NCBI RefSeq assembly: GCF_025630775.1
Contig: NZ_JAOSZE010000016.1
Span: forward strand, 124,001 to 188,000
Origin: Actinoplanes sp. KI2
GTDB taxonomy: Bacteria > Actinomycetota > Actinomycetes > Mycobacteriales > Micromonosporaceae
Reading direction: 5' to 3'
Length of the DNA stretch: 64,000 bases
Below, piece by piece: positions 1-64,000 of this stretch (positions within the stretch are counted from its first letter, which is position 1; every line of letters starts with the position of its first letter). The notes below the pieces were generated by a model. The model searched no databases and was not told the origin of the DNA. It saw only the letters and a program-made list of their open reading frames with translations. The position numbers and the translations under genes are program-made.

Positions 1-176
1 TCGCCGCCCACCAGGACGGTGGCCGGCTCGGCCGAACGGGCTCGTTTCAGCGCGTCGCGCAGCGCGGTCAGATCGGCCTCGCGGCCGACCAGGACCTCGC
101 TGTGCGCATGCGCCGTCATGAGGTCGAGCATGCCATGGGGGTACGACAAGAATCGCTCGACTTTTTCCGCGGTCAT
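1..176 (-). CDS. AAA/NB-ARC-type ATPase, possible LuxR-family regulator (N-terminal part)
   Basis: The gene is cut by the left edge of the window. Its first 58 or so residues contain the string VLVGREADLTAL followed by ATVLVGGE. That is the usual entry of an AAA_16 ATPase domain just before the P-loop, as seen in large LuxR/MalT-type regulators and adenylate-cyclase-like regulators. Two starts are possible, ATG at 176 and ATG at 119. The first lies 8 nt after the stop of the small upstream gene, so translational coupling is likely. The effector domain is outside the window, so the exact function cannot be given. Confidence 0.6.
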   Translation of the reverse strand, partial: MTAEKVERFLSYPHGMLDLMTAHAHSEVLVGREADLTALRDALKRARSAEPATVLVGG

Positions 177-184
177 GGCGGCGC

Positions 185-370
185 TCAGGCCGCGGCGGTC
201 ACGTGGCCACCGCGGCCCCGCTCCGGCCTGCGGCGCCACCGGCCGAACCGGCGGCTGCGGCCGGCGGAGGCGCCGCTGGCCAGCCTGTAGTCGGCGGCCT
301 CGCGGATCATCTGGGCCACCTTCTGGCGGTGCAGCTCGAGCGCGGTGTCCGGGTAGACGTTGGAGAACAT
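185..370 (-). CDS. Small conserved-looking protein of unknown function (61 aa)
   Basis: The N-terminal half, starting MFSNVYPDTALELHR, looks like a structured amphipathic helix rich in charged residues. The C-terminal half is very Arg/Gly-rich and basic (repeated RR and RGRGG). An AAAGG-like ribosome site precedes the ATG. It lies 8 nt upstream of the ATPase gene on the same strand and is probably co-transcribed with it. I do not recognise a named family, and the basic tail could be low-complexity drift. Confidence 0.5.
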   Translation of the reverse strand: MFSNVYPDTALELHRQKVAQMIREAADYRLASGASAGRSRRFGRWRRRPERGRGGHVTAAA

Positions 371-526
371 CTCGGTGCCTTTCGACGACTTCTTTCGCTG
401 ATGTCATCGACTCTTCGCCGGAAGGCACCCCCGCCACATGAGGCAGCCTCCTCATTTCCGCGCCCGTACCCTCCTTACCCGGGCCTTCGGCAGGTGCCCG
501 GGCCGCGTAAGGCACCGCAGCACTAC

Positions 527-532
527 TACACT
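527..532 (+). promoter_or_regulatory. -10 element of a leaderless promoter (DUF4191 gene)
   Basis: TACACT ends 7 nt before the ATG at 540, and there is no Shine-Dalgarno sequence. This geometry places the transcription start at or next to the initiation codon, as in actinobacterial leaderless transcripts. No clear -35 element is visible. Confidence 0.55.
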
Positions 533-539
533 TCCGGGT

Positions 540-1232
540 ATGGCAAACCCGCAGGAGAAGGTGTCGTTCGGCGAGCGCCTGAAGCAGATCGGTCAGGTGT
601 TCTCCTTCACGGCAAAGCAGGACAAGTGGTTCGTTCCGCTGCTCGTCGCGGCGGTCGCGATCCCGGTCGCTGTGACCGTGCTCGTCGTTCTCCTGACCGG
701 CGGCTACATCTGGATCCCGGTCGGCATCATGGTCACCCTGCTGGCCGCCGTGATCGTGCTCAACCTGCGGTCCAACGCCGCGATGATGAACGCGGCCGAG
801 GGCCAGCCCGGCGCCGCCGCGTCCTTGATCGAAAACATGCGCGGCGACTGGCGCGTGCGCCCCGCCGCGAGCTCCACCACCAGCTTCGACATGGTGCACG
901 TGGTGATCGGCCGGCCCGGCGTGATCCTGCTCGGCGAGGGCCACCCCCAGCGCGTCCGCGGCCTGCTCGGCCAGGAAAAGCGGCGCCTGTCCAAGGTGAT
1001 CGGCAACGCACCGATCTACGACTGGATCATCGGCAGCGAGGAGGGCCAGCTCAACATCCGTAAGCTGCGCACCACGCTGATGCGCCTGCCGAAAAACCTG
1101 ACCGGCAAGGACGTCAACGCCCTCGACAAGCGCCTCGGCGCCCTGATGGCCCGCCCGCAGATGCCCAAGGGCGCGATCCCGAAGAACATGCGGCCGGCCC
1201 GCGGCGCGTTCCGCCAGCAGCGCCAGCGCTAG
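540..1232 (+). CDS. DUF4191 family membrane protein
   Basis: This is a 230-residue protein matching the actinobacterial DUF4191 family (Rv2219-like). It has a short charged N-terminus (MANPQEKVSFGERLKQ), then two hydrophobic membrane segments at roughly residues 33-75, then a soluble basic C-terminal domain ending in RQQRQR. The ATG at 540 is chosen because a leaderless -10 sits just before it and family members start with a similar sequence; the in-frame extension upstream looks non-coding. In mycobacteria it lies between lipA and the RDD gene beside glnA1, and the same neighbours occur here except lipA. Its biochemical role is unknown. Confidence 0.8.
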   Translation: MANPQEKVSFGERLKQIGQVFSFTAKQDKWFVPLLVAAVAIPVAVTVLVVLLTGGYIWIPVGIMVTLLAAVIVLNLRSNAAMMNAAEGQPGAAASLIENMRGDWRVRPAASSTTSFDMVHVVIGRPGVILLGEGHPQRVRGLLGQEKRRLSKVIGNAPIYDWIIGSEEGQLNIRKLRTTLMRLPKNLTGKDVNALDKRLGALMARPQMPKGAIPKNMRPARGAFRQQRQR

Positions 1233-1309
1233 AAAACCCGAAAACCGCCGATTTCGTACGCGGCGAGCCTCGCCCCACGCGGATCAGCGGCCGTCCCCGC
1301 CTCGCCCCG

Positions 1310-1717
1310 TCACTGCTTCCGGCGGCCCTGAATCATCACCGAGCCGGCGACCCGGTCGTGCACTCCACGACCGTCCCCATCGGAGATCATCGCCGGGATG
1401 AGCAGCGCCAGCAGCGCCGCCCGCAGCAACGCTCGCGGAATGCCGACCGCCCCGCCGTCCGCGATCGACACGCACCGGATCCGGACCAGCGCCATGCCCA
1501 GCGTCTGTCCGAAGAGGCCGACGAAGAACGCGTGGGCCAGCACGAACACGGCCAGTTGCGGCCACGGGTTCCGCGCCAGGCTGTCCACCAGGAAGCTGGC
1601 GACCAGCGTGGCCGCGAGCCAGTCGACCAGCAACGCCAGCAGCCGCCGCCCGAACGACGCGATCTCGGTCTCACCGAGGTCGGCGGCGGGCGGCTTCGGG
1701 TTGCTGGTGGTGGCCAT
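1310..1717 (-). CDS. RDD family membrane protein
   Basis: This 135-residue protein has the RDD domain layout: a first helix containing the ASFGRRLLALLVDWL motif (the Arg and Asp that name the family), a second hydrophobic helix, and a third segment with the GQTLGMALVRIRCV motif. It is likely an integral membrane protein of unknown substrate. The ATG at 1717 is chosen over the longer reading because TACCCT lies 6 nt upstream as a leaderless -10. Its position between the DUF4191 gene and glnA matches Rv2219A in mycobacteria. It is transcribed towards the DUF4191 gene and away from glnA. Confidence 0.8.
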   Translation of the reverse strand: MATTSNPKPPAADLGETEIASFGRRLLALLVDWLAATLVASFLVDSLARNPWPQLAVFVLAHAFFVGLFGQTLGMALVRIRCVSIADGGAVGIPRALLRAALLALLIPAMISDGDGRGVHDRVAGSVMIQGRRKQ

Positions 1718-1723
1718 GGTGTC

Positions 1724-1729
1724 AGGGTA
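1724..1729 (-). promoter_or_regulatory. -10 element of a leaderless promoter (RDD gene)
   Basis: On the minus strand TACCCT is followed by 6 nt and then the ATG of the RDD gene. No ribosome-binding site is present in the gap. Confidence 0.55.
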
Positions 1730-1924
1730 GCCGGGCAGGTTTCGGCGACCGGGCACGCGGGCGGCCGTGGCCGCGATAGCCTCGCCTTGATCCCTGCCGT
1801 CCAACCCACTCCGTAACACGACGGAAACAATAGGGATACGCCGGGGCAACTCCGTACCCATAGCGTCGCGACCAGCCTAGCCACGCGGCGGACCCAACGC
1901 CGCCCCGGTATCGAGTCATGTGCC

Positions 1925-1930
1925 AGGAGG
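1925..1930 (+). promoter_or_regulatory. Ribosome-binding site fixing the glnA start
   Basis: A perfect AGGAGG lies 4 nt before GTG 1935. An alternative in-frame GTG at 1920 would place the Shine-Dalgarno sequence inside the gene, so 1935 is preferred. Confidence 0.7.
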
Positions 1931-1934
1931 ACGT

Positions 1935-3359
1935 GTGTTCGCCAATCCCGAGGAACTCCTGCGGTACCTCAAGGACGAGGACGTCAAGTTCGTCGACGTA
2001 CGCTTCTGTGACCTGCCCGGTGTGATGCAGCACTTCAACACCCCGGTCGAGTCGTTCGACGACAGTGTGATCACCGACGGCCTCGCCTTCGACGGTTCTT
2101 CCATCCGAGGGTTCCAGGCCATCCACGAGTCCGACATGATGCTGCTGCCGGACGTCACCACCGCCTTCATCGACCCGTTCCGGCAGCAGAAGACGCTGGC
2201 GCTGAACTTCTTCATCCACGACCCGTTCACCCGCGAGGCCTACTCGCGTGACCCGCGGAACGTGGCGAAGAAGGCGGAGACCTACCTGGCCTCCAGCGGT
2301 ATCGCCGACACCGCGTACTTCGGCGCCGAGGCGGAGTTCTACATCTTCGACTCGATCCGCCACTCCACCGCGGCGAACCAGGCGTTCTACTACATCGACT
2401 CGATCGAGGGCGCCTGGAACTCCGGCAAGGAGGAGGAGGGCGGCAACCGCGGCTACAAGACCGCGTACAAGGGTGGATACTTCCCGGTCTCCCCGCTGGA
2501 CCACTACTCCGACCTGCGCGACGCGATGGTCCGCCGCCTGCTCGACGCCGGCTTCACCGTCGAGCGCTCGCACCACGAGGTCGGCACCGCCGGCCAGGCC
2601 GAGATCAACTACAAGTTCTCGACGCTTCTGCACGCCGGCGACCAGATGCAGCTGTTCAAGTACATCATCAAGAACACGGCGTGGGAGAACGGCAAGACCG
2701 CGACCTTCATGCCGAAGCCGCTCTTCGGTGACAACGGTTCCGGCATGCACACCCACCAGAGCCTTTGGCTGGGCGGCGAGCCGCTGTTCTACGACGAGAC
2801 CGGCTACGCCGGCCTGTCCGACACGGCCCGCTGGTACATCGGCGGCCTCCTGCACCACGCGCCTTCGCTGCTGGCCTTCACCAACCCGACGGTGAACTCG
2901 TACCGCCGCCTGGTGCCCGGCTACGAGGCCCCGGTCAACCTGGTCTACTCGCAGCGCAACCGCTCCGCCTGCACCCGCATCCCGGTGACCGGCAGCAACC
3001 CGAAGGCAAAGCGCGTCGAGTTCCGCGTGCCCGACCCGTCGAGCAACCCGTACCTGTCCTTCGCCGCCCAGATGATGGCCGGCCTGGACGGCATCAAGAA
3101 CAAGATCGAGCCCCCGGCCCCGATCGACAAGGACCTCTACGACCTGCCCCCGGAGGAGTGGGGCAGCGTCAAGCAGGTCCCCGGCTCCCTCGACGCCGTC
3201 CTCGAGTCCCTCGAGGGCGACCACGAGTTCCTGACCGCCGGCGGCGTCTTCACCGAAGACCTGATCTCCACCTGGATCGACTGGAAGCGAGCCAACGAAA
3301 TCGACCCGGTCCGCCTCCGCCCGACCCCCCACGAGTTCGAGATGTACTACAACGTCTGA
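1935..3359 (+). CDS. glnA: Glutamine synthetase type I
   Basis: This 474-residue enzyme makes glutamine from glutamate, ammonia and ATP, and is the main nitrogen-assimilation enzyme. The N-terminal beta-grasp holds [15 protein letters not shown]. The catalytic domain shows FDGSSIRGF, the metal-ligand string [20 protein letters not shown] and a Tyr loop NRSACTRIP. The loop [11 protein letters not shown] carries the adenylylation tyrosine (residue 402, codon 3138-3140), so this is a GlnE-regulated GSI-beta enzyme, and glnE is found at 22.4-25.4 kb. The GTG at 1935 is chosen because AGGAGG (1925-1930) lies just upstream and Streptomyces homologues start at the equivalent residue. Confidence 0.97.
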
Positions 3360-3440
3360 GGCCCCCTAAGGCACTGACCAGCGGAAACACCCGCCGGTCC
3401 GATCTTGGGCACAGCTCGGACACAACGTGAGAAGCGGCGG

Positions 3441-3744
3441 TCATGCTCGGCTCCCAGCCGACGTGGCCGCCGTTTCGCGTCGCCCGAGCGCCCCGTCGAC
3501 CAGTGACCGGGTTCGGTCGAGCGCATCCGGCCACTCGTGCGCGTACTCGTTCAGCGACCTGTCCCAGGCCGGCTACGACGCCCAGGCCGAGCTGGTCCGC
3601 CGTCACCGTCGGAGTCGAATGGCCAAGAGCGAGTTGCACCGTCTTGACGCTGGCCCCGGCGTGGATCAGCAGGGTCGGGTAGTAGTGCCGGCAGCTCGAC
3701 CGCGTCGTCAAGGCCGTGAGCCGGCTGGCTGCGGTAGGCCCCAC
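3441..3744 (-). pseudogene. Tyrosine recombinase (phage/ICE integrase) C-terminal remnant, frameshifted
   Basis: Reading leftwards, the first frame gives CRHYYPTLLIHAGASVKTVQ, then LALGHSTPTVT, the core of a phage-type integrase with the conserved Arg and the LGH histidine. The next frame then gives LNEYAHEWPDALDRTRSLVDG and ends at a TGA at 3441-3443. This second part is the normal integrase tail with the nucleophilic tyrosine. The two parts are joined only by a frameshift near 3540-3580, and the N-terminal two thirds of the gene is missing. It is therefore a dead relic of an integrated element. No tRNA gene or att repeat is visible beside it. Confidence 0.75.
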
Positions 3745-3950
3745 CGTTAAGGCCCCCGCCCTCTTACCCCTCGACGGCTCGGCGGCCCTTGGTCGTCCGC
3801 CCGCGGACGCCGGCCGACGGACGTCGGCATGGCCGCCCGCCTTGCAGGGGGCGGCCGTGACGCCCTGGCCGACGGAGTGAGCGGCCCGTTTTGGGGCCGC
3901 CTTGAATGCGTACAGAAAACTTTGAGCGGTCGCGCCGTTTTAGATCCGGC

Positions 3951-3990
3951 AGCGCGACAAAGCGCGACACAGCGACACAGCGCGACAAGC
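3951..3990 (+). repeat. Short tandem repeat, four copies of an AGCGCGACA-type unit
   Basis: Four head-to-tail units of 8-10 bp (AGCGCGACAA, AGCGCGACAC, AGCGACAC, AGCGCGACAA) lie in a gene-free stretch. They resemble iterons, and the nearby integrase relic makes an origin remnant of a lost mobile element one possibility. The array is short and could equally be neutral slippage. Apart from this repeat and the integrase relic, 3360-4057 holds no gene that I can support. Confidence 0.6.
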
Positions 3991-4057
3991 CCGTGTCCCG
4001 TCACGGCTTATGCTTGACACTCACGTCCCACCATGCTGGCTTGGGCTCACGTTCCGG

Positions 4058-4318
4058 CTAAGGGGCTTGGCTACGGCGGAGGTAGGCCACCTTTCCGCTT
4101 AGCTCGAAGTTGACGATCTCCCAGCCGCGGGTCTCGAGCCACTCCACTGCGGTGAAGACGGCGTCGACTTTGGCCGCGTAGGCGGTGCCGCCGAACGGTG
4201 TGGTGATTGATGGGTGTATCGAAATGTAGATGTAGCGGAACGGGTAGCCGTCGAGGTTGACCCGGCCGCTGAGGATGTCGTCGGCGACGAACCAGCGTGG
4301 CGGTCGGGGCGCGGTCAT
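4058..4318 (-). CDS. Hypothetical protein, last gene of the WXG100-like operon
   Basis: This 86-residue soluble protein contains PFRYIYISIHPS and WEIVNFELSGKVAYLRR, consistent with a small alpha/beta fold. Its ATG at 4318 overlaps the stop of the upstream lipoprotein gene as ATGA, which fixes the start and shows translational coupling. I do not recognise the family. Its position suggests it works with, or is an immunity or chaperone partner of, the secreted-type proteins upstream, but this is inference. Confidence 0.7.
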   Translation of the reverse strand: MTAPRPPRWFVADDILSGRVNLDGYPFRYIYISIHPSITTPFGGTAYAAKVDAVFTAVEWLETRGWEIVNFELSGKVAYLRRSQAP

Positions 4319-4887
4319 CGGGCGACCAGGTCGTCGAGGACGTCGTTGGTGATCTCGGAGGCGGCCTGGTGCAGCGGCGTGGTGTCGGGCTTGCCGGTGG
4401 GTGGTTTCAGGCGAACGGTCGCGACGGCGTTGCCGGAGATCGTGCGGACGACGACCGCGTCGGGCTCCTCGGCGATGAAGCCCTGGTCGCCGACGTCCAG
4501 CGGGGTGCTCTGGCCGGTGCTGAGGGTCTGCCACTGGGCGTCGGCGGCTTCCTGGCTGGCCCAGATGGAGACGCGGGCGTCGACGGCGTTGCCGTGCCCG
4601 TCACTGGAACCCCAATGGCAGTCGGCCTGAGTCACCACCGCGCTGGTCGAGTACTCGTCAGTGGGGGCACCTGGACCTGCCACGCCGAGGTCTTTCGCCG
4701 CGGCGCTGGTCAGCTTTGGGCACTGGGAGGCGAACCCTTTCCAGTGGCCGCCTGGTGACGGGAGTGGTCGCTGGGACGCCGAGGACGAGGCGTTCGGAAT
4801 GCCGCTGTCGATCGGTGAGGTGTCCACGTTCGTGCAGCCGGCGAGAACGAACGCCGGCACGGCCAGGACAGGCCAGGCTCGTCTCAT
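4315..4887 (-). CDS. Lipoprotein, DUF3558-like
   Basis: This 190-residue protein has a signal sequence MRRAWPVLAVPAFVLAGC with an LAGC lipobox, so Cys18 is the likely lipidated residue. The mature part begins with a Ser/Pro-rich linker, then a domain with CPKLTSAAAKDLG and DCHWGSSDG. The two Cys and the CxW pattern resemble actinobacterial DUF3558 lipoproteins. Its ATG at 4887 overlaps the upstream stop as ATGA. It is likely displayed on the outer face of the membrane. A role in handling the WXG-type proteins encoded upstream is inferred from the operon only. Confidence 0.75.
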   Translation of the reverse strand: MRRAWPVLAVPAFVLAGCTNVDTSPIDSGIPNASSSASQRPLPSPGGHWKGFASQCPKLTSAAAKDLGVAGPGAPTDEYSTSAVVTQADCHWGSSDGHGNAVDARVSIWASQEAADAQWQTLSTGQSTPLDVGDQGFIAEEPDAVVVRTISGNAVATVRLKPPTGKPDTTPLHQAASEITNDVLDDLVAR

Positions 4888-5729
4888 CCGTTGACCGCCT
4901 GCGGCCATCTGCCCTGGGGTAGGCCGGTGTGGTCGCCGTACTCGGCGGCGAGCTGGGTGATTTGCTGCAGTACATCGGCGAGCCGGTTGGCCAGGTTGGT
5001 CAAGTACTGCGACATCTGCGTGGTGACCGTGCCGAAGAACTCCGACAGGTGCAGGGCGCCGCCCTGCACGGCCGGGAGGTCACCGGCGGCGGCCTCGCCG
5101 ACGTCCGTGACGATCGCGACCAGCGTTCCGGTCAGTTCGGCGACCCGGTCGGCCAGCTCGACGATGTACGCGGTGTTGGCCTTAGCGACGTCGGAGAGCC
5201 AGAGGCTGGTGGCCTTGACCTTGCCAACGACGGCGTCAACCGCGTCGGTCTGGTCCTGCACCCGTGTCTTGTACGTCTCGTGGGCCGGGCCGCGCCAGTT
5301 GTCGATAGCCCCGGACGGTGACAGGTCGGGACTGATGTCGGACAGCGGCGTGTCGACCTTGGTGGCCCAGGCGAGCCCGACGTCGAACAGCGACAGCACG
5401 GGGACCGATCCGTTGACCGCCTTCTCCAGCGTCTGCAGGATGCCGTCGATCTGCTGCCGCGCCTGCTCGATCAGCTCGCGGATGCGGGCGATGCCGTCCC
5501 TGATGTCGTCGGTCCACCACTCGGTGAGCTGTCCCCACCAGCTGTCGTTCTCGAGGGCCTGCTGCACGCGGGCGAAGAATCCGTTGATCGCGTTGATCAG
5601 GTTGTTCCACTCGCGGCGCACGCTCTCGATGCCGCTTTCCAGTACCGACACCCCGGTTTGGAAGGCACCCATGATTGCGGGGGCGAACGGCTGGTTGGTG
5701 CCGGTCTGTCCCGGGCTTGGCTGCGTCAC
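4884..5729 (-). CDS. WXG100/LXG-like helical protein, probable type VII secretion substrate
   Basis: This 281-residue protein is almost wholly predicted helical. Trp residues occur at helix turns (RREWNNLINAI, DNWRGPAHETYKTRV), the second being a W-x-G turn typical of WXG100 proteins. The N-terminal 16 residues are Pro/Gln-rich and disordered. A long amphipathic region with heptad-like leucines follows to the C-terminus. There is no signal peptide. The start is a GTG at 5729, 13 nt after the previous stop. The family link is by pattern only, and no EccC or EccD secretion gene is in the window. Confidence 0.65.
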   Translation of the reverse strand: MTQPSPGQTGTNQPFAPAIMGAFQTGVSVLESGIESVRREWNNLINAINGFFARVQQALENDSWWGQLTEWWTDDIRDGIARIRELIEQARQQIDGILQTLEKAVNGSVPVLSLFDVGLAWATKVDTPLSDISPDLSPSGAIDNWRGPAHETYKTRVQDQTDAVDAVVGKVKATSLWLSDVAKANTAYIVELADRVAELTGTLVAIVTDVGEAAAGDLPAVQGGALHLSEFFGTVTTQMSQYLTNLANRLADVLQQITQLAAEYGDHTGLPQGRWPQAVNG

Positions 5730-5742
5730 CGTGACACCCCGC

Positions 5743-6099
5743 TCACTCGGTCGCGATCTTGTCGAAGTTCTGGGCCGAGTTCGCGTCCGCGTGCTCGTAC
5801 CACTCAGCGTTCTTGCTCAGCGCCGCGCCCATCGCATCGAACTGACCGACGGCCTGCGTGAACAGGCTGTTGAGCCACTCGTACATCTTGTCGTAGCCGT
5901 CCTTGAGGTCAAGGGCGGTAACCGCGCCGGTCAGCGCGTCGGTGACGGCGAACGCGGTCACCTGTAAGCCTTGCCCCTGGGCGGTCGCCGAGACCCCCGC
6001 CATCCGGTCGGCCAGGCCGTGCCATTTCTTCGCCTCAGCCCGCAAACCGTCGGCCGCGACCTGCACAGCCTCCTCGGAGAACCAGTTGTAGTCGCCCAT
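5743..6099 (-). CDS. WXG100-superfamily-like protein (type VII secretion target)
   Basis: This 118-residue protein looks like two long helices joined by a turn, with a Trp-rich N-terminus (MGDYNWFSEEAVQ) and a C-terminal EWYEHADANSAQNFDKI. The pattern fits the actinobacterial type VII secretion-target or EspC-like families. The Y-x-x-x-D/E-like signal (YEHAD) near the C-terminus is consistent with that, but unproven. Its ATG shares the A of the preceding TGA stop (TGATG), so it is coupled to the gene before it. It probably pairs with the 281-residue protein. Confidence 0.7.
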   Translation of the reverse strand: MGDYNWFSEEAVQVAADGLRAEAKKWHGLADRMAGVSATAQGQGLQVTAFAVTDALTGAVTALDLKDGYDKMYEWLNSLFTQAVGQFDAMGAALSKNAEWYEHADANSAQNFDKIATE

Positions 6100-6755
6100 C
6101 AGCCCTCCCAGCCATTCGCGAACGGCCGGCGGGCGGCCAGCAGCGCGTCACGTGCATCAGCTGCCAACTCGTCACCATCCTCCGGCCGCAACGCGTATTC
6201 ATTCACCCGCGCACCAACGACCGAGAGCCCTCGAAGCAGGACGTAGAACATCCCGCGAGGGCCGGCCACCTCGCGCGGCTCACCGCTATCGCGTTCCCGC
6301 GCCAACCGCTCGGCGCTGCTCAGCACGGACGCCGCCCGACTCACTTTGCGCAACAACTCGTCGGGAAAGTCAGGGGCATCGTAGTCGGGAAGCTCCCGCG
6401 GCGGGTCCCCAGTGAACAAGGACTGATAACCCGGTGCCGGCACCACGTACGGGATGCGGTGCCGGTCCAGCAGCATGCGCGCCAGCCCGGCCTTGTCACG
6501 AGCAAAGCGCAGCGACTCCAGAACGGCCGCCGCGACACCATGCGAACCGACCGCATCCCACCAACCTGCGACAATCTGCACCTGACGGAGGCTGCCGCCC
6601 AGGTCGACCACCGCATACACGGTCCCGGACTGGTCAACCCCATCGATGGCGTCCGGAACCGGAGAATGCCCACCCGGACGTGCACGAGAGACAAGATCTT
6701 CGAGGTTCGTCAGGAAGCCACGAGCGTCCCGCTCCTGCAGCTGGTTGACTACCAT
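6099..6755 (-). CDS. Hypothetical protein, first gene of the WXG100-like operon
   Basis: This is a 218-residue soluble protein without signal peptide or membrane helix. The N-terminal half (GTVYAVVDLGGSLRQVQIVAGWW) looks like a beta-rich fold that recalls the EspG or YbaB-like proteins that accompany WXG100 proteins in actinobacteria. The C-terminal half is helical. Its stop overlaps the next start. No family is certain. As the head of a five-gene operon running to 4058, it may be a dedicated chaperone for the two WXG-like proteins, but this is inference from order and fold impression. Confidence 0.65.
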   Translation of the reverse strand: MVVNQLQERDARGFLTNLEDLVSRARPGGHSPVPDAIDGVDQSGTVYAVVDLGGSLRQVQIVAGWWDAVGSHGVAAAVLESLRFARDKAGLARMLLDRHRIPYVVPAPGYQSLFTGDPPRELPDYDAPDFPDELLRKVSRAASVLSSAERLARERDSGEPREVAGPRGMFYVLLRGLSVVGARVNEYALRPEDGDELAADARDALLAARRPFANGWEG

Positions 6756-6872
6756 TCCCCGTTGCGTTCCTCTCCCTCGCCTACCCGGATGCTATGCCCC
6801 AGCCACAACCGGGTTGGCTTCGCTCAGTAAACATGCCCGTCTCGCCCGAAAGCGAACACGTACTGTGACCCC

Positions 6873-7148
6873 ATGGTCAAGTCGGAGACACGCGGATGCG
6901 CTGGTGCTGGCCGACATGGGTATCCCAGAGGCGTTCGATGCGATCAGCGAACGGCTGCGCGACCCGCGGACGGCACGAAGTCGCGGAAGGTCAGCCGGTC
7001 CGCATTTGGCCTGCTCACCGGCGTTAACGCGGACATCGGAGCGGACACGTGGAACCGCCTGCGCGACCGCGTGCAGGCCGCCCTACTCACCGCCGATGAC
7101 GAACAACGGACTGAGGTCCTGGAGCCGCTGCTCGAGATGTTTGTGTAG
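6873..7148 (+). pseudogene. Small broken gene, two compensating frameshifts
   Basis: The start MVKSETR is in one frame. A good protein-like stretch ADALVLADMGIPEAFDAISERL continues only in the next frame, and SRKVSRSAFGLLTGVNADIG to the stop at 7148 returns to the first frame. Together they would make one helical protein of about 95 residues, so the gene is probably inactivated. An intact product from the first frame alone, 91 residues, cannot be excluded. The ancestral function is unknown. The following stretch to 7354 holds nothing I can support. Confidence 0.4.
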
Positions 7149-7354
7149 TTGCCACGACCGGCGAAATCCAGGCGCCGGACATCAGCCACCTGAACCGCCG
7201 CCACTCCGCCGGGTGCTGATGGAGTTGACCATGGCGGAGCAGCGGTAGCGGGCTGTGTTGAGTGTCCAGACCGCTGGCGGTGAGCCAAGATGCCGAAGCG
7301 CGCACTGCGACACGCTCCGTTGTTCTCGACAAGCTTGGCGGTTATGGGTACACG

Positions 7355-9556
7355 TCATGGTGCCTGGCGGATCGCCTCTGCCCGCTGCTGCAACGGCTCC
7401 GCCTCGGCCGCCCGGCCCAAATCGCGCAAGGTGGCCGCCAGGTTGCCCAGCCGGACGGCGACGTCCGGGTGGTCTGGGCCGAGCGCGTGCTCGCTGATCG
7501 CCAGCGCCCGCCGCTGCAACGGCTCCGCCTCGGCCGCCCGGCCCAAATCGCGCAAGGTGACCGCCAGGTTGTTCAGCCCGATGGCGACGGTCGGGTGGTA
7601 CGGGTCGAGTGCCTGCTCGCTGATCGCCAGCGCCCGCCGCTGCAATGGCTCTGCCTCGGCCGCCCGGCCCAGCTGGCGCAAGTTGACCGCCAGGTTGCTC
7701 AGCTCGGTGGCGACGTACGGGTGGTCCGGGCCGAGCGTCTGCTCGCTGATCGCCAGCGCCCGCCGCTGCAACGGCTCCGCCTCGCCCGGCCGGCCCAGCT
7801 GGCGCAAGGTGATCGCCAGGTTGTTCAGCCGGGTGGCGACGGTCGGGTGGTCCGGGCCGAGCGTCTGCTCGCTGATCGCCAGCGCCCGCCGCTGCAACGG
7901 CTCCGCCTCGCCCGCCCGGCCTAGATCGGCCAGGGTGAGCGCCAAGTTGTCCAGCCGGGCGGCGACGTACGGGTGGTCCGGGCCGAGTGCCTGCTCGCTG
8001 ATCGCCAGCGCCCGCCGCTGCAACGGCTCCGCCTCGCCCGCCCGGCCCAGTGCGCGCAAGGTGACCGCCAGGTTGTGCAGTCGCGTGGCGACGTCCGAGT
8101 GGTTCGGGCCGAGTGCCTGCTCGCTGATCGCCAGCGCCCGGGTCTCGGCCTGCACAGCCGCTTGATAGCGGCCCTGCTCCCAGTCGAAATACGCGTTCGC
8201 GGCGATCAAGGAGGCCAGGTCGTTGCCACCAGTCGCATCGTCACAGCACCCGGCCAAGGCGCTGATGTGCGGGCTCAATACCGCCCACCGCGGCCACGTC
8301 GCGAACTCGACCTCGGGGCGGGCAGTGTTGAGGGCGTCCAATGCGGTCCGCAGTGTCGTGGTCCATGCGCCGCTGCCCGCCGTATCCGAGACACCTGCTG
8401 TGTCGGCGGCGGTGGTTTGGAGTTGGGCGCGGATGACGGCCTGGACCAGCCGGTGCACGGTCACGGTGGCGTCGGTGAGGGTGAGCATGTTGTAGGAGGC
8501 GAGCAAGCCCAGGGCCTGATCGAGGTCGGCTGCCGACCCCGCGAGCGGGCTGAGCACCTCCCGGGGCAGATCATCGGGAGCCAGGCAGGACAGCACGTTC
8601 AACACCGTCACCGCGGTCCGATTGTGCGCGGCGACCTCGGTCAGGGTCACCGACCACACCCGGGCGACCGCGCGTTCGGCGTCCGTGTCGGCCGCGACCG
8701 CCCGCAGCATGCCGGCCGGGTCCTGACGCAACTGCAGCAGATAGCCGGCCATCGCGGTGCGGGTCTGCCGCAGGTACGCGCCGGCCTGCTGCAGGGCCAG
8801 CGGCAGACAGCCCAATTCCCCGGCCAGTACCGCCGCTGACGCGGGATCGTCCTGCCCGGACAGCCGCCGCAGCAGCGCCACCGCCGCGTCCGGGCGCAGC
8901 ACCTCCAGCCGCAGACAACCGTCGGTGATGTCCTCCCAGCCCACATCCCGCCGGGTCGTGATCAGCACATGCCCACCGGTCAGATCCGCCAGCAACGGTT
9001 CCACGTCGTCGCGGTGCTCGACGTTGTCCAACACCAGCAGCCAGCCCGGATGCGACTGCAGCCACCCCACCGCCCAGACCGCCGCCTGCTCGTCGGTCGC
9101 CGCCACCTGCGCATCCGGATGCAACCGGAACGCCAGCTCCGCCAACCCGGACTCGATCGCCGCCGGCGTGTCGGCCAGCACCCACCAGACCACCGTGAAC
9201 TGACCGCGCCGGGCGTGCGCGAACTGCAACGCCAACTCGCTCTTACCCACCCCGCCCAACCCGTGCACCGCCTGCGCGACCACCCCGGCACCAGCCGCGA
9301 CCAGCCGACCCACCTGCGCCAACTGCTCGTCGCGGCCGACGAACGTACGCGCCGGGGGCTTCGGCAACCCGACCAACCCGGCCACCGGTACCGGCACCTG
9401 CGACGGCGGGCCCAGCGGCACCGGCGGCCCGGTGAACTGCACCGCCCGCGCCCGGTCCCCGGTCTGAACAATCCCCGAGCTACTGCCCCACGCCGCCGAC
9501 CGCGCCCCAGCAGCGGTCGCCACCGGCCCGGATGCGACCGGGTCAGGCGCGCTCAC
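7355..9556 (-). CDS. NB-ARC/TPR STAND NTPase (bacterial NLR-like)
   Basis: This 733-residue protein starts with a short disordered region carrying the motif SSSGIVQTGD (about residues 25-34). Next comes an NB-ARC domain with VGRDEQLAQV, P-loop GLGGVGKS (99-106), Walker B LLVLDNVE, LITTRR and the GLPL-type GCLPLALQQAGAYL. The C-terminal third is a run of 42-residue kinesin-light-chain-like TPRs (each with EAEPLQRRALAISEQ). Such proteins are signal-sensing switches, often in defence or regulated cell death. The GTG start overlaps the upstream stop as GTGA. The upstream small protein carries the same GIVQTGD motif at its C-terminus, pointing to a sensor/effector pair. Confidence 0.9.
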   Translation of the reverse strand: MSAPDPVASGPVATAAGARSAAWGSSSGIVQTGDRARAVQFTGPPVPLGPPSQVPVPVAGLVGLPKPPARTFVGRDEQLAQVGRLVAAGAGVVAQAVHGLGGVGKSELALQFAHARRGQFTVVWWVLADTPAAIESGLAELAFRLHPDAQVAATDEQAAVWAVGWLQSHPGWLLVLDNVEHRDDVEPLLADLTGGHVLITTRRDVGWEDITDGCLRLEVLRPDAAVALLRRLSGQDDPASAAVLAGELGCLPLALQQAGAYLRQTRTAMAGYLLQLRQDPAGMLRAVAADTDAERAVARVWSVTLTEVAAHNRTAVTVLNVLSCLAPDDLPREVLSPLAGSAADLDQALGLLASYNMLTLTDATVTVHRLVQAVIRAQLQTTAADTAGVSDTAGSGAWTTTLRTALDALNTARPEVEFATWPRWAVLSPHISALAGCCDDATGGNDLASLIAANAYFDWEQGRYQAAVQAETRALAISEQALGPNHSDVATRLHNLAVTLRALGRAGEAEPLQRRALAISEQALGPDHPYVAARLDNLALTLADLGRAGEAEPLQRRALAISEQTLGPDHPTVATRLNNLAITLRQLGRPGEAEPLQRRALAISEQTLGPDHPYVATELSNLAVNLRQLGRAAEAEPLQRRALAISEQALDPYHPTVAIGLNNLAVTLRDLGRAAEAEPLQRRALAISEHALGPDHPDVAVRLGNLAATLRDLGRAAEAEPLQQRAEAIRQAP
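7360..8140 (-). repeat. 126-bp tandem repeats encoding the TPR units
   Basis: About six to seven direct repeats of 126 bp (42 codons) form the 3' third of the NB-ARC/TPR gene. The string CTGCAACGGCTCCGCCTCG recurs near 7515, 7767, 7893 and 8019 at multiples of 126 bp, with a one-base variant near 7641. Conservation at DNA level, including synonymous positions, shows recent expansion or gene conversion rather than old TPR repeats kept only by protein selection. Confidence 0.9.
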
Positions 9557-9984
9557 CGCGGATCGGGCGGGTTCGGCAGCTGGGCGGCCTGACCGTGATC
9601 GCCGGTCTGCACGATGCCGTAATTGGTGTGTACCCCGACCGCCCGTTGACCAGACACCACGATCGACACACCCGCCTGCCGCAGCATCGCCTCGACATCG
9701 GCCGCCAACTGCGGATCGGCTTGCAACGCCCGCCGTAGCTCCGTCTTCAACACCGTCACCCGCTCACCATCGGCCGGTGCCTGCACCAACTCATCGACCG
9801 CCTGCTGCACCGCCGGCGCCGACTCCCGCCGCCGCAGCACCCGCCGCAACACGCTGCCACCCAACCGCACGGTCGCATCAGCCGACGACTCGGTCGCCTT
9901 CGACAACACCGACGACCCGTACGCCGTCACCGCCGCCACCACCGACGGCACCGCCGCAGCCGCCACTGCCACCACATCGATCAC
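9553..9984 (-). CDS. Small membrane-active effector-like protein with C-terminal GIVQTGD motif
   Basis: This protein of about 143 residues has a hydrophobic N-terminal helix (roughly residues 4-28, Ala/Val-rich), then amphipathic helices, and ends in a disordered tail with NYGIVQTGDHGQAAQLP (121-137). The same GIVQTGD string opens the adjacent STAND protein. This matches the known bacterial amyloid-signalling (BASS) layout: effector with C-terminal motif next to an NLR with N-terminal motif, where the effector domain resembles the Bell or HeLo four-helix cell-death domain. That assignment is inference from layout. The GTG start at 9984 is preferred over longer readings because a GGTGAGG-like site precedes it and hydrophobic coding begins there. 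Confidence 0.65.
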   Translation of the reverse strand: MIDVVAVAAAAVPSVVAAVTAYGSSVLSKATESSADATVRLGGSVLRRVLRRRESAPAVQQAVDELVQAPADGERVTVLKTELRRALQADPQLAADVEAMLRQAGVSIVVSGQRAVGVHTNYGIVQTGDHGQAAQLPNPPDPR

Positions 9985-10204
9985 CACAACCACCTCACCC
10001 GGCCGACGCCGCTCCGATCTGTAGCACGGCCGCCCACAACCGTCACCGGCAACAGCCACCATCCGACAACACCAGAACCTGACGGACAGCCATACCGCCG
10101 GTGCGGCCGGCGTGGACCATGCCGACGTGGCTGCGTTGCCCGGCGACGGCCAGGGAACCCCAGACCCACTTGGGACACCCGCAATGCCAATGCTCGACCG
10201 CAGG

Positions 10205-10210
10205 TAGCAT
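10205..10210 (+). promoter_or_regulatory. -10 element of a leaderless promoter (51-aa membrane protein)
   Basis: TAGCAT is followed by 6 nt and GTG 10217, with no ribosome-binding site. Confidence 0.5.
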
Positions 10211-10216
10211 CGTCCC

Positions 10217-10372
10217 GTGTTCGCCTCGCGCAAGCCGAGCCTCAGAGCACGTATGGCGTTCTTCTTCATCTGGACGGGGCTAGCCGGCCTCTTTTTGCTC
10301 GTTGCCTTGTTCACCCAGTCGAGGCGAGATCACCGGCGGTCAGTCGAGGCATCTGACGAGACCAACCGGTGA
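10217..10372 (+). CDS. Small single-span membrane protein (51 aa)
   Basis: The GTG at 10217 opens a 51-codon frame beginning MFASRKPSLRARMAFFFIW. A basic N-terminus precedes one hydrophobic helix of about 20 residues (FFFIWTGLAGLFLLVALF), and a charged tail ends in DETNR. A leaderless -10 precedes it at the expected distance. The stop at 10370-10372 is 33 nt before the DUF1330 gene. No family is recognised. The positive-inside rule suggests a cytoplasmic N-terminus. Confidence 0.5.
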   Translation: MFASRKPSLRARMAFFFIWTGLAGLFLLVALFTQSRRDHRRSVEASDETNR

Positions 10373-10405
10373 GTCGGCGGCACTCATCCCAACACTGGAG
10401 GTTCC

Positions 10406-10699
10406 ATGCCCAAGGGCTACTGGGTCAGCGTCTACCGCACCATTTCAGACCCCGAAAAGCTGGCTGCTTACAACAAGCTGGCCGGTCCGGCCGTCAGGGC
10501 CGAGGGCGGCCGGACCCTCGTCCGCGGCGGTCGGGTCGTGGCGCATGACGCCGGAATCGCCGAGCGCACCGTGCTGGTCGAGTTCGACAGCTTCGAGCAG
10601 GCCGTGGCGGCGCACGAGAGTGCTGCCTACCGCGAGGCGCTGGTCGCCCTCTCCGACGGCGTCGAGCGCGACTTCCGCATTGTCGAAGGCATTGACTGA
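10406..10699 (+). CDS. DUF1330 family protein
   Basis: This 97-residue protein fits the DUF1330 family, which has a ferredoxin-like dimeric alpha-beta barrel fold. The features are GYWVSVYRTISDPEKLAAYNKLAGPAV at the N-terminus, then GGRTLVRGG and the ERTVLVEFDSFEQAVAAHES segment. A GGAGG site lies just before the ATG. The family's enzymatic role is not known. The 198 bp that follow, to the membrane-protein gene, hold nothing I can support beyond a weak open stretch. Confidence 0.9.
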   Translation: MPKGYWVSVYRTISDPEKLAAYNKLAGPAVRAEGGRTLVRGGRVVAHDAGIAERTVLVEFDSFEQAVAAHESAAYREALVALSDGVERDFRIVEGID

Positions 10700-10897
10700 C
10701 CGATTCCTAGTCGGATCTTCACTGAAGCCTAGAACCCGGCAACCGGTCCGTCGACATCCTCGCCCCCGCGGAACGGCATCGGACGCCTCCCTCTGGGCCT
10801 TGCAGGGGGTCACGCTGCTCGCAGTCGCCGTCTTCGGCCGGCCGATCCGACACCGCGAACCGAGCCCGCCGGAGCTGGCCGACCACCGTACGAGCGC

Positions 10898-11647
10898 CTA
10901 GAGATCCTGGTCAGGCGCCGATGGCGGTTCGGAGATCTCGGACAGGAGCCGATCGTATTCGCTTCGGGTGCCGATGGCCGAACGGTGCTCGGGGTGGGTG
11001 GTGTAGTACCGGATGGCCAGCGCCGCCAGCTCCTGATCGATGCTGTTGGTGAAGAGCTGACGCCGGCTCGTGACCAGCCCACGCCGGCGGACGAGCTCCG
11101 GCCGGGCGCAGCGAACGCGCAGGGTGGCATGCTCGTTCGGGTGCCCGGGGATCGGAACCACGGGTAGCGCTTCCCACGGCATGATCATCGTGCCTGCCCA
11201 TTCCCGATCCCGCAGGCCGTCGGGACGCAGCTCGATGCCCAGACCGCGCCATATGCCGACGTACGGCGGGACCGTCACGAGTATCGAGAACAACGCGCGG
11301 AGCCAGTCGATGACCGTATCGGTCGTCCCGAGATCCCGGAGCACCACGCCGGTATTGCCCGCCGCCAGGACCAGGAGCGCCAGGGTGGCGAGGACGGTGA
11401 CCGGACTGGCCGGCGCGCTGAACGCGGGTACCTGCGGTCGGACCTGGAACACCCAGGGCCGCGGAATCATCGCCGCGACGGTCGCCAGCACCAGGAGACA
11501 CAGGACCAGCGTGATCAAGGTGGGGAACGCGCGCTGGGCCAGATCGGGCAGCCAGAGGTTGGCCGTCACGTACCCGACGGCCAGGGCCAGGCCAACCGCC
11601 AGGATGACCCGCCGATTGCGGCCGACGGCCGAGAAAAACCTGGTCAC
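10898..11647 (-). CDS. PH-domain-like membrane protein of unknown function
   Basis: This 249-residue protein has four hydrophobic segments in its first 160 residues, then a soluble domain of about 100 residues (GIELRPDGLRDREWAGTMIMPWEAL) that resembles actinobacterial PH-domain (bPH) membrane proteins. The GTG at 11647 is chosen because TACTGT lies 7 nt upstream as a leaderless -10; longer readings add a basic, uncharacteristic N-terminus. It is divergent from the SARP regulator. The function is unknown. Confidence 0.65.
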   Translation of the reverse strand: MTRFFSAVGRNRRVILAVGLALAVGYVTANLWLPDLAQRAFPTLITLVLCLLVLATVAAMIPRPWVFQVRPQVPAFSAPASPVTVLATLALLVLAAGNTGVVLRDLGTTDTVIDWLRALFSILVTVPPYVGIWRGLGIELRPDGLRDREWAGTMIMPWEALPVVPIPGHPNEHATLRVRCARPELVRRRGLVTSRRQLFTNSIDQELAALAIRYYTTHPEHRSAIGTRSEYDRLLSEISEPPSAPDQDL

Positions 11648-11654
11648 AGTCGGC

Positions 11655-11660
11655 ACAGTA
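11655..11660 (-). promoter_or_regulatory. -10 element of a leaderless promoter (PH-like membrane protein)
   Basis: On the minus strand TACTGT is followed by 7 nt and GTG 11647. Confidence 0.45.
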
Positions 11661-11779
11661 CGGGTGTGCAGTTCCCCGGCAACAGAAATCCCGATCACGT
11701 CAAGCGTCAGGTGGGCGGCTCACCGCCGGTGAACAGAAGCCCGCGCGCACCGCAAACACCGCGGATTGAGTACGCCGGG

Positions 11780-11785
11780 CAGAAT
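11780..11785 (+). promoter_or_regulatory. Possible leaderless -10 (SARP regulator)
   Basis: CAGAAT lies 7 nt before GTG 11793. The first base departs from the TANNNT consensus, so confidence is modest. Confidence 0.35.
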
Positions 11786-11792
11786 CGTAGCC

Positions 11793-14700
11793 GTGGACAT
11801 CGCGGTGCTCGGGCCGGTCGAGCTGCGCGACGGGGGCGGTCGTGCCGTGCCGGTCGCGGGCGCCCGCCTGCGTACCCTCCTGCTTCTGCTCGCCCTCGAC
11901 GCCAACCGCACCGTGTCCGCCGAGCGTCTGATCGACGGCGTCTGGGGTGACGAGCCGCCGCAGGCGGCCGGGAACGCGCTGCAGGCCCTCGTCTCGCGCC
12001 TGCGCCGCGCCGCCCCGGAGCTGACCGTCGAGTCCTCGGCGAACGGTTACCGCCTGGCCATCGAACCGGACCGGGTGGACGCCGTCCGTTTTATTCGGGA
12101 GGCCCAGAGTGACCCTCAGGGCGCCCTCGGCCTCTGGCGCGGTGATCTCGAGTTCCCCGCGGCGGCCCGCGCCGACGCGGTCCGGCTGGAGGAGCTGCGG
12201 CTGGCCACGCTGCGCCGGCACCTCTCGACGCAGCTCGGCGACCGCGACGTCGTTCCCGAGCTGGAAGGCCTGGTCGCCGCGCACCCGCTGGACGAGCAGC
12301 TGACCGGCCTGCTCATGCGGGCCCTCGGTTCGCAGGGCAACCCCGGCCGCGCCTTGGAGATCTTCGAGGATCTGCGCCGCCGCCTCGCCGACGAGCTGGG
12401 TGTCGACCCGAGCGCCGAGCTCGCCGCGATCCACCTCGATCTGCTGCGCGCGCCCCTGCAGCGAGGCAACCTCCCGGCCGAGATGAGCAGCTTCGTCGGC
12501 CGCGACTCCGACGTCCGCCAGGTGCGCGCCCTGATCGACGACCATCGGCTGGTCACCTTGATCGGGCCGGGCGGCAGCGGCAAGACCCGGCTCTCTGTTG
12601 AGGTGGGCAACCGGTCGCCGGGCGAGGTCTGGCGGGTCGAGCTCGCCCCGGTCAGCGACCCGGCCGAGGTCCCGCAGGCGATCCTGAGCGCGCTCCGGCT
12701 GCGCGGCCAGGCCCTGATCGGCCGGAAGGCGACCATGGCCGACTCGGTGCCGCCGCTCATCCGGCTCAGCGAGGCGCTGGCCGGCCGGGAGATGCTGCTC
12801 ATTCTCGACAACTGCGAGCACCTGATCTCCGCGGCCGCCGAGGTGGCCGACGTGCTGTTGCGGGCCGCGCCGCGGTTGCGCCTGCTGACCACGAGCCGGG
12901 AGCCGCTGGGCATTCCGGGCGAGCGGCTGTTCGCGGTCGAGCCGCTGGCTCTCCCGCCGGTGGGTGCGGACGCTGCCACCGCTTCCGGCTTTCCCGCCGT
13001 ACGTCTGCTGCTCGATCGCGCCGCGACATTTGCCCTCACCGCGCGGAACGTCGAGGCCGTGGTGCGGATCTGCCGGGCGCTGGACGGCATGCCCCTGGCG
13101 ATCGAGCTGGCCGCCGCCCGGCTGCGCACGCTGCCGGCCGAGGTGCTGGCCGATCGCCTCGCCGATCGGTTCCGGCTGCTCACCGGCGGCAGCCGGGCCG
13201 CGCTCCCCCGGCATCAGACGCTGCGCGCGGTGGTCGACTGGAGCTGGGACCTGCTCGACGACGACGAGCGGCGGCTGTGGCGGCGGTTCGCGGTCTTCCA
13301 CGGCGGCGCCGACGTGCCGGCCGTGGAGCAGGTCTGCGCGGCCGACCTCGACCTGCTCGGCACCCTGGTCGACAAGTCGCTGCTGGTGCTCGGCCCGGAC
13401 GGCCGCTACCGGATGCTGGAGACGATCCGGGAGTACGGCTTGGAGCGGCTGGCCGAGTCCGGCGAGGCCGAGTCGCACCGGCTGACCCTGGCGCGTTACC
13501 TGCTGTCGCTGGCCGGCGAGGCGGAACCCCGGCTGCGCACCGCCGAGCAGCTGGTCTGGCTGCGCCGGCTGACCGACGAGCACGACAACCTGCAGGCCTC
13601 GCTGCGGGCCGCGATGGAGGCCGGCGACAAGGCCACCGCCGCCGCGTTCGTGGCCCGGATCGGCTGGTACTGGTGGCTGCGCGGGCACCGGATGGAGGGC
13701 GCCGCCGTGGCCGCCGAGGTCGCCGCGATGCCGGGCGAGGCGGACGCCGAGGACCTGGCGCTCACCCACGCCTTCGCGGCGATCAACGGGCTCGAGGGCG
13801 GGCTGCCGATCACGGCGGTGCAGGAGCACTTCCTCGAGGCCGAGGCGCACGGCGCCGGGCCGCACGCCAAGCATCCGGCGCTGCGGCTGTTGCGCCCGCT
13901 GGCGGCCATCTTCGACAACCCCGACCTCGACTCCGGCTTCCGGGCGGTCCTGCCGCTGTTCGAGGACGACGACGCGTGGCTGCGCGCGACGGCCAGGATG
14001 ATCGTGGCGCACCTGCGGCTGAACTTCGGGCACAGCGGCGAGCCCGCGGCCGCCGACATGCGGGCGGCGCTGGCCGGGTTCCGCGAGATCGGCGAGCGTT
14101 GGGGGATGGGGTTCTCGCTGAGCGCGCTCGGCGACATGGCCGCGGCCGACGGGGACTTCGCGCAGGCGGTGCGCTGGCAGCGGGAGGCGGCGGCGCTGAT
14201 CCGCGAGGTCGGCATCCGGGAGGACCTGCCGCAGCTCGAGGCGAAGATGGCGCACCAGCTGTGGCTGGCCGGCGAGCCCGCCGAGGCGCGCCGGGTGCTC
14301 AAGCACGCCCAGCAGACGGCCGTCGAGATCGGCCTGCCCGAGGTGCTGGCCTCGGTGCACTACGGCTACGCCACGCTGGCCCGGATGGCCGGCGACCTGG
14401 ACGAGGCTCGCGAGATGATCGGCCGGTCGGTCGCGATGATGTCGAACCCGTCGTTCGCCCCGCAGTTCAGCGCGACGACCCGCAGCACGCAGGGCCTGAT
14501 CGAGGCGGCGGCCGGCGATCTGCCGCTGGCCCGGCGGTGCCACGAGGAGGCGATGCGGATCGCGATCGGCTCGCGGGACGCGCCGGTGGTGGCGATATGC
14601 CTGGTCGGGATGGCCGACCTGGTGTGGCGCGAGGGCGATCCGGAGCGCGCGGCCTACCTGCTGGGCGCCGCGGACGCGATCCGCGGCTCGGCGGACCGCA

Positions 14701-14897
14701 CGGTGCATGACGCCGCCGACGTGGAGCGCGAGGCCCGCGCCGCACTGGGCGACGCGGGCTTCGAGGCGGCACACCGCCGGGCTGCCGGGCTGACCGTGGC
14801 CACCGCGGCCGAGGCGGTCGGGCTAGACGCGGCGGCGGAAGGCCCAGACCGAGAGCGGGGCGAAGACCACGAGCAGGATGGCGGCCCAGATCAGTGA
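11793..14897 (+). CDS. AfsR/SARP-family transcriptional regulator (BTAD, NB-ARC, TPR)
   Basis: This regulator of about 1034 residues starts with an OmpR-type winged helix (AVLGPVELRDGGGRAVPV, then RLIDGVWGDEPP). A BTAD domain follows (RLEELRLATLRRHLSTQLG, LGVDPSAEL). The STAND ATPase has P-loop GPGGSGKTRLS (about residue 260), LLILDNCEH and LLTTSREPLGIPGE. A helical C-terminal region follows, probably TPR-like. Such proteins activate secondary-metabolite or export genes. GTG 11793 is preferred because CAGAAT lies 7 nt upstream. The reading frame runs 75 bp past the end of the convergent ABC permease gene into a hydrophilic tail, which may be a recent read-through extension. Confidence 0.9.
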   Translation: MDIAVLGPVELRDGGGRAVPVAGARLRTLLLLLALDANRTVSAERLIDGVWGDEPPQAAGNALQALVSRLRRAAPELTVESSANGYRLAIEPDRVDAVRFIREAQSDPQGALGLWRGDLEFPAAARADAVRLEELRLATLRRHLSTQLGDRDVVPELEGLVAAHPLDEQLTGLLMRALGSQGNPGRALEIFEDLRRRLADELGVDPSAELAAIHLDLLRAPLQRGNLPAEMSSFVGRDSDVRQVRALIDDHRLVTLIGPGGSGKTRLSVEVGNRSPGEVWRVELAPVSDPAEVPQAILSALRLRGQALIGRKATMADSVPPLIRLSEALAGREMLLILDNCEHLISAAAEVADVLLRAAPRLRLLTTSREPLGIPGERLFAVEPLALPPVGADAATASGFPAVRLLLDRAATFALTARNVEAVVRICRALDGMPLAIELAAARLRTLPAEVLADRLADRFRLLTGGSRAALPRHQTLRAVVDWSWDLLDDDERRLWRRFAVFHGGADVPAVEQVCAADLDLLGTLVDKSLLVLGPDGRYRMLETIREYGLERLAESGEAESHRLTLARYLLSLAGEAEPRLRTAEQLVWLRRLTDEHDNLQASLRAAMEAGDKATAAAFVARIGWYWWLRGHRMEGAAVAAEVAAMPGEADAEDLALTHAFAAINGLEGGLPITAVQEHFLEAEAHGAGPHAKHPALRLLRPLAAIFDNPDLDSGFRAVLPLFEDDDAWLRATARMIVAHLRLNFGHSGEPAAADMRAALAGFREIGERWGMGFSLSALGDMAAADGDFAQAVRWQREAAALIREVGIREDLPQLEAKMAHQLWLAGEPAEARRVLKHAQQTAVEIGLPEVLASVHYGYATLARMAGDLDEAREMIGRSVAMMSNPSFAPQFSATTRSTQGLIEAAAGDLPLARRCHEEAMRIAIGSRDAPVVAICLVGMADLVWREGDPERAAYLLGAADAIRGSADRTVHDAADVEREARAALGDAGFEAAHRRAAGLTVATAAEAVGLDAAAEGPDRERGEDHEQDGGPDQ

Positions 14898-15620
14898 CTG
14901 GGTGACCGGCGTGGCGACCGGGCCGCCGCCGAGCAGCCCGCGGACCGCGTCGGCGAGGATCGACACCGGGTTGACCTTGACCCAGGCCTGCAGCCAGCCC
15001 GGCATGGTCTCGGTCGGCGCGAACGCGTTGCTCGCGAAGGTCAGCGGGAACAGCAGCACGAACCCGAAGATCTGCACCTTCTCCGGCTCGTTGACCAGCA
15101 TCGCGACCAGCACCGACATCCAGGACGCGGCAAAGGCGAAAACCAGCAGCAGACCGTACGTGATGAGCACCTCGGCCGGGCCGGTGGCGATCCGGAAGCC
15201 CAGGATCGTGCCCACGACCAGCAGCAGCGTGATCGCCCACGCCTGCTTGACCACGTCGGCCACGATCCGGCCGGCCAGCGGCGACCAGCGGGAGATCGGC
15301 AGCGACCGCAGCCGGTCGAACACGCCCTTGCTGATGTCCGTGTTCAGGCCCACGCCGGTGTTCAGGGTGGCGAACAGCATGTTCTGCACGATGATGCCGG
15401 GCAGGCCGAACGCCAGGTACTCGGACGTCGACCCGGAGATGGCGCCGCCGAACACGTACGTGAAAAGCACCAGGAACATGATCGGCTGGACGCTGAAGTC
15501 GAGCAGCTCGAACGGGTTGTGCTTGATGGACACGAGCGTGCGCCAGGCCAGCGTCAGCGTGTTGCGCACGGCGACGACCGGGCTGACCCGCGGCTGAACA
15601 ACGTCGACGGTGGTCATCAT
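14823..15620 (-). CDS. ABC-2 type exporter permease (DrrB-like)
   Basis: This 265-residue membrane protein has six hydrophobic segments and the ABC-2 signature around GVFDRLRSLPISRWSPLAGRIVADV, followed by FPLTFASNAFAPTETMPGWLQ. It is the membrane half of a daunorubicin-resistance-type exporter. Its start overlaps the stop of the ATPase gene as ATGATGA, so the two are translationally coupled. It is convergent with the SARP regulator and overlaps its 3' end by 75 bp. The substrate is unknown. Confidence 0.92.
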   Translation of the reverse strand: MMTTVDVVQPRVSPVVAVRNTLTLAWRTLVSIKHNPFELLDFSVQPIMFLVLFTYVFGGAISGSTSEYLAFGLPGIIVQNMLFATLNTGVGLNTDISKGVFDRLRSLPISRWSPLAGRIVADVVKQAWAITLLLVVGTILGFRIATGPAEVLITYGLLLVFAFAASWMSVLVAMLVNEPEKVQIFGFVLLFPLTFASNAFAPTETMPGWLQAWVKVNPVSILADAVRGLLGGGPVATPVTQSLIWAAILLVVFAPLSVWAFRRRV

Positions 15621-16570
15621 GCGATGCTCTCTTCCATGGCGCCGGCGGTGTGGCCGGTCAGGGTCAGGAACACCTCGTCGAGGCTCGGGCTGCGCAGCGC
15701 CAGCTCGGCGACCAGCAGGCCTTTCTCGTCGAGCCGGCGCACCAGGCTGGTCAGCGCGGCCGGATCGGTGACCGGGGCGCTGATGACCGGGCCACGCAGG
15801 TCGACCGCCCCCGAGGCGATCCCGCCCACGATGGCGGCGATCGCGTCCCGGTCGTCCTCCGAGGCCGGCCGCACGGTGACGGTCTGCGCGCCGGTGCGGG
15901 CCTTGAGCTGGTCCGAGGTGCCGGTGGCGATCACCTGGCCCTGGTCGATCACCACGATCTCGTCGGCGAGCTGGTCGGCCTCGTCCAGGTACTGGGTGGT
16001 CAGCAGCACGGTGACACCCTCGCCGACCAGGTCCCGGATGATGTCCCACATGTCGTTGCGGCTGCGCGGGTCGAGGCCGGTGGTCGGCTCGTCCAGGTAG
16101 AGCAGCCGCGGCCGGCCGACCAGCCCGGCCGCCAGGTCGAGGCGGCGCCGCATGCCGCCGGAGTATTTGCCGGCCGCCCGGTCGGCGGCGTCGTCGAGGC
16201 GGAACTGGGTGAGCAGTGCCCGCGCCCGGGCTCGGGCCTCTTTCCGCGGTATGCCGAGCAGCCGCCCGATCAGCACCAGGTTCTCCACCCCGGTCAGCGT
16301 CTCGTCGACCGAGGCGTACTGGCCGGTCATGCCGATCAGGCTGCGCACCTGGTGTGCCTGCTTCACCACGTCGTACCCGCCGACCGTGGCGTGCCCGGCG
16401 TCCGGCCGGATCAGCGTGGCCAGCACCCGCACCGCGGTGGTCTTGCCGGCCCCGTTCGGCCCGAGCAGGCCGAGGACGGTCCCCTCCGGTACGGCAAGAT
16501 CGACGCCGCCGAGGGCGGTCGTTTCGCCGAAGCGCTTGACCAGCCCCTCGGCGACGATCGCGTTCGTCAT
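15617..16570 (-). CDS. ABC transporter ATP-binding protein (DrrA-like)
   Basis: This 317-residue ATPase shows Walker A GPNGAGKTT, the ABC signature YSGGMRRRLDLA, Walker B RLLYLDEPTTGLD, the His switch after it (TTQYLDEADQLAD) and the C-terminal domain typical of the DrrA group. It powers the permease encoded immediately downstream. ATG 16570 is preferred since GGAG lies at the right distance. Drug or lipid efflux is likely. The convergent SARP regulator may control it, but there is no direct evidence. Confidence 0.95.
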   Translation of the reverse strand: MTNAIVAEGLVKRFGETTALGGVDLAVPEGTVLGLLGPNGAGKTTAVRVLATLIRPDAGHATVGGYDVVKQAHQVRSLIGMTGQYASVDETLTGVENLVLIGRLLGIPRKEARARARALLTQFRLDDAADRAAGKYSGGMRRRLDLAAGLVGRPRLLYLDEPTTGLDPRSRNDMWDIIRDLVGEGVTVLLTTQYLDEADQLADEIVVIDQGQVIATGTSDQLKARTGAQTVTVRPASEDDRDAIAAIVGGIASGAVDLRGPVISAPVTDPAALTSLVRRLDEKGLLVAELALRSPSLDEVFLTLTGHTAGAMEESIA

Positions 16571-16582
16571 GAGCAACTCCCG

Positions 16583-17797
16583 TCATGGTTCGTTGACGGA
16601 ACTCACCCTCCCCGGTGCCGCTGACAGGCCGCTGACATCGCCACCGGTGTCCGTATCAGGCCGCGTCAGCGGGCGCGGGGCGCCCATCGGCGTCCAGGCC
16701 AGCAGGGCGAGGCTGAAGTAGACGTAAAGGTTCCCGCCGAGCACATACAGCGGCGGACGCGGTGCCTTCTCCCACAGCCAGGCCAGGTGGGAGGTCATCA
16801 GCACGAAGGCCGCGCCGGCCAGATACAGCGGCCGGCGGTCCCGCCCGGAGAGTCCGGCGTCCACGCAGCGGACCAGCGCCGGGATCAGCCAGACGCAGTG
16901 GTGGATCCAGGTGACCGGACTGACCAGGCACCCGACCACCCCGGTCAGCGCGAGCCCGCCCAGCACGTCGGCGGGCTCCTTGCGTACGCGATAGACCCAG
17001 AACGCCAGGGTGACCAGCACGCAGGCGAGCCAGACCTTGGATTCCACCCGGTCGATCGGGAGCCGGGCGAGGAAGCCGCGCTCGGACTGGTTCGACAGGA
17101 ACGAGAGCACCCCGACGCGGTTGGTGTCCCACAGCGCCGACGTCCAGAACTCCCGGGACTCGTCCGGGAAGACCGCGCCGCCGACCAGCGTCGCCGCGGC
17201 CGCCGTGCCCGTCGCGACGGCGGACGCCCGCCACCGCTTGGTGACCAGTAGATAGAGGATGAAGACACCGGGGGTGAGCTTGACCGCGGTGGCCAGGCCG
17301 ATCCCGACGCCGGCCCAGCGCCGCCCGCGCGCCACGCCGAGCAGCATGTCCCCGGCGACCAGGGTGAGCAGCAGCGTGTTCACCTGGCCGAAGGTGATCG
17401 TCTCGCGGACCGGCTCGAAGATGACCGCGAGGCAGCAGGCGATGCCGAACGCGTACCAGACCGGCCACCCCATCCGCTTGATCAGCGGCCCGGCGAACCA
17501 CCAGGTCAGCAGCGCGGTGGTCAGCAGCGTGGCGATCACCGCGATCACCACGACGGCACCGAACGGCAGCACCGCCATCGGCGCCATGACCAGGCCGGCG
17601 AAGGGCGGATAGGTGAAGCCGTAGGGGGTGCCCGGCCGCAGCCAGTCGTAGACCATCCCGCCGTCGCCGTGGAACCAGTACTGGATGGCGCCGTAGTAGA
17701 CCTTCGAGTCGAAGTACCCGTTACGGGTCTCGGCGAAGTAGTCGATCGCCAGCGCGAGACTCGCCAGCAGCGACAGGATGAACACTTTTCGCTTCAT
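16583..17797 (-). CDS. GT87-family (DUF2029) polyprenol-phosphate-mannose mannosyltransferase
   Basis: This 404-residue polytopic membrane protein has about ten hydrophobic segments. The first luminal loop contains DSKVYYGAIQYW and YDWLRPGTPYGFTYPPFAGL, the hallmark of the GT87/PimE-like alpha-mannosyltransferases that use polyprenyl-phosphomannose. It likely acts on lipomannan or phosphatidylinositol mannosides at the outer face of the membrane. The ATG at 17797 (MKRKVF) lies inside the 3' end of the upstream mannosyltransferase gene, overlapping it by 77 bp. The exact acceptor cannot be told. Confidence 0.8.
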   Translation of the reverse strand: MKRKVFILSLLASLALAIDYFAETRNGYFDSKVYYGAIQYWFHGDGGMVYDWLRPGTPYGFTYPPFAGLVMAPMAVLPFGAVVVIAVIATLLTTALLTWWFAGPLIKRMGWPVWYAFGIACCLAVIFEPVRETITFGQVNTLLLTLVAGDMLLGVARGRRWAGVGIGLATAVKLTPGVFILYLLVTKRWRASAVATGTAAAATLVGGAVFPDESREFWTSALWDTNRVGVLSFLSNQSERGFLARLPIDRVESKVWLACVLVTLAFWVYRVRKEPADVLGGLALTGVVGCLVSPVTWIHHCVWLIPALVRCVDAGLSGRDRRPLYLAGAAFVLMTSHLAWLWEKAPRPPLYVLGGNLYVYFSLALLAWTPMGAPRPLTRPDTDTGGDVSGLSAAPGRVSSVNEP

Positions 17798-19139
17798 GTA
17801 GTGCTTTCCGGGCTTTGACACCGAAATAGACGAGTAGGGCGGTCATGGCGATGGCGCCGGGCACCTTCGTGGCCAACGCCAGGTTGTATCCGTCGGGCAT
17901 GCACAGCGCCGCCGCCACGGCGCACGGCAGGACGAGCCAGCGCGTTTCCCGCCGCACGGTCACGGCCAGCGGCGCCAGGGCCCAGACCGCGTACCAAGGG
18001 TGGAACACCGGCGCGAGCACCACCGTCGCGGCGAGCCCGAGAGCCGCGTACCGCAGCGGGTCGGCGAAGCGGGCCCGCCACCAGAGCCAGATCAGCACTC
18101 CGGCCAGCAGCACCATACCGATCACCCGGGTCACCGGCACGGCGTTCACGCCGAAGAACCCGAGCACCATCCCGACCGCGGTCGACGGCGAGGTCCATTG
18201 CACCGAGACGCCGCTGCCGGACAGCCCGGTGATCCACCCCAGTCCCCGGCCGGCGGCCAGGGACACCGCCAGCAGGGCGCCGACCAACCCGCCGAGCAGC
18301 GCGAGAACGTTGGCACGCCGACGCGGGGACACGGCGACGATCAGCACGACGAAGGGCACGACCACCACGGCCGTCGCCTTCACCCCCACCGCCAGCCCGA
18401 GCAGCGCACCCGCCGCCGTCACCATCGGCAGGGAGCGCCGGGTGACCGCCAGCGCGAGCCCCGCCATCAGCAGGCCCACCATCACCGCGTCGTTGTGCGC
18501 TCCCGACACCAGATGGATCGGCACGAGCGGGCAGGCCAGCACCAGCCACACCGCCCGCTCCGCCGGCACGCCCGCGCGCCGGGCCAAACCCGGCAGGCAG
18601 ACCGCGATCAGGCCCACCCCGAGCAGCGCGATCACCCGCAGCACCGCGATGGTGCCGCCCAGCGAGTGGCCCAGCTTCGCCGCCAGGGCCGCCAGCAGCA
18701 GAAACACCGGGCCGTAGGGCGCCGGGGCGGTGCGCCAGGTGGGTGCGACGGCGTCGGCCCAGGGACACCCCAGAACATTCACCCCGCCCGCGTACGGGTC
18801 GAGCCCGGCCGCCTGCTGCCAGCCCTGGCACGCGTACGAGTACATGTCGTAGCTCGCCAGCGGGAGAAACGGCAGCAGCGGCGCCACCCACAGCCCGGCC
18901 GTCACATAGGCCCACCGCGTCGAGGGCACGTACTTGCGCCCGGCCCACCACGCGCCGATCAGCAGCGCCGTCCCGAACAGCCAGGCCAGCGGCAGCACCA
19001 CCCCGTTCTCGCCGCGGAAGACGGTGAGCGGGGTGATCGTCGGTTGCCACGGGCGGCTCGCGCCGCCGAGCCAGGCGGCGACCGCGAGGAGCAGACTGCC
19101 TGCCAGGCCCGCGTATCGGACCAGGGCGGGGCGGGACAT
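17721..19139 (-). CDS. mptB: Polyprenol-phosphate-mannose alpha-1,6-mannosyltransferase (MptB-like)
   Basis: This 472-residue GT-C protein has 12 or so membrane segments. A first loop with SYDMYSYACQGWQQAAGLDP and a later SGAHNDAVMVGLLMAG match actinobacterial MptA/MptB enzymes, which extend the alpha-1,6 mannan backbone of lipomannan. The ATG at 19139 is preceded by TAGGGT at 7 nt, a leaderless start. The C-terminus is a long basic tail that overlaps the next gene. I favour MptB over MptA on length and motif but cannot separate them firmly. Confidence 0.8.
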   Translation of the reverse strand: MSRPALVRYAGLAGSLLLAVAAWLGGASRPWQPTITPLTVFRGENGVVLPLAWLFGTALLIGAWWAGRKYVPSTRWAYVTAGLWVAPLLPFLPLASYDMYSYACQGWQQAAGLDPYAGGVNVLGCPWADAVAPTWRTAPAPYGPVFLLLAALAAKLGHSLGGTIAVLRVIALLGVGLIAVCLPGLARRAGVPAERAVWLVLACPLVPIHLVSGAHNDAVMVGLLMAGLALAVTRRSLPMVTAAGALLGLAVGVKATAVVVVPFVVLIVAVSPRRRANVLALLGGLVGALLAVSLAAGRGLGWITGLSGSGVSVQWTSPSTAVGMVLGFFGVNAVPVTRVIGMVLLAGVLIWLWWRARFADPLRYAALGLAATVVLAPVFHPWYAVWALAPLAVTVRRETRWLVLPCAVAAALCMPDGYNLALATKVPGAIAMTALLVYFGVKARKALHEAKSVHPVAAGESRAGDRLLRRDP

Positions 19140-19146
19140 GGCGAGC

Positions 19147-19152
19147 ACCCTA
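19147..19152 (-). promoter_or_regulatory. -10 element of the mptB-like leaderless promoter (divergent pair)
   Basis: TAGGGT on the minus strand is followed by 7 nt and ATG 19139. It faces away from an identical TAGGGT on the plus strand 32 bp away. The two genes share a 58-bp intergenic region. Confidence 0.6.
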
Positions 19153-19184
19153 CCGTGACAGGCTGCGACCGCCGGTCCGCCCGG

Positions 19185-19190
19185 TAGGGT
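19185..19190 (+). promoter_or_regulatory. -10 element of the leaderless promoter for the divergent membrane protein
   Basis: TAGGGT is followed by 7 nt and GTG 19198. It mirrors the mptB-side element. Confidence 0.6.
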
Positions 19191-19197
19191 CGGGCGC

Positions 19198-20757
19198 GTG
19201 TTGGCGCGGTACCGGCTCGAGTGGGGCACGGCCCTCACGGCGGCCGTACTCGGCGCCGTGTACCTGCTGCTGCCCGCGATGGGATCGGACCTGTCCGCCC
19301 AGGTGGCCCGGGCCGAGTTCTTCGCCCACCACGGCTATACACCGATCGACCTGCGGTGGTACGGGGGCGTCGACCAGTTCGGCTACAGCCTGCTGTCCCA
19401 GCCGGTGATGGCGCTGCTCGGCGTACGCGTCACCGGGGTGGTTGCTCTGGTGGTCGCCACCACCCTGCTCGCCGTGCTGTTCCGGCGCACCTCAGCGCCG
19501 CACCCGTGGCTCGGCGCGGTGGCCGGGGTGGCCTGTGTGGCGGGAAATCTGGTGAGCGGGCGGGTCACGTACGGCCTGGGTGTCGCCTTCGGTCTGGCCG
19601 CCCTGGCCCTGCTGACCTCGCCGCGGTGGCGCTGGCTCGCGATCGTGCCGGCCCTGGCCGCGGGCGCCACCAGCCCGGTCGCCGGCCTGTTCCTCGGGCT
19701 GGCCGGCGCGGCGCTGCTGCTCGGCGGCCGGACGGTCGACGGCCTGCTGGTGGCGGTGCCGGCCGCGGTGCCGCTGGCGCTGACCGCGCTGCTGTTCGGC
19801 GACGGCGGCTGGATGAACATCAGCCACACCGACACGCTGAAGGCGGTGCTGGCGAGCCTGCTGGTGGCCGTGCTGGTGCCGCATCGGGCGGTGCGGATCG
19901 GGGCCCTGCTCTCCGCGCTCGGGGTGCTCGGGGCGGCGCTGGTGCACACGCCGGTCGGGTTGAACGCGACGCGGCTGTCGGTGATGTTCACGCTGCCGCT
20001 GCTGGCCGCCTACGCCGCGGTGCCGCGGCGGCAGGCGACGCCGCTCGGCGTGCACGAGCAGGGTGGTCCGCTCGAGCTGCCGCTCTGGGCGGTGCCGATC
20101 CTGCTGGTCGCGGCCTGCTGGTGGCAGCCGCCGGTGGTCGTCGGGGATCTGCGGGACATCGGCAACCCGACCGCGTCCCGGTCGTATTTCCGGCCCCTGC
20201 TCGATCGGCTGGCCCAGGAGACGCTGACCGGCCGGGTGGAGATTCCGCCGACCCGGGACTACTGGGAGTCGGCGCACATGGCGGACGTGCCGCTGGCGCG
20301 GGGCTGGCTGCGCCAAGCCGATATCGACCGTAATCCGCTATTTTTCACCGACATTCCCGGTACGTCGGGCACGGGGGTCGCGCTCACCGCCGAGAGTTAC
20401 CGCACCTGGCTCGCCACCCTCGCGGTCCAGTTCGTCGCCGTCCCGGACGCCGAGCTCACCTGGTCCGGCCGCCCCGAGGCCGACCTGGTCAACGCCGGCC
20501 TTCCGTATCTGTCGGAGATATGGCGTGGCGACCATTGGACCCTCTACCGTGTCGCCGACGCCGAGCCGATCGTCGCGAACCTGGTGTCCCAGGACGCCAC
20601 CTCGGTGACCTTCATCGCCGACGCGCCCGGGGGCATCGTCGTCCGGGTCCGTTACTACCGCTGGCTGAAGGCCTCCGGCGGCGCCGTCGTCGCCGGCAGC
20701 GGCCCGTGGACGCTGGTCCGGGTCCCCGAGGCGGGCCGCTACACGCTCACGAGCTGA
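19198..20757 (+). CDS. Polytopic membrane protein, possibly GT-C type
   Basis: This 519-residue protein has about ten hydrophobic segments in its first 310 residues and a soluble C-terminal domain (PTRDYWESAHMADVPLARGW, then WRGDHWTLYRV). The early loop HHGYTPIDLRWYGGVDQFGYS resembles the acidic first loop of GT-C glycosyltransferases, and its divergent neighbour is a mannosyltransferase, so a role in cell-envelope glycan assembly is plausible. No firm family is recognised. Its 3' end overlaps the convergent Lrp gene by 11 bp. Confidence 0.75.
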   Translation: MLARYRLEWGTALTAAVLGAVYLLLPAMGSDLSAQVARAEFFAHHGYTPIDLRWYGGVDQFGYSLLSQPVMALLGVRVTGVVALVVATTLLAVLFRRTSAPHPWLGAVAGVACVAGNLVSGRVTYGLGVAFGLAALALLTSPRWRWLAIVPALAAGATSPVAGLFLGLAGAALLLGGRTVDGLLVAVPAAVPLALTALLFGDGGWMNISHTDTLKAVLASLLVAVLVPHRAVRIGALLSALGVLGAALVHTPVGLNATRLSVMFTLPLLAAYAAVPRRQATPLGVHEQGGPLELPLWAVPILLVAACWWQPPVVVGDLRDIGNPTASRSYFRPLLDRLAQETLTGRVEIPPTRDYWESAHMADVPLARGWLRQADIDRNPLFFTDIPGTSGTGVALTAESYRTWLATLAVQFVAVPDAELTWSGRPEADLVNAGLPYLSEIWRGDHWTLYRVADAEPIVANLVSQDATSVTFIADAPGGIVVRVRYYRWLKASGGAVVAGSGPWTLVRVPEAGRYTLTS

Positions 20758-21205
20758 GCGGTTCGATCACCGGCTTCCGGACGTGCTGGTAGATCACCGA
20801 GCTGCGGAAGCCCACGATCTCCCGCCGCGCGCTGAAGCGGTCCATCAGAAACGAGTGCAGCGCGTCCACGCTCGGCACCGCCACCTGCACCAGGAAGTCG
20901 TCGCCGCCGGCCACCACGAAGACGGCGAGCACCTCGGGCAGCCCGGTCACGTACGTCTTGAAGCCCTCGATCACGTCCCGGCTCATCGGCCGGACCTGGA
21001 CGTGGAGGAAGGCCTGCACGTTCCGGTTGAGCGCGGCGAGGTCGATCTCGGCGTGGTAGCCGGTGAGCACGCCGCGCTCGCGCAGCAGCCGCACCCGCTC
21101 GAGGCAGGTCGACGGCGCGATCCCGACCGCGCGAGCCAGGTCCCGGTTGGTCTGCCGGGCGTCGCGCTGCAGTTCCCGCACGATCGCCGAATCAATGTCG
21201 TCCAC
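20747..21205 (-). CDS. Lrp/AsnC family transcriptional regulator
   Basis: This 152-residue regulator has an N-terminal helix-turn-helix (NRDLARAVGIAPSTCLERV) and a C-terminal RAM ligand-binding domain (VFVVAGGDDFLVQVAVPS). Such proteins sense amino acids. The gene is divergent from the branched-chain amino-acid dehydrogenase, which it most likely controls, as in other actinobacteria. GTG 21205 has a GGAG-type site upstream and matches family length; longer readings run across the promoter of the dehydrogenase. Confidence 0.93.
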   Translation of the reverse strand: MDDIDSAIVRELQRDARQTNRDLARAVGIAPSTCLERVRLLRERGVLTGYHAEIDLAALNRNVQAFLHVQVRPMSRDVIEGFKTYVTGLPEVLAVFVVAGGDDFLVQVAVPSVDALHSFLMDRFSARREIVGFRSSVIYQHVRKPVIEPLSS

Positions 21206-21271
21206 GACCGCTCTTCTCCACTCCGCACCGAACTTCGTTCGGCGAAACCGCCGATCGGCACGTCCGGCGCC

Positions 21272-21277
21272 TACCTT
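21272..21277 (+). promoter_or_regulatory. -10 element of a leaderless promoter (amino-acid dehydrogenase)
   Basis: TACCTT is followed by 6 nt and ATG 21284. The 78-bp gap to the Lrp gene is the likely site of Lrp control. Confidence 0.55.
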
Positions 21278-21283
21278 GCAGTC

Positions 21284-22339
21284 ATGTTCCCGCATGAACG
21301 CGTGGTGGTTCGCCGCGGCCCCGAATCCGGTCTCCCGATCATCGTCGCCGTCCACTCGACAAGCCGCGGCCCGGCCATCGGCGGCTGTCGCCTGAAGTCG
21401 TACCCGGACTGGCGTGCCGGCCTGTCCGACGCCCTGCGCCTGTCGGCGGCGATGACCGACAAGTGCGCGCTGGCCGGCCTGCCGCACGGCGGCGGCAAGA
21501 CGGTCGTCGTGCTGCCCCCGGACGGCGCCTGGTCGCGACCGGCCGCGCAGCCCCTGCACGGCGACGCGTCCCGGGCGGCCGCGCAGCCTCCTGATGGCGA
21601 CGCGTCCCGGGCGGCCGCGCTGCACGACGTGGGCACGACCATCGCCGAGCTGGCCGGCGCCTATGCCACCGGGCCCGACGTCGGCACCGGCCCCGACGAC
21701 ATGGCGGTCATCGGTGAGCGGACCGAACACGTCTTCTGCCGCCCCGACCGCAGCGGCGACTCCTCCCCCGCGACCGCGGCCGGCACGGTGGCCGCGCTGC
21801 GAGCCCTCTGCGAGCACCGCTTCGGCTCGCCCGACCTGTCCCGCCGATCCTTCGCCATCCTGGGCCTCGGTCGCGTGGGCGGCGCGATCGCGGGCCTGCT
21901 TCGCGATTCCCGCCTGGTCGTCAGCGATCTCGACGAGTCCCGCCGGGTGCCCGGCGCGGCCTGGACGAGTCCCGAAGAATGCCTGCGAGCCGACGTGGAC
22001 GTGCTCGTGCCGGCCGCGCTCGGCGGCGTGCTCACCGCGGCGACGGTACCCACCCTGCGCTGCGCGGCCATCGCCGGCCCGGCCAACAACCAGCTCGACC
22101 GCGACGACACCGCCGCCCTGCTGTACGACCGCGGCATCGTCTTCGCGCCCGACGCGGTGGTCAGCGCCGGCGGCATCATCTACGCCACCGGCATCGAGCT
22201 GCGCGGCCGCACCCCGGCCGAGGCGAGGGCCGACGTGGAGGCGATCGGCGACACCCTCGGCCGGCTCCTGCGCGCCGCCGCCGCGCAGGGCCTTCCGCCG
22301 GCCGAGGTCGCCCGCCGGATGGCCGCGACCGCAGCTTAG
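21284..22339 (+). CDS. Glu/Leu/Phe/Val dehydrogenase (valine or leucine dehydrogenase)
   Basis: This 351-residue NAD-dependent enzyme oxidatively deaminates branched-chain amino acids. The catalytic region has KCALAGLPHGGGKTVV with the GGGK lysine. The Rossmann part shows ILGLGRVGGAIAG, and the C-terminal GPANNQLD and VVSAGGIIYATG are family strings. An unusual insert of about 30 residues right after the GGGK region consists of two tandem 12-residue copies (AAQPLHGDASRA and AAQPPDGDASRA). Control by the divergent Lrp protein is likely. Whether Val or Leu is preferred cannot be told. Confidence 0.92.
   Translation: MFPHERVVVRRGPESGLPIIVAVHSTSRGPAIGGCRLKSYPDWRAGLSDALRLSAAMTDKCALAGLPHGGGKTVVVLPPDGAWSRPAAQPLHGDASRAAAQPPDGDASRAAALHDVGTTIAELAGAYATGPDVGTGPDDMAVIGERTEHVFCRPDRSGDSSPATAAGTVAALRALCEHRFGSPDLSRRSFAILGLGRVGGAIAGLLRDSRLVVSDLDESRRVPGAAWTSPEECLRADVDVLVPAALGGVLTAATVPTLRCAAIAGPANNQLDRDDTAALLYDRGIVFAPDAVVSAGGIIYATGIELRGRTPAEARADVEAIGDTLGRLLRAAAAQGLPPAEVARRMAATAA
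21541..21612 (+). repeat. 36-bp tandem repeat inside the dehydrogenase gene
   Basis: Two 36-bp units differ at only a few bases (common core GGCGACGCGTCCCGGGC) and keep the frame. They encode a 12-residue duplication in a surface insert next to the catalytic lysine loop. Confidence 0.85.
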
Positions 22340-22385
22340 GCTGCGCTCCCGCGTTCGCCGGCCTCCTGGCGGCCTGCGGGCGGCG

Positions 22386-25300
22386 CTAGGAGTCCAGGAC
22401 GCGTTCCATGGCGGCCCGGGAGCGCCGGGTCAGCCGTAGATAGCGGTCGACGAACTCGCCCGGGTCGCCGCCGCCGAGCAGCTGGACCGTGCCGGCCAGC
22501 TCGACGCCGTGCCGGGGCAGCTGGTCGGTCGGGCGGCCGCGGACCAGGGTCAGCGCGTTACGGACCCGGGCCGCGAGGGTCCAGCCGGCCTCCATCGCGG
22601 CCGCGTCCACCTTGCCGACCAGGCCGGCCGCGACCGCGGCGGTCAGCGCCTCCAGGGTCTGCGTCTTGCGCAGGTCCGGCAGCGCGTACGCATGCCGCAG
22701 TTGCAGCAGCTGCACCGCCCACTCGACATCGGCGAGCCCGCCCCGCCCCAGCTTGGTGTGCGTGTTCGGGTCGGCGCCGCGGGGCAGCCGCTCGGTCTCC
22801 ACCCGGGCCTTGATCCGGCGGATCTCGATGACCTGCTCGCGGGTGAGCCCGCCGGACGGGTACCGCATCGTGTCCGCGAGCCGCTCGAACTCCCGGCCGA
22901 GCGACTCGTCCCCGCACACGAACCGGGCCCGCAGCAGCGCCTGCGCCTCCCACACCTTCGACCAGCGGGCGTAGTACTGCTGGTAGGCACCGAGGCTGCG
23001 GACCAGCGGGCCCTGCCGACCCTCCGGTCGCAGGTCGGCGTCGATGCCGAGCGGCGGGTCGGGGGCGGGCGCGGTGAGCAACCGGCGCAGCTCCTCGGCG
23101 ATCGCATGGGCGGCCGCGCTGGCCTCGCTCTCCGGCGTGCCGGCCGGCGGATCGTACGCGAAAAGCACGTCGGCGTCGGAGGGGTAGCTCATCTCGTACC
23201 CGCCGAGCCGGCCCATCCCGATGATCGCGAAGCGCAGGCCGGGCGGGCCGGGCTTCGCGTTCCGGGCCGCCCGGAGCACCGCGTTGAGGGTCGCGTCGGT
23301 GACATCGGACAGAGCCATGCCGAGCGTCTTCACGTCGATCGGCTGCGCCGGCGCCAGGTCACCCGCCTGGCTCAGGATGTCGGCGCAGGCCAGCCGGAAC
23401 AACTCCCGCCGGCGCAGCGCGCGCACCGCGGCGGTGGCCTTCTCGGCGTCGCCGGCGTGCCGCTCGGCCGCGGCCGCGAAACCCTCGACCAGCGCCATAC
23501 GGTCGCGGGGCAGCAGCTCGGCGTCGTCGGCGAGCAGGCGCAGGGCCTCCGGGTCCCGGGTGAGCAGGTCGGTCGCGTACCGGGAAAGGCTGAGCACCCG
23601 GGCCAGCCGGCGGGCGACCGGGCCGCCGTCCCGCAGCAGCCGCAGGTACCAGGGCGTGCTGCCCAGCTTGTCGGAGACGTCGCGGTAGTTGAGCAGGCCG
23701 CGGTCCGGCTCGGCCGCGTCGGCGAACTCCTGCAGCAGCATCGGCAGCAGCGTCCGCTGGATCGCGGCGGTCCGGGTGACACCGCCGGTCAGCGCGGTGA
23801 GGTGACGCAGCGCGGCGGCCGGGTCGGCGAAACCGAGGATCTCCAGTCGCTTGCGGGCCGACTCCGGTGTCATCCGCAGCTCCTCGGCCGGCACCCGGGC
23901 CACCGACTCCAGCAGCGGCCGGTAGAGGAGCTTGACGTGCAGGCGGCGGACCTGTGCGGCGTGGCCCACCCAGTCGGAGCGGAACGCCCCGACCGCGTCC
24001 CGCCCGGGCATCGCCGTGTACCCCAGCGACGCCGCGAGCCACTTCAGAGCGTGCGGATCGTCCGGCACGGTATGCGTACGCCGAAGGTTTTGCAGTTGCA
24101 GCCGGTGTTCCACCCCGCGCAGGAAGCGGTAGCCCCGCAGCAGCGCCTCGCCGTCCTCCCGGCCCACGTAGCCGCCGGCCACGAGCGCACGCAGCGCCGG
24201 GAGCGTGCCGCCCGAGCGCAACGTCTCGTCCACCCGGCCGTGCACCAACTGCAGCAGCTGTACGGCGAACTCGATGTCCCGCAGGCCGCCCGGCCCTCGC
24301 TTGATCTCCCGGGCCAGCTCGTTGGCCGGCACGTTCTCGATGATCCGGCGGCGCATGTCGCGGACGTCGGCGACCGCCTCGGGCCGCTCGGCCGCGTGCC
24401 AGACCAGCGGCGCCAGGTCGTCGATCCACTCCCGGGCCAGCGCGAGGTCGCCGGCCGCCGGGCGCGCCTTGAGCAGCGCCTGGAACTCCCACGTGCGCGC
24501 CCAGCGGCGGTAGTAGGCCTGGTGGCTGGCGAGCGTGCGGACCAGCGGCCCGCGACTGCCCTCCGGCCGCAGCGCCGCGTCGACCTGCCAGGCGACCTGC
24601 CCGCAGATCTCGATCAGCCGGGCCGCGACCGTGGTCGCCGCGCTCAGGTCCTCGTCCCCGGCGGCCACGAAGATCACGTCCACGTCGGACACGTAGTTGA
24701 GCTCGTTCCCGCCGCACTTGCCCATCGCCACCACGGCCAGGCGCGGTTCGGTCACGCTTTCCGGGAGGCCGGCCACGGCGATCTCGTACGCCGCGCCGAG
24801 CGTCTCGTCGGCGAGCCGGGACAGCGCCGCCATGGTCGGCTCGAGGCCGCGGCCGCCGGTGAGATCGGCCGCCGCGATGCGCAGCAGCGATATCCGGTAC
24901 GCCCGGCGCAGCCCCGGCACGGTGAGGTCGCCCTCGACCTCCAGGTGGCCCTCGGCGCTGGGCGGCAGCCCGCTCGGGCCGGTGGCCAGCGTCTGCCACT
25001 CGTCCGGGTTCGCCACCAGGTGATCGCCGAGCGCCGAGGAGGCGCCCAGCACCGCGACCAGTCGCCGGCGCAGCCCGTGGTCGCGGAACATGGCCTCGAA
25101 CAGCGCGTCGGTCGCGTCGTTCGGGGTGATCTCGCCGCTCGGGCCGGCCACCCGGCGGCCGTTGCCGCGGTCGGCGGCCCGGCCGACCGCCTCGACCAGC
25201 CGGTGCAGCTGACGCAGCGCGAGGGTCGGGTCGGCCGCTCTGGACAGCGAGTGGATCAGCTCGGCGGCGTCGGTGCCGGCCGGGCCCTGCGACTCGGGGT

Positions 25301-25394
25301 CCCACAGCCGCAGCCCGGTCGGGCCCAGCAGGCCGGCCGCGGACGCGCCCGCATCGGCGAAGCCGTACCGGGCGAGACGGCTGGGCCGGGTCAC
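22386..25394 (-). CDS. glnE: Bifunctional glutamine-synthetase adenylyltransferase/deadenylyltransferase
   Basis: This protein of about 1002 residues adenylylates and deadenylylates GlnA according to nitrogen state. It has two nucleotidyltransferase domains, each with a G-G-x-E-x-x-Y-x-S-D-x-D motif: GGNELNYVSDVDVIFV in the N-terminal half (deadenylylation) and GGYEMSYPSDADVLFAYD in the C-terminal half (adenylylation), plus the RGPGGLRDIEFAVQ linker motif repeated as RGGLADVEWAVQ. GTG 25394 begins one base after the stop of the upstream amidotransferase gene, so the two are coupled. Its target tyrosine is present in the glnA product at 1.9-3.4 kb. Confidence 0.97.
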   Translation of the reverse strand: MTRPSRLARYGFADAGASAAGLLGPTGLRLWDPESQGPAGTDAAELIHSLSRAADPTLALRQLHRLVEAVGRAADRGNGRRVAGPSGEITPNDATDALFEAMFRDHGLRRRLVAVLGASSALGDHLVANPDEWQTLATGPSGLPPSAEGHLEVEGDLTVPGLRRAYRISLLRIAAADLTGGRGLEPTMAALSRLADETLGAAYEIAVAGLPESVTEPRLAVVAMGKCGGNELNYVSDVDVIFVAAGDEDLSAATTVAARLIEICGQVAWQVDAALRPEGSRGPLVRTLASHQAYYRRWARTWEFQALLKARPAAGDLALAREWIDDLAPLVWHAAERPEAVADVRDMRRRIIENVPANELAREIKRGPGGLRDIEFAVQLLQLVHGRVDETLRSGGTLPALRALVAGGYVGREDGEALLRGYRFLRGVEHRLQLQNLRRTHTVPDDPHALKWLAASLGYTAMPGRDAVGAFRSDWVGHAAQVRRLHVKLLYRPLLESVARVPAEELRMTPESARKRLEILGFADPAAALRHLTALTGGVTRTAAIQRTLLPMLLQEFADAAEPDRGLLNYRDVSDKLGSTPWYLRLLRDGGPVARRLARVLSLSRYATDLLTRDPEALRLLADDAELLPRDRMALVEGFAAAAERHAGDAEKATAAVRALRRRELFRLACADILSQAGDLAPAQPIDVKTLGMALSDVTDATLNAVLRAARNAKPGPPGLRFAIIGMGRLGGYEMSYPSDADVLFAYDPPAGTPESEASAAAHAIAEELRRLLTAPAPDPPLGIDADLRPEGRQGPLVRSLGAYQQYYARWSKVWEAQALLRARFVCGDESLGREFERLADTMRYPSGGLTREQVIEIRRIKARVETERLPRGADPNTHTKLGRGGLADVEWAVQLLQLRHAYALPDLRKTQTLEALTAAVAAGLVGKVDAAAMEAGWTLAARVRNALTLVRGRPTDQLPRHGVELAGTVQLLGGGDPGEFVDRYLRLTRRSRAAMERVLDS

Positions 25395-25395
25395 G

Positions 25396-26181
25396 TCACT
25401 GCCCCAGCAGCGGCAGCGTACGGCCCGTTCCGGGGTTGGGTATGTCGGCGTCCGGCAGCGTGCCGAGGGCGAGCGAGGCGAACCGGGCCGCAAACGGCTG
25501 CCACACCTCCTCGACGTCGGGCAGCACCTCGGCGACCGCGTAGACCACGGCCTCGGCGTCGTACCCGAGCTCGTCGAGGGTGGCCGCGTCGTCGGCCGCC
25601 CACCGCTCGATCATCTCGACGTCGCACTCGATGTGGAACTGCACGCCCCAGGCCCGGTCGCCGAGCCGGAACGCCTGATGCGGGTAGTGGCTCGACGCGG
25701 CCAGCAGCACCGCCGTCAGCGGCAACTCGGTGATCTCGTCGCGGTGCCACTGGATCACGTCGGGCAGCAGCGGCACCCACTTGAACAGCGGGTCGGTGTC
25801 GGCCGCGTCGCGCTTGCCGACCAGCCCCGGCCCGATCTCGGGGCCGGAGGTGCTGCGCTCGACCAGCCCGCCGTGCGCCTGGGCCAGCAGCTGCCCGCCG
25901 AGGCAGACCGCGAGGGTGGGCACCCGGTGACGCACCGCCTTGCGCAGCAGCCCTTCGAGGGCAGGGAACCAGGGCGCGCCGGGGGTGCCGTCGGCGGCGG
26001 AGTACGCGTTCTGGTCGCCGCCCAGCACGACCAGCGCGAGGTGGTCGTCGAGCGTCTCGGGCAACGCGTCCCCGGCGTACGGCCGGAGAACGGTCAGCTC
26101 CAGACCGGCCTCGGTCAGCCAGTCCCCCAGCCGGCGCAGATCGTCGGTCGGGTCGTTCTCGATGACAAGTGCGGTTCCCAC
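25396..26181 (-). CDS. Class I glutamine amidotransferase domain protein
   Basis: This 261-residue protein has the GATase1 triad: nucleophile Cys in VPTLAVCLGGQLLAQ and His/Glu in WGVQFHIECD. The N-terminus MGTALVIENDPTDDLRRLG is typical of stand-alone GMP-synthase-like amidotransferases found upstream of glnE in actinobacteria. It would release ammonia from glutamine, but the acceptor is unknown. GTG 26181 is preceded by TAGTTT at 6 nt, a leaderless start. Confidence 0.9.
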   Translation of the reverse strand: MGTALVIENDPTDDLRRLGDWLTEAGLELTVLRPYAGDALPETLDDHLALVVLGGDQNAYSAADGTPGAPWFPALEGLLRKAVRHRVPTLAVCLGGQLLAQAHGGLVERSTSGPEIGPGLVGKRDAADTDPLFKWVPLLPDVIQWHRDEITELPLTAVLLAASSHYPHQAFRLGDRAWGVQFHIECDVEMIERWAADDAATLDELGYDAEAVVYAVAEVLPDVEEVWQPFAARFASLALGTLPDADIPNPGTGRTLPLLGQ

Positions 26182-26187
26182 GCTCCG

Positions 26188-26193
26188 AAACTA
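26188..26193 (-). promoter_or_regulatory. -10 element of a leaderless promoter (amidotransferase-glnE operon)
   Basis: On the minus strand TAGTTT is followed by 6 nt and GTG 26181. Confidence 0.5.
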
Positions 26194-26285
26194 GTCCGAA
26201 CCCGATCCGGAAACACCGACAGGAGGCTGTCGCCGCGCTCCACGAGGGTGGACACCGACCGAGAAAACGAGTGAAGGAGCACGAC

Positions 26286-26678
26286 ATGCCCGGGATCAAC
26301 GGAATCGGCTGGTTCGAGATCGCCACCGACCAGCCGGCGGCGGCCGAGCGCTTCTACGGCACCGTCTTCGGCTGGCGCTTCGGCGACGACGAGGGCGGCG
26401 CGACCGGCGCCGACGGCTCGACCTACCGCATGATCACCACGCCCGGCGACGAGCGCCCCTCCGGCGGCCTCTTCCCGACCGGCGGCAAGGTCCCCAACTA
26501 CGCCGTCTTCTACATCCTGGTCGCCGACCTGGACGCAACCTGCAAGGCGGCCGAGGCGGCCGGCGGCAAGGTGCTGGTCGCGCCCCAGACGACCCCGGAC
26601 GGCCTGGCCTTCGCCCAACTGCTCGACCCGTCGGGCAACCAGTTCGCCGTCTTCACCCCGCCGACCCGCGGCGAGTGA
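26286..26678 (+). CDS. VOC/glyoxalase-like family protein
   Basis: This 130-residue protein has the paired beta-alpha-beta-beta-beta layout of the vicinal-oxygen-chelate fold. It starts GIGWFEIATDQPAAAERFYGTVFGW and ends LLDPSGNQFAVFTPP. GAAGGAG lies at good spacing upstream of the ATG. Similar proteins are metal-dependent lyases, dioxygenases or antibiotic-binding proteins. No substrate can be assigned. Confidence 0.9.
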   Translation: MPGINGIGWFEIATDQPAAAERFYGTVFGWRFGDDEGGATGADGSTYRMITTPGDERPSGGLFPTGGKVPNYAVFYILVADLDATCKAAEAAGGKVLVAPQTTPDGLAFAQLLDPSGNQFAVFTPPTRGE

Positions 26679-26844
26679 CAACGCCGGGCTGCGGTCCGCG
26701 CACCAAGGCCACCCCAGCCCCCGAGTGGCACGGCCCGCGGTGAGCTACACGGCCCACCCGGGCTGCAGCCCGCGCACCAACGCCAGCCCAGCCCTGCGAG
26801 CGGCGCGACCGCGGCGAGCCAACCCGGCCCGCCGCGAGCCGCGC

Positions 26845-27130
26845 GCCCGGCTGATCGGCCACGCGCCCGGCTGACCGGCCACGCGACCCCACAAATCGGC
26901 CGCGCGACCCACCGATCGGCCGCACGGGCTGCCGTGAGCCGCATGCCCGGCTGATCGGCCGCGCCACCCCACAAATCGGCCGCGCGACCCACCGATCGGC
27001 CGCACCGGCTGCCGTGAGCCGCGCCCGGCCGATCGGCCGCGCGACCCCGCAAATCGGCCGCGCGACCCACCGATCGGCCGCGCGACCCACCGATCGGCCG
27101 CGCGACCCACCGACCGGTCGCACGGGCTGA
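26845..27130. repeat. Compound tandem repeat array (about 80-bp units with internal 20-bp units)
   Basis: The gene-free stretch 26679-27179 is dominated by this array. A superunit of about 80 bp containing CCCCACAAATCGGCCGCGCG recurs near 26887, 26967 and 27045. Inside and after it, a 20-bp unit of the form CGATCGGCCGCGCGACCCAC is repeated, with three consecutive copies around 27051-27110. All units are GC-rich and carry the palindrome CGATCG or GGCCG. There are no CRISPR-like unique spacers. Confidence 0.85.
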
Positions 27131-27179
27131 CGTGAGCCGCACGGCCCGCTGGTCGGCCGCGGCGCGGGCCGTCGGTGGC

Positions 27180-27875
27180 TCAGCCGAGCGTGAGGCTGTG
27201 GACGGCGTTGTTGGGGATGTCGAAGGCCTCCGGCTCGACCAGCCGCACCGGTGGCACCTCGGCCGTCACCGTGACCGAGGCGATCCGGTCGGTGCGGAAG
27301 GCGCGCATCGACTCGCGCAGCCGGCAGTAGGCCGCCAGATACCAATGGGTGGGCGTGCCGATGAAGGCCAGCGGCTCGATCTCGCGCACGCTGTCGCTGC
27401 CGCCGCGGTCCTCGTAGCGGATGCGCAGCACCCGCCGCAGCTGTAGCGCGTCGGCGATGACCCGCGGCACCGTGGCGGCCGGGCCGCCGCCGACCAGGTG
27501 GACCCGGCCGGCCAGCTCGCGGGCCGCGGCCGCGTCGGCCGGCGGCATGGCGACGACCAGCTTGCGCAGCGCCGTCGAGGCCGGGCCGTGGAACGGTGTG
27601 CCGTCGAGCCGGTGCAGCGCGAGGGCCATCGCGACCGCCTCGGCCGCGGTGAAATTGACCGGCGGCAGGGTGTGCGCGCGGTCCAGGCAATACCCGCCGG
27701 TGCGGCCGGTCTCCGCATACACCGGGGTGCCGGACTGCTGGAGGGCGGAGATGTCACGCTCCACCGTGCGCACGCTGACCTCGAACCGGTCGGCGAGCCA
27801 GCGGGCACTGCGCGGTCGCGGCGCGACGGCGCGGAGCTCCTCGACGAGGGCGTACAAGCGGTCGGTGCGATTCAC
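27180..27875 (-). CDS. WYL-domain, DeoR/YafY-type transcriptional regulator
   Basis: This 231-residue regulator has an N-terminal helix-turn-helix (SARWLADRFEVSVRTVERDISALQ) and a C-terminal WYL ligand-binding domain, where IGTPTHWYLAAYCRLRESMRAFRTDRI carries the WYL triad. It likely represses or activates genes in response to a small molecule or nucleic acid. GTG 27875 has TAGCGT 7 nt upstream. The divergent ltrA gene starts 58 bp away and is a likely target. Confidence 0.93.
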   Translation of the reverse strand: MNRTDRLYALVEELRAVAPRPRSARWLADRFEVSVRTVERDISALQQSGTPVYAETGRTGGYCLDRAHTLPPVNFTAAEAVAMALALHRLDGTPFHGPASTALRKLVVAMPPADAAAARELAGRVHLVGGGPAATVPRVIADALQLRRVLRIRYEDRGGSDSVREIEPLAFIGTPTHWYLAAYCRLRESMRAFRTDRIASVTVTAEVPPVRLVEPEAFDIPNNAVHSLTLG

Positions 27876-27882
27876 GTCGCAC

Positions 27883-27888
27883 ACGCTA
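27883..27888 (-). promoter_or_regulatory. -10 element of a leaderless promoter (WYL regulator)
   Basis: TAGCGT on the minus strand is followed by 7 nt and GTG 27875. Confidence 0.55.
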
Positions 27889-27921
27889 CGGAAGGGGTAC
27901 GACAGAATTCGGCGGACCACC

Positions 27922-27927
27922 TAGGCT
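27922..27927 (+). promoter_or_regulatory. -10 element of a leaderless promoter (ltrA)
   Basis: TAGGCT is followed by 6 nt and ATG 27934. It forms a divergent pair with the WYL promoter in a 58-bp intergenic region. Confidence 0.55.
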
Positions 27928-27933
27928 GCGGCA

Positions 27934-29082
27934 ATGGCCGAGCCCTCGCCCGCTGTCCGGGTGTCGACGCTGGAACTGTTCTTCGACCTCGTCTTCGTCT
28001 TCACGATCACCCAGCTCGCCGCGACGCTCGCCGCGGACCTGAGCTGGCGCACGCTCGGCGACGTCCTACTGATCCTGGCCGTGGTCTGGTGGATGTACTC
28101 CGGCTACGCGTGGCTCACCAACGCGGTCGCGCCGAACTCGACCACCCGGCGCACGCTGCTGCTGACCGGGATGGCCGGTTTCCTGGTGATGGCGCTGGCG
28201 ATCCCCGGGGCGTTCGGCGAATACGGCTGGCTGTTCGGCGTCAGCTACCTGGTCGTCAACGTGGTGCACACGCTGCTGTTCCGCACCGCCGGCCCGGACG
28301 CCCGGCAGGCGCTGCGGGTGCTCGGCCCGCTCAACATCCTGGCCGCGCTGCTGGTGCTGGCCGGCGGCCTGGTGCCCGAGCCGTGGCGGCATCTGCTCTG
28401 GCTGGCCGCCCCGGCCGTGCAGATCACCAGCAGCTACGTACACAAGATCGAGATGCACACGATCTCGGCGGGCCACTTCGCCGAGCGGCACGGCCTGGTG
28501 GTCATCATCGCGATCGGCGAGTCGATCATCGCGATCGGTGCCGGGTTCACCGGCCTCCACCTCGGGTTCGTCGAGATCCTGGTGGCGCTGCTGGGCCTCT
28601 GCGTCGCCTACTACCTGTGGTGGTTCTACTTCGCCGGCGACGACGCCCGCGCCGAGCACGTGCTGGCAAGCACCGACGATCCGCACCGCCGCGGCCGCCT
28701 CGCCTTGCAGGCCTGGGGCTACGCCCACTACCCGATTCTGCTGGGCATCGTGATCGCCGCGGTCGGCATCAAGAAGACGGCCCTGCACGCCTGGGAACCA
28801 CTGCACTGGTCCGAGGCCGTGGCGCTGGCCGGCGGCGTCGCCATCTACCTGCTCGGGCACGCCGCGTTCCTGGCCCAGCTGCGCCTGCGCGGCGTCTACC
28901 ACCGCCTGGCCTGCGCCGCGGTCGTCCTGGCCACGATCCCGCTCGGCCAGGTGCGTGCCGTCTTCCAGCTGGCCGCGGTCGTGGTCGTGCTGGTGAGCGC
29001 CGCGATCATCGAGGACCTCCCCGAGGTGCGCCGCAGCGGCTCCACCGCCATCGGCGACTTCGGCCGCACCGGCGGCCACTGA
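27934..29082 (+). CDS. ltrA: Low-temperature-requirement A family membrane protein
   Basis: This 382-residue protein has about ten hydrophobic segments. The LtrA signature is plain: VSTLELFFDLVFVFTITQL at the N-terminus, HFAERHGLVVIIAIGESIIAIG in the middle and YYLWWFYF. The biochemical role of LtrA is not known; it was named from cold growth in Listeria. It is divergent from a WYL regulator. The 3' end, including the stop codon, is the first unit of a 22-bp tandem array. Confidence 0.93.
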   Translation: MAEPSPAVRVSTLELFFDLVFVFTITQLAATLAADLSWRTLGDVLLILAVVWWMYSGYAWLTNAVAPNSTTRRTLLLTGMAGFLVMALAIPGAFGEYGWLFGVSYLVVNVVHTLLFRTAGPDARQALRVLGPLNILAALLVLAGGLVPEPWRHLLWLAAPAVQITSSYVHKIEMHTISAGHFAERHGLVVIIAIGESIIAIGAGFTGLHLGFVEILVALLGLCVAYYLWWFYFAGDDARAEHVLASTDDPHRRGRLALQAWGYAHYPILLGIVIAAVGIKKTALHAWEPLHWSEAVALAGGVAIYLLGHAAFLAQLRLRGVYHRLACAAVVLATIPLGQVRAVFQLAAVVVVLVSAAIIEDLPEVRRSGSTAIGDFGRTGGH

Positions 29083-29250
29083 CAGCCGCACCAGCGGCCA
29101 CCGACAGCCGCGCCGGCGGCCACTGACAGCCGGACCGACGGCCACTGACAGCCGGACCGACGGCCACTGACAGCCGGACCGGCGGCCACTGACAGCCGCG
29201 CCGGCGGCCACTGACAGCCGCGTCGGCGGGCACCGACCGGCCCCGCCGGA
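29074..29250 (+). repeat. 22-bp tandem array beginning in the last codons of ltrA
   Basis: Seven well-conserved copies of GGCCACTGACAGCCGCGCCG plus two bases run from 29074 to 29227, followed by at least one decayed copy. The first copy contains the last codons and TGA of ltrA, and most copies keep the TGA. The array lies in the 235-bp gap before the convergent MEDS/HATPase gene and may act as a barrier or terminator, but no U-tract is seen. Confidence 0.9.
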
Positions 29251-29317
29251 GGCCACCGACCCGCCGACCGGCCTTAGGTGGCCGACCGCCGGGGAGTGGG
29301 TCGCCGGTGCGGCGGCC

Positions 29318-30247
29318 TCACCGGCCACACCGGAACCGCACCCGGGTGACGCCATCGCGGTGCTCGATGGCGAGCCAGTCGCTGAGCTGATTGGCGATCC
29401 ACAGCCCGGCACCCGCGCGGCACGGGTTCTCCGGCGGGCGGTACCCGACGAGCGGGTCGGCCGGCCCGTCCCCGTCGTCCGTCACCTCGCAGGTGATCGC
29501 CGCCCGCTCGACCCAGACGTGCATGCGCCGGTCGCCGCCGCCGTGCGCCAGGCTGTTGAGCGCCACCTCGCTCACCACCAGCAGCAGGTCGCTGATGGCC
29601 GCGTGCTGCCAGCCCAGGTGGCGGGCGATCGCCTCGATCGCCCGGCGAGCCCGCCGTACCGACGGCGGATCGGTCAGGCTCATCACCACCAGCGGCGCCC
29701 CGCTGACCGGCGGCGGTGGCTCCTCCATGATCCGTAGCAGCTGATCGGGCTCCTGGTAGAGATCGCCGTGGTCGCCTCCGGCGGGCGCGACGACCGGATG
29801 GGTCCGCAGGGCGTCGTGCACCACCCGGTGCGGCAGCCGGCGGGCGTCGTACGGGCAGATCACCCAGGCGGGCACGGTGGCGAACACGTCGTTGATCGCC
29901 GACTCGTACCTGGTCCAGCTGTCGTGCCGCTCGCCCGGGCCGAAGGCGACCTCGCCGACGATGCGCACCGACGGGTGGCCGCGCTCCATCGCGGCGCCCA
30001 CCAGGTCTTTCCACCCGGCGATCGTCGACGCCGGCCGCTGGTACCAGACGTCGCTGTCGATGAAGGTGACCCGCTCCGCCGCCGCGCCGAGGCTCCGCCG
30101 CAGCAGGTCGGTGTTGTGGCCGGGAACGACCGCGACGGCGGCCTCCCGCCGGCGCAGGCCCTCGGCGAGGAACGGCGTCAACGCCGCGACGAACTTCTCG
30201 TCGTCGTCGTAGATGAGGGCCTCGTGCCGCAGGGTCGGACCGGTCAT
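29318..30247 (-). CDS. RsbA-type MEDS/HATPase anti-sigma regulatory protein
   Basis: This 309-residue protein has an N-terminal MEDS sensor domain (RHEALIYDDDEKFVAALTPF, VTFIDSDVWYQRP) and a C-terminal GHKL ATPase-kinase domain with N box VVSEVALNSLAHGGG, G1 DDGDGPADPL and G2 GAGLWIANQLSD. This fusion is typical of Streptomyces-type anti-sigma kinases that bind partner sigma or anti-anti-sigma factors. ATG 30247 lies 2 nt after the stop of the MEDS/STAS gene, so the pair is one operon and probably one signalling module. Confidence 0.92.
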   Translation of the reverse strand: MTGPTLRHEALIYDDDEKFVAALTPFLAEGLRRREAAVAVVPGHNTDLLRRSLGAAAERVTFIDSDVWYQRPASTIAGWKDLVGAAMERGHPSVRIVGEVAFGPGERHDSWTRYESAINDVFATVPAWVICPYDARRLPHRVVHDALRTHPVVAPAGGDHGDLYQEPDQLLRIMEEPPPPVSGAPLVVMSLTDPPSVRRARRAIEAIARHLGWQHAAISDLLLVVSEVALNSLAHGGGDRRMHVWVERAAITCEVTDDGDGPADPLVGYRPPENPCRAGAGLWIANQLSDWLAIEHRDGVTRVRFRCGR

Positions 30248-30249
30248 GG

Positions 30250-31089
30250 TCAATCCTCGAGCCGCACGCTCGGGAAGAAGGACGACCAGGTGGTCGACTC
30301 CCAGATCTTGCGGAGCAGCGGTGGCGCGGCCCGCAGGCGGGTCGGCCCGTGCCGGCCGGCGATGGCCTCGCACGCGGTGCCGATGCTGCGGGCGCCGCTG
30401 ACGTCGACGAAACTCACCCCGCTCACGTCGAGGACCGCGGTCGGCCGGCTCGGCGCGGTCTCGACCAGGAGCCGGTACACCTGCTCGGCGGTGAGCAGGT
30501 CGATCTCGCCGGACAGCCGGAGGGTGCCGTCCCGGCCGGCGTGCATCCGGAAGGCGCCGGCGTCGCGCGATCTTCGGGTGTGGACCGTCTCGGCCAGGGC
30601 CAGGTCACCGGGGGTCCACTCGCGGACGTCGTAGGCGCAGACCACGGTGATCGGGAGTTGCTTGGCGAGCAGGTCGGCGCGCAGCTCGTACTCGGGCCAC
30701 GCGGTCCGGGCCCGGGGCTGGTCGAGGAGGCACCGGGTCTCGAGGTACACCCGAAGGCCGGCGAGTCCTTCGTTCAGGGCCGTTCGGGTGTCGGCGGCGA
30801 AGGCCTCCAGCAACCCGCCGGCGTCGGCCGGGCGGGTGTCCCGGGCGGGGCCGACCGCCAGCATCCCGGCACCCACCAGGTCGTCCACCGGCAGGCCGAC
30901 GGCGCGCAGGTCGTCCTCGATCGCGGCGCCCGGCGCTCCGGGTTCGATGTAGACGTGGACCCGCTCCTGGCGGGCGAGCCCGGCCACCGCGAAGTCGAGC
31001 AGACCCTGACGAGCCTCGGCGTCCCGGTCGTACACGAAGCACAGGTGGTCGTGCACGATCAGGTCGGAAACGGCGCGGACGGCCTGCAC
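30250..31089 (-). CDS. MEDS/STAS domain protein (anti-sigma factor antagonist-like)
   Basis: This 279-residue protein has a MEDS domain (DHLCFVYDRDAEARQGLLDF, VHVYIEP) and a C-terminal STAS domain (GTLRLSGEIDLLTAEQV, VLDVSGVSFVDVSGARSI). The Ser in VDVSGA is the position that anti-sigma kinases phosphorylate in STAS antagonists. The neighbouring gene encodes a MEDS/HATPase kinase, so this may be its target. GTG 31089 is chosen because GGGGAG lies 9 nt upstream. Confidence 0.9.
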   Translation of the reverse strand: MQAVRAVSDLIVHDHLCFVYDRDAEARQGLLDFAVAGLARQERVHVYIEPGAPGAAIEDDLRAVGLPVDDLVGAGMLAVGPARDTRPADAGGLLEAFAADTRTALNEGLAGLRVYLETRCLLDQPRARTAWPEYELRADLLAKQLPITVVCAYDVREWTPGDLALAETVHTRRSRDAGAFRMHAGRDGTLRLSGEIDLLTAEQVYRLLVETAPSRPTAVLDVSGVSFVDVSGARSIGTACEAIAGRHGPTRLRAAPPLLRKIWESTTWSSFFPSVRLED

Positions 31090-31282
31090 GATAGTCACTC
31101 CCCACTTATCATGCGCGGTCCAGTTCGAGGCCGGTTGCGGCTCCGCGAATACTATGGCGCGGCCGGGGTCCCGGTACCGGCCGAACGGCAAAACCCCTCG
31201 TTCGAGGACGGCAGACGGGACGGCAGCGCCCGGCCTCGCGGACCGCGGGACCGGGCGCCACTCGTACGGCAACAAGGATCTT

Positions 31283-32113
31283 TCAGAAGGTGTGCTCCGC
31301 GGCCGGGAACTCGCCGCCGCGCACCTCGGCCGCGAACTGCTGGGTCGCGTGCGCGAGGGCACCTGCCAGGTCGGCGTACTGCTTCACGAAGCGCGGCATG
31401 TGGCCGGTGCGCAGGCCGGCCATGTCCTGCCAGACCAGCACCTGCGCGTCGGTGTCCGGGCCGGCGCCGATGCCCACGGTCGGGATCGACAGCTCCTTGG
31501 TGACCGTCTTCGCCACCTCGCCGGGGACCATCTCGAGGACCACCGCGAACGCGCCCGCGTCGGCGACCGCGCGGGCGTCGGCCAGCACCTGGGCGCCCTC
31601 GTTCTCGCGGCCCTGGACGCGGTAGCCGCCGATGGTGTGCTCGCTCTGCGGCGTGAAGCCGACGTGGCCCATCACCGGGATGCCGGCCCCGGTCAGCGCC
31701 TCGATCTGGGCGGCGACGCGGCGGCCGCCCTCGAGCTTGACCGCGTGCGCGCCGCCCTCCTTCATGAACCGGACGGCGGTGCGCAGGGCCTGGGTCGGGC
31801 CCTCCTCGTAGCTGCCGAACGGCAGGTCGGCGACGATCAGCGCGGTCCTGGTGGCCCGCACGACCGCGCGGACCAGCGGCAGCAGCTCGTCGACGGTGAC
31901 CGGCAGGGTGGTCTCGTAGCCGAACACGTTGTTGGCCGCCGAGTCGCCCACCAGCAAGACCGGTACGCCGTTCTGGTCGAAGATCGACGCGGTGTACTGG
32001 TCGTAGGAGGTCAGCATCGGCCAGCGGTCGCCGCGGGACTTGGCGGCGATCAGGTCGCGGGTGCGTACCCGTCGGGTCGGCGGGCCGCCGTACAGGGTGG
32101 GAATGTCCGACAT
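31283..32113 (-). CDS. panB: 3-methyl-2-oxobutanoate hydroxymethyltransferase
   Basis: This 276-residue enzyme makes ketopantoate from alpha-ketoisovalerate and methylene-THF in pantothenate and CoA synthesis. Family strings are [26 protein letters not shown] (metal-binding Asp), [27 protein letters not shown] (His) and IGIGAGP-like [17 protein letters not shown] site precedes the ATG. It matches Rv2225 in order and lies downstream of nadE on the same strand, 95 bp apart. Confidence 0.97.
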
Positions 32114-32208
32114 GATCTCTCCTTCCCTCGAGGCCGCGAAGTGCGGTCCCCGGGTCCGGCAATCGTCGCACCCGGGATGGCCGCTCGGTCAGGGGTCAGT
32201 GGACGTTC

Positions 32209-33990
32209 TCACAAACCTTCTCGAAACCTGTTGGTAATAGGAAGGCGCCGGTCGCGGCCGAACGCCTTGCCGGAGATCTTGGGTCCGGGCGCCGACTGCC
32301 GGCGTTTGTACTCGGCCAGGTCGACCATGCGCAGCACCCGGTCGACCAGGGCCGGATCGTTCCCCGCCGCGATCAGCTGAGCCCGTCCGAGGTCATGATC
32401 CACATAGCCCTTGATGATCGGGTCGAGCAGGTCGTACTCGGGCAGCGAGTCGGAGTCCTTCTGGTCGGGACGCAGCTCGGCGCTCGGCGGCTTGGTGATC
32501 GAGTTTTCCGGGATGGGCGGCTCGCCCTGCGTGTTCCGCCAGCGGGCCAGCCGGTAGACCATGGTCTTCGGCACGTCCTTGAGCGGGTTGAAGCCGCCGA
32601 CCGAGTCGCCGTAGAGCGTGGAGTAGCCGACCGCGAGCTCACTCTTGTTGCCGGTGGTGAGGACGAGGTGGCCCTCCTGGTTCGACAGCGCCATCAGGAT
32701 CACGCCCCGGACCCGGGCCTGCAGGTTCTCCACGGCCAGGCCGGCGAGCGCCATGTTCGCCAGGAACGCGTCGACCATCGGCTGGATCGCCTCGGCCCGG
32801 TAGTCGATGCCGGTGCGCTTGGCCAGGTCGGCGGCGTCGTCCCGGGACCCCGCGGAGGAGTGGCTGCTCGGCATCGAGACCGCGAAGACCCGATCGGGAC
32901 CCAGCGCGTCGACGGCGATCGCGGCGACGACCGCCGAGTCAATTCCACCAGAAAGCCCGAAAATAACCGATCTAAAGCCATTTTTGTTGACATAGTCTCG
33001 AAGCCCCAGGACCAGCGCGGACCACACCTCGGCCTCGTCGACGATCCGCTCCGCGATCCCGCCATCCTTCTTGTCCCGATGCGCGGGTCGCGGCGACGCG
33101 TCCAGGACGACGCGCTCGATCTCCATCTCGTCGTCGATCCACTGCTCGACGATCGGCAACGGCTCGGCGTCGGTCTTCTCCGCCTTGTTCGGAGTGGCGT
33201 CCGCGGCCGGCAGCGGCAGGTCGTGGATCAGCAACTCCTCGGTGAACTGCCCGGCCCGGGCCAGCAGCTCACCACCGGCCGTCACGATCATCGAGTCGCC
33301 GTCGAAGACCAGCTCGTCCTGTGCGCCGACGGCGTTCACGTAGGCGACCGTCGCGCCGGCCTCCGCCGCCCGCCGCATCACCAGCGGCAGCCGCACGTCG
33401 TCCTTGTTCAGCTCGTACGGCGAGGCGTTGATGTTGAGCACCAGGCCGGCGCCAGCTCGCCGCGCCGCGGTGAACGGCCCGCCGGCCTGCCAGATGTCCT
33501 CGCACACGGTCAGCGCGATGTCCACGCCGCCGAACCGCACCACGGTCAGCGACCGCCCCGGCTCGAAATAGCGGTCCTCGTCGAAGACCCCGTAGTTAGG
33601 TAAATGGTGTTTGTAGTATTTTGCCCGCACTTGTCCGCCATGCAGCAGGGCGGAAGCGTCTCGGCGGCCCCGCCCCGGCGTGGCCTCCGAACTGGTTGCC
33701 GCAGGCCCATCGGCGTCCACGTATCCGACGACCACCGCGAGATCGCCGAGCCCGTCCGCCGCAAGATCGGCGGCCAGCGAGGACGTGGCAGATATCGACG
33801 AATTGACGAATGAGTCCCGAAATACCAGGTCTTCGATCGGGTAGCCGGTCAGCATCATCTCCGGGAAGGCGACGACCTGGGCACCGGCGTCCGCGGCGAG
33901 CCGGGACCAGCGGCGAACCGCCGCCGCGTTTCCGGCGATCTCACCGACCGTCGAGTTCACCTGAGCCAGGGCAATCCGCAGCGTGGGCAT
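32209..33990 (-). CDS. nadE: Glutamine-dependent NAD+ synthetase
   Basis: This 593-residue two-domain enzyme converts nicotinate adenine dinucleotide to NAD+. The N-terminal nitrilase-like glutaminase domain has the triad Glu (VVAFPEMMLTG), Lys (KYYKHHLPNYG) and Cys (ALTVCEDIW). The C-terminal synthetase has the PP-loop VIFGLSGGIDSA and TTGNKSELAVGYSTLYGD. The start is ATG 33990 or 33999. Two stretches use AT-rich, rare codons unlike the rest: around 32941-33000 (KNGFRSVIFGLSGGID) and 33595-33630, which includes a TTA leucine codon at 33601-33603. Confidence 0.96.
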   Translation of the reverse strand: MPTLRIALAQVNSTVGEIAGNAAAVRRWSRLAADAGAQVVAFPEMMLTGYPIEDLVFRDSFVNSSISATSSLAADLAADGLGDLAVVVGYVDADGPAATSSEATPGRGRRDASALLHGGQVRAKYYKHHLPNYGVFDEDRYFEPGRSLTVVRFGGVDIALTVCEDIWQAGGPFTAARRAGAGLVLNINASPYELNKDDVRLPLVMRRAAEAGATVAYVNAVGAQDELVFDGDSMIVTAGGELLARAGQFTEELLIHDLPLPAADATPNKAEKTDAEPLPIVEQWIDDEMEIERVVLDASPRPAHRDKKDGGIAERIVDEAEVWSALVLGLRDYVNKNGFRSVIFGLSGGIDSAVVAAIAVDALGPDRVFAVSMPSSHSSAGSRDDAADLAKRTGIDYRAEAIQPMVDAFLANMALAGLAVENLQARVRGVILMALSNQEGHLVLTTGNKSELAVGYSTLYGDSVGGFNPLKDVPKTMVYRLARWRNTQGEPPIPENSITKPPSAELRPDQKDSDSLPEYDLLDPIIKGYVDHDLGRAQLIAAGNDPALVDRVLRMVDLAEYKRRQSAPGPKISGKAFGRDRRLPITNRFREGL

Positions 33991-34112
33991 GCCGCTCATT
34001 CTTCCGCACGGACGGCACCCGGGACGCCGCGGCGGCACCAGGCCCGCGTAATCTCGGTGTAACGGAGCCGGGTGACACTGGCTCGTCAGGGCCGGATCGA
34101 CCAGGAGTGACC

Positions 34113-35465
34113 GTGGACCGACAGCAGGAGTTCGTGCTTCGCACACTGGAGGAGCGCGACATCCGTTTTGTCCGGCTCTGGTTCACCGACGTCCTCGGCA
34201 CCCTGAAGAGCGTCTCGGTCGCGCCCGCCGAGCTCGAGTCCGCCTTCGAGGAGGGCATCGGCATCGACGGCTCGGCGATCGAGGGCTTCGCCCGGGTGTA
34301 CGAGTCCGACATGGTCGCCATGCCCGACCCCACCACGTTCCAGGTCTTCCCGTTCGAGGGCGGGGCCAGCGGCGAGAGCGCCCGGATGTTCTGCGACATC
34401 CTGCTCCCCGACGGCAGCGCGGCCTGGGCCGACCCGCGCCACGTGCTGCGCCGCGCGCTGGCCCGGGCGGCGGAGAAGGGGTTCACCTTCTACACCCACC
34501 CCGAGGTCGAGTTCTTCCTGGTGCAGGACGGCCCGCTGGACGGCTCGGTCCCGGTCCCGGTGGACACCGGCGGCTACTTCGACCACACCACCCACTCGGT
34601 GGCCCGCGACTTCCGCCGACAGGCCGTGCTCGCGCTCGAGCGGATCGGCATCTCGGTCGAGTTCAGCCACCACGAGGTCGCCCCCGGCCAGCAGGAGATC
34701 GACCTCCGCTACGCCGACGCGCTGACCACCGCCGACAACATCATGACCTTCCGGCACGTGGTCAAGGAGGTGGCGCTCTCCCAGGGCGTCCGCGCGACCT
34801 TCATGCCGAAGCCGTACACCGACCAGCCCGGCAGCGGCATGCACACGCATCTGTCGCTGTTCGAGGGCGAGCGCAACGCGTTCTACGACGCCGACGACCC
34901 GCAGAAGCTGTCCAAGACGGCCCGCGCGTTCATCGCCGGCCTGCTGGTGCACGCCCGGGAGTACACCGCGGTCACCAACCAGTGGGTCAACTCGTACAAG
35001 CGGCTGTTCCCGCTCCAGCTGCCCAACGCGATCACCGAGTCCCCCGCGTTCGTCAGCTGGGGCCACCTCAACCGCAGCGCCCTGGTCCGGGTTCCCGCGT
35101 TCGGCAAGCCCAACTCGGCCCGCGTCGAGGTCCGCTCGATCGACTCGGCGACCAACCCCTACCTCGCCTTCGCGGTCATGCTCGGCGCCGGCCTCAAGGG
35201 CATCGAGGAGGGGTACGAGTTGCCGCCCGGCGCCGAGGACGACGTCTGGTCGCTCTCCCCCGCCGAGCGCAAGGCGATGGGCTACGACGCCCTGCCGGAA
35301 AACCTGTCCGAGGCGATCGACGTGATGGGCAAGTCGGAGCTCGTCGCCGAGGTGCTCGGCGAGCACGTCTTCGACTTCTTCCTGCGGAACAAGACCGCCG
35401 AGTGGGAGCAGTACCGCCGCGAGGTCACCCCGTACGAGCGGGAACGTTATCTCGGAGCGCTGTAG
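34113..35465 (+). CDS. glnA2: Glutamine synthetase-like enzyme (GlnA2 type)
   Basis: This 450-residue GSI-family protein shows DGSAIEGFARVYESDM, HPEVEFFLVQDG, GSGMHTHLSLF and NRSALVRVPAF. The loop where GlnA1 has its adenylylated Tyr reads EDDVWSLSPAER here, so GlnE cannot regulate it at this site. Rv2222c and SCO2241 occupy this position. In Streptomyces GlnA2 has been described as a gamma-glutamylpolyamine synthetase, so polyamine use is as likely as glutamine synthesis. GTG 34113 is preceded by AGGAG at 34103-34107. Confidence 0.93.
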   Translation: MDRQQEFVLRTLEERDIRFVRLWFTDVLGTLKSVSVAPAELESAFEEGIGIDGSAIEGFARVYESDMVAMPDPTTFQVFPFEGGASGESARMFCDILLPDGSAAWADPRHVLRRALARAAEKGFTFYTHPEVEFFLVQDGPLDGSVPVPVDTGGYFDHTTHSVARDFRRQAVLALERIGISVEFSHHEVAPGQQEIDLRYADALTTADNIMTFRHVVKEVALSQGVRATFMPKPYTDQPGSGMHTHLSLFEGERNAFYDADDPQKLSKTARAFIAGLLVHAREYTAVTNQWVNSYKRLFPLQLPNAITESPAFVSWGHLNRSALVRVPAFGKPNSARVEVRSIDSATNPYLAFAVMLGAGLKGIEEGYELPPGAEDDVWSLSPAERKAMGYDALPENLSEAIDVMGKSELVAEVLGEHVFDFFLRNKTAEWEQYRREVTPYERERYLGAL

Positions 35466-35517
35466 AACTGTAGAGCTGTTCTTGTACGGTCTGTCTGACT
35501 TCGCTGAAGGAGAGACC

Positions 35518-35943
35518 GTGCTGCAAGATCTGCTCGAGGGTGCTGGCCGCAGCATCGTGTTCGGACTCATCGGCATCGGCCTGATGGCCCTCGGATACGT
35601 CCTGATCGACTGGCTCACCCCCGGGAAGCTGCGCGACCTGATCTGGACCGACCGCAACCCCAACGCGTCGCTGCTGCTCGCGGCCAACCAGCTGGGCATC
35701 GCCCTGATCGTGTTCACCGCGATCTTCACCAGCTACGACTCGTTCGGCCAGGGCCTCGCCTCCACGGTCATCTTCGGCCTCGTCGGCATCGGGATCATGG
35801 GCCTGGCGTTCCTGGTGCTCGACTGGATGACCCCCGGCAAGCTCGGCGACGTCATCTGCACGCCCGACCGCCACGGCGGCGCGCTGGTCTCGGCCGCGAC
35901 CCACTTCGGCGCCGCGCTCATCATCTGCGCCTGCATTTCCTGA
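35518..35943 (+). CDS. DUF350 family membrane protein
   Basis: This 141-residue protein has four hydrophobic helices forming an internal duplication: GRSIVFGLIGIGLMALGYVL then DWLTPGKL, and ASTVIFGLVGIGIMGLAFLV then DWMTPGKL. It fits the DUF350 family, whose function is unknown. A GGAGAG site precedes GTG 35518. It follows glnA2 by 52 bp and may share its transcript. Confidence 0.9.
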   Translation: MLQDLLEGAGRSIVFGLIGIGLMALGYVLIDWLTPGKLRDLIWTDRNPNASLLLAANQLGIALIVFTAIFTSYDSFGQGLASTVIFGLVGIGIMGLAFLVLDWMTPGKLGDVICTPDRHGGALVSAATHFGAALIICACIS

Positions 35944-35949
35944 GACCTT

Positions 35950-35968
35950 CCCGACGTACGAGGTCGGG
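35950..35968. terminator. Hairpin between convergent DUF350 and RNB genes
   Basis: CCCGAC and GTCGGG are separated by 7 nt, in the 33-bp gap between two convergent genes. An alternative overlapping pairing GACCT/AGGTC also exists. There is no U-tract, as is common in actinobacteria, so this is tentative. Confidence 0.35.
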
Positions 35969-35976
35969 CCGCGCCG

Positions 35977-37398
35977 TCACGGCACGCGTTCGAACTCCAC
36001 GCGGCGCGCGGCCGGGTCGGCGACGGTGAGCCGCGCCCTGATCCGCTCGCCCAGCGGCAGGTCGCCGAGGCAGCGCGCCCGCACCGCCGGCTCGTCGAGC
36101 GCGACCGTCCCGCCCGGCGCACGATTCCCGCGCGGCTCGTCCCGGTCGACCACGCCCACGTCGAAGCTCTCCCCCACCCGCCCGGTCAGCAGCACCGCCT
36201 CGGCCAGGTCGATCGCGCCCCGGCCCGCGGCGCCGGCCAGCCGGTCGCTGTCGCCCATTGCCTTGGGCAGCCTCGGCAGCGCCTCCCGCGCCCACGCGGG
36301 CACCTCGGCGCCGGCCACGAGCGCCAGGCACACCTCGGTCGCGTACCGGTCGGCGAGCCGCCGCAGCGGGGCCGTGACGTGCGCGTACGCCGCGCCCACG
36401 CCACCGTGCCCGGTGTCGGCCGGCGGCGTACCGTCGAACGGCGTGTACGCCGCCCCACGCAGCAACTCGGCCGCCTGGTCGAGGAAGGCCGCCCCGCGCG
36501 GCGTGCCCGGATCGACCCCGGCCACCACCGCGCCGACCGAGGCGCCGTCCGGCCAGTCGACGCCCAGCGACCCGGCCGCCGCCCGCAGCTTCGCCACCGC
36601 CTCGGGCCGGGCCGCCGGCATGGTCCGCAGCAGCCCGACCCCGCCGCGCAGCATCAGGGTCGCCGCGGCCACGCCGGTGAGCAGCGAGATCTGCGCGTTG
36701 TGCTCCTCGACCGCGAGCGGCGCCCGCAGCACCAGCCGCCAGCCGCCGCCGTCCCGCTCCACCTCCTGCTCGGGCAGCGGCAGGTTGACCGCGCCCCGGG
36801 CCGCGGCCCGCTCGGCGAGCAGCCGGCCCAGTTCGGGCAGCAGCGCGACGGGTTCGGCCGCGGTGCCCGCGTCGACCTGCCCCTGCACGGTCGCGTAGTC
36901 GAGCTTGGCCCGGCTGCGCACCAGCGCCCGCTCGAGCCCGATGCCGGCCGTCTCGCCCGAGCTGTCGAGGTCGATGGTCCACACCACCGCGGGCCGGTCC
37001 CCGTCCGGCAGCAGGCTGGCCGCGCCCTCCCCGAGCACCTCGGGGTGCAGCGGGATCCGCCCGTCCGGCAGGTACACGGTCTGCCCGCGCACCCAGGTCT
37101 CCGCCTCCAGCGGGCCGCCCGGCCGGACGAACGAGGCGACGTCGGCGATCGCGTACCGCACCCGGTAGCCGCCGCCGTCCCGCCGGCTCAGGTGCATGGC
37201 CTGGTCGAGGTCGCGCGACGCGGCCGGGTCGATCGTCACGAACGGCACGTCGGTCAGGTCGGTCGCGGGCCGCGCGGGCCGCGCCGCGGACTCGGCGGCC
37301 TCGTCCAGCGCCGCCGGCGGAAACTCAGCCGGCAGCCGCAACTCCCTGCGCAGCACCGAGAAGTCGATCTGCGGCGCCCACACCCTCTTGATCGGCAC
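35977..37398 (-). CDS. RNB-domain ribonuclease (RNase II/R family)
   Basis: This 473-residue protein has the RNB catalytic string FVTIDPAASRDLDQAMHL, whose aspartates bind the metal, then YAIADVASFVRPGGPLE, GQTVYLPDGRIPLHPE and YAHVTAPLRRLADRYATEV. It lacks the N-terminal cold-shock and C-terminal S1 domains of the E. coli enzymes, as in other actinobacterial homologues. It probably degrades RNA 3' to 5'. The start is a GTG with an AT-rich TAGTAAT element just upstream. Confidence 0.93.
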   Translation of the reverse strand: MPIKRVWAPQIDFSVLRRELRLPAEFPPAALDEAAESAARPARPATDLTDVPFVTIDPAASRDLDQAMHLSRRDGGGYRVRYAIADVASFVRPGGPLEAETWVRGQTVYLPDGRIPLHPEVLGEGAASLLPDGDRPAVVWTIDLDSSGETAGIGLERALVRSRAKLDYATVQGQVDAGTAAEPVALLPELGRLLAERAAARGAVNLPLPEQEVERDGGGWRLVLRAPLAVEEHNAQISLLTGVAAATLMLRGGVGLLRTMPAARPEAVAKLRAAAGSLGVDWPDGASVGAVVAGVDPGTPRGAAFLDQAAELLRGAAYTPFDGTPPADTGHGGVGAAYAHVTAPLRRLADRYATEVCLALVAGAEVPAWAREALPRLPKAMGDSDRLAGAAGRGAIDLAEAVLLTGRVGESFDVGVVDRDEPRGNRAPGGTVALDEPAVRARCLGDLPLGERIRARLTVADPAARRVEFERVP

Positions 37399-37422
37399 CG
37401 CTCATTACTACCAGCACCGACG

Positions 37423-37453
37423 CCGATGGCCACGCACATGGCGTGGCCATCGG
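37423..37453 (-). terminator. Perfect 13-bp hairpin after the H1-like gene
   Basis: The arms CCGATGGCCACGC and GCGTGGCCATCGG flank a 5-nt loop. It lies between the 3' end of the H1-like gene (37468) and the start of the RNB gene (37398). A factor-independent terminator without U-tract is likely, but an operator for the RNB gene is also possible. Confidence 0.5.
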
Positions 37454-37467
37454 GACAAACCATCGGA

Positions 37468-39765
37468 TCACGCGCGCTTGGCGGCGACCTTCCGTCCAGC
37501 AGCCGTACGCCCGGACGTCGCCCGCGGCGCATTGCGGGCCGCGGCCTTCCGGACCGCCGCGCCGGTCGCCGCCTTGGCCACCTTGGGCGCGTTGGTCCGC
37601 GACGTCTTCGCGGTCGGCGTCGCCTTCGCCACGTTGGTCGCCTTGGCGACATTCGTGGTCTTGGCGGCCCGGCCCCGCGCGGTTGCCGACCTGTTCGTCG
37701 CCGACCGCTTGGCCGCCTTGGCCGGCGCCCGGGTGTTGGCCGCCTTGGCCGCCATCGACCCGGTCCTGGTCGCCTTGGCGGCGGTCCTGGTCGCCGTCGC
37801 CCGGGTCGCGGTCACCTTGGTCCCGGTCGCCCGGGTCGTCGTCGCCCTCGCCCGGGTTGCCTTGGTCGCCGGCGCCTTGGCCGCGGTCTTCCTGGCCGGA
37901 GCCTTCTTGGCGGGAGCCCGCTTCGCGACCTTCTTGGCCGCGACCTTCTTGGCCGCTGCCTTGGTAGCCGCCGCCTTGGTGGCCGCCGTGCGAGCCGGCG
38001 CCTTGGAGGCCGCCTTCTTGGCCGTCTTCGAGGCCTTGACCGCCTTGGCCGCCGCGCTCTTTGCCGCGGTCGCCGTCCTCCTCGCCATGGCCGTCTTGGC
38101 CGCCGTGGCCTTGGCAGCGGTCTTCTTGGCAACCGTCTTCTTGGCAGCCACCTTCTTGGCAGCAGTCGCCTTGGCCGCGGTCGCCCTCGTCGCTGTCTTC
38201 TTGGCAACCGTCTTCTTGGCGACCGTCTTCTTGGCAGCCACCTTCTTGGCAGCGGTCGCCTTCGTCGCCGTCTTCTTGGCAGCCACCTTCTTGGCAGCAG
38301 TCGCCTTGGCCGCGGTCGCCTTCGTCGCCGTCCGCTTGGCAGCCGTCGCCTTGGCAGCCGTCTTCTTGGCTGCCGTCTTCTTGGCAACAGTCGCCTTGGC
38401 CGCGGTCGCCCGGGTCGCCGTCTTCTTGGCAGCGGTCTTCTTGGCGGCCGTCTTCTTGGCGGCTGCCGTCTTCGTCGCCGCCCGCGCCGCCGCAGCCGTG
38501 CTCGCCGTGGCGGCTCGGGTGGCGGTCGCCGCCTTGGTCGCGGTCTTCTTGGCCGCGGTCTTCTTGGCCGCCGCCTTCTTGGCCGCCGCCTTCTTGGCCG
38601 CCGCCGCCTTCGTCATAGCCACCTTGGTGGCCGGCGCCTTTTTGGCCGTGCTCTTGCCGGCCGGCGCGGTCTTTGCCATCACAGCCGCCGCCTTCTTTAC
38701 CGCAGTCGCGCTCTTGACCGCGGTCGCTTTCTTGACCGCGGTTGTCCTGGTCGCCGCGGCCTTCGCCGCGGTCTTCTTCGTCGCCGTGCCCGCCTTCGCG
38801 GCCGTCCTGTTAGCCACCGTGCCCACCTTCGCCGCCGTCTTCTTCGCCGTGGACGTGGTCGGCCGGGTCGTCTTGGCCGCCGTCTTCTTCGCCGTCGACG
38901 TGGTCGGCCGGGTCGTCTTGGCCGCCGTCTTCTTCGCCGCCGTCTTCTTCGCCGCCGAGGGGGTCGGCCGGGTCGTCGTGATCGCCGTCGTCGCCGCCGA
39001 GGGGGTCGGCCGAGTCGTCGTGATCGCCGTCGTCGCCGCCGAGGGGGTCGGCCGAGTCGTCGTGGCCGCCGGCCGGGTCGCCGCGGTCTCCGCCGGTGGC
39101 GCCGGCGTAGCCACCGCCCGGGTTGGCGTCGCCGGCGGCTTCTTCACCTCCGGATCGGGCGTGACCACCGGCATCCCGCTGATCGACCCGAGCACCGAGG
39201 GCATGTCCGGGGCCAGGCCGTACCGCACCGGCAGGTTCGCCGGCCGGACACCCGTCTCGGTCCGCTCGTCCGTCGACGTCGACGTCGCCGACTCCGGCGC
39301 CGGCGACGTCGGCATCGACTCGTCCATGTCCGCCGCCGGCGTGGGCTCCGGCGGAATCGACGCCGACATGATGCCCGGCCACGGGCTCACCGCCGCCGCA
39401 GTCCGCCGCGGGGTGACCGGCCGCCGGTTGCCCGACGCCGACTTCGCGGCCGGCTTGGTCGCAATCCTGGCCGCTTTCCCGCCTATCGTTTTCTCGGCCG
39501 TCACTTGGGTCGCAGCCGGCGTGGCCGAGGCCCGTCGCTTGGCGGCGGTCACCTTCTTGCCCGCGGACTTCCCGGCGGCCGGCGGCTTCCCCGCCGCGGC
39601 ACCGCCCCGGGACGGCGTGCTCGGCTTGGGCACCGCCGGCCGCGTCGTGGTGGTCGTGCGGACCGTAGCCGTCCCGGCGGCCGCGGCCGCCACCTCACTC
39701 ACCGCCGGCTTCGTCTTCCCGGCGCCCGTTTTTGCTCTGGTCGGAGCCTCTTTGGCAGCGGCCAT
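37468..39765 (-). CDS. Histone H1-like Ala/Lys/Thr-rich protein, probable nucleoid protein
   Basis: This 765-residue protein is almost wholly low-complexity. An Ala/Thr/Pro-rich N-terminal third contains a short folded-looking patch (PANLPVRYGLAPDMPSVLGS). It is followed by about 450 residues of AAKK, KKTAAKK and KATRA-type repeats with a strong positive charge, ending GRKVAAKRA. Such tails occur in eukaryotic H1, in mycobacterial HupB and in H1-like bacterial proteins, and bind DNA or RNA. No HU domain is present. AGGAGG is 9 nt before ATG 39765. The function is inferred from composition only. Confidence 0.8.
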   Translation of the reverse strand: MAAAKEAPTRAKTGAGKTKPAVSEVAAAAAGTATVRTTTTTRPAVPKPSTPSRGGAAAGKPPAAGKSAGKKVTAAKRRASATPAATQVTAEKTIGGKAARIATKPAAKSASGNRRPVTPRRTAAAVSPWPGIMSASIPPEPTPAADMDESMPTSPAPESATSTSTDERTETGVRPANLPVRYGLAPDMPSVLGSISGMPVVTPDPEVKKPPATPTRAVATPAPPAETAATRPAATTTRPTPSAATTAITTTRPTPSAATTAITTTRPTPSAAKKTAAKKTAAKTTRPTTSTAKKTAAKTTRPTTSTAKKTAAKVGTVANRTAAKAGTATKKTAAKAAATRTTAVKKATAVKSATAVKKAAAVMAKTAPAGKSTAKKAPATKVAMTKAAAAKKAAAKKAAAKKTAAKKTATKAATATRAATASTAAAARAATKTAAAKKTAAKKTAAKKTATRATAAKATVAKKTAAKKTAAKATAAKRTATKATAAKATAAKKVAAKKTATKATAAKKVAAKKTVAKKTVAKKTATRATAAKATAAKKVAAKKTVAKKTAAKATAAKTAMARRTATAAKSAAAKAVKASKTAKKAASKAPARTAATKAAATKAAAKKVAAKKVAKRAPAKKAPARKTAAKAPATKATRARATTTRATGTKVTATRATATRTAAKATRTGSMAAKAANTRAPAKAAKRSATNRSATARGRAAKTTNVAKATNVAKATPTAKTSRTNAPKVAKAATGAAVRKAAARNAPRATSGRTAAGRKVAAKRA

Positions 39766-39854
39766 CTGGGTGTTCCTCCTTGCGAATGACTGCGGGCTCG
39801 TCTCCGCCTGGAGACTGCGAATTCCGGCTTGGACACAGGGGGTCGGCGCCGGTG

Positions 39855-40124
39855 CTAGCTTTCCTCCCCAGTCCAGCGAGCATCCTCGGCATCCCACTCG
39901 GCATTGCGCTTCTCGACCGTCTCGAGTGCCCGCGTCGCTTCGTCAGCCGTGGCGTAGGGGCCGAGCCGGTACTGGGCGGGACACAGGTCGTCGCCGGTCT
40001 CGACGCGGCTGTCGCGGAGGCACCAGAAGTAACCCCCGCCGAGCCCACTGTCGTTCATGCCATCACTGTGCACCTCAAACCGGCCATCCGCCACCGATTC
40101 GGGTAAAAAGTCCGAGATTTCCAC
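39855..40124 (-). CDS. Small conserved actinobacterial protein of unknown function
   Basis: This 89-residue protein has a central YFWCLRDSRVETGDDLCPAQYRLGPYATADEATRALE, with two Cys and a helix that ends in an acidic RNAEWDAEDARW. The pattern looks like a compact SPOR- or zinc-ribbon-like fold and I have seen similar conserved proteins in actinobacteria, but I cannot name it. The start is the GTG at 40124. It follows the asd gene terminator and precedes the H1-like gene by 89 bp. Confidence 0.7.
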   Translation of the reverse strand: MEISDFLPESVADGRFEVHSDGMNDSGLGGGYFWCLRDSRVETGDDLCPAQYRLGPYATADEATRALETVEKRNAEWDAEDARWTGEES

Positions 40125-40147
40125 ATTGGATATGATCCCGGCTCCAC

Positions 40148-40184
40148 AAAAAAACCGCCCCGGGCCTCCTACGGCCCGGGGCGG
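40148..40184 (-). terminator. Rho-independent terminator of asd
   Basis: On the minus strand a perfect 12-bp stem (CCGCCCCGGGCC, loop of 6, GGCCCGGGGCGG) is followed by seven T residues. It lies 17 bp after the stop of asd. This is one of the clearest intrinsic terminators in the window. Confidence 0.9.
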
Positions 40185-40201
40185 TCTGTTGCCGGAATGC
40201 G

Positions 40202-42137
<1,936 letters not shown>

Positions 42138-42773
42138 CGACCCGGGCTTGAAGCCCCAGTGCCAGCTCTCCCGCGGCGCGGTGTTGTAGAAGCCGTAGCT
42201 CGCGCCGTTCGCCCGCACCCACGCCAGCGCCTTGGCGTCCAGGTCGAGGTCGGCGGCCATACCCCACCCGTGTTCGCTGGTGCCGGGCTTGGCCGCCAGC
42301 CCGCCCTGGGAGTACAGCCCCTTGCGGCGGGCCAGATCGACCTGCTCGTCGTACGTGCGGTAGGAGTCGGTGATGCCGATGTGCACGCCGGCCCGCTGGG
42401 CGTCGGACATCATCCGGGTCAGCGCCTCGGCGGCCGGCGCCCAGAGTTTGTGCCGGGTGTTGCCGACCTGTTCGAGCGCGCTCGCCGGGATCTGCCCGTT
42501 CCCGTACGCCTCGAGGTCGGTCGGAATCCCGTTGCTGTTCAGCGTGTAGCCGCGGCTGGAGCCCGGTGCCTGCGAGACGGCATCGGACAGGTAGCTGGCG
42601 AAGTCGTCGCCGGACGCCACGCCGGCCGTCGTGGACGACTGGCTCTGCTGGGCGGTGCGGCCGGCCGCTTGGGTCTGCATCGCGATGATCCGGCTCTGGA
42701 TGTTGGCGATCCGCGCGTTCACTCCCTCGATTCCCACATCCTTCCGTTCGGCGCGGGAGCGGGAATCTGAGCG

Positions 42774-43376
42774 TCAGCCGGCAATCGGCAGCGTCAGGGT
42801 GTGCCGAGATTGCTCGACCTTGGCCTGCAGATACCGGACGTTCGCCGCGGTCTGGTACACCCCGGTCGGGACCACGTTCCGCACCTCGAGGCCGAGCGAA
42901 CGCAGCTGGGCGGATTTGTCCGGGTTGTTGGTGAGGATATCGATCTTCCGGACGTCCAGCGACGTCAGCATCTGCGCCGCCGCCGAGTAGTCCCGCTCGT
43001 CATCCCCGTGCCCGAGAGCGCGGTTCGCCGCGTACGTGTCCAGCCCTTGATCTTGAAGCGCGTACGCGTCGAGCTTGGCGTAGAGCCCGATCCCGCGCCC
43101 CTCCTGCCGCAGATACAGCAGGTAGCCGCCCACCTCGGTGATCCGCTCGGCCGCCTCGCGCAGCTGCCGCCCGCAGTCGCACCGCTCCGAGCCGAACACG
43201 TCCCCGGTCAGGCACTCCGAGTGCAGGCGCACCAGCGGGGTAGCCGCCGGCGTGCCGAGCCGCAGCGCCAGGTGCTCCTTGCCGTCGGCCAGCCCGGTGA
43301 ACGTGCTCACCTGCGCGGTGGTGGCGTAGCCGTCGGGGAACCGCAGCGGGACGGTGACGGTGGTGCGTACGGGCAT
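42774..43376 (-). CDS. ribA: GTP cyclohydrolase II
   Basis: This 200-residue enzyme opens GTP for riboflavin synthesis. It has the zinc motif SECLTGDVFGSERCDCG, LRQEGRGIGLYAKL with the catalytic Arg, LGHGDDERDYSAAAQML and ILTNNPDKSAQL. It is the stand-alone form without a RibB domain, so it may serve flavin or deazaflavin supply. ATG 43376 is chosen at the family start. The 485 bp upstream, to the next gene, hold a promoter for the divergent gene, but I see no FMN riboswitch. Confidence 0.93.
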   Translation of the reverse strand: MPVRTTVTVPLRFPDGYATTAQVSTFTGLADGKEHLALRLGTPAATPLVRLHSECLTGDVFGSERCDCGRQLREAAERITEVGGYLLYLRQEGRGIGLYAKLDAYALQDQGLDTYAANRALGHGDDERDYSAAAQMLTSLDVRKIDILTNNPDKSAQLRSLGLEVRNVVPTGVYQTAANVRYLQAKVEQSRHTLTLPIAG

Positions 43377-43742
43377 GCCACGGAGAATCGGCCGACACGC
43401 TCCCCGGATTAGTGTTGCCGGCCATCGGTTTTGCATCCCTCGGCGCACCCCCGGGCCCGCCCCCGCGGCTCGTTCCCGGCCCGGTGAATCCCCGCCGGCG
43501 GGTGATCGGTTCCGGAATATCGATCCGTCCAGGCCCGGGTGGAAATTCTCGCGAAAAATGGCACGCCTGGCCGAAAAACGCATAGTCGATCCGGATGACG
43601 CGGACAACCCGCACGATGCGTTCACCTATCCGAGCGATCTCGCATCAAAGGCCACCAATGCCCGAGAGTGACTGTTCAGGAACGTGACACCGGCGTCACC
43701 AGGTCGTATGTGGATCTAGACCGCTCCGTGACACGCCCTGCG

Positions 43743-43770
43743 TTGACGTGCAAGTTGCACGACTCATAGT
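43743..43770 (+). promoter_or_regulatory. Promoter with internal palindromic operator upstream of the GAPDH homologue
   Basis: TTGACG (43743-43748) and CATAGT (43765-43770) are spaced by 16 bp. The perfect palindrome GTGCAAGTTGCAC (43748-43760) begins on the last base of the -35 and fills the start of the spacer. A repressor bound there would block RNA polymerase. The regulator is not known. A second inverted repeat GTGACACCGGCGTCAC lies about 50 bp upstream. Confidence 0.6.
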
Positions 43771-43861
43771 GTCGAAGGTGTGACGGCGAGTGGAAGCCGG
43801 GGTTACGGGCCCTGCTCGGCGCCACGGTCAGCAAGGATCACAAGCGGCCTAGGAGCCTTCG

Positions 43862-44920
43862 ATGACTGTTTCGATCGGCATCAACGGATTGGGCCGCATC
43901 GGCCGCAGCGTAACTCGGATAGTCGCCGCGGGCGGGCATCGTGGAATATCGATTGCCGCGATCAACGACCTTGCGTCTACCGAAAAAATGGCGTACGGGC
44001 TGCGCCGCGACAGCATTAGGGGCTCATTTCCCGGCACCGTCACCGCACGCACCGATCACCTCGTCGTGAATGACCACGCAATCCGCGTCTTCCACCATCC
44101 GCGCCCGGAACGCATACCCTGGGCCGACGCCAGCGTCGATGTCGTCATCGAAGCCACCGGCCGGTTCCGGGCCGGCACCACGGCCCGCACCCACATCACC
44201 CACGGCGGCGCCCGCAAGGTCGTGATCAGCGCCTCGGCCGACGACCCCGACGCGTTCCTGGTCTACGGCGCCAACCACCACATGTACGACCCCGCCGAGC
44301 ACGACGTGGTCTCCCCCGGCTCGTGCGGCGTCAACGCGCTGACGGTGATGGCCAAGGTGCTGCTGGATCGATTTGGCCTGGGCTCGGTGAACACCTCGGT
44401 GATGCTGGCCGTCCAGGGCTGGCAGAAGGCGCAGGACTCGGTGATGAGCACGTCCCGCGAGGACCCGCGGCTCGGCCGGGCCGCCGGCGAGAGCATCATC
44501 CCGCACAACTACGTGGCCGGCGATCTCGTACGGGTGGCGCTGCCCGAGATCGGCGAGATGCGTTACAGCTACTACTGCGTACCGACCCCGATCGGCTCAC
44601 TCGCCGAGCTGGCCGGCCAGACCGACCGCCCGGTCAGCGTCGAGGAGGTCAACCGGGCGATGGCCGAGGCCGCCGCCGGACCGCTGCGCGGCATTCTCGC
44701 GTACGATCCGGATCCCACCGTGTCGATCGACGTGAAGAACAATCCGGCGTCCTGCCTGTTCGATCCGTCCGGCACGCAGACCACCGCGAGCGGCGGGGTC
44801 AAGGTGCGCGGCTGGTTCGACAACGAGTGGGGCTTCTCCAACCGGCTGCTCGACCTGGTCCGCGTGGTGGGCGAGTCATCGCTGGTCGCGTCCCGGCGGG
44901 TGAGTTGGAGCATCGCTTAG
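43862..44920 (+). CDS. GAPDH-family protein lacking the catalytic histidine
   Basis: This 352-residue protein has the GAPDH NAD domain (SIGINGLGRIGRSVTRIV) and the C-terminal GWFDNEWGFSNRLLDL. The active-site loop, normally SCTTNCLAP, reads GSCGVNALTV. Cys is kept, but both Thr and the second Cys are lost. Where the catalytic His should be (normally TTxHxYTxxQ) the sequence is SVMLAVQGWQ, with no His. Classical phosphorylating activity is therefore doubtful. It has its own strong promoter with a palindrome, and a GGAG site before ATG. It may be a moonlighting or alternative-substrate enzyme. Confidence 0.85.
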   Translation: MTVSIGINGLGRIGRSVTRIVAAGGHRGISIAAINDLASTEKMAYGLRRDSIRGSFPGTVTARTDHLVVNDHAIRVFHHPRPERIPWADASVDVVIEATGRFRAGTTARTHITHGGARKVVISASADDPDAFLVYGANHHMYDPAEHDVVSPGSCGVNALTVMAKVLLDRFGLGSVNTSVMLAVQGWQKAQDSVMSTSREDPRLGRAAGESIIPHNYVAGDLVRVALPEIGEMRYSYYCVPTPIGSLAELAGQTDRPVSVEEVNRAMAEAAAGPLRGILAYDPDPTVSIDVKNNPASCLFDPSGTQTTASGGVKVRGWFDNEWGFSNRLLDLVRVVGESSLVASRRVSWSIA

Positions 44921-44932
44921 GTCGCCTGCCCC

Positions 44933-44938
44933 TATTGT
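44933..44938 (+). promoter_or_regulatory. Possible leaderless -10 (threonine dehydratase-like gene)
   Basis: TATTGT is followed by 8 nt and ATG 44947, with no ribosome-binding site in between. The gap after the GAPDH-like gene is only 26 bp, so read-through is also likely. Confidence 0.4.
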
Positions 44939-44946
44939 CAGTGGCG

Positions 44947-45870
44947 ATGGTGCACAATTCCGACGTACGAGCGGCGGCCCGGCGCATCGCGGGCCGGGTG
45001 CGGCGGACGCCCGTCCTCGAGGCCGGCGACCGGCTCTGGTTCAAGCTCGAGCACACGCAGCACGCGGGCAGCTTCAAGACCCGCGGCATGATGAATCAGA
45101 TCGTCGCGGCCCCCACCCGGGGCGTGCTGCCCTCGGCCGGCATCGTCGCGGCCTCGGGCGGCAACGCGGGCCTGGCCGCGGCGTATGCGGCGGCCGAGTT
45201 GGGCGTACCCGCCGAGGTCTACGTGCCGTCCGCCGCCCCGGCGGTCAAGGTCGACAAACTTCGCAAACTGGGCGCCTCGGTGGTGCAGACCGGCAACGAG
45301 TACGCCGAGGCCTACGCCGCGGCGGTCGAATGGGCGCGGGCGTCCGGCGCGTACTTCTGCCACGCGTACGACGACCCCGACATGGTGGCCGGCAACGGCA
45401 CCCTCGGCCTGGAGCTGACGGAGCAGATCCCCGGCGGCTTCGACACGGTCCTGGTGGCGGTCGGCGGCGGTGGCCTGATCGCCGGGATGATCTCCGCCCT
45501 GCGTGCGTCGGACGTATCGGTCGTCTCGGTCGAGCCGGCCACCTCCTGCGCCCTGCACACGGCACTGCGGGCCGGCGAGCCGGTCGACGTGCCGGTCTCC
45601 GGGGTGGCGGCCGACTCGCTGGGCGCCCGGCGGGTCGGGGAGATCGCGTTCGGGCTGGCGAAAGATGCCGGGATCGTGTCGCTGCTCGTCGACGACAAGG
45701 CGATCGTCGACGCCCGGCGCCGCCTGTGGGACGACTACCGTCTGGTGGTCGAGCACGGGACCGCGGCGGCGTACGCGGCTTTGACGTCGGGCGTCTATGT
45801 GCCCGGCCCCGGGGAGCGGGTGGTGGTCCTCCTCTGCGGCGCCAACACGGACCCGTCGGATCTCATCTGA
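44947..45870 (+). CDS. PLP-dependent threonine/serine dehydratase-like enzyme
   Basis: This 307-residue fold-type II PLP enzyme has the Schiff-base lysine in HAGSFKTRGM, the SGGNAGLA phosphate-side loop and the GGGGLIAGM glycine loop. It lacks the C-terminal ACT regulatory domain of biosynthetic IlvA, so it is a catabolic-type threonine or serine dehydratase. It converts Thr or Ser to the 2-oxo acid and ammonia. Its stop codon lies inside a 14-bp tandem array shared with the convergent TSUP gene. Confidence 0.93.
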   Translation: MVHNSDVRAAARRIAGRVRRTPVLEAGDRLWFKLEHTQHAGSFKTRGMMNQIVAAPTRGVLPSAGIVAASGGNAGLAAAYAAAELGVPAEVYVPSAAPAVKVDKLRKLGASVVQTGNEYAEAYAAAVEWARASGAYFCHAYDDPDMVAGNGTLGLELTEQIPGGFDTVLVAVGGGGLIAGMISALRASDVSVVSVEPATSCALHTALRAGEPVDVPVSGVAADSLGARRVGEIAFGLAKDAGIVSLLVDDKAIVDARRRLWDDYRLVVEHGTAAAYAALTSGVYVPGPGERVVVLLCGANTDPSDLI

Positions 45871-45930
45871 GCGTTCTTATTTCACCGCTCTCATTTGACT
45901 GCTCTCATTTGACCGCTCTCATTTGACCGC
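45861..45930. repeat. 14-bp tandem array bridging two convergent gene ends
   Basis: Three near-perfect copies of TCTCATTTGACCGC (45889-45930) and two decayed copies (45861-45888) run without gap. The rightmost holds the last codons and stop of the TSUP gene, while the leftmost holds the stop of the dehydratase gene. Read on the minus strand, each good copy contains ATGA, so overlapping mini-ORFs (M-R-A-V-K-stop) follow one another as in the NACHT-PHP junction, although no gene follows here. Confidence 0.85.
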
Positions 45931-46683
45931 TCGGTACAGGAGGATCAAACCGATCACCGTGCCGAAGGTGACGATCACGTAGCGCAGGACGCGGGCCGGC
46001 AGGCGGCGGGCCAGCCTCGCCCCCGCGTACCCGCCGAGGACCGTGGCCGGCGCCAGGATGAGCACCGCACCCCAGTGCACGTCCGCGAAGATGGCGAACA
46101 CCACCACGGTGACCAGCCCGACCGCCGCCGACAGGACGTTCTTGAGCGCGTTGATCCGCTTCAGGGGCTCGTCGAGGATCAGCGCGAGCGCGGCCACATA
46201 CATGACACCGAGCGCCGCCCCGAAGTAGCCGCCGTAGATCGCGCCCACGAACACGACCACCTGCAGCGTGACCGCCGCCCGCCGCGGCGACATCTGCCGC
46301 GGGTGCCCGACCAGGCCACGCAGCCGCTCCTGGAACGCCAGCGTGGCCGCCGCGCCCAGGACCAGGAACGGCACGACAAGCTCGAACGCCCGAGCCGGCG
46401 TGAGCAACAGCAGCGCACACCCGCCCGCCGACCCGACGAGGCTGGTGGGGAGGATCGCCCGTACCCGCCGCCCTTGCCCTTGAAGATCGGCCCGGCTCCC
46501 GACGACGCTCGACACGTACCCGGGGAAAACGGACACCGAGTTGGTGACGTTGGCGTCGACGGTCGGCAGCCCCGTGGCGATCAGGCTGGGAAACGTGATC
46601 AGCGACCCGCCACCGGCGATCGCGTTCACGCCTCCGGCCGCGACACCCGCCACGACGAGCAGAAGTATGTGCGAGAGATCCAT
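45919..46683 (-). CDS. TSUP (TauE/SafE) family membrane permease
   Basis: This 254-residue protein has seven to eight hydrophobic helices in two repeats. The first contains GGVNAIAGGGSLITFPSLIATGLP, the hallmark of TSUP anion permeases. The second repeat contains GAIYGGYFGAALGVMYVAAL and LKNVLSAAVG. It exports or imports sulfite or organosulfonates, with substrate unknown. It is divergent from rnpB across a 61-bp gap. The 3' end lies in the 14-bp array. Confidence 0.95.
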   Translation of the reverse strand: MDLSHILLLVVAGVAAGGVNAIAGGGSLITFPSLIATGLPTVDANVTNSVSVFPGYVSSVVGSRADLQGQGRRVRAILPTSLVGSAGGCALLLLTPARAFELVVPFLVLGAAATLAFQERLRGLVGHPRQMSPRRAAVTLQVVVFVGAIYGGYFGAALGVMYVAALALILDEPLKRINALKNVLSAAVGLVTVVVFAIFADVHWGAVLILAPATVLGGYAGARLARRLPARVLRYVIVTFGTVIGLILLYRAVK

Positions 46684-46733
46684 GGTGCGCTCGAATCTAC
46701 GGGGTCGGCGATCGTCACGCCGGTTCGCATCCG

Positions 46734-46739
46734 TAGCAT
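46734..46739 (+). promoter_or_regulatory. -10 element of rnpB
   Basis: TAGCAT lies 5 nt before the 5' end of the RNase P RNA. The -35 region is not clear. Confidence 0.6.
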
Positions 46740-46744
46740 TGAGC

Positions 46745-47151
46745 GGACGGACGAGTCGGCCGGGCGGTCGCGTCGGCGCCCTTCACGGGCGTCACCGAGG
46801 AACGTCCGGACTCCGCAGAGCAGGGTGGTTGTTAACGGCAACCCGGGGCGACCCGCGGGACAGTGCCACAGAAAACAGACCGCCGGTCCACGTGGCCGGT
46901 AAGGGTGAAACGGTGAGGTAAGAGCTCACCAGCACCCCGGGTGACCGGGGTGGCTAGGTAAACCCCACCCGGAGCAAGGCCAAGCAAGGCCGGGGTTCGC
47001 GAGAGCCTCGGCCGGCGCAGGCGTTCGAGGGCTGCTCGCCCGAGCCTGCGGGTAGGCCGCATGAGCCCGCCGGCGACGGCGGGCCGAGATGGATGACCGC
47101 CCCCGGCCCAAACCGGGACAGAATCCGGCGTACAGGCCGACTCGTCCGTCC
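46745..47151 (+). ncRNA. rnpB: RNase P RNA, bacterial class A
   Basis: The RNA starts GGACGGACGAGTCGGCC and ends with the exact reverse complement (47135-47151), forming the 17-bp P1 helix. The conserved GAGGAACGTCCGGACTCC and GCAGGGTGGTTGTTAAC-like region, CAGACCGCCGG, GGTAAGGGTGAAACGGTG and 3' ACAGAATCCGGCGTACAGGCC (P4 strand) are all present. The length of about 407 nt fits the actinobacterial type A form. It cleaves the 5' leader of tRNA precursors with the RnpA protein. Confidence 0.97.
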
Positions 47152-47181
47152 AACCCGGTTCGTCGCCGCTTGACGGCCCCA

Positions 47182-47877
47182 CTAACCGTCGGCCGAACGA
47201 CCTCCGTGCCGGTCCAGCCTGAGCGGCGGGGACACGGCTACCTCGGTCTCCGCGTTGTGTGGCAATGAGGAGGCGGTGCCAACGATGAAATCGGCCCGCT
47301 GCCAGGGCCGGTCTTGCTGCAGGAACGGCACTTCCTCGGCCTCCCACTCGTCCCAGAGGCGCTCGGCCTCGGCCTCCTGCCGGTGTAGCTCGGTCATGTC
47401 GCGCAGCAGCCCGCGGCGCCGGGCCTCGACGAAGTCGGACTGGATCCAGATGGCGACATCGATCAGCGGTGCCAGCGCTCGACGGGATACCCCGACACCT
47501 TCAATGATCACTGTCGATGCATCCGGGTCCAGATCGATGTGTCCCTCGCGGGCGTCCCGGTCCCAGCCCGGCGGTCGATAGGTGACCTGGCGTCCGGTGC
47601 GGAGCGGCTCCAAGACTCCGGCGATCATCAAGTCGTCCCATCCGAACCGTGAATGTCCCCATGCCACATCATCGGAATGAACGACAGCCGCGGGCCGCAG
47701 TCTCTGCCCGAGACGCTCGGCCAAGGCCGTCTTTCCCCCTCCGCCACGGCCGTCCACCGCGATGATGCGCGGACGGCCGGTCGGCGTCCCCGCGGCCTCG
47801 GCCACCGAACGAGCAAAGCCGGCCAACGGCTCGACCCGCCAAGGCCCAGCCGCCGGCTCGCCCGGCCCGAGTTCCAT
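47182..47877 (-). CDS. P-loop kinase, uridine kinase-like
   Basis: This 231-residue protein has Walker A in IAVDGRGGGGKTALAERL, an acid-rich DDVAWGHSRFGWDDL lid and STVIIEGVGVSRRALAPLID, typical of uridine kinase-like proteins in actinobacteria. It lacks the full uridine-kinase lid. The substrate could be a nucleoside or another small alcohol. It is convergent with rnpB, separated by 30 bp. Confidence 0.88.
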   Translation of the reverse strand: MELGPGEPAAGPWRVEPLAGFARSVAEAAGTPTGRPRIIAVDGRGGGGKTALAERLGQRLRPAAVVHSDDVAWGHSRFGWDDLMIAGVLEPLRTGRQVTYRPPGWDRDAREGHIDLDPDASTVIIEGVGVSRRALAPLIDVAIWIQSDFVEARRRGLLRDMTELHRQEAEAERLWDEWEAEEVPFLQQDRPWQRADFIVGTASSLPHNAETEVAVSPPLRLDRHGGRSADG

Positions 47878-48049
47878 GTTCGTCTTCTACCCGCGTGGAA
47901 CCTCGTACACACCACGACGAGTACGCCTCGGTCTCTCGCCTGGCGGCCGCAGGCGTGGAACGATCGCCGTGGATGACTTGCTCCGCCCGGGCGCCGCGGC
48001 TTGATTCGGGGAGCCCGAGCTGAACACCGGCCAGGCGGAGGTGGGTGGC

Positions 48050-49219
48050 ATGGCGACGATTCGGGCGTCGGCGGTGTTCAAGCTGGACCCCAAGGGGTTC
48101 GACCTGCGCAGAGGCATCTCCGGCCTGGTGGTGATGCTGCTGCCGCTGATCGTTCTGGGCGCGCTGGGCCAGGAGAAGTACTTCCTCAGCGTGGCATTCG
48201 GGGCACTGTTCACGGGGTTGTGCGACCCGGGTGGCAAGTACTCCTACCGGGCGCCGCGCCTGGGCTCGGTCGCCGTGGTGGGCGCGTTGCTGACGGCCCT
48301 GGGCTATTGGCTTGGCGGTGCGGCCTGGGGCTGGGTGGTGCTGGCCGCGTTCGTGGTCACGATGCTGGCCGGCCTGGCGGCGAAATACGGTGCGCACCGG
48401 TTCACCGCCGCGCTGCTGCTGAATATCTGGTTTCTCGTCGCGCTCGCGCTGCCGCGTGCCTACCAGGCGGACCACGTGCAAACGACTGCCTGGCCGCAGG
48501 CGTTGGCCTGGCTGATCGGGGCGACGCTGATGATCGGCTTCATTGGCGTCATGTGGCTGGCCGGCGGACAATCGGGGCGCCGGCAAACTGGGGCGGAGCT
48601 GTTCCCCCAGGACACCACGCCCGTTCCGGTAACTGCACCAATGATTATGTACGCCGTCATCCGGGCTGTCGCGGTGGCCTTCGCCGTCGCGATCACGTTC
48701 GGGCTGAAGCTGCCGAACGGGGACTGGATGGCCATCGCTGCGTTGATCGCGATGAAGCCGAACCTGCAGCAGTCCACCCTGGTGGGCCTTCAGCGCCTGG
48801 CCGGAGCGGCAATCGGCGCCGGCGTTGCGACGGCTTTCCTGCTGGGAGTCGACAGTAAAATCGCGCTCGGCGTGATCATCGTGCTCCTGGGCGGGCTGGC
48901 GGGAGCGATCCGGGCGGTGAACTACGCGTGGTACTGCGCGGCAGTGGCCGCGACGGTCCTGATCGCGGAGGACATCGGGCACCCGACAAATCTCTCGGAG
49001 GAGGGACGCCGGGTGGCATTCACCTTCGCCGGGGTCGGGATCGCCATCCTTGTGACATCGCTGGCCACCCTGTTGGCCAAGCACGCAGCCACCCCAGACT
49101 CAGACCATCAAGCTCCCGGAGGGCGAAAAGGCGACCGCCGCAACCCATCCGAGGTTGCGGCGGTCCGACCCGGGAGCGGGTCAAGCACTAGGTGGAGGAA
49201 ACGGTCTCCACCGCGGTGA
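48050..49219 (+). CDS. FUSC-family integral membrane protein (aromatic-acid exporter-like)
   Basis: This protein of about 389 residues has roughly ten hydrophobic helices in two blocks (LVVMLLPLIVLGALGQEKY, and the second block FGLKLPNGDWMAIAALIAMKPNLQQS). The second block is the fusaric-acid-resistance (FUSC) hallmark with its KP motif. ATG 48050 is chosen because GGAGG lies 8 nt upstream. The basic C-terminal 40 residues run through the terminator of the convergent symporter gene and overlap it by 32 bp, so the true end of the folded part is probably near residue 350. Confidence 0.85.
   Translation: MATIRASAVFKLDPKGFDLRRGISGLVVMLLPLIVLGALGQEKYFLSVAFGALFTGLCDPGGKYSYRAPRLGSVAVVGALLTALGYWLGGAAWGWVVLAAFVVTMLAGLAAKYGAHRFTAALLLNIWFLVALALPRAYQADHVQTTAWPQALAWLIGATLMIGFIGVMWLAGGQSGRRQTGAELFPQDTTPVPVTAPMIMYAVIRAVAVAFAVAITFGLKLPNGDWMAIAALIAMKPNLQQSTLVGLQRLAGAAIGAGVATAFLLGVDSKIALGVIIVLLGGLAGAIRAVNYAWYCAAVAATVLIAEDIGHPTNLSEEGRRVAFTFAGVGIAILVTSLATLLAKHAATPDSDHQAPGGRKGDRRNPSEVAAVRPGSGSSTRWRKRSPPR
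49133..49165 (-). terminator. Terminator of the symporter gene, inside the FUSC 3' end
   Basis: A perfect 13-bp stem (GACCGCCGCAACC with its complement, 7-nt loop) lies 23 bp after the symporter stop. On the minus strand it is followed by GCCTTTTCG. It overlaps the last codons of the convergent FUSC gene. Confidence 0.7.
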
Positions 49220-50834
49220 CGCTCTTGTCCACTCGCGGGTCCCCCTCGTCGGCGAAGTAGTCGTCGGATTCGGTTCCGTCCACGCCGTCCGGGGTTTTCA
49301 GGGCGCGGAGCAGGACTGTCACCAGCACGGCCACCAGCAGGTTGACCGCGACCGCCACGAAGCCCACGTAAATGGTCTTCGGGCTGTCGAAGAACCAGAA
49401 CTTGTTGAGCGGGAACGCGGAGCCGCCGAAGTGGGCCTTCTTGGTGGCGGCGTTCGGGATCTGCCAGAGCATCCACAGCGCCAGGGCCATGCCGCTCGCC
49501 CAGCCCGCGATCAGGGCGCCGCGGTGGAACCAGCGGGTGTAAAGGCCCAGTGCCACGGCGGGAGCGGTTTGCAGGATGATGACGCCGCCGATGAGCTGCA
49601 GGTCGATGGAGAACTGCGGGTCGAGGAAGACGATGAAGGCGACCGCGCCGATCTTGACTACCAGGGACGCGATTTTCGAGACCTTGGCCTGCTCGGCGTC
49701 CGTGGCGTCGCGCTTCAGGTATTCCTTGTAGATGTTCCGGGTGAAGAGATTGGCCGCGGCGATCGACATGATGGCGGCCGGCACGAGCGCGCCGATGCCG
49801 ATCGCGGCGAAGGCGATGCCGGCGAACCAGGACGGGAACTTCGCGTCGAACAGCAGCGGGACGACCGTGTTGCTGTCCACGGACCCCGGTTTCGCGCCGG
49901 GCAGCGGTTTGATGCCGGCCGATATGGCCATGTAGCCGAGCAGGGCGATCAGGCCGAGCAGGAAACTGTATGCCGGGAGCGCCGACATGTTCCGCTTGAT
50001 GACCGTACGGTTCCGGCCGGCCAGCACGCCGGTGACGCTGTGCGGGTAGAGGAAAAGGGCGAGCGCGGAGCCCAGCGCCAGCGTCACGTACTGAAGCTGG
50101 TTGTTGGCGGTGAGCAGAATGCCGTCGGCTGGATTCGGTGTCGCCTGGAATTTCTTGTCGGCCGCGTCGAAGATGCCGCCCCAGCCGCCCAGTTTGTACG
50201 GCAGGTAAAGCACCGCCACCAGGATGACGACGTAGATCAGCGTGTCCTTGACGAAGGCGATCAGCGCGGGCGCCCGCAGGCCGGACTGGTAGGTGTACGC
50301 GGCGAGGATCGCGAACGCGATGATGATCGGCGCGTGCCGGGCGAACCAACTGTCGCCGGTGACGCCCATCGTCTTGAGGACCGCCTCGATGCCGACCAGC
50401 TGCAACGCGATGTACGGCATCGTCGCGACGATGCCGGTGATCGCGACCAGCAGCGCCAGCGTCGGCGAGCCGAACCGGGTGCGGACGAAGTCGGCCGGCG
50501 TGACGAAGCCGTGCCGGTGCGATACCGACCAGAGCCGGATCAGGATCAGGAAGAACATCGGGTAGATGATCACGGTGTAGGGCACCGCGAAGAAGCCGGC
50601 GGCGCCGGCCCCGAAGATCAGCGCGGGCACCGCGACGAAGGTGTACGCGGTGTACAGGTCGCCGCCGACGAGGAACCAGGTGATCCACGCGCCGAAGTTG
50701 CGGCCGCCCAGGCCCCACTCGTCGAGGTGCGCCATGTTCTCCGGCGCCCGCCACCGGGCCGCTACGAAGCCCATGCCGCTGACCAGCAGGAACAGCGCCG
50801 TGAAGATGATGATTTCGGTGATGTGGTCGCTCAT
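49188..50834 (-). CDS. Sodium:solute symporter (MctP-type monocarboxylate transporter)
   Basis: This 548-residue protein has 13 or so membrane helices. SSS-family strings include RAPENMAHLDEWGLGGRNFGAWITWFLVGGDLYTAYTF, the sodium-site region, and FAAIGIGALVPAAIMSIAAANLFTRNIY. Such proteins import pyruvate, lactate, acetate or amino acids. A short DUF3311 gene lies 4 nt upstream, the usual partner of this group. The C-terminal tail is acidic and cytoplasmic. Confidence 0.93.
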   Translation of the reverse strand: MSDHITEIIIFTALFLLVSGMGFVAARWRAPENMAHLDEWGLGGRNFGAWITWFLVGGDLYTAYTFVAVPALIFGAGAAGFFAVPYTVIIYPMFFLILIRLWSVSHRHGFVTPADFVRTRFGSPTLALLVAITGIVATMPYIALQLVGIEAVLKTMGVTGDSWFARHAPIIIAFAILAAYTYQSGLRAPALIAFVKDTLIYVVILVAVLYLPYKLGGWGGIFDAADKKFQATPNPADGILLTANNQLQYVTLALGSALALFLYPHSVTGVLAGRNRTVIKRNMSALPAYSFLLGLIALLGYMAISAGIKPLPGAKPGSVDSNTVVPLLFDAKFPSWFAGIAFAAIGIGALVPAAIMSIAAANLFTRNIYKEYLKRDATDAEQAKVSKIASLVVKIGAVAFIVFLDPQFSIDLQLIGGVIILQTAPAVALGLYTRWFHRGALIAGWASGMALALWMLWQIPNAATKKAHFGGSAFPLNKFWFFDSPKTIYVGFVAVAVNLLVAVLVTVLLRALKTPDGVDGTESDDYFADEGDPRVDKSVTAVETVSST

Positions 50835-50838
50835 CGGA

Positions 50839-51072
50839 TCACCGCCTCGTCATCCGGTAGACGATGCCGGTGGTCGCCACGCCGAGCAGAATGAACAGGA
50901 ACTGGATCCAGTAGAACGCGGGGAAGCCCGCGATACGCGGTGCGTCGTGGTTGTAAAGGGGGGTCAGCAGCGGCACGACGATCGGAATGAGAAGCAACCA
51001 GTTCCACGGGCTACGGTCGGATCTCTTGATCGGCTCGGCGGACACCGCCTCGGGAGATTCGGGCTCGGCCAT
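50839..51072 (-). CDS. DUF3311 small membrane protein, symporter partner
   Basis: This 77-residue protein has two hydrophobic helices, with PWNWLLLIPIVVPLLTPLYNHDAPRI and FYWIQFLFILLGVATTGIVYR. DUF3311 genes nearly always precede MctP-like symporters and probably stabilise them, like the YhjB/YwcB pairs. A GAGGAGG site lies upstream of ATG 51072, which removes the long spurious N-terminal extension. Confidence 0.93.
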   Translation of the reverse strand: MAEPESPEAVSAEPIKRSDRSPWNWLLLIPIVVPLLTPLYNHDAPRIAGFPAFYWIQFLFILLGVATTGIVYRMTRR

Positions 51073-51209
51073 CAGCCACACCTCCTCGTTCGTCACGGGC
51101 CGGGGATGTGGGCCCACCAGAAACGCTAACGACGCGGGCCGAAATGAGTCGATCACTGTGCGCCGAACGGGCGAGGCGGTGCGCTCAGCGGCACCGCCCC
51201 GCCCACGTG

Positions 51210-52487
51210 TCAAGAGACCAAGCCGAGATTCACGGCCTTCGTCAGCGACGCGTTGTCATCGTCCCCGTCGAGCGACCACATCATCGCCCCGCCGAGGCCC
51301 TTGGCCCGGATGTAGAGGGTCTTCTGCAGCAGCTGCGCCGGGTCGTCGTAGGTCCAATATGTGGTGCCGTCGAAGAGCCAGGAGTTGCCGGCCTGCCAGT
51401 CGCGGTAGAGCTTGAAGCCGGGCAGGTTCTTGACGGTCTTGTAGTCCTCGGTGCCGGCCGCGAAGACGCCCTGCGCCGGGCCGGTCGCGGGCTCGAACCG
51501 CCCGTTCCCGCCGCCGGTCACGCCGGTCCAGCCCTGGCTGTAGTAGGGCAGCCCGAGGACCAGCCGGTTCCGCGGCGCCCCCGCGGCGACCCACGCGTTG
51601 ATCGCGTTGTCCGCGGAGAAGTCGGGGTTGTCCGGCGCACCCTTCGGGACGAACAGCGACGACTGCTGGTTGGTCCGCGACTCCCAGGAGCCGTGGTAGT
51701 CGTACCCCTGCACGGTTCCGAAGTCGAGGTACTTGAAGATCTTGCCCTCGAACCCGGCCGCGATCTTCGCGGGCGCCGCCGGCAGGAACGCGGTCAGGTC
51801 GTAGTGCTTCCGGTTGGTCTTGCCGAGCCGGTCGAGCTGCGCCCGGAACTCGGCCGTGAGCAGCGTGAAGTTCTGCTTGTCCGCGGGCCGGATCACGTTG
51901 CCGGCGTTGCCTTCCGAGCCCGGCCACTCCCAGTCCAGGTCGACGCCGTCGAAGATGTTCGCCGCCACGCCGGGCGTGAGGCCGGGCAGGTTTCCCTTGA
52001 TCCACAGGTCGACGCAGGAGCTGACCAGCTTCTTGCGGGAGGCATCGGTCAGGGCCGCGTCCGAGAAGTACGCGGAACCGGTCCATCCGCCGAGCGAGAT
52101 CAGCACGCGGAGGTTCGGGTTCTTCGCCTTGAGCTCGGCGAGCTGATTCAGGTTGCCTGCGATCGGCTGCCCCGCGACGTCGCCGACTCCGTCCACACTC
52201 AGCTCGGCGGAGAACGGCGTCTGCCAATCCGCCCACGGGTCCGCCGAGGCGCAGACGCCGTCCGCGGTGACCGTCCCGAAAGCGTAGTTCAGGTGCGTCA
52301 GGCGGGCCGCCGCGCCGGAATTCTGTACCTTGCTGAGCTGGAAATTGCGGCCGTAAATGCCCCATTGCGTGAAATAGCCGACCTTGACGTACGACTTGCC
52401 GTGCGCCTGCGCCGCGACCGGCGACACCGCCACGATCGAGGTGGCCACAGCAGCCACGGCGACGAGGCGGCGGGTGAGACCGCTCAT
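51210..52487 (-). CDS. Secreted GH18 chitinase
   Basis: This 425-residue protein begins with a Sec signal peptide (LTRRLVAVAAVATSIVAVSPVAAQAHG). The GH18 barrel shows YFTQWGIYGR, LRVLISLGGWTGS and the catalytic FDGVDLDWEWPG with the acid Glu. The C-terminal GGAMMWSLDGDD closes the barrel. It hydrolyses chitin outside the cell. There is no chitin-binding domain. A palindrome with AAGAAACTTTCC near the promoter (52504-52520) is the likely control site. Confidence 0.96.
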   Translation of the reverse strand: MSGLTRRLVAVAAVATSIVAVSPVAAQAHGKSYVKVGYFTQWGIYGRNFQLSKVQNSGAAARLTHLNYAFGTVTADGVCASADPWADWQTPFSAELSVDGVGDVAGQPIAGNLNQLAELKAKNPNLRVLISLGGWTGSAYFSDAALTDASRKKLVSSCVDLWIKGNLPGLTPGVAANIFDGVDLDWEWPGSEGNAGNVIRPADKQNFTLLTAEFRAQLDRLGKTNRKHYDLTAFLPAAPAKIAAGFEGKIFKYLDFGTVQGYDYHGSWESRTNQQSSLFVPKGAPDNPDFSADNAINAWVAAGAPRNRLVLGLPYYSQGWTGVTGGGNGRFEPATGPAQGVFAAGTEDYKTVKNLPGFKLYRDWQAGNSWLFDGTTYWTYDDPAQLLQKTLYIRAKGLGGAMMWSLDGDDDNASLTKAVNLGLVS

Positions 52488-52503
52488 GAGCCCTCCAGGG
52501 CAG

Positions 52504-52520
52504 TAAAGAAACTTTCCTAA
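52504..52520 (-). promoter_or_regulatory. Imperfect palindrome upstream of the chitinase gene
   Basis: The sequence TAAAGAAACTTTCCTAA is a near-perfect inverted repeat centred 25 bp before the start. A second overlapping inverted repeat (CTTTCCT and AGGAAG) lies just upstream. AGGAAA/TTTCCT palindromes of this type are known before chitinase and chitosanase genes in actinomycetes, where ROK-family repressors bind. The link is from memory and not certain. Confidence 0.5.
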
Positions 52521-52731
52521 TTGAGGAAGCTAAACGCCCCGGGCGGCTAAATCAATGGGCAGGGCAATTCGTGCCGGTAGGTTCGGCTGATGACCACAAA
52601 AGACCATGTGACCCTGCGTCTGGTCTGGCCACAATGGCAGCCGGAGCGCCCGAGCCGGCGTCGGGCGACGGCGTAGTCGTCTTCTGGACACCGTGGTTGT
52701 GCGGGGCGGCCGGGCGTCGCCATGCTCAGCC

Positions 52732-54180
52732 ATGGACGTCGGCGCGGTGGCGATCGCCGTCATCGGGGCGATCGGCGGGGCCGTTGCGACCGGTGTCGGG
52801 GCCATGTTGCGCGCCCGCACGTCGCGCCGCACCGCCGCCCGGCTCGTCTACGCGGAGCTGGAGAGCAATTCCGCGATCGTTGCCTTCTACCGGTCGATGG
52901 GGGTCTGGCCGGCCGCGGCGACCAGCCGGAAAGCATGGGACGCCAACAGCGAGGTCCTCGCGCGTACCCGGGAGACGGACCTTTTCCAAACCGTGAGCCG
53001 CGGCTACGCGGCATTGGAGGCCGTGGCCTACATCGCCCAGGGCCGGTCGCTCAGCAAGCCGGACGCCGAGGAGTTGCTGCTGGTGAATGTCGGCCTGTTG
53101 AACGAGGCGCTTCGCTCGGTCGGCACGGCGGGGATGATTCCGGCCGCGCAACTGCACAAGGTCGTCGCGCGCCTGTCCGCGGCGGCACCGTCGCGGAACC
53201 CGGCCGCGCCGCCGCTGGGGAACGTGCCGGTCTCGCTTCTCTCCCAGATGGTGGATCTGCAACGAGCCGTGGGCCGGCGACCCGCGCTGGAGGCTCCCGC
53301 CGCCGTACCGGTCGCGCCGGTTCCGGAAAGCGCCGCGCTGCGGGTCTACGACGCCGGGAACCTCCGGACGATCCCGACCCGGCCGGTACGCACCGAGGAC
53401 GGGCCGCCGAGCGCGGATCCGGCCGTCGAGGATGCCTTCGCCGCGATGACGCACACCGTGCGGTTCTATCGGGAGGCGCTCGGGCGGGATCTGGTGGCGG
53501 ACGCCGGCGGGACGCTCCGGGCGGTGGTCCACTTCGGGAAGAACTACGCCAATGTCTACTGGGATGGGCGGCACATCGTCATCGGGGACGGCGACGGGGT
53601 GAACTTCGGGCCGTTCGCGCCGCATCTGGACATCATGGCGCACGAGCTCACCCACATCCTGCTGGAGAGTTCGGGGCTGGAGTTCGCGGGGCAGACCGGT
53701 TCGCTGATCGAGTCGTTCGCCGACGTCCTCGGCAGCCTGGTCAAGCAGTTCACGCTCGGGCAGAGCGCCGGCGAGGCCGACTGGCTGATCGGCGACGGCC
53801 TCGTCGTCAGCGACTCACGAATGGCGCTGCGGTCGCTGAAAGCGCCGGGCACCGCGTTCGACGACGACCGGCTGGGCCGGGATCCGCAGGTCGCCGACAT
53901 GGCCGACTACGTGGCGACCGACGACGACAACGGCGGGGTGCACATCAACTCCGGCATTCCCAGTCACGCCTTCTATCTGCTGGCGGTGGCGCTGGGCGGG
54001 GCGGCCTGGGAACGGGCGGGGCCGATTTGGTACCGGGCGCTCACCGGGGGCGCGCTGCCGGCGGCGGCGGACTTCGCGACCTTCGCCGGCGTCACTCTCG
54101 ACGAGGCCGGCCCCGATGCGGTCGAGGCCGTCCGGGCCGCCTGGAAAGCGGTGGGTGTGACACCGGCCGTCCACGGCTGA
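52732..54180 (+). CDS. Membrane-anchored M4-type metallopeptidase
   Basis: This 482-residue protein starts with one hydrophobic helix (VAIAVIGAIGGAVATGVGAM, residues 4-24) and a helical region up to about residue 200. The C-terminal half is a thermolysin-type domain with the zinc motif HELTH (MAHELTHILLESSG), a downstream Glu helix (SLIESFADVLGSLVKQF) and the M4 string GGVHINSGIPSHAFYLLAVALGG. It has no classical FTP/PepSY propeptide. The N-terminus looks like a cytoplasmic-side STAND/defence-type helix bundle. Its neighbours are a membrane adhesin-like protein and a NACHT NTPase. Confidence 0.85.
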   Translation: MDVGAVAIAVIGAIGGAVATGVGAMLRARTSRRTAARLVYAELESNSAIVAFYRSMGVWPAAATSRKAWDANSEVLARTRETDLFQTVSRGYAALEAVAYIAQGRSLSKPDAEELLLVNVGLLNEALRSVGTAGMIPAAQLHKVVARLSAAAPSRNPAAPPLGNVPVSLLSQMVDLQRAVGRRPALEAPAAVPVAPVPESAALRVYDAGNLRTIPTRPVRTEDGPPSADPAVEDAFAAMTHTVRFYREALGRDLVADAGGTLRAVVHFGKNYANVYWDGRHIVIGDGDGVNFGPFAPHLDIMAHELTHILLESSGLEFAGQTGSLIESFADVLGSLVKQFTLGQSAGEADWLIGDGLVVSDSRMALRSLKAPGTAFDDDRLGRDPQVADMADYVATDDDNGGVHINSGIPSHAFYLLAVALGGAAWERAGPIWYRALTGGALPAAADFATFAGVTLDEAGPDAVEAVRAAWKAVGVTPAVHG

Positions 54181-54183
54181 CGC

Positions 54184-54909
54184 TCAGGCTGCGCTGACCT
54201 GCACCGCCCCGGCGCCGGCCTGGGCGCGCACGTCCACGCCGGGACGGCCGTCCTGCCAGCCGTTGGCGGTGAACGACTGGCCGCCGCCGACGCCCTGGTG
54301 GACCTGGCCGTCGAGGGTCACCGACCCGGCGCCGGACGAGGCCGTCACTCGCACCGGCGTGCCGGACGGAAGGCGTACCCGAAATTGGTCCACTCCCCCG
54401 GCCATGGTCACCGGGACCAGGGCCGGCGGTCGCGCCAGCGCCACGTCGATGAGGCTCGCGCCGCCGGCCAGATGGATCTCCGACGCGGTGCCGGCGGTCA
54501 TGTCGATGCGGATCTCCCGGGCGCCGCCGAGGGTGCGCACGGCCCAGCCGACCTCCTCGTTGACGACCACGTTCACGATCCCGCTGCGGCCTCCGGCGGC
54601 CGGGCGCAGGTGCAACCGCACGTCGCCGCCGTCCCGGTCGACCTGCGGCCGGATGCCGGCGTCGGCGGAGACGGTGATCCGGTAGAGGTCGCCGCCGAGC
54701 GGGCCGGCCGCCAGCCGAACCGAGGTGGCGCCGTCCAGCAGTTGGAACGTCGCGGTCCGCACGCCGTTCACCGGGCCGGTGGTGGTGCGGGACCCGGACG
54801 GCCCGGTCCGCGAGCCGATCACGATGGCCGCCAGGCCGAGCAGCAGCACGGCGCCGAGCGCGATGCCGATCACCATCGCCGGACGGGAGAGCCTGACCCT
54901 CATGCGCAT
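54184..54909 (-). CDS. Membrane-anchored DUF4097/LiaF-like protein
   Basis: This 241-residue protein has one N-terminal helix (AMVIGIALGAVLLLGLAAIVIG) and an outside beta-rich domain of repeated strands (VRLHLRPA, VRTLGGAREIRIDMTAGTASEIHLAGGASLIDVAL). That pattern fits the DUF4097/LiaF-like beta-helix of envelope-stress proteins. GGGGA lies before ATG 54909. It is convergent with the M4 peptidase gene (3 bp apart) and divergent from the NACHT gene (72 bp). Confidence 0.75.
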   Translation of the reverse strand: MRMRVRLSRPAMVIGIALGAVLLLGLAAIVIGSRTGPSGSRTTTGPVNGVRTATFQLLDGATSVRLAAGPLGGDLYRITVSADAGIRPQVDRDGGDVRLHLRPAAGGRSGIVNVVVNEEVGWAVRTLGGAREIRIDMTAGTASEIHLAGGASLIDVALARPPALVPVTMAGGVDQFRVRLPSGTPVRVTASSGAGSVTLDGQVHQGVGGGQSFTANGWQDGRPGVDVRAQAGAGAVQVSAA

Positions 54910-54968
54910 AGACTTTCCCCGATGCCGGGCGAGTTCACACCCGGCCGCTCCGCCGTCGATGGCTGCGC

Positions 54969-54974
54969 TACCGT
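54969..54974 (+). promoter_or_regulatory. -10 element of a leaderless promoter (NACHT gene)
   Basis: TACCGT is followed by 7 nt and ATG 54982. This supports that start over longer readings that begin upstream of the promoter. Confidence 0.55.
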
Positions 54975-54981
54975 GGCGAAA

Positions 54982-57900
54982 ATGCGCTCCCGTCCCCTTT
55001 GCTACGCCGATGCCGCCCGGCTGCTCGGCAGCGCGGACAGCCCCGTCATGAAGCTGCTGGCAGCGGCGAGCGGCGCCGCGGCCACCGCGGTCAGCGTGGG
55101 CACTCTCGGCGGCAGCGACATCTTCGCCCTGCGCGGGGAGCTGATCGCCTGGGGCAACGCGGCGGTGACCGGCCTCCGGGAACGGCTCTCCGGCGTCCGC
55201 CGGTTCGACCGGACCGAGCGACTCGTCGCCGCGCACGCGATCATCGTGCTCACGGCGTTCTACGAGGCGCTCGACGCGGTTCTGGCCGATCACCCCGACC
55301 TCGACCTGTCGGCGGCCCGGCTGACGGCGGGCGAGCAGGTCGCCGTCGCCACCTCGGCCGCGGCGACCGACCGGTACGCGGCATGGGTGCGGATTCTGGT
55401 GGAGACGCCGCCGCCGATGCCCACGCCGCATCGTCCGTTCGAGACGACCCTTGCGGAACTCGACGACTTCTACGGGACCGCGGCGACGGCACTGACCGAC
55501 TTTCTCCTCGGGCTCAGCGCCTTCCGGGGTCGCGAAGGCCGGATCCGGGAGGTCCTGTCCTCGGCGGAGAGGGAGGTACGCCGGGCCGCGGCCGAGCGAT
55601 ACGTCCAGGCGTACCGGAGGTTGTGCGGCCAAGCGCCCGAGTTCGCCGTCTGGGCGGCCATGGTCGACACCCAGGCGACCCGGTCGTTGCTGCGGGAATC
55701 GATGGCCGACCTGTCCGCGCAGCTCGCCGGGCTACGTGCGGCGTCGCTCGTCAACCCCGTCGACACCGTCCTCGAGGGACTTCCCCGGCGGTACCGCGCC
55801 GCACTCGACACGCCCATCCTCGCCTCCGCGCACACGCCGACCCACGTGGCCCTGCCCGGCCTGGGCGACAGCTACATCGATCCGCGCGGGCGGGTGTCGG
55901 TGGCCGGCCCGCGGGATTTTCCCGCCACCGAGGAGTGGTGGAACCGATCCGACGCGGTCGACGACGTCCAGGGCTTCCTGCTGGCCCACCTCACCGGGCC
56001 GGACTCGGTGGCGGGCCCGCTCGTGGTGCTCGGCCAGCCCGGTTCGGGGAAGTCCGCGATGACCAAGGTCCTGGCCGCGCGCCTGCCGACCGCCGACTTC
56101 CTGGTCGTACGGGTCGCGTTGCGCAACGTTCCGGCCGACTCGCCGATCCAGACGCAGATCGAGGAGGCGCTCCTGCAGATGCTCGGCGAGCGCGTCTCGT
56201 GGCCGGACCTGGTTCGCCGGGCCGGCCACGCGATGCCCGTCGTCATCCTGGACGGGTTCGACGAGTTGCTGCAGGCCACCGGAATGAACCGGGCCGACTA
56301 CCTCGAGCTCATCCGGGACTTCCAGCAACGCGAGGAGGAACTCGGCCGGCCGGTCGCCGTCCTGGTCACGAGCCGTACGGTGGTCGCGGACCGGGTACGT
56401 TTCCCGGACGGCACGGTCGTCCTGCGGCTCGAGCCGTTCGACGAGTCGCAGGTCCGTGCGTGGCTCGACGTGTGGAACGCCCACAATGCCGCCGGTCTGC
56501 ACCTGCGCGGGCTACGACCGCTCTCCGCCGCGACCGCTCTGGCGCACGGCGAGCTGGCGCGCCAGCCGTTGCTCCTGCTTCTGCTCGCGCTCTACGACGC
56601 CGGCGCCAACGCCTTGCAGTCCGCCACCGGGAACATGCTGCGAGTCGACCTGTACGAGCGGTTGTTCGCCGACTTCGTCGAGCGCGAGGTCGACAAGCAG
56701 AATCGAGGCCGCGCGGACGACAATCGCCAGGCCGAGATCGACGCGGAATGGCGTCGCCTCGGCGCGATCGCCGTGGCCGCCCTCAATCGCGGAAGCGACG
56801 TGATCCTCGAGGCCGAGCTGAACAACGACCTCCCGCACCTGCTCTGGGAGGGTGACCTGCGTCCCGCGCCCAGCTCGGCCGACCGCGCACTCTCGGTGAG
56901 TCAGATGATGGTGGGCCGGTTCTTCTTCGTGCACGAATCCCGGGCCACCCGCGACACCGGCCGCCCGGAACGCAGCTTCGAGTTCCTGCACGCCACGTTC
57001 GGCGATTTCCTGGCCGCCCGCCAGATCGTCGCTGCCCTCGTCGATGTGGCCGGCGAGCGCATCCACCAGCGACGCCGGCAAGGCGTCTTCGATCCCGGCC
57101 CGCTGTACGCGATCACGTCGTTCGTCACCGTCGCCCGGCGTGCGCCGCTGTGGGACTTCTGCCGGGGGCTGCTCGGCAAGCTCGACCCGGAACGGCGACG
57201 CAGCTGCCGGGAGCTTGCCCTCGACCTGCTGCCCGAGGCCGGGTACCCGCACCCGACCTGGAGCCGGGGCGACTACGAGCCGCGGCGCATTCCGCAGGCC
57301 GGGCGGCACGCCGCGTTCTCGGCGAATCTCGTCTGCTTTGCCGTGCTGCTCAGCGACGGGCCGGTGGACGCGGCCGAACTGGTCGGCGAGCCGGTCGTCG
57401 ACAACTGGCGACGGCAGGCGTTGCTCTGGCAGAGCCAGCTCGACGCCGAGGACGGCAAGCGCATGTGGCAGACGCTGCGGGTGGAATGGCAGCTGGCGGC
57501 GGATCCAACCCGCTTGCAGGTACGCCCGGAGGACGGTACGCCGATCAGCGTCTACGAATCGTTGCCGTGGCCACCCGATGACCGTCCCGCGACGTACCGA
57601 CGCGATGAGCAGGCGCCGATGATGGCGCCGGACGTGTCGGTCGCCGCCGACAGCCGGGTCGGACGGTCATTGCGCCGGTCGGCGTTCGTGCAGACCGCGC
57701 ACGACGTCCGGGAATGCCTCTACGACCTCATGCCGTACTGGCAGAACGCCGGTGAGCCGAGTCTGCATCTGATCGCCGGGGAACCGTATCTGGTCTCCGA
57801 GGCCGCGCTGTTCCTTCAGCTACTGCTGTCCACCGCGAACGATCAGCCGGGCGGGGTACGCGCCCGGCAGTACGGCGGAGCACTGGCGCTGATCCGGCAA

Positions 57901-58176
57901 CGGCGACAGCGCAATCTGCTCATCCGGCAACTCGTCGACGACGCTCCCCGGCTCACGGCCGCCGAGCTGGAATACATTTTTCACAACGTCGCGTCGAGCG
58001 ACGGCAGCAACAATCCGGACGAGTTTCTCGCGATCCTGTCCGCCACCACCGACCGCAACCTGGCCCTTGGCCTGCTCAACGCGATCAGCTGGGATTTCTC
58101 GGATGATTTGGATGACCCCGTGCGCGAGGGACTGTACCGGGAGCTGCGCCTCGCCGATCCGTTCACGAAGCAATGA
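54982..58176 (+). CDS. NACHT-domain STAND NTPase (bNACHT-type, possible anti-phage)
   Basis: This 1064-residue protein begins RSRPLCYADAARLLG, matching the NNH-type N-terminal helical domain of bacterial NACHT proteins. A helical linker follows to about residue 330. The NACHT core has P-loop VVLGQPGSGKSAM (about 350-360), Walker B VVILDGFDELLQ and the sensor-like LVTSRTVV. After that come FEFLHATFGDFLAARQIV and a large helical C-terminal sensor. Bacterial NACHT proteins of this kind defend against phage. The effector is either the N-terminal domain or the coupled downstream PHP protein. Confidence 0.88.
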   Translation: MRSRPLCYADAARLLGSADSPVMKLLAAASGAAATAVSVGTLGGSDIFALRGELIAWGNAAVTGLRERLSGVRRFDRTERLVAAHAIIVLTAFYEALDAVLADHPDLDLSAARLTAGEQVAVATSAAATDRYAAWVRILVETPPPMPTPHRPFETTLAELDDFYGTAATALTDFLLGLSAFRGREGRIREVLSSAEREVRRAAAERYVQAYRRLCGQAPEFAVWAAMVDTQATRSLLRESMADLSAQLAGLRAASLVNPVDTVLEGLPRRYRAALDTPILASAHTPTHVALPGLGDSYIDPRGRVSVAGPRDFPATEEWWNRSDAVDDVQGFLLAHLTGPDSVAGPLVVLGQPGSGKSAMTKVLAARLPTADFLVVRVALRNVPADSPIQTQIEEALLQMLGERVSWPDLVRRAGHAMPVVILDGFDELLQATGMNRADYLELIRDFQQREEELGRPVAVLVTSRTVVADRVRFPDGTVVLRLEPFDESQVRAWLDVWNAHNAAGLHLRGLRPLSAATALAHGELARQPLLLLLLALYDAGANALQSATGNMLRVDLYERLFADFVEREVDKQNRGRADDNRQAEIDAEWRRLGAIAVAALNRGSDVILEAELNNDLPHLLWEGDLRPAPSSADRALSVSQMMVGRFFFVHESRATRDTGRPERSFEFLHATFGDFLAARQIVAALVDVAGERIHQRRRQGVFDPGPLYAITSFVTVARRAPLWDFCRGLLGKLDPERRRSCRELALDLLPEAGYPHPTWSRGDYEPRRIPQAGRHAAFSANLVCFAVLLSDGPVDAAELVGEPVVDNWRRQALLWQSQLDAEDGKRMWQTLRVEWQLAADPTRLQVRPEDGTPISVYESLPWPPDDRPATYRRDEQAPMMAPDVSVAADSRVGRSLRRSAFVQTAHDVRECLYDLMPYWQNAGEPSLHLIAGEPYLVSEAALFLQLLLSTANDQPGGVRARQYGGALALIRQRRQRNLLIRQLVDDAPRLTAAELEYIFHNVASSDGSNNPDEFLAILSATTDRNLALGLLNAISWDFSDDLDDPVREGLYRELRLADPFTKQ

Positions 58177-58228
58177 CGTCCACGAAGCAATGACGTCCAC
58201 GAAGCAATGACGTTCACGAAGCAATGAC
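58161..58228 (+). repeat. Four copies of a 17-bp repeat forming an ATGA mini-ORF relay
   Basis: Four perfect or near-perfect 17-bp units GTTCACGAAGCAATGAC or GTCCACGAAGCAATGAC run from 58161 to 58228. The first unit encodes the last residues and stop of the NACHT protein. Each ATGA joins a stop to a new ATG. Three mini-ORFs of six codons (M-T-S-T-K-Q or M-T-F-T-K-Q) result, and the last ATGA is the start of the PHP gene. The 17-bp period shifts the frame by -1, which is exactly what keeps every overlap in register. Confidence 0.9.
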
Positions 58229-59153
58229 CTGGTATCGGGGCGACTGCCACGTCCATACGCAACGCTCGCACGCGGCCGAGCTCACGCCGCCGCAAGTCGC
58301 CTCGGCCGCCCGCGAGGCCGGGCTGGACTTCATCGCGATCACCGAACACAACGCGGCCGACACGTACGACGCGTGGGGTTCCGATGTGCTGGTCATCCCC
58401 GGGCAGGAGGTCGTCACGAGCACCGGGCACTGGGTGGCGGTCGGCCTCGCGCCGGGACAGGTCGTCGACTGGCGGTACGGGGTCCGCGACGGGCTGATCG
58501 AGCGGGCCGTCGAGTCGGTGCGCCGGGTGGGCGGGCTGTGCATCGCGGCCCACCCGCATGCGCCGTACCCCTCGGGGGTTTTGATGTATCCGTTCCGGCA
58601 CTTCGATGTCGTCGAGGTGTGGAACGGTGCGTGGCGCTCGGACGTGCCGTGGCAGGCGGACAACGAGGCGGCGCTGGCGGAGTGGGGGCGCGGCCTGGCC
58701 GCTGATCTCCGCGCCGGAGCGTGGCGACCGGCGATCGGCAACAGCGACGTGCACCTGGAGGGGCAGATCGGGACCCCGCAGACGGTAGTACGGGCCGCGG
58801 GCCTGGAGGTGTCAGCGCTGCTCGCCGGCCTGCGGGCCGGGCACAGTTGGATCGCCGCGTCGGCGTCGGTCGACCTGTCGTTCACCGTCCGAGCCGGCGA
58901 CCAAGTTGCGGGTATCGGCGAGCGGCTGCGGGCCGCGGCGGCCGGGGCGCGGGTGGACGTCAGCGGGGTGCCGGACGGGGTGGTGGGGTTCCACACCGAA
59001 CGGGGACGGGCGCACGTCGCGCGACTGCCGGGCGACGGCGCGGGCACGGTCGAGTGGTCCACCACCGCGGCGGAGTCCGGATTCATTCGGATCGAGGTAC
59101 GTCACCCGAGCGGAGGCATGGCCGCCCTCACCAACCCGATCATCCTGACCTGA
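58224..59153 (+). CDS. PHP-domain metallohydrolase
   Basis: This 309-residue protein has the PHP metal motifs: WYRGDCHVHTQRSHAA (H-x-H), DFIAITEHNAADTYD, VIPGQEVVT, CIAAHPHAPYP and AIGNSDVHLEGQ. These are the standard four-site His/Asp ligands of a tri-metal phosphoesterase. The C-terminal 80 residues form a beta-sandwich. Substrates could be nucleotides or nucleic acids. It starts directly after the NACHT mini-ORF relay, so its synthesis is coupled to the NTPase. It may be the effector of that system. Confidence 0.93.
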   Translation: MTWYRGDCHVHTQRSHAAELTPPQVASAAREAGLDFIAITEHNAADTYDAWGSDVLVIPGQEVVTSTGHWVAVGLAPGQVVDWRYGVRDGLIERAVESVRRVGGLCIAAHPHAPYPSGVLMYPFRHFDVVEVWNGAWRSDVPWQADNEAALAEWGRGLAADLRAGAWRPAIGNSDVHLEGQIGTPQTVVRAAGLEVSALLAGLRAGHSWIAASASVDLSFTVRAGDQVAGIGERLRAAAAGARVDVSGVPDGVVGFHTERGRAHVARLPGDGAGTVEWSTTAAESGFIRIEVRHPSGGMAALTNPIILT

Positions 59154-59155
59154 GC

Positions 59156-59611
59156 TCACAGCCGGGTGCGCATGTGCTCGGCCAGCGCCTCGGTGAAGCG
59201 CTCCAGCACCAGGGCCAGCTCCCGCTTGTCGGCGTCCGAATAGTCCTTGAGCACCGCCCCGTACACGATGCGGCGGGCCTGCCGGACCGCCTCGACCTGC
59301 CGCAGGCCGAACGGCGTGGCCGCGATGACCGTGCCCCGCCCGTCCTTGGGGTCGCGATGCCGCTCGATCAGGTTGTCCTTCTGCATGGCGGTGACCTGGC
59401 GGGTGACGGTCGAGCCGTCGAGGTTGAGCGCGGTGGCCAGCGCCGAGACGTTGAGCGGGCCGTCCTTCTCCAACTGGCGGAGGATCACGTACGCGGCACG
59501 GTCGAGCGCGCGATGCGCCGGGCCGCCGGTGGACCGGCGCGTGGCCTCGCCGAGCCGCATCAGCAGCGCCATTTGCGTCTCGATCTTGCCGAGCACCAGG
59601 TCATCGCTCAT
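59156..59611 (-). CDS. MarR family transcriptional regulator
   Basis: This 151-residue regulator has the MarR winged helix (PLNVSALATALNLDGSTVTRQVTAMQKDNLIERH then the wing RDPKDGRGTVIAATPFG). Such proteins repress efflux or stress genes until a small aromatic ligand binds. ATG 59611 has TAACAT 6 nt upstream. The stop lies 9 bp before the MFS gene on the same strand, but convergent to PHP by 2 bp. Its target may be the MFS gene. Confidence 0.95.
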   Translation of the reverse strand: MSDDLVLGKIETQMALLMRLGEATRRSTGGPAHRALDRAAYVILRQLEKDGPLNVSALATALNLDGSTVTRQVTAMQKDNLIERHRDPKDGRGTVIAATPFGLRQVEAVRQARRIVYGAVLKDYSDADKRELALVLERFTEALAEHMRTRL

Positions 59612-59617
59612 AGCTGC

Positions 59618-59623
59618 ATGTTA
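59618..59623 (-). promoter_or_regulatory. -10 element of a leaderless promoter (MarR gene)
   Basis: TAACAT on the minus strand is followed by 6 nt and ATG 59611. It overlaps the 3' end region of the upstream MFS gene. Confidence 0.5.
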
Positions 59624-60790
59624 CAGCGACTTCTCCGAGGGCCGAAGAGCGGGAGCGCCGAGGCCCATCAGCGCGGCCAGGACGACAATCAGCGTAAACG
59701 ACACCGTCAGGCTCCAGATATGGGCAATGCCGCCGATCACGCCCGGCGCGATCAGTCCGCTGCCGTACGCGATGCCGGCCACCCCGGCGATGTTGCGCCC
59801 GGTGTTGCCGGGAAGCCGGCCGGCCGCCGCGAAGACCAGCGGCACCACCACGGCGATGCCGATGCCGACCAGGCCGAACCCGAGGATGACCAGCGCGACC
59901 GGCGAGGCCAGCACGACCACCAGCACGCCGGCCGTGGCGCACGCGCCGGAGAGCCGCACGGTGGTCACCGGGCCGAGCCGGCGCACCACCCAGTCGCCGC
60001 CGAACCGGGCCGCGGCCATGCAGATCGAGAAGATCGAGACGGTCGCCGCCGCGGTCGCGGCCGGGTGGTGCAGCAGGTCGCGCACGTAGACCGCGGACCA
60101 GTCCAGGCTCGCTCCCTCGGCGAAGACCGCGCACAGGCCGATCAGCCCGATCGCCCACACCTCGCGGGACGGCAGGGCGAAGGCCGGCGGCTCCTCGGCC
60201 GAAGGGTCGGGCTGGTGCGACAGCAGCCAGGCCGACGCGAGCAGCGCGATCACGATCAGCCCAGCGGCGGTGAGCGCGAAGTGCACCGGCGCACCCAGCC
60301 CGGCCCGCGCCGCCAGCGCCGCCACCGCCGAGCCGGCCAGGCCGCCGACGCTCCACCAGCCGTGGAAGCCGGACATCACCGAGCGCTCGTAGCGCTCCTC
60401 GACCAGCACGGCGTGCGCGTTCATCGCCACGTCGGCAACGCCGGCGGCCGCGCCGTAGATCACCAGGGTCACGCAGAGCAGCGGCAACGAGGTGGGCAGC
60501 GACGGCAGCACCAGCGCGGCGCACCAGAGCACGATCAGCACCCGGACCAGGCCGCGCAGGTCGAAGCGGTGCGCGAGCCGCCCGGAGACCGGCATCGCGA
60601 GCAGCGCGCCGATGCCGGGCATGAGCAGCGCCAGGCCCAGGCCGCCGACGCCGGTGCCGACGTGGTCGGCCACCCAGGGGACCCGCGCCGCGAACGAACC
60701 CGCCACCGCCCCGTGCACCGCGAAGATCACGGAGGTGGCGACGCGGGCGCGGCGCAGCGCCGGGGACGGGTGAAGGTGGGTGACGGCCAT
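59621..60790 (-). CDS. Major facilitator superfamily transporter
   Basis: This 389-residue protein has 12 hydrophobic segments and MFS features: a first-loop GSFAARVPWVADHVG, GRLAHRFDLRGL and MNAHAVLVEERYERSVMSGFHGWWS. The last resembles the FucP/YbjJ-type group (inner membrane protein with an AHA-E motif), so sugar or drug efflux is possible. ATG 60790 has TAGCGT 7 nt upstream. It is divergent from a TetR gene, likely its regulator. Confidence 0.93.
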   Translation of the reverse strand: MAVTHLHPSPALRRARVATSVIFAVHGAVAGSFAARVPWVADHVGTGVGGLGLALLMPGIGALLAMPVSGRLAHRFDLRGLVRVLIVLWCAALVLPSLPTSLPLLCVTLVIYGAAAGVADVAMNAHAVLVEERYERSVMSGFHGWWSVGGLAGSAVAALAARAGLGAPVHFALTAAGLIVIALLASAWLLSHQPDPSAEEPPAFALPSREVWAIGLIGLCAVFAEGASLDWSAVYVRDLLHHPAATAAATVSIFSICMAAARFGGDWVVRRLGPVTTVRLSGACATAGVLVVVLASPVALVILGFGLVGIGIAVVVPLVFAAAGRLPGNTGRNIAGVAGIAYGSGLIAPGVIGGIAHIWSLTVSFTLIVVLAALMGLGAPALRPSEKSL

Positions 60791-60797
60791 GAGGCAG

Positions 60798-60803
60798 ACG
60801 CTA
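60798..60803 (-). promoter_or_regulatory. -10 element of a leaderless promoter (MFS gene)
   Basis: TAGCGT on the minus strand is followed by 7 nt and ATG 60790. The opposite promoter of the TetR gene is within 30 bp, so one TetR site could control both. Confidence 0.5.
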
Positions 60804-60836
60804 GACGAATCCCAACCACTTGGTAAGTATTCATTC

Positions 60837-61412
60837 GTGGGGTACGCGAAGGGCCGCGCCAAGCGGCGGGACATCCTGGACCAGGCCACCGCGCTGTTCG
60901 GCGAGGCCGGCTACCGTGGTACGTCGCTGCGCGAGATCGCCGCCCGCTGCGGCATCTCCCATCCCGGCCTGCTGCACCACTTCCCGACCAAGGAATCCCT
61001 GCTGCTGGCCGTGCTCGCGCGTCGCGACGAGGTCGATCAGGAACGGGTCGCGGCGGGCCACCCGACCGGCGCCGCGGCCCTGCGCCGGCTGGTCGACATC
61101 GTCGCGCTCAACGCCACCCGGCGCGGCATCGTCGAACTGTTCACCGTGCTGTCCGCCGAGGCCACCGCGGCCGACCACCCCGCACATGACTACTTCGTCG
61201 ATCGGTATTCGCGGATAGTGCGAGAACTGGAGGTCGCCTACGCCGAGGCGCGGGACGCGGGCGATCTCCGCCCGGGGATCGAGCCGGCCCGCGCGGCCCG
61301 TGACCTGGTCGCGCTGATGGACGGCCTGCAGATCCAGTGGCTGTTCGGCGACCCGGCCCTCGACATGGCGGCGGCCGTCGAGCACCACCTCAAATCCCAA
61401 CTTCCTTCCTGA
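60837..61412 (+). CDS. TetR family transcriptional regulator
   Basis: This 191-residue regulator has the TetR helix-turn-helix (ILDQATALFGEAGYRGTSLREIAARCGISHPGLLHHFPTKESLL). The C-terminal ligand domain is helical. GTG 60837 is favoured because AAGTAT lies 6 nt upstream and family members begin with a similar KGRAKRRD. Longer readings start inside the MFS promoter. It is divergent from the MFS transporter by 46 bp and likely represses it. Confidence 0.92.
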   Translation: MGYAKGRAKRRDILDQATALFGEAGYRGTSLREIAARCGISHPGLLHHFPTKESLLLAVLARRDEVDQERVAAGHPTGAAALRRLVDIVALNATRRGIVELFTVLSAEATAADHPAHDYFVDRYSRIVRELEVAYAEARDAGDLRPGIEPARAARDLVALMDGLQIQWLFGDPALDMAAAVEHHLKSQLPS

Positions 61413-61445
61413 CGTACGCCGAGGGGCCGCCTCATCCGCGCCGGA

Positions 61446-62225
61446 TTAGGCGATCACGGCGATCAGGGTGGCGCCGGGCGGGAAGCGGCCGGCCTGGGCG
61501 ACGATGCCGTACATCATCTTGGCCTCGTAGACCCAGTCGAGCGTGATGCCGTGGCGCTCGCGGAAGTCGGCGATGAAGGCGTCCAGCTCCGCGGTGCGCT
61601 TGGCGTAGCCGCCGAAATGGAAGCCGGGCTCGACATCCGGGTGCGGGCGGTGGCCCTTGATCGCCGCGTAGCCGATCGCCCGCTGGGACGGTTTCAGCCG
61701 GCCGGCTATCCCGGCCAGGGTGGTGCCGGTGCCGACCGAGCAGCAGATCACGTCGAACGGCTCGTCGATCTCGTCGACCAGCTCGGCGCACCCGCGGCGG
61801 CCCGCGTCGTTGGCTCCCCCCTCGGGGATGAGGTGGAAGTCCCCGTACCTTGCCGTCAGGTCGGACAACAGGCCGGGCGAAGCACCGAGACGATAGGTCG
61901 ACCGGGAGACGTAGGTGAGCGCCATCCCGTCCGCCACCGCCGCCGAGAGCACCGGGTTGAGCGGAAGGCGCTCCTCACCCCGTACGACACCGACGGTTTT
62001 GAATCCGAAGTGCCGGCCGGCAGCGGCCGTTGCCCGCAGGTGACTGGAATAGGCGCCACCGAAGGTGAGTACCGTGGAACGGGCGGGCGGCAAATTGTAC
62101 TTGAGCTTGCGCCACTTGTTGCCCGGAAAGTCCGGATGGATCAGATCGTCCCGCTTGACGAAGACTCGGAGGCCGGCCAGCCGCTCGTCGTCGAGCCGCT
62201 CGAGCGGCGAGGGCAGGCGAAACAC
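61446..62225 (-). CDS. PLP-dependent D-cysteine desulfhydrase/ACC deaminase-type enzyme
   Basis: This 259-residue fold-type II PLP enzyme has PGNKWRKLKYNL with the lysine, TFGGAYSSHLRATAAAG, IPEGGANDAG and CCSVGTGTTLAGIAG. It is shorter than classic ACC deaminases (about 330 residues), so D-cysteine desulfhydrase or a related amino-acid lyase is likely. GTG 62225 has TACTGT 6 nt upstream. A strong GC-rich hairpin separates it from the SHOCT gene. Confidence 0.9.
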   Translation of the reverse strand: MFRLPSPLERLDDERLAGLRVFVKRDDLIHPDFPGNKWRKLKYNLPPARSTVLTFGGAYSSHLRATAAAGRHFGFKTVGVVRGEERLPLNPVLSAAVADGMALTYVSRSTYRLGASPGLLSDLTARYGDFHLIPEGGANDAGRRGCAELVDEIDEPFDVICCSVGTGTTLAGIAGRLKPSQRAIGYAAIKGHRPHPDVEPGFHFGGYAKRTAELDAFIADFRERHGITLDWVYEAKMMYGIVAQAGRFPPGATLIAVIA

Positions 62226-62231
62226 CCCACC

Positions 62232-62237
62232 ACAGTA
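62232..62237 (-). promoter_or_regulatory. -10 element of a leaderless promoter (desulfhydrase gene)
   Basis: TACTGT on the minus strand is followed by 6 nt and GTG 62225. Confidence 0.5.
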
Positions 62238-62242
62238 GGCTC

Positions 62243-62270
62243 GGGGCGGCGGCGCGATCGCCGCCGCCCC
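62243..62270. terminator. GC-rich hairpin between the SHOCT and desulfhydrase genes
   Basis: GGGGCGGCGG and CCGCCGCCCC flank an 8-nt loop that itself contains CG pairs. It lies 11 bp after the SHOCT stop and 18 bp before the desulfhydrase start, overlapping neither. There is no U-tract. A terminator of the SHOCT gene is likely. Confidence 0.6.
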
Positions 62271-62280
62271 GTCCTGACCG

Positions 62281-62709
62281 TCAGGCTGCCGTCGGGGTAG
62301 CGCTCTGGCCGAGAGCCTCGGCCTTGAGCCGCTCGAACTCCGCCGCCGTGATCGCGCCCGAGTCGAGCAGGGACTTCGCCGAGGCGATCTCCTCGGTCGC
62401 GCTGCGGCCGCCGCCCGAGGCGCCGGACGAGCTCGCCACCTGCCGGATGTAGGCGTCCTGCCGCTTCTGGGCGTCGAGCGCGGCGGCCTCGGCGCGCTCG
62501 GTCATGCCGCCGCCCCGGACGATCAGGTACACCAGCATGCCCACCAGCGGCAGGATGATCAGGAAGAAGGTCCAGAGCGTCTTGCCCCAGCCGCCGATGT
62601 CCTTGCTCCGGAAAAGGTCTCCGAAGATCCAGAACAGGCACATGAACCAGGCGAAGAAGAGGAAGAACTCCAGCGTCGCCAGCAGGAACGACCCGTTGTT
62701 GTTGAACAC
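62281..62709 (-). CDS. PLDc_N/SHOCT domain membrane protein
   Basis: This 142-residue protein has two hydrophobic helices (FLLATLEFFLFFAWFMCLFWIF and LWTFFLIILPLVGMLVYLIV) of the PLDc_N type. A helical linker and a C-terminal SHOCT motif follow (SAKSLLDSGAITAAEFERLKAEAL). Such proteins are common membrane regulators of unknown role in actinobacteria. The start is an ATG or GTG at 62709. Confidence 0.92.
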   Translation of the reverse strand: MFNNNGSFLLATLEFFLFFAWFMCLFWIFGDLFRSKDIGGWGKTLWTFFLIILPLVGMLVYLIVRGGGMTERAEAAALDAQKRQDAYIRQVASSSGASGGGRSATEEIASAKSLLDSGAITAAEFERLKAEALGQSATPTAA

Positions 62710-62805
62710 GTGAGCACCCTTCCGGGAGAGCCACCGACCGGCGGCGGCACGTTTCCCATCAGTGCACCGCGTAATCCAAGATCCGGCCTCATCCGCAGAG
62801 GGTTA

Positions 62806-63957
62806 CTACCGTAAGTGGGCCGTCTCGTTCACCGAGCGGACCGCGATCCCGCCGTCCGGCCACACGTCCATCGTCGACACGCCCGCCGCATCCAGGAACA
62901 ACCGGTGCAGGAAGGCGTCCGTCGCGGCGAGGGCGTCGCGCAGGATCAGCTTGATCGGGGAGACGTGCGAGACGATCACCACGATCCCACCCGCGTACGC
63001 GCCGACCGCGGTCGCCATCGCCGCCCGCGTCCGTTTCGCCACCGCCTCGAACGACTCGCCGCCGGGCGGGGCCACCGCGGTCGACGCCAGCCAGGCCGCC
63101 ATCTCCTCCGGCCAGCGGGCCTGCACCTCGGCGAAGGTCAGCCCCTCCCACACGCCGAAGTCGCACTCGATCAGGTCGTCGACCACGGTGACCGGCACGC
63201 CGCCCACCTCGGCCGCGACCAGCTCGGCGGTCCGCACGCACCGGGCCAGCGGCGACGACAGCACCGCCGTGACGTCCCTGGAGATGCCCGCCACCCGGCC
63301 GCCGGCGGCCATCGCCTGCGCCTGACCCTCGTCGGAGAGCGGCACGTCGCCACGGCCCGAGTAGCGGCCCTGCTTGGTCAGCGCCGTCTCGCCGTGCCGG
63401 ACCAGGATGAACCGGGTCGCCTCGTCGAGCGAGGACGGCGGCGACCAGGAAGCTGCACTGCTACCGGGGCCTGGTCCTACGAACGGCGCGGAGAACCCGG
63501 GCCCCTGCGGGGCCGACAGCTCATCCTCGATCGGGGCGGTCGAGACCTGCTTGCCCTGAGCCTCGTCCATCGCCCGGTTCGCCAGCGCGTCCGCCGCCTT
63601 GTTCCGCTCCCGCGGGATCCACTCGAAGGACACCCGCTCGAAGCGGCTCACCAGCTCGGCCGCCTTGGCCGCGAGCGGCCGCAGGCCCGGGTTCTTGATC
63701 TGCCACCGGCCGGACATCTGCTCGATGACCAGCTTGGAGTCCATCCGGACGTCGACCTCGGTGGCGTTCAGCTCGGCCGCCGCGGACAACCCCTCGATCA
63801 GGCCGGAGTACTCGGCGACGTTGTTCGTGGTGGTGCCCAGCGACCCGTACCGCTCGATCAGGATCTCCCCGGTCGGGTGGGTGCGGACCACCGCGCCGTA
63901 CCCGGCCGGCCCTGGGTTTCCCCGGGACCCGCCGTCGGCCTCGACCGCGACTCTCAC
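62806..63957 (-). CDS. Bifunctional RNase HI/acid phosphatase fusion
   Basis: This 383-residue fusion has an N-terminal RNase HI domain (VEADGGSRGNPGPAGYGAV with the first catalytic Asp, NNVAEYSGLIEGL, VDVRMDSKLVIEQM, AADALANRAMD), a Ser/Pro-rich linker and a C-terminal histidine-phosphatase domain (FILVRHGETALTKQGRYSG, and VVIVSHVSPIKL with the second His). It is the homologue of Rv2228c, which joins RNA/DNA hybrid cleavage with an alpha-ribazole phosphatase-like activity. GTG 63957 overlaps the stop of the upstream zinc-ribbon gene as GTGA. Confidence 0.95.
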   Translation of the reverse strand: MRVAVEADGGSRGNPGPAGYGAVVRTHPTGEILIERYGSLGTTTNNVAEYSGLIEGLSAAAELNATEVDVRMDSKLVIEQMSGRWQIKNPGLRPLAAKAAELVSRFERVSFEWIPRERNKAADALANRAMDEAQGKQVSTAPIEDELSAPQGPGFSAPFVGPGPGSSAASWSPPSSLDEATRFILVRHGETALTKQGRYSGRGDVPLSDEGQAQAMAAGGRVAGISRDVTAVLSSPLARCVRTAELVAAEVGGVPVTVVDDLIECDFGVWEGLTFAEVQARWPEEMAAWLASTAVAPPGGESFEAVAKRTRAAMATAVGAYAGGIVVIVSHVSPIKLILRDALAATDAFLHRLFLDAAGVSTMDVWPDGGIAVRSVNETAHLR

Positions 63958-64000
63958 AGCCCGGACTCCGCGGTACGCACCATGATCCGCCGACACTCCT
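63954..64000 (-). CDS. C4-type zinc-ribbon protein (C-terminal part only)
   Basis: Only the last residues are in the window: ECRRIMVRTAESGL and a stop. This is the typical tail of the DUF164 zinc-ribbon protein (Rv2229c-like), which always precedes the RNase HI/phosphatase gene. The overlap with the next start (GTGA) supports the frame. The function of this coiled-coil protein is unknown. Confidence 0.75.
   Translation of the reverse strand, partial: ECRRIMVRTAESGL

Follow-up and report, generated by a model that had tools for sequence, protein, structure and literature searches.

Among described systems, those closest to the junction reported here are the mycobacterial MIRUs. According to PMC12548453, which cites Supply 1997 on this point, these repeats appear to insert at start codons, with an internal ORF coupled to the gene at −4, and gene expression is described there as little disturbed by the insertion (PMC12548453). 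At senX3-regX3, one strain is reported to carry three 77-bp units and another two 77-bp units and one 53-bp unit, and the repeats are reported to drive transcription as well (PMC4213456).

More generally, a −4 overlap is given as the commonest spacing of unidirectional gene pairs (PMC10666635). The same source describes re-initiation in native E. coli and Haloferax pairs as nearly gone at an untranslated spacer of about 20 nt, which provides a reason for spacers to stay translated; it also describes published reporter studies as disagreeing over the passage of ribosomes across untranslated spacers (PMC10666635). In Haloferax, removal of the Shine-Dalgarno sequence is reported to have reduced re-initiation without abolishing it (PMC6728339).

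The NACHT–PHP junction

In the window, i.e., the whole 64,000-nt stretch of Actinoplanes sp. KI2 DNA that was analysed, a NACHT NTPase gene and a PHP-domain gene are joined by a short tandem array, with the following features:

54982..58176, plus strand: NACHT NTPase gene (Pfam PF22738, E 8.2e-49, and PF05729, E 4e-6; gene call from codon-position GC)
58160..58227, plus strand: four 17-bp tandem repeats, CGTYCACGAAGCAATGA, covering the NACHT stop and the PHP start
58160-58176, 58177-58193, 58194-58210 and 58211-58227, plus strand: the individual 17-bp units
58173..58193, plus strand: mini-ORF 1, MTSTKQ, whose ATG overlaps the NACHT stop (ATGA)
58190..58210, plus strand: mini-ORF 2, MTSTKQ, with ATGA links at both ends
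58207..58227, plus strand: mini-ORF 3, MTFTKQ, whose stop overlaps the PHP start
58224..59153, plus strand: PHP-domain gene, CehA/McbA-family metallohydrolase, 309-aa open frame (NCBIfam NF038032, 169.6 bits against a cut-off of 80; Pfam PF02811)

The NACHT gene product comprises an NNH7 N-terminal domain and a NACHT domain (Pfam); the start codon of its gene is uncertain. Tandem Repeats Finder delimits the array as 58160-58228, with period 17, 4.1 copies, 96% matches and a score of 124, and the units vary at a single site, copies 1 and 4 beginning with CGTTC and copies 2 and 3 with CGTCC. The initial annotation let four repeats run from the NACHT stop to the PHP start. The array itself stands; its first unit, however, still belongs to the NACHT gene, forming its 3' end together with the stop codon (TGA, 58174-58176), and the true spacer consists of three units. 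The proposed reading of the linkage is borne out by the sequence: every unit ends in ATGA, each stop overlaps a new ATG, and four ATGA links enclose three six-codon ORFs, the fourth ATG of the chain, at 58224, being the start of the PHP ORF (stop at 59151-59153).

The PHP frame contains no ATG, GTG or TTG between an in-frame stop at 58191 and the ATG at 58224. No promoter-like or terminator-like match is present in 57700-58400, and reading the sequence by eye revealed no Shine-Dalgarno-like run at a suitable distance 5' of the PHP ATG. A search of the source genome (10.06 Mb, an assembly of 201 contigs with a contamination score of 7.05%) allowing up to two mismatches returned four matches to the 17-bp unit, all of them in the array and none elsewhere.

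In sequence arrangement, the junction resembles the published description of MIRUs in that a repeat sits between two genes with a small ORF coupled at −4 to the next one, and in a unit length that is 2 mod 3 (17 bp here; 77 and 53 bp in PMC4213456). It differs in the size of the unit, 17 bp compared with 53 and 77 bp (PMC4213456), in being confined to one junction of its genome, whereas MIRUs are described as interspersed elements that appear to be mobile, and in that the unit is copied from the end of the NACHT gene itself. Set against these descriptions, the array works like a MIRU but is not a MIRU. The initial view that a repeat-built relay is without precedent does not hold, since mycobacterial MIRU ORFs are described as −4-coupled at junctions (PMC12548453); no title on repeat-built coupling was found among the literature matches listed.

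Each link is a standard −4 overlap of the kind known from termination-reinitiation at −4 (ATGA) and −1 (TGATG) overlaps, but the junction has four such links in series, via six-codon ORFs, instead of one. A stop and a start that overlap or lie a few nucleotides apart, the arrangement used to recognize translational coupling, are found at all four. When the ATG at the NACHT stop was held fixed and the 47-nt spacer was shuffled 20,000 times, a chain of RTGA links only was obtained in 33 shuffles, any stop–start chain under a looser rule in 1,966, and an in-frame fusion in 11,128. The reading that we favour, and regard as probable, is that the NACHT–PHP junction began as a −4 overlap, that tandem duplication lengthened it, and that this was tolerated because the coupling survives.

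RTGA minisatellites in Actinoplanes

The array might instead be a neutral by-product, one of many stop-borne minisatellites, that ends at the PHP start by chance; PHP would then be little expressed, or expressed by other means, and the chain would be without a role. We consider this doubtful, however, the wide occurrence of RTGA arrays in the genus speaks for it. Exact arrays of four RTGA units were found in 36 of 67 genus genomes at a period of 16 bp, in 39 of 61 at 17 bp, in 20 of 67 at 19 bp and in 27 of 67 at 20 bp, as well as in 60 of 67 at 18 bp, a period at which coding sequence was allowed. The reversed pattern, used as a control, occurred in 29/67 (16 bp), 30/61 (17 bp), 10/67 (19 bp) and 16/67 (20 bp). 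The array tallies were counted by hand, that for 17 bp covering the genus genomes within the family search, and the excess of relay lengths in these tallies (17 over 16 bp, 20 over 19 bp) is not significant.

The surroundings of 188 arrays (16, 17, 19 and 20 bp), among the arrays listed, were surveyed with a simple gene caller; the source NACHT–PHP array, arrays at contig ends, 8- and 10-bp periods and non-repeats were left out. No array lay inside a called gene (0/188, among the arrays listed), and an upstream gene's stop fell within the array in 30 of the 188 listed. Ten arrays were removed because their units were less than 70% identical or their period was shorter, and 22 because one flank lacked a called gene; the other 156 could be classed. 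Among these listed arrays 85 sit between convergent genes, and the relay lengths (17 and 20 bp) are not enriched in co-directional positions (22/82 versus 20/74 for 16 and 19 bp). The near-equal frequency of the reversed control at 17 bp (30 versus 39 of 61) and the missing co-directional enrichment count against the favoured reading and in favour of a by-product. Of the listed co-directional arrays, 27 have a gap no longer than 400 nt; under a loose rule 10 of these are chain-connected, 8 of 15 with a relay length and 2 of 12 with other lengths (Fisher P 0.11). In three loci (L085, L091, L183) a purine-rich run precedes the next ATG, and a relay may be unnecessary there. Two connected arrays reach the start of the next gene in their last unit, i.e., those between hpt and HAD (L157/L376) and between ureC and ureF (L259/L311).

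A second ATGA array in the window also fits the by-product reading:

45861..45932, minus strand: array of ATGA-bearing 14-bp units at a minus-strand gene's stop, about 12 kb from the NACHT–PHP junction and separate from it, a natural control

It repeats the end of that gene and yields three MRAVK mini-ORFs followed by a dead end. The gene beyond it, encoding a serine/threonine dehydratase, is convergent, and no gene is fed; a relay can thus arise with nothing downstream. The RTGA repeat as such looks like a by-product, an ordinary minisatellite of the genus. As regards the NACHT–PHP chain, the by-product reading is opposed by the exactness of the chain, by an open PHP frame with apparent metal-site motifs in its sequence, and by the chains kept at the two junctions described below.

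Further minisatellites lie at 26838-27121 and 29063-29272 of the window (20-bp and 22-bp units). Elsewhere in the genus, three 17-bp GTGA units with mini-ORFs lie directly 5' of a gene resembling an ArsR regulator (L168, G042:C72, about 1121-1190 of the reversed locus), with an AT-rich palindromic stretch before the array; from its sequence, this would be a leader relay without a tie to the upstream gene. At L217 (G041:C12), diverged 20-bp GTGA units (65% alike) finish on the start codon of a response-regulator-like gene, and the upstream gene, whose stop lies about 90 nt before the first unit, is unlinked.

The hpt–HAD and ureC–ureF junctions

At both junctions reached by connected arrays, tandem units bridge a stop to the next start via mini-ORFs, as in the NACHT–PHP array. 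They differ from it in that the unexpanded state is visible in other genomes. An hpt match was found upstream of HAD in 3 of 30 HAD loci (L376, L377, L378). In L377 (ATGA) and L378 (GTGA), hpt and HAD overlap by exactly 4 nt. In L157/L376, the hypoxanthine phosphoribosyltransferase gene and the HAD hydrolase gene flank a 117-nt junction of six 17-bp units and one 16-bp unit, in which five mini-ORFs lead unbroken to the HAD start. In these sequences, hpt–HAD offers the before-and-after picture that the NACHT–PHP junction cannot.

The ureC–ureF junction was obtained from 65 of 67 genus genomes, and 63 junctions were usable, L373 and L374 being omitted for a misplaced start. The gap is at most 3 nt in 38 of the 63 (a 1-nt overlap, TGATG, in 27 of them), 4–15 nt in 6 and 27–1131 nt in 19. 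A spacer was regarded as chain-connected if each start (ATG, GTG or TTG) lay no more than 4 nt upstream and no more than 8 nt downstream of the first base of the stop that it follows. Under this rule 17 of the 19 long spacers are connected. In 15 of these 17 the bridge is a single ORF, which begins at the ureC stop and whose own stop overlaps the ureF start; the chain is broken in L324 and L334. One of the six gaps of 4–15 nt is connected.

The number of connected long spacers is far above the 1.58 of 19 expected for shuffled spacers and the 2.62 expected when 1-nt indels are introduced at random. With the length and the first 8 nt preserved, 11.2 are expected (17 observed, P 1.1e-5); none of the 19 is connected when reverse-complemented. 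The first ATG lies in the sole phase ending on the ureF start in 15 of 18 spacers (P 1.9e-5), and in 12 of 15 (P 2.9e-4) when similar spacers are merged unfavourably, in tests that treat the genomes as independent, which is true only in part. The spacers are mostly dissimilar by blastn, with matches only among L315/L333/L334 and between L353 and L354 (18 nt).

The repeat relay at this junction (L259/L311) consists of three 16-bp units, ATG AGC CNG ATC TGA C, and unlike the NACHT–PHP array it has 16-bp units and TGACATG links. The longest spacer, 1131 nt in L323 (G007), appears to be that of Actinoplanes italicus (L425, likewise 1131 nt). In both, the spacer contains internal repeats and is spanned by one open frame of 377 codons, which opens at a TGACATG on the ureC stop and closes at a GTGA on the ureF start. 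The spacers of L315, L333 and L334 have in common a stretch of 80–97 nt resembling an imperfect palindrome, perhaps a small mobile element that would have entered at the ureC stop; two of the three retain an intact relay, and a TAG breaks it in L334.

Among named records from outside the genus, six are without a candidate ureF start within 15 nt. Three of these (L433, L467, L469) are connected and one (L445) is not; for the remaining two, L459 and L484, no position could be assigned to the ureF start. The end of ureC was not found in three records. As a further junction ureF–ureG was considered and set aside, since mostly no candidate start follows the ureF stop and the chain test is inapplicable.

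Repeat relays absorb most single-nucleotide indels because every unit restarts the frame: the chain stays intact for 151 of 239 such changes in the NACHT–PHP array, 477 of 589 in L376 and 212 of 249 in L259. Of 14 non-repeat bridges shorter than 300 nt, 13 absorb 1–11% of single-nucleotide indels and one, L353, absorbs 73%. In random indel trials, 40% and 55% were absorbed by the two longest ureC–ureF bridges (L323 and L330, respectively), which indicates that length and internal repeats also help.

The initial annotation proposed that the chain keeps its two genes coupled, and the unbroken stop–start chains kept at hpt–HAD and ureC–ureF agree with a role of this kind. They suggest that unbroken chains are selected as coupling links at these genus junctions, and they argue against the NACHT–PHP array being a mere by-product. 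The ureC–ureF bridges could, however, be kept to avoid untranslated RNA (Rho polarity) rather than for re-initiation; this would favour translated spacers, yet would not by itself require the exact phase.

Copy number and conservation of the gene pair

The initial annotation assigned to the array the role of a dial: unit gain or loss by slipped-strand mutation would alter the number of re-initiation steps and thereby set PHP relative to NACHT. Its premise, that gain or loss never breaks the chain, is correct in silico, where the chain is intact with any number of units from 1 to 7 after the first. Since the unit includes ATGA and its length is 2 mod 3, each added copy creates another stop–start link. 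Made-up 16-bp units break the chain, 15- and 18-bp units fuse an extension onto PHP, and 19- and 20-bp units give a looser chain (in silico). The copies differ at one site only and are thus probably recent, and the make-up of MIRUs at senX3-regX3 is reported to differ between two strains (PMC4213456), both of which would suit a dial.

Comparison with other genomes (one per species) speaks against it. With a loose cut-off, 33 of 60 genus genomes gave a PHP match, and at E 1e-40, 62 of 300 family genomes did so; NACHT relatives are present in 60 of 67 genus genomes. No NACHT match lies beside PHP in the other 41 PHP loci (about 1.5 kb of flank), the source locus being the only one of 42, and no PHP match lies beside NACHT in the other 29 NACHT loci, the source locus again being the only one of 30. 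Nor was the pair found in ten 20-kb neighbourhoods, four of NACHT and six of PHP relatives. As far as these loci and neighbourhoods go, the repeat is absent in relatives and the pair is not conserved, the outcome that the initial annotation itself regarded as contrary to its proposal. Relay-length arrays are not favoured at co-directional junctions among the arrays listed, and a re-initiation step may cost little. Taken together, a copy-number dial at this junction appears unlikely.

The neighbourhoods of the ten relatives show no gene order in common with the window (query ORFs after 40000); they share with it the one NACHT or PHP gene and otherwise give only weak matches of 38–42% over 106–128 residues (L067, L068, L070). 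The closest NACHT relatives, L032 and L033 (72% and 68% identity), end by running into unrelated sequence. The alignment of the closest NACHT relative extends to residue 1034 of 1043, and those of the PHP relatives mostly begin at residue 1–4, which identifies the array as the seam of two joined genes. The best PHP relatives, L286 and L002, have extra N-terminal sequence 5' of the source PHP start, and L003, L005, L006, L007 and L011 seem to begin at the same point as the source PHP. Scanning genome contigs with NACHT yielded 19 candidate stretches, none of which was confirmed as a relative. In the genus the NACHT family occurs in several copies, with up to 8 matches in one genome (G009). In L045 (G016), a 25-bp tandem repeat lies over the stop of another NACHT gene; it is 1 mod 3 and forms no ATGA relay.

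PHP could also be translated independently, by way of an internal promoter or a leaderless transcript; this may apply to relatives with a TANNNT box just 5' of the ATG (L003, L005, L011; a promoter reading from sequence). Such independence is very improbable here, where the array has no TANNNT box, no sigma-70-like match lies upstream, and the sequence 5' of PHP is the 3' end of NACHT.

Discussion

The account that we favour for the NACHT–PHP junction, a stretched −4 overlap, would proceed as follows. The two genes would first have come to overlap by 4 nt (ATGA), and tandem duplication of the 17 nt at the end of the NACHT frame, with its stop, would then have lengthened the junction. Ribosomes finishing NACHT would still reach PHP by terminating and re-initiating, now four times in succession, although the PHP start lacks its own Shine-Dalgarno site. 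The repeat itself would have arisen as an ordinary minisatellite of the genus, and the chain would have been retained since it preserves coupling. On the simplest account, coupling must be kept where the downstream gene is without its own ribosome site. Re-initiation at this junction, a cost in yield at each step and an ancestral plain −4 overlap are what we infer from the sequence. Against this account, the pair is seen at the source locus only among the loci examined, and coupling may not matter for this particular pair. The single connected case among the six ureC–ureF gaps of 4–15 nt, the broken chains of L324 and L334 and the contamination score of the source genome also count against it.

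It is at these other junctions of the genus, and not at NACHT–PHP, that the most interesting consequence of the initial annotation lies. A spacer made of an ORF, or of a series of ORFs, would leave no untranslated gap. As a tentative generalization, which we hold to be possible though not the likelier outcome, coupling-dependent junctions in Actinoplanes would grow only with a translated stop-to-start bridge, repeat relays would be the error-tolerant form of such bridges, and copy number would set the level of the downstream protein. If true, spacers at coupled junctions would be selected to remain translated, and in the phase whose stop falls at the following start; the ureC–ureF series, whose members within a single genus range between a 1-nt overlap and a 1131-nt spacer, would provide a natural test of the reach of termination-reinitiation through serial ORFs.
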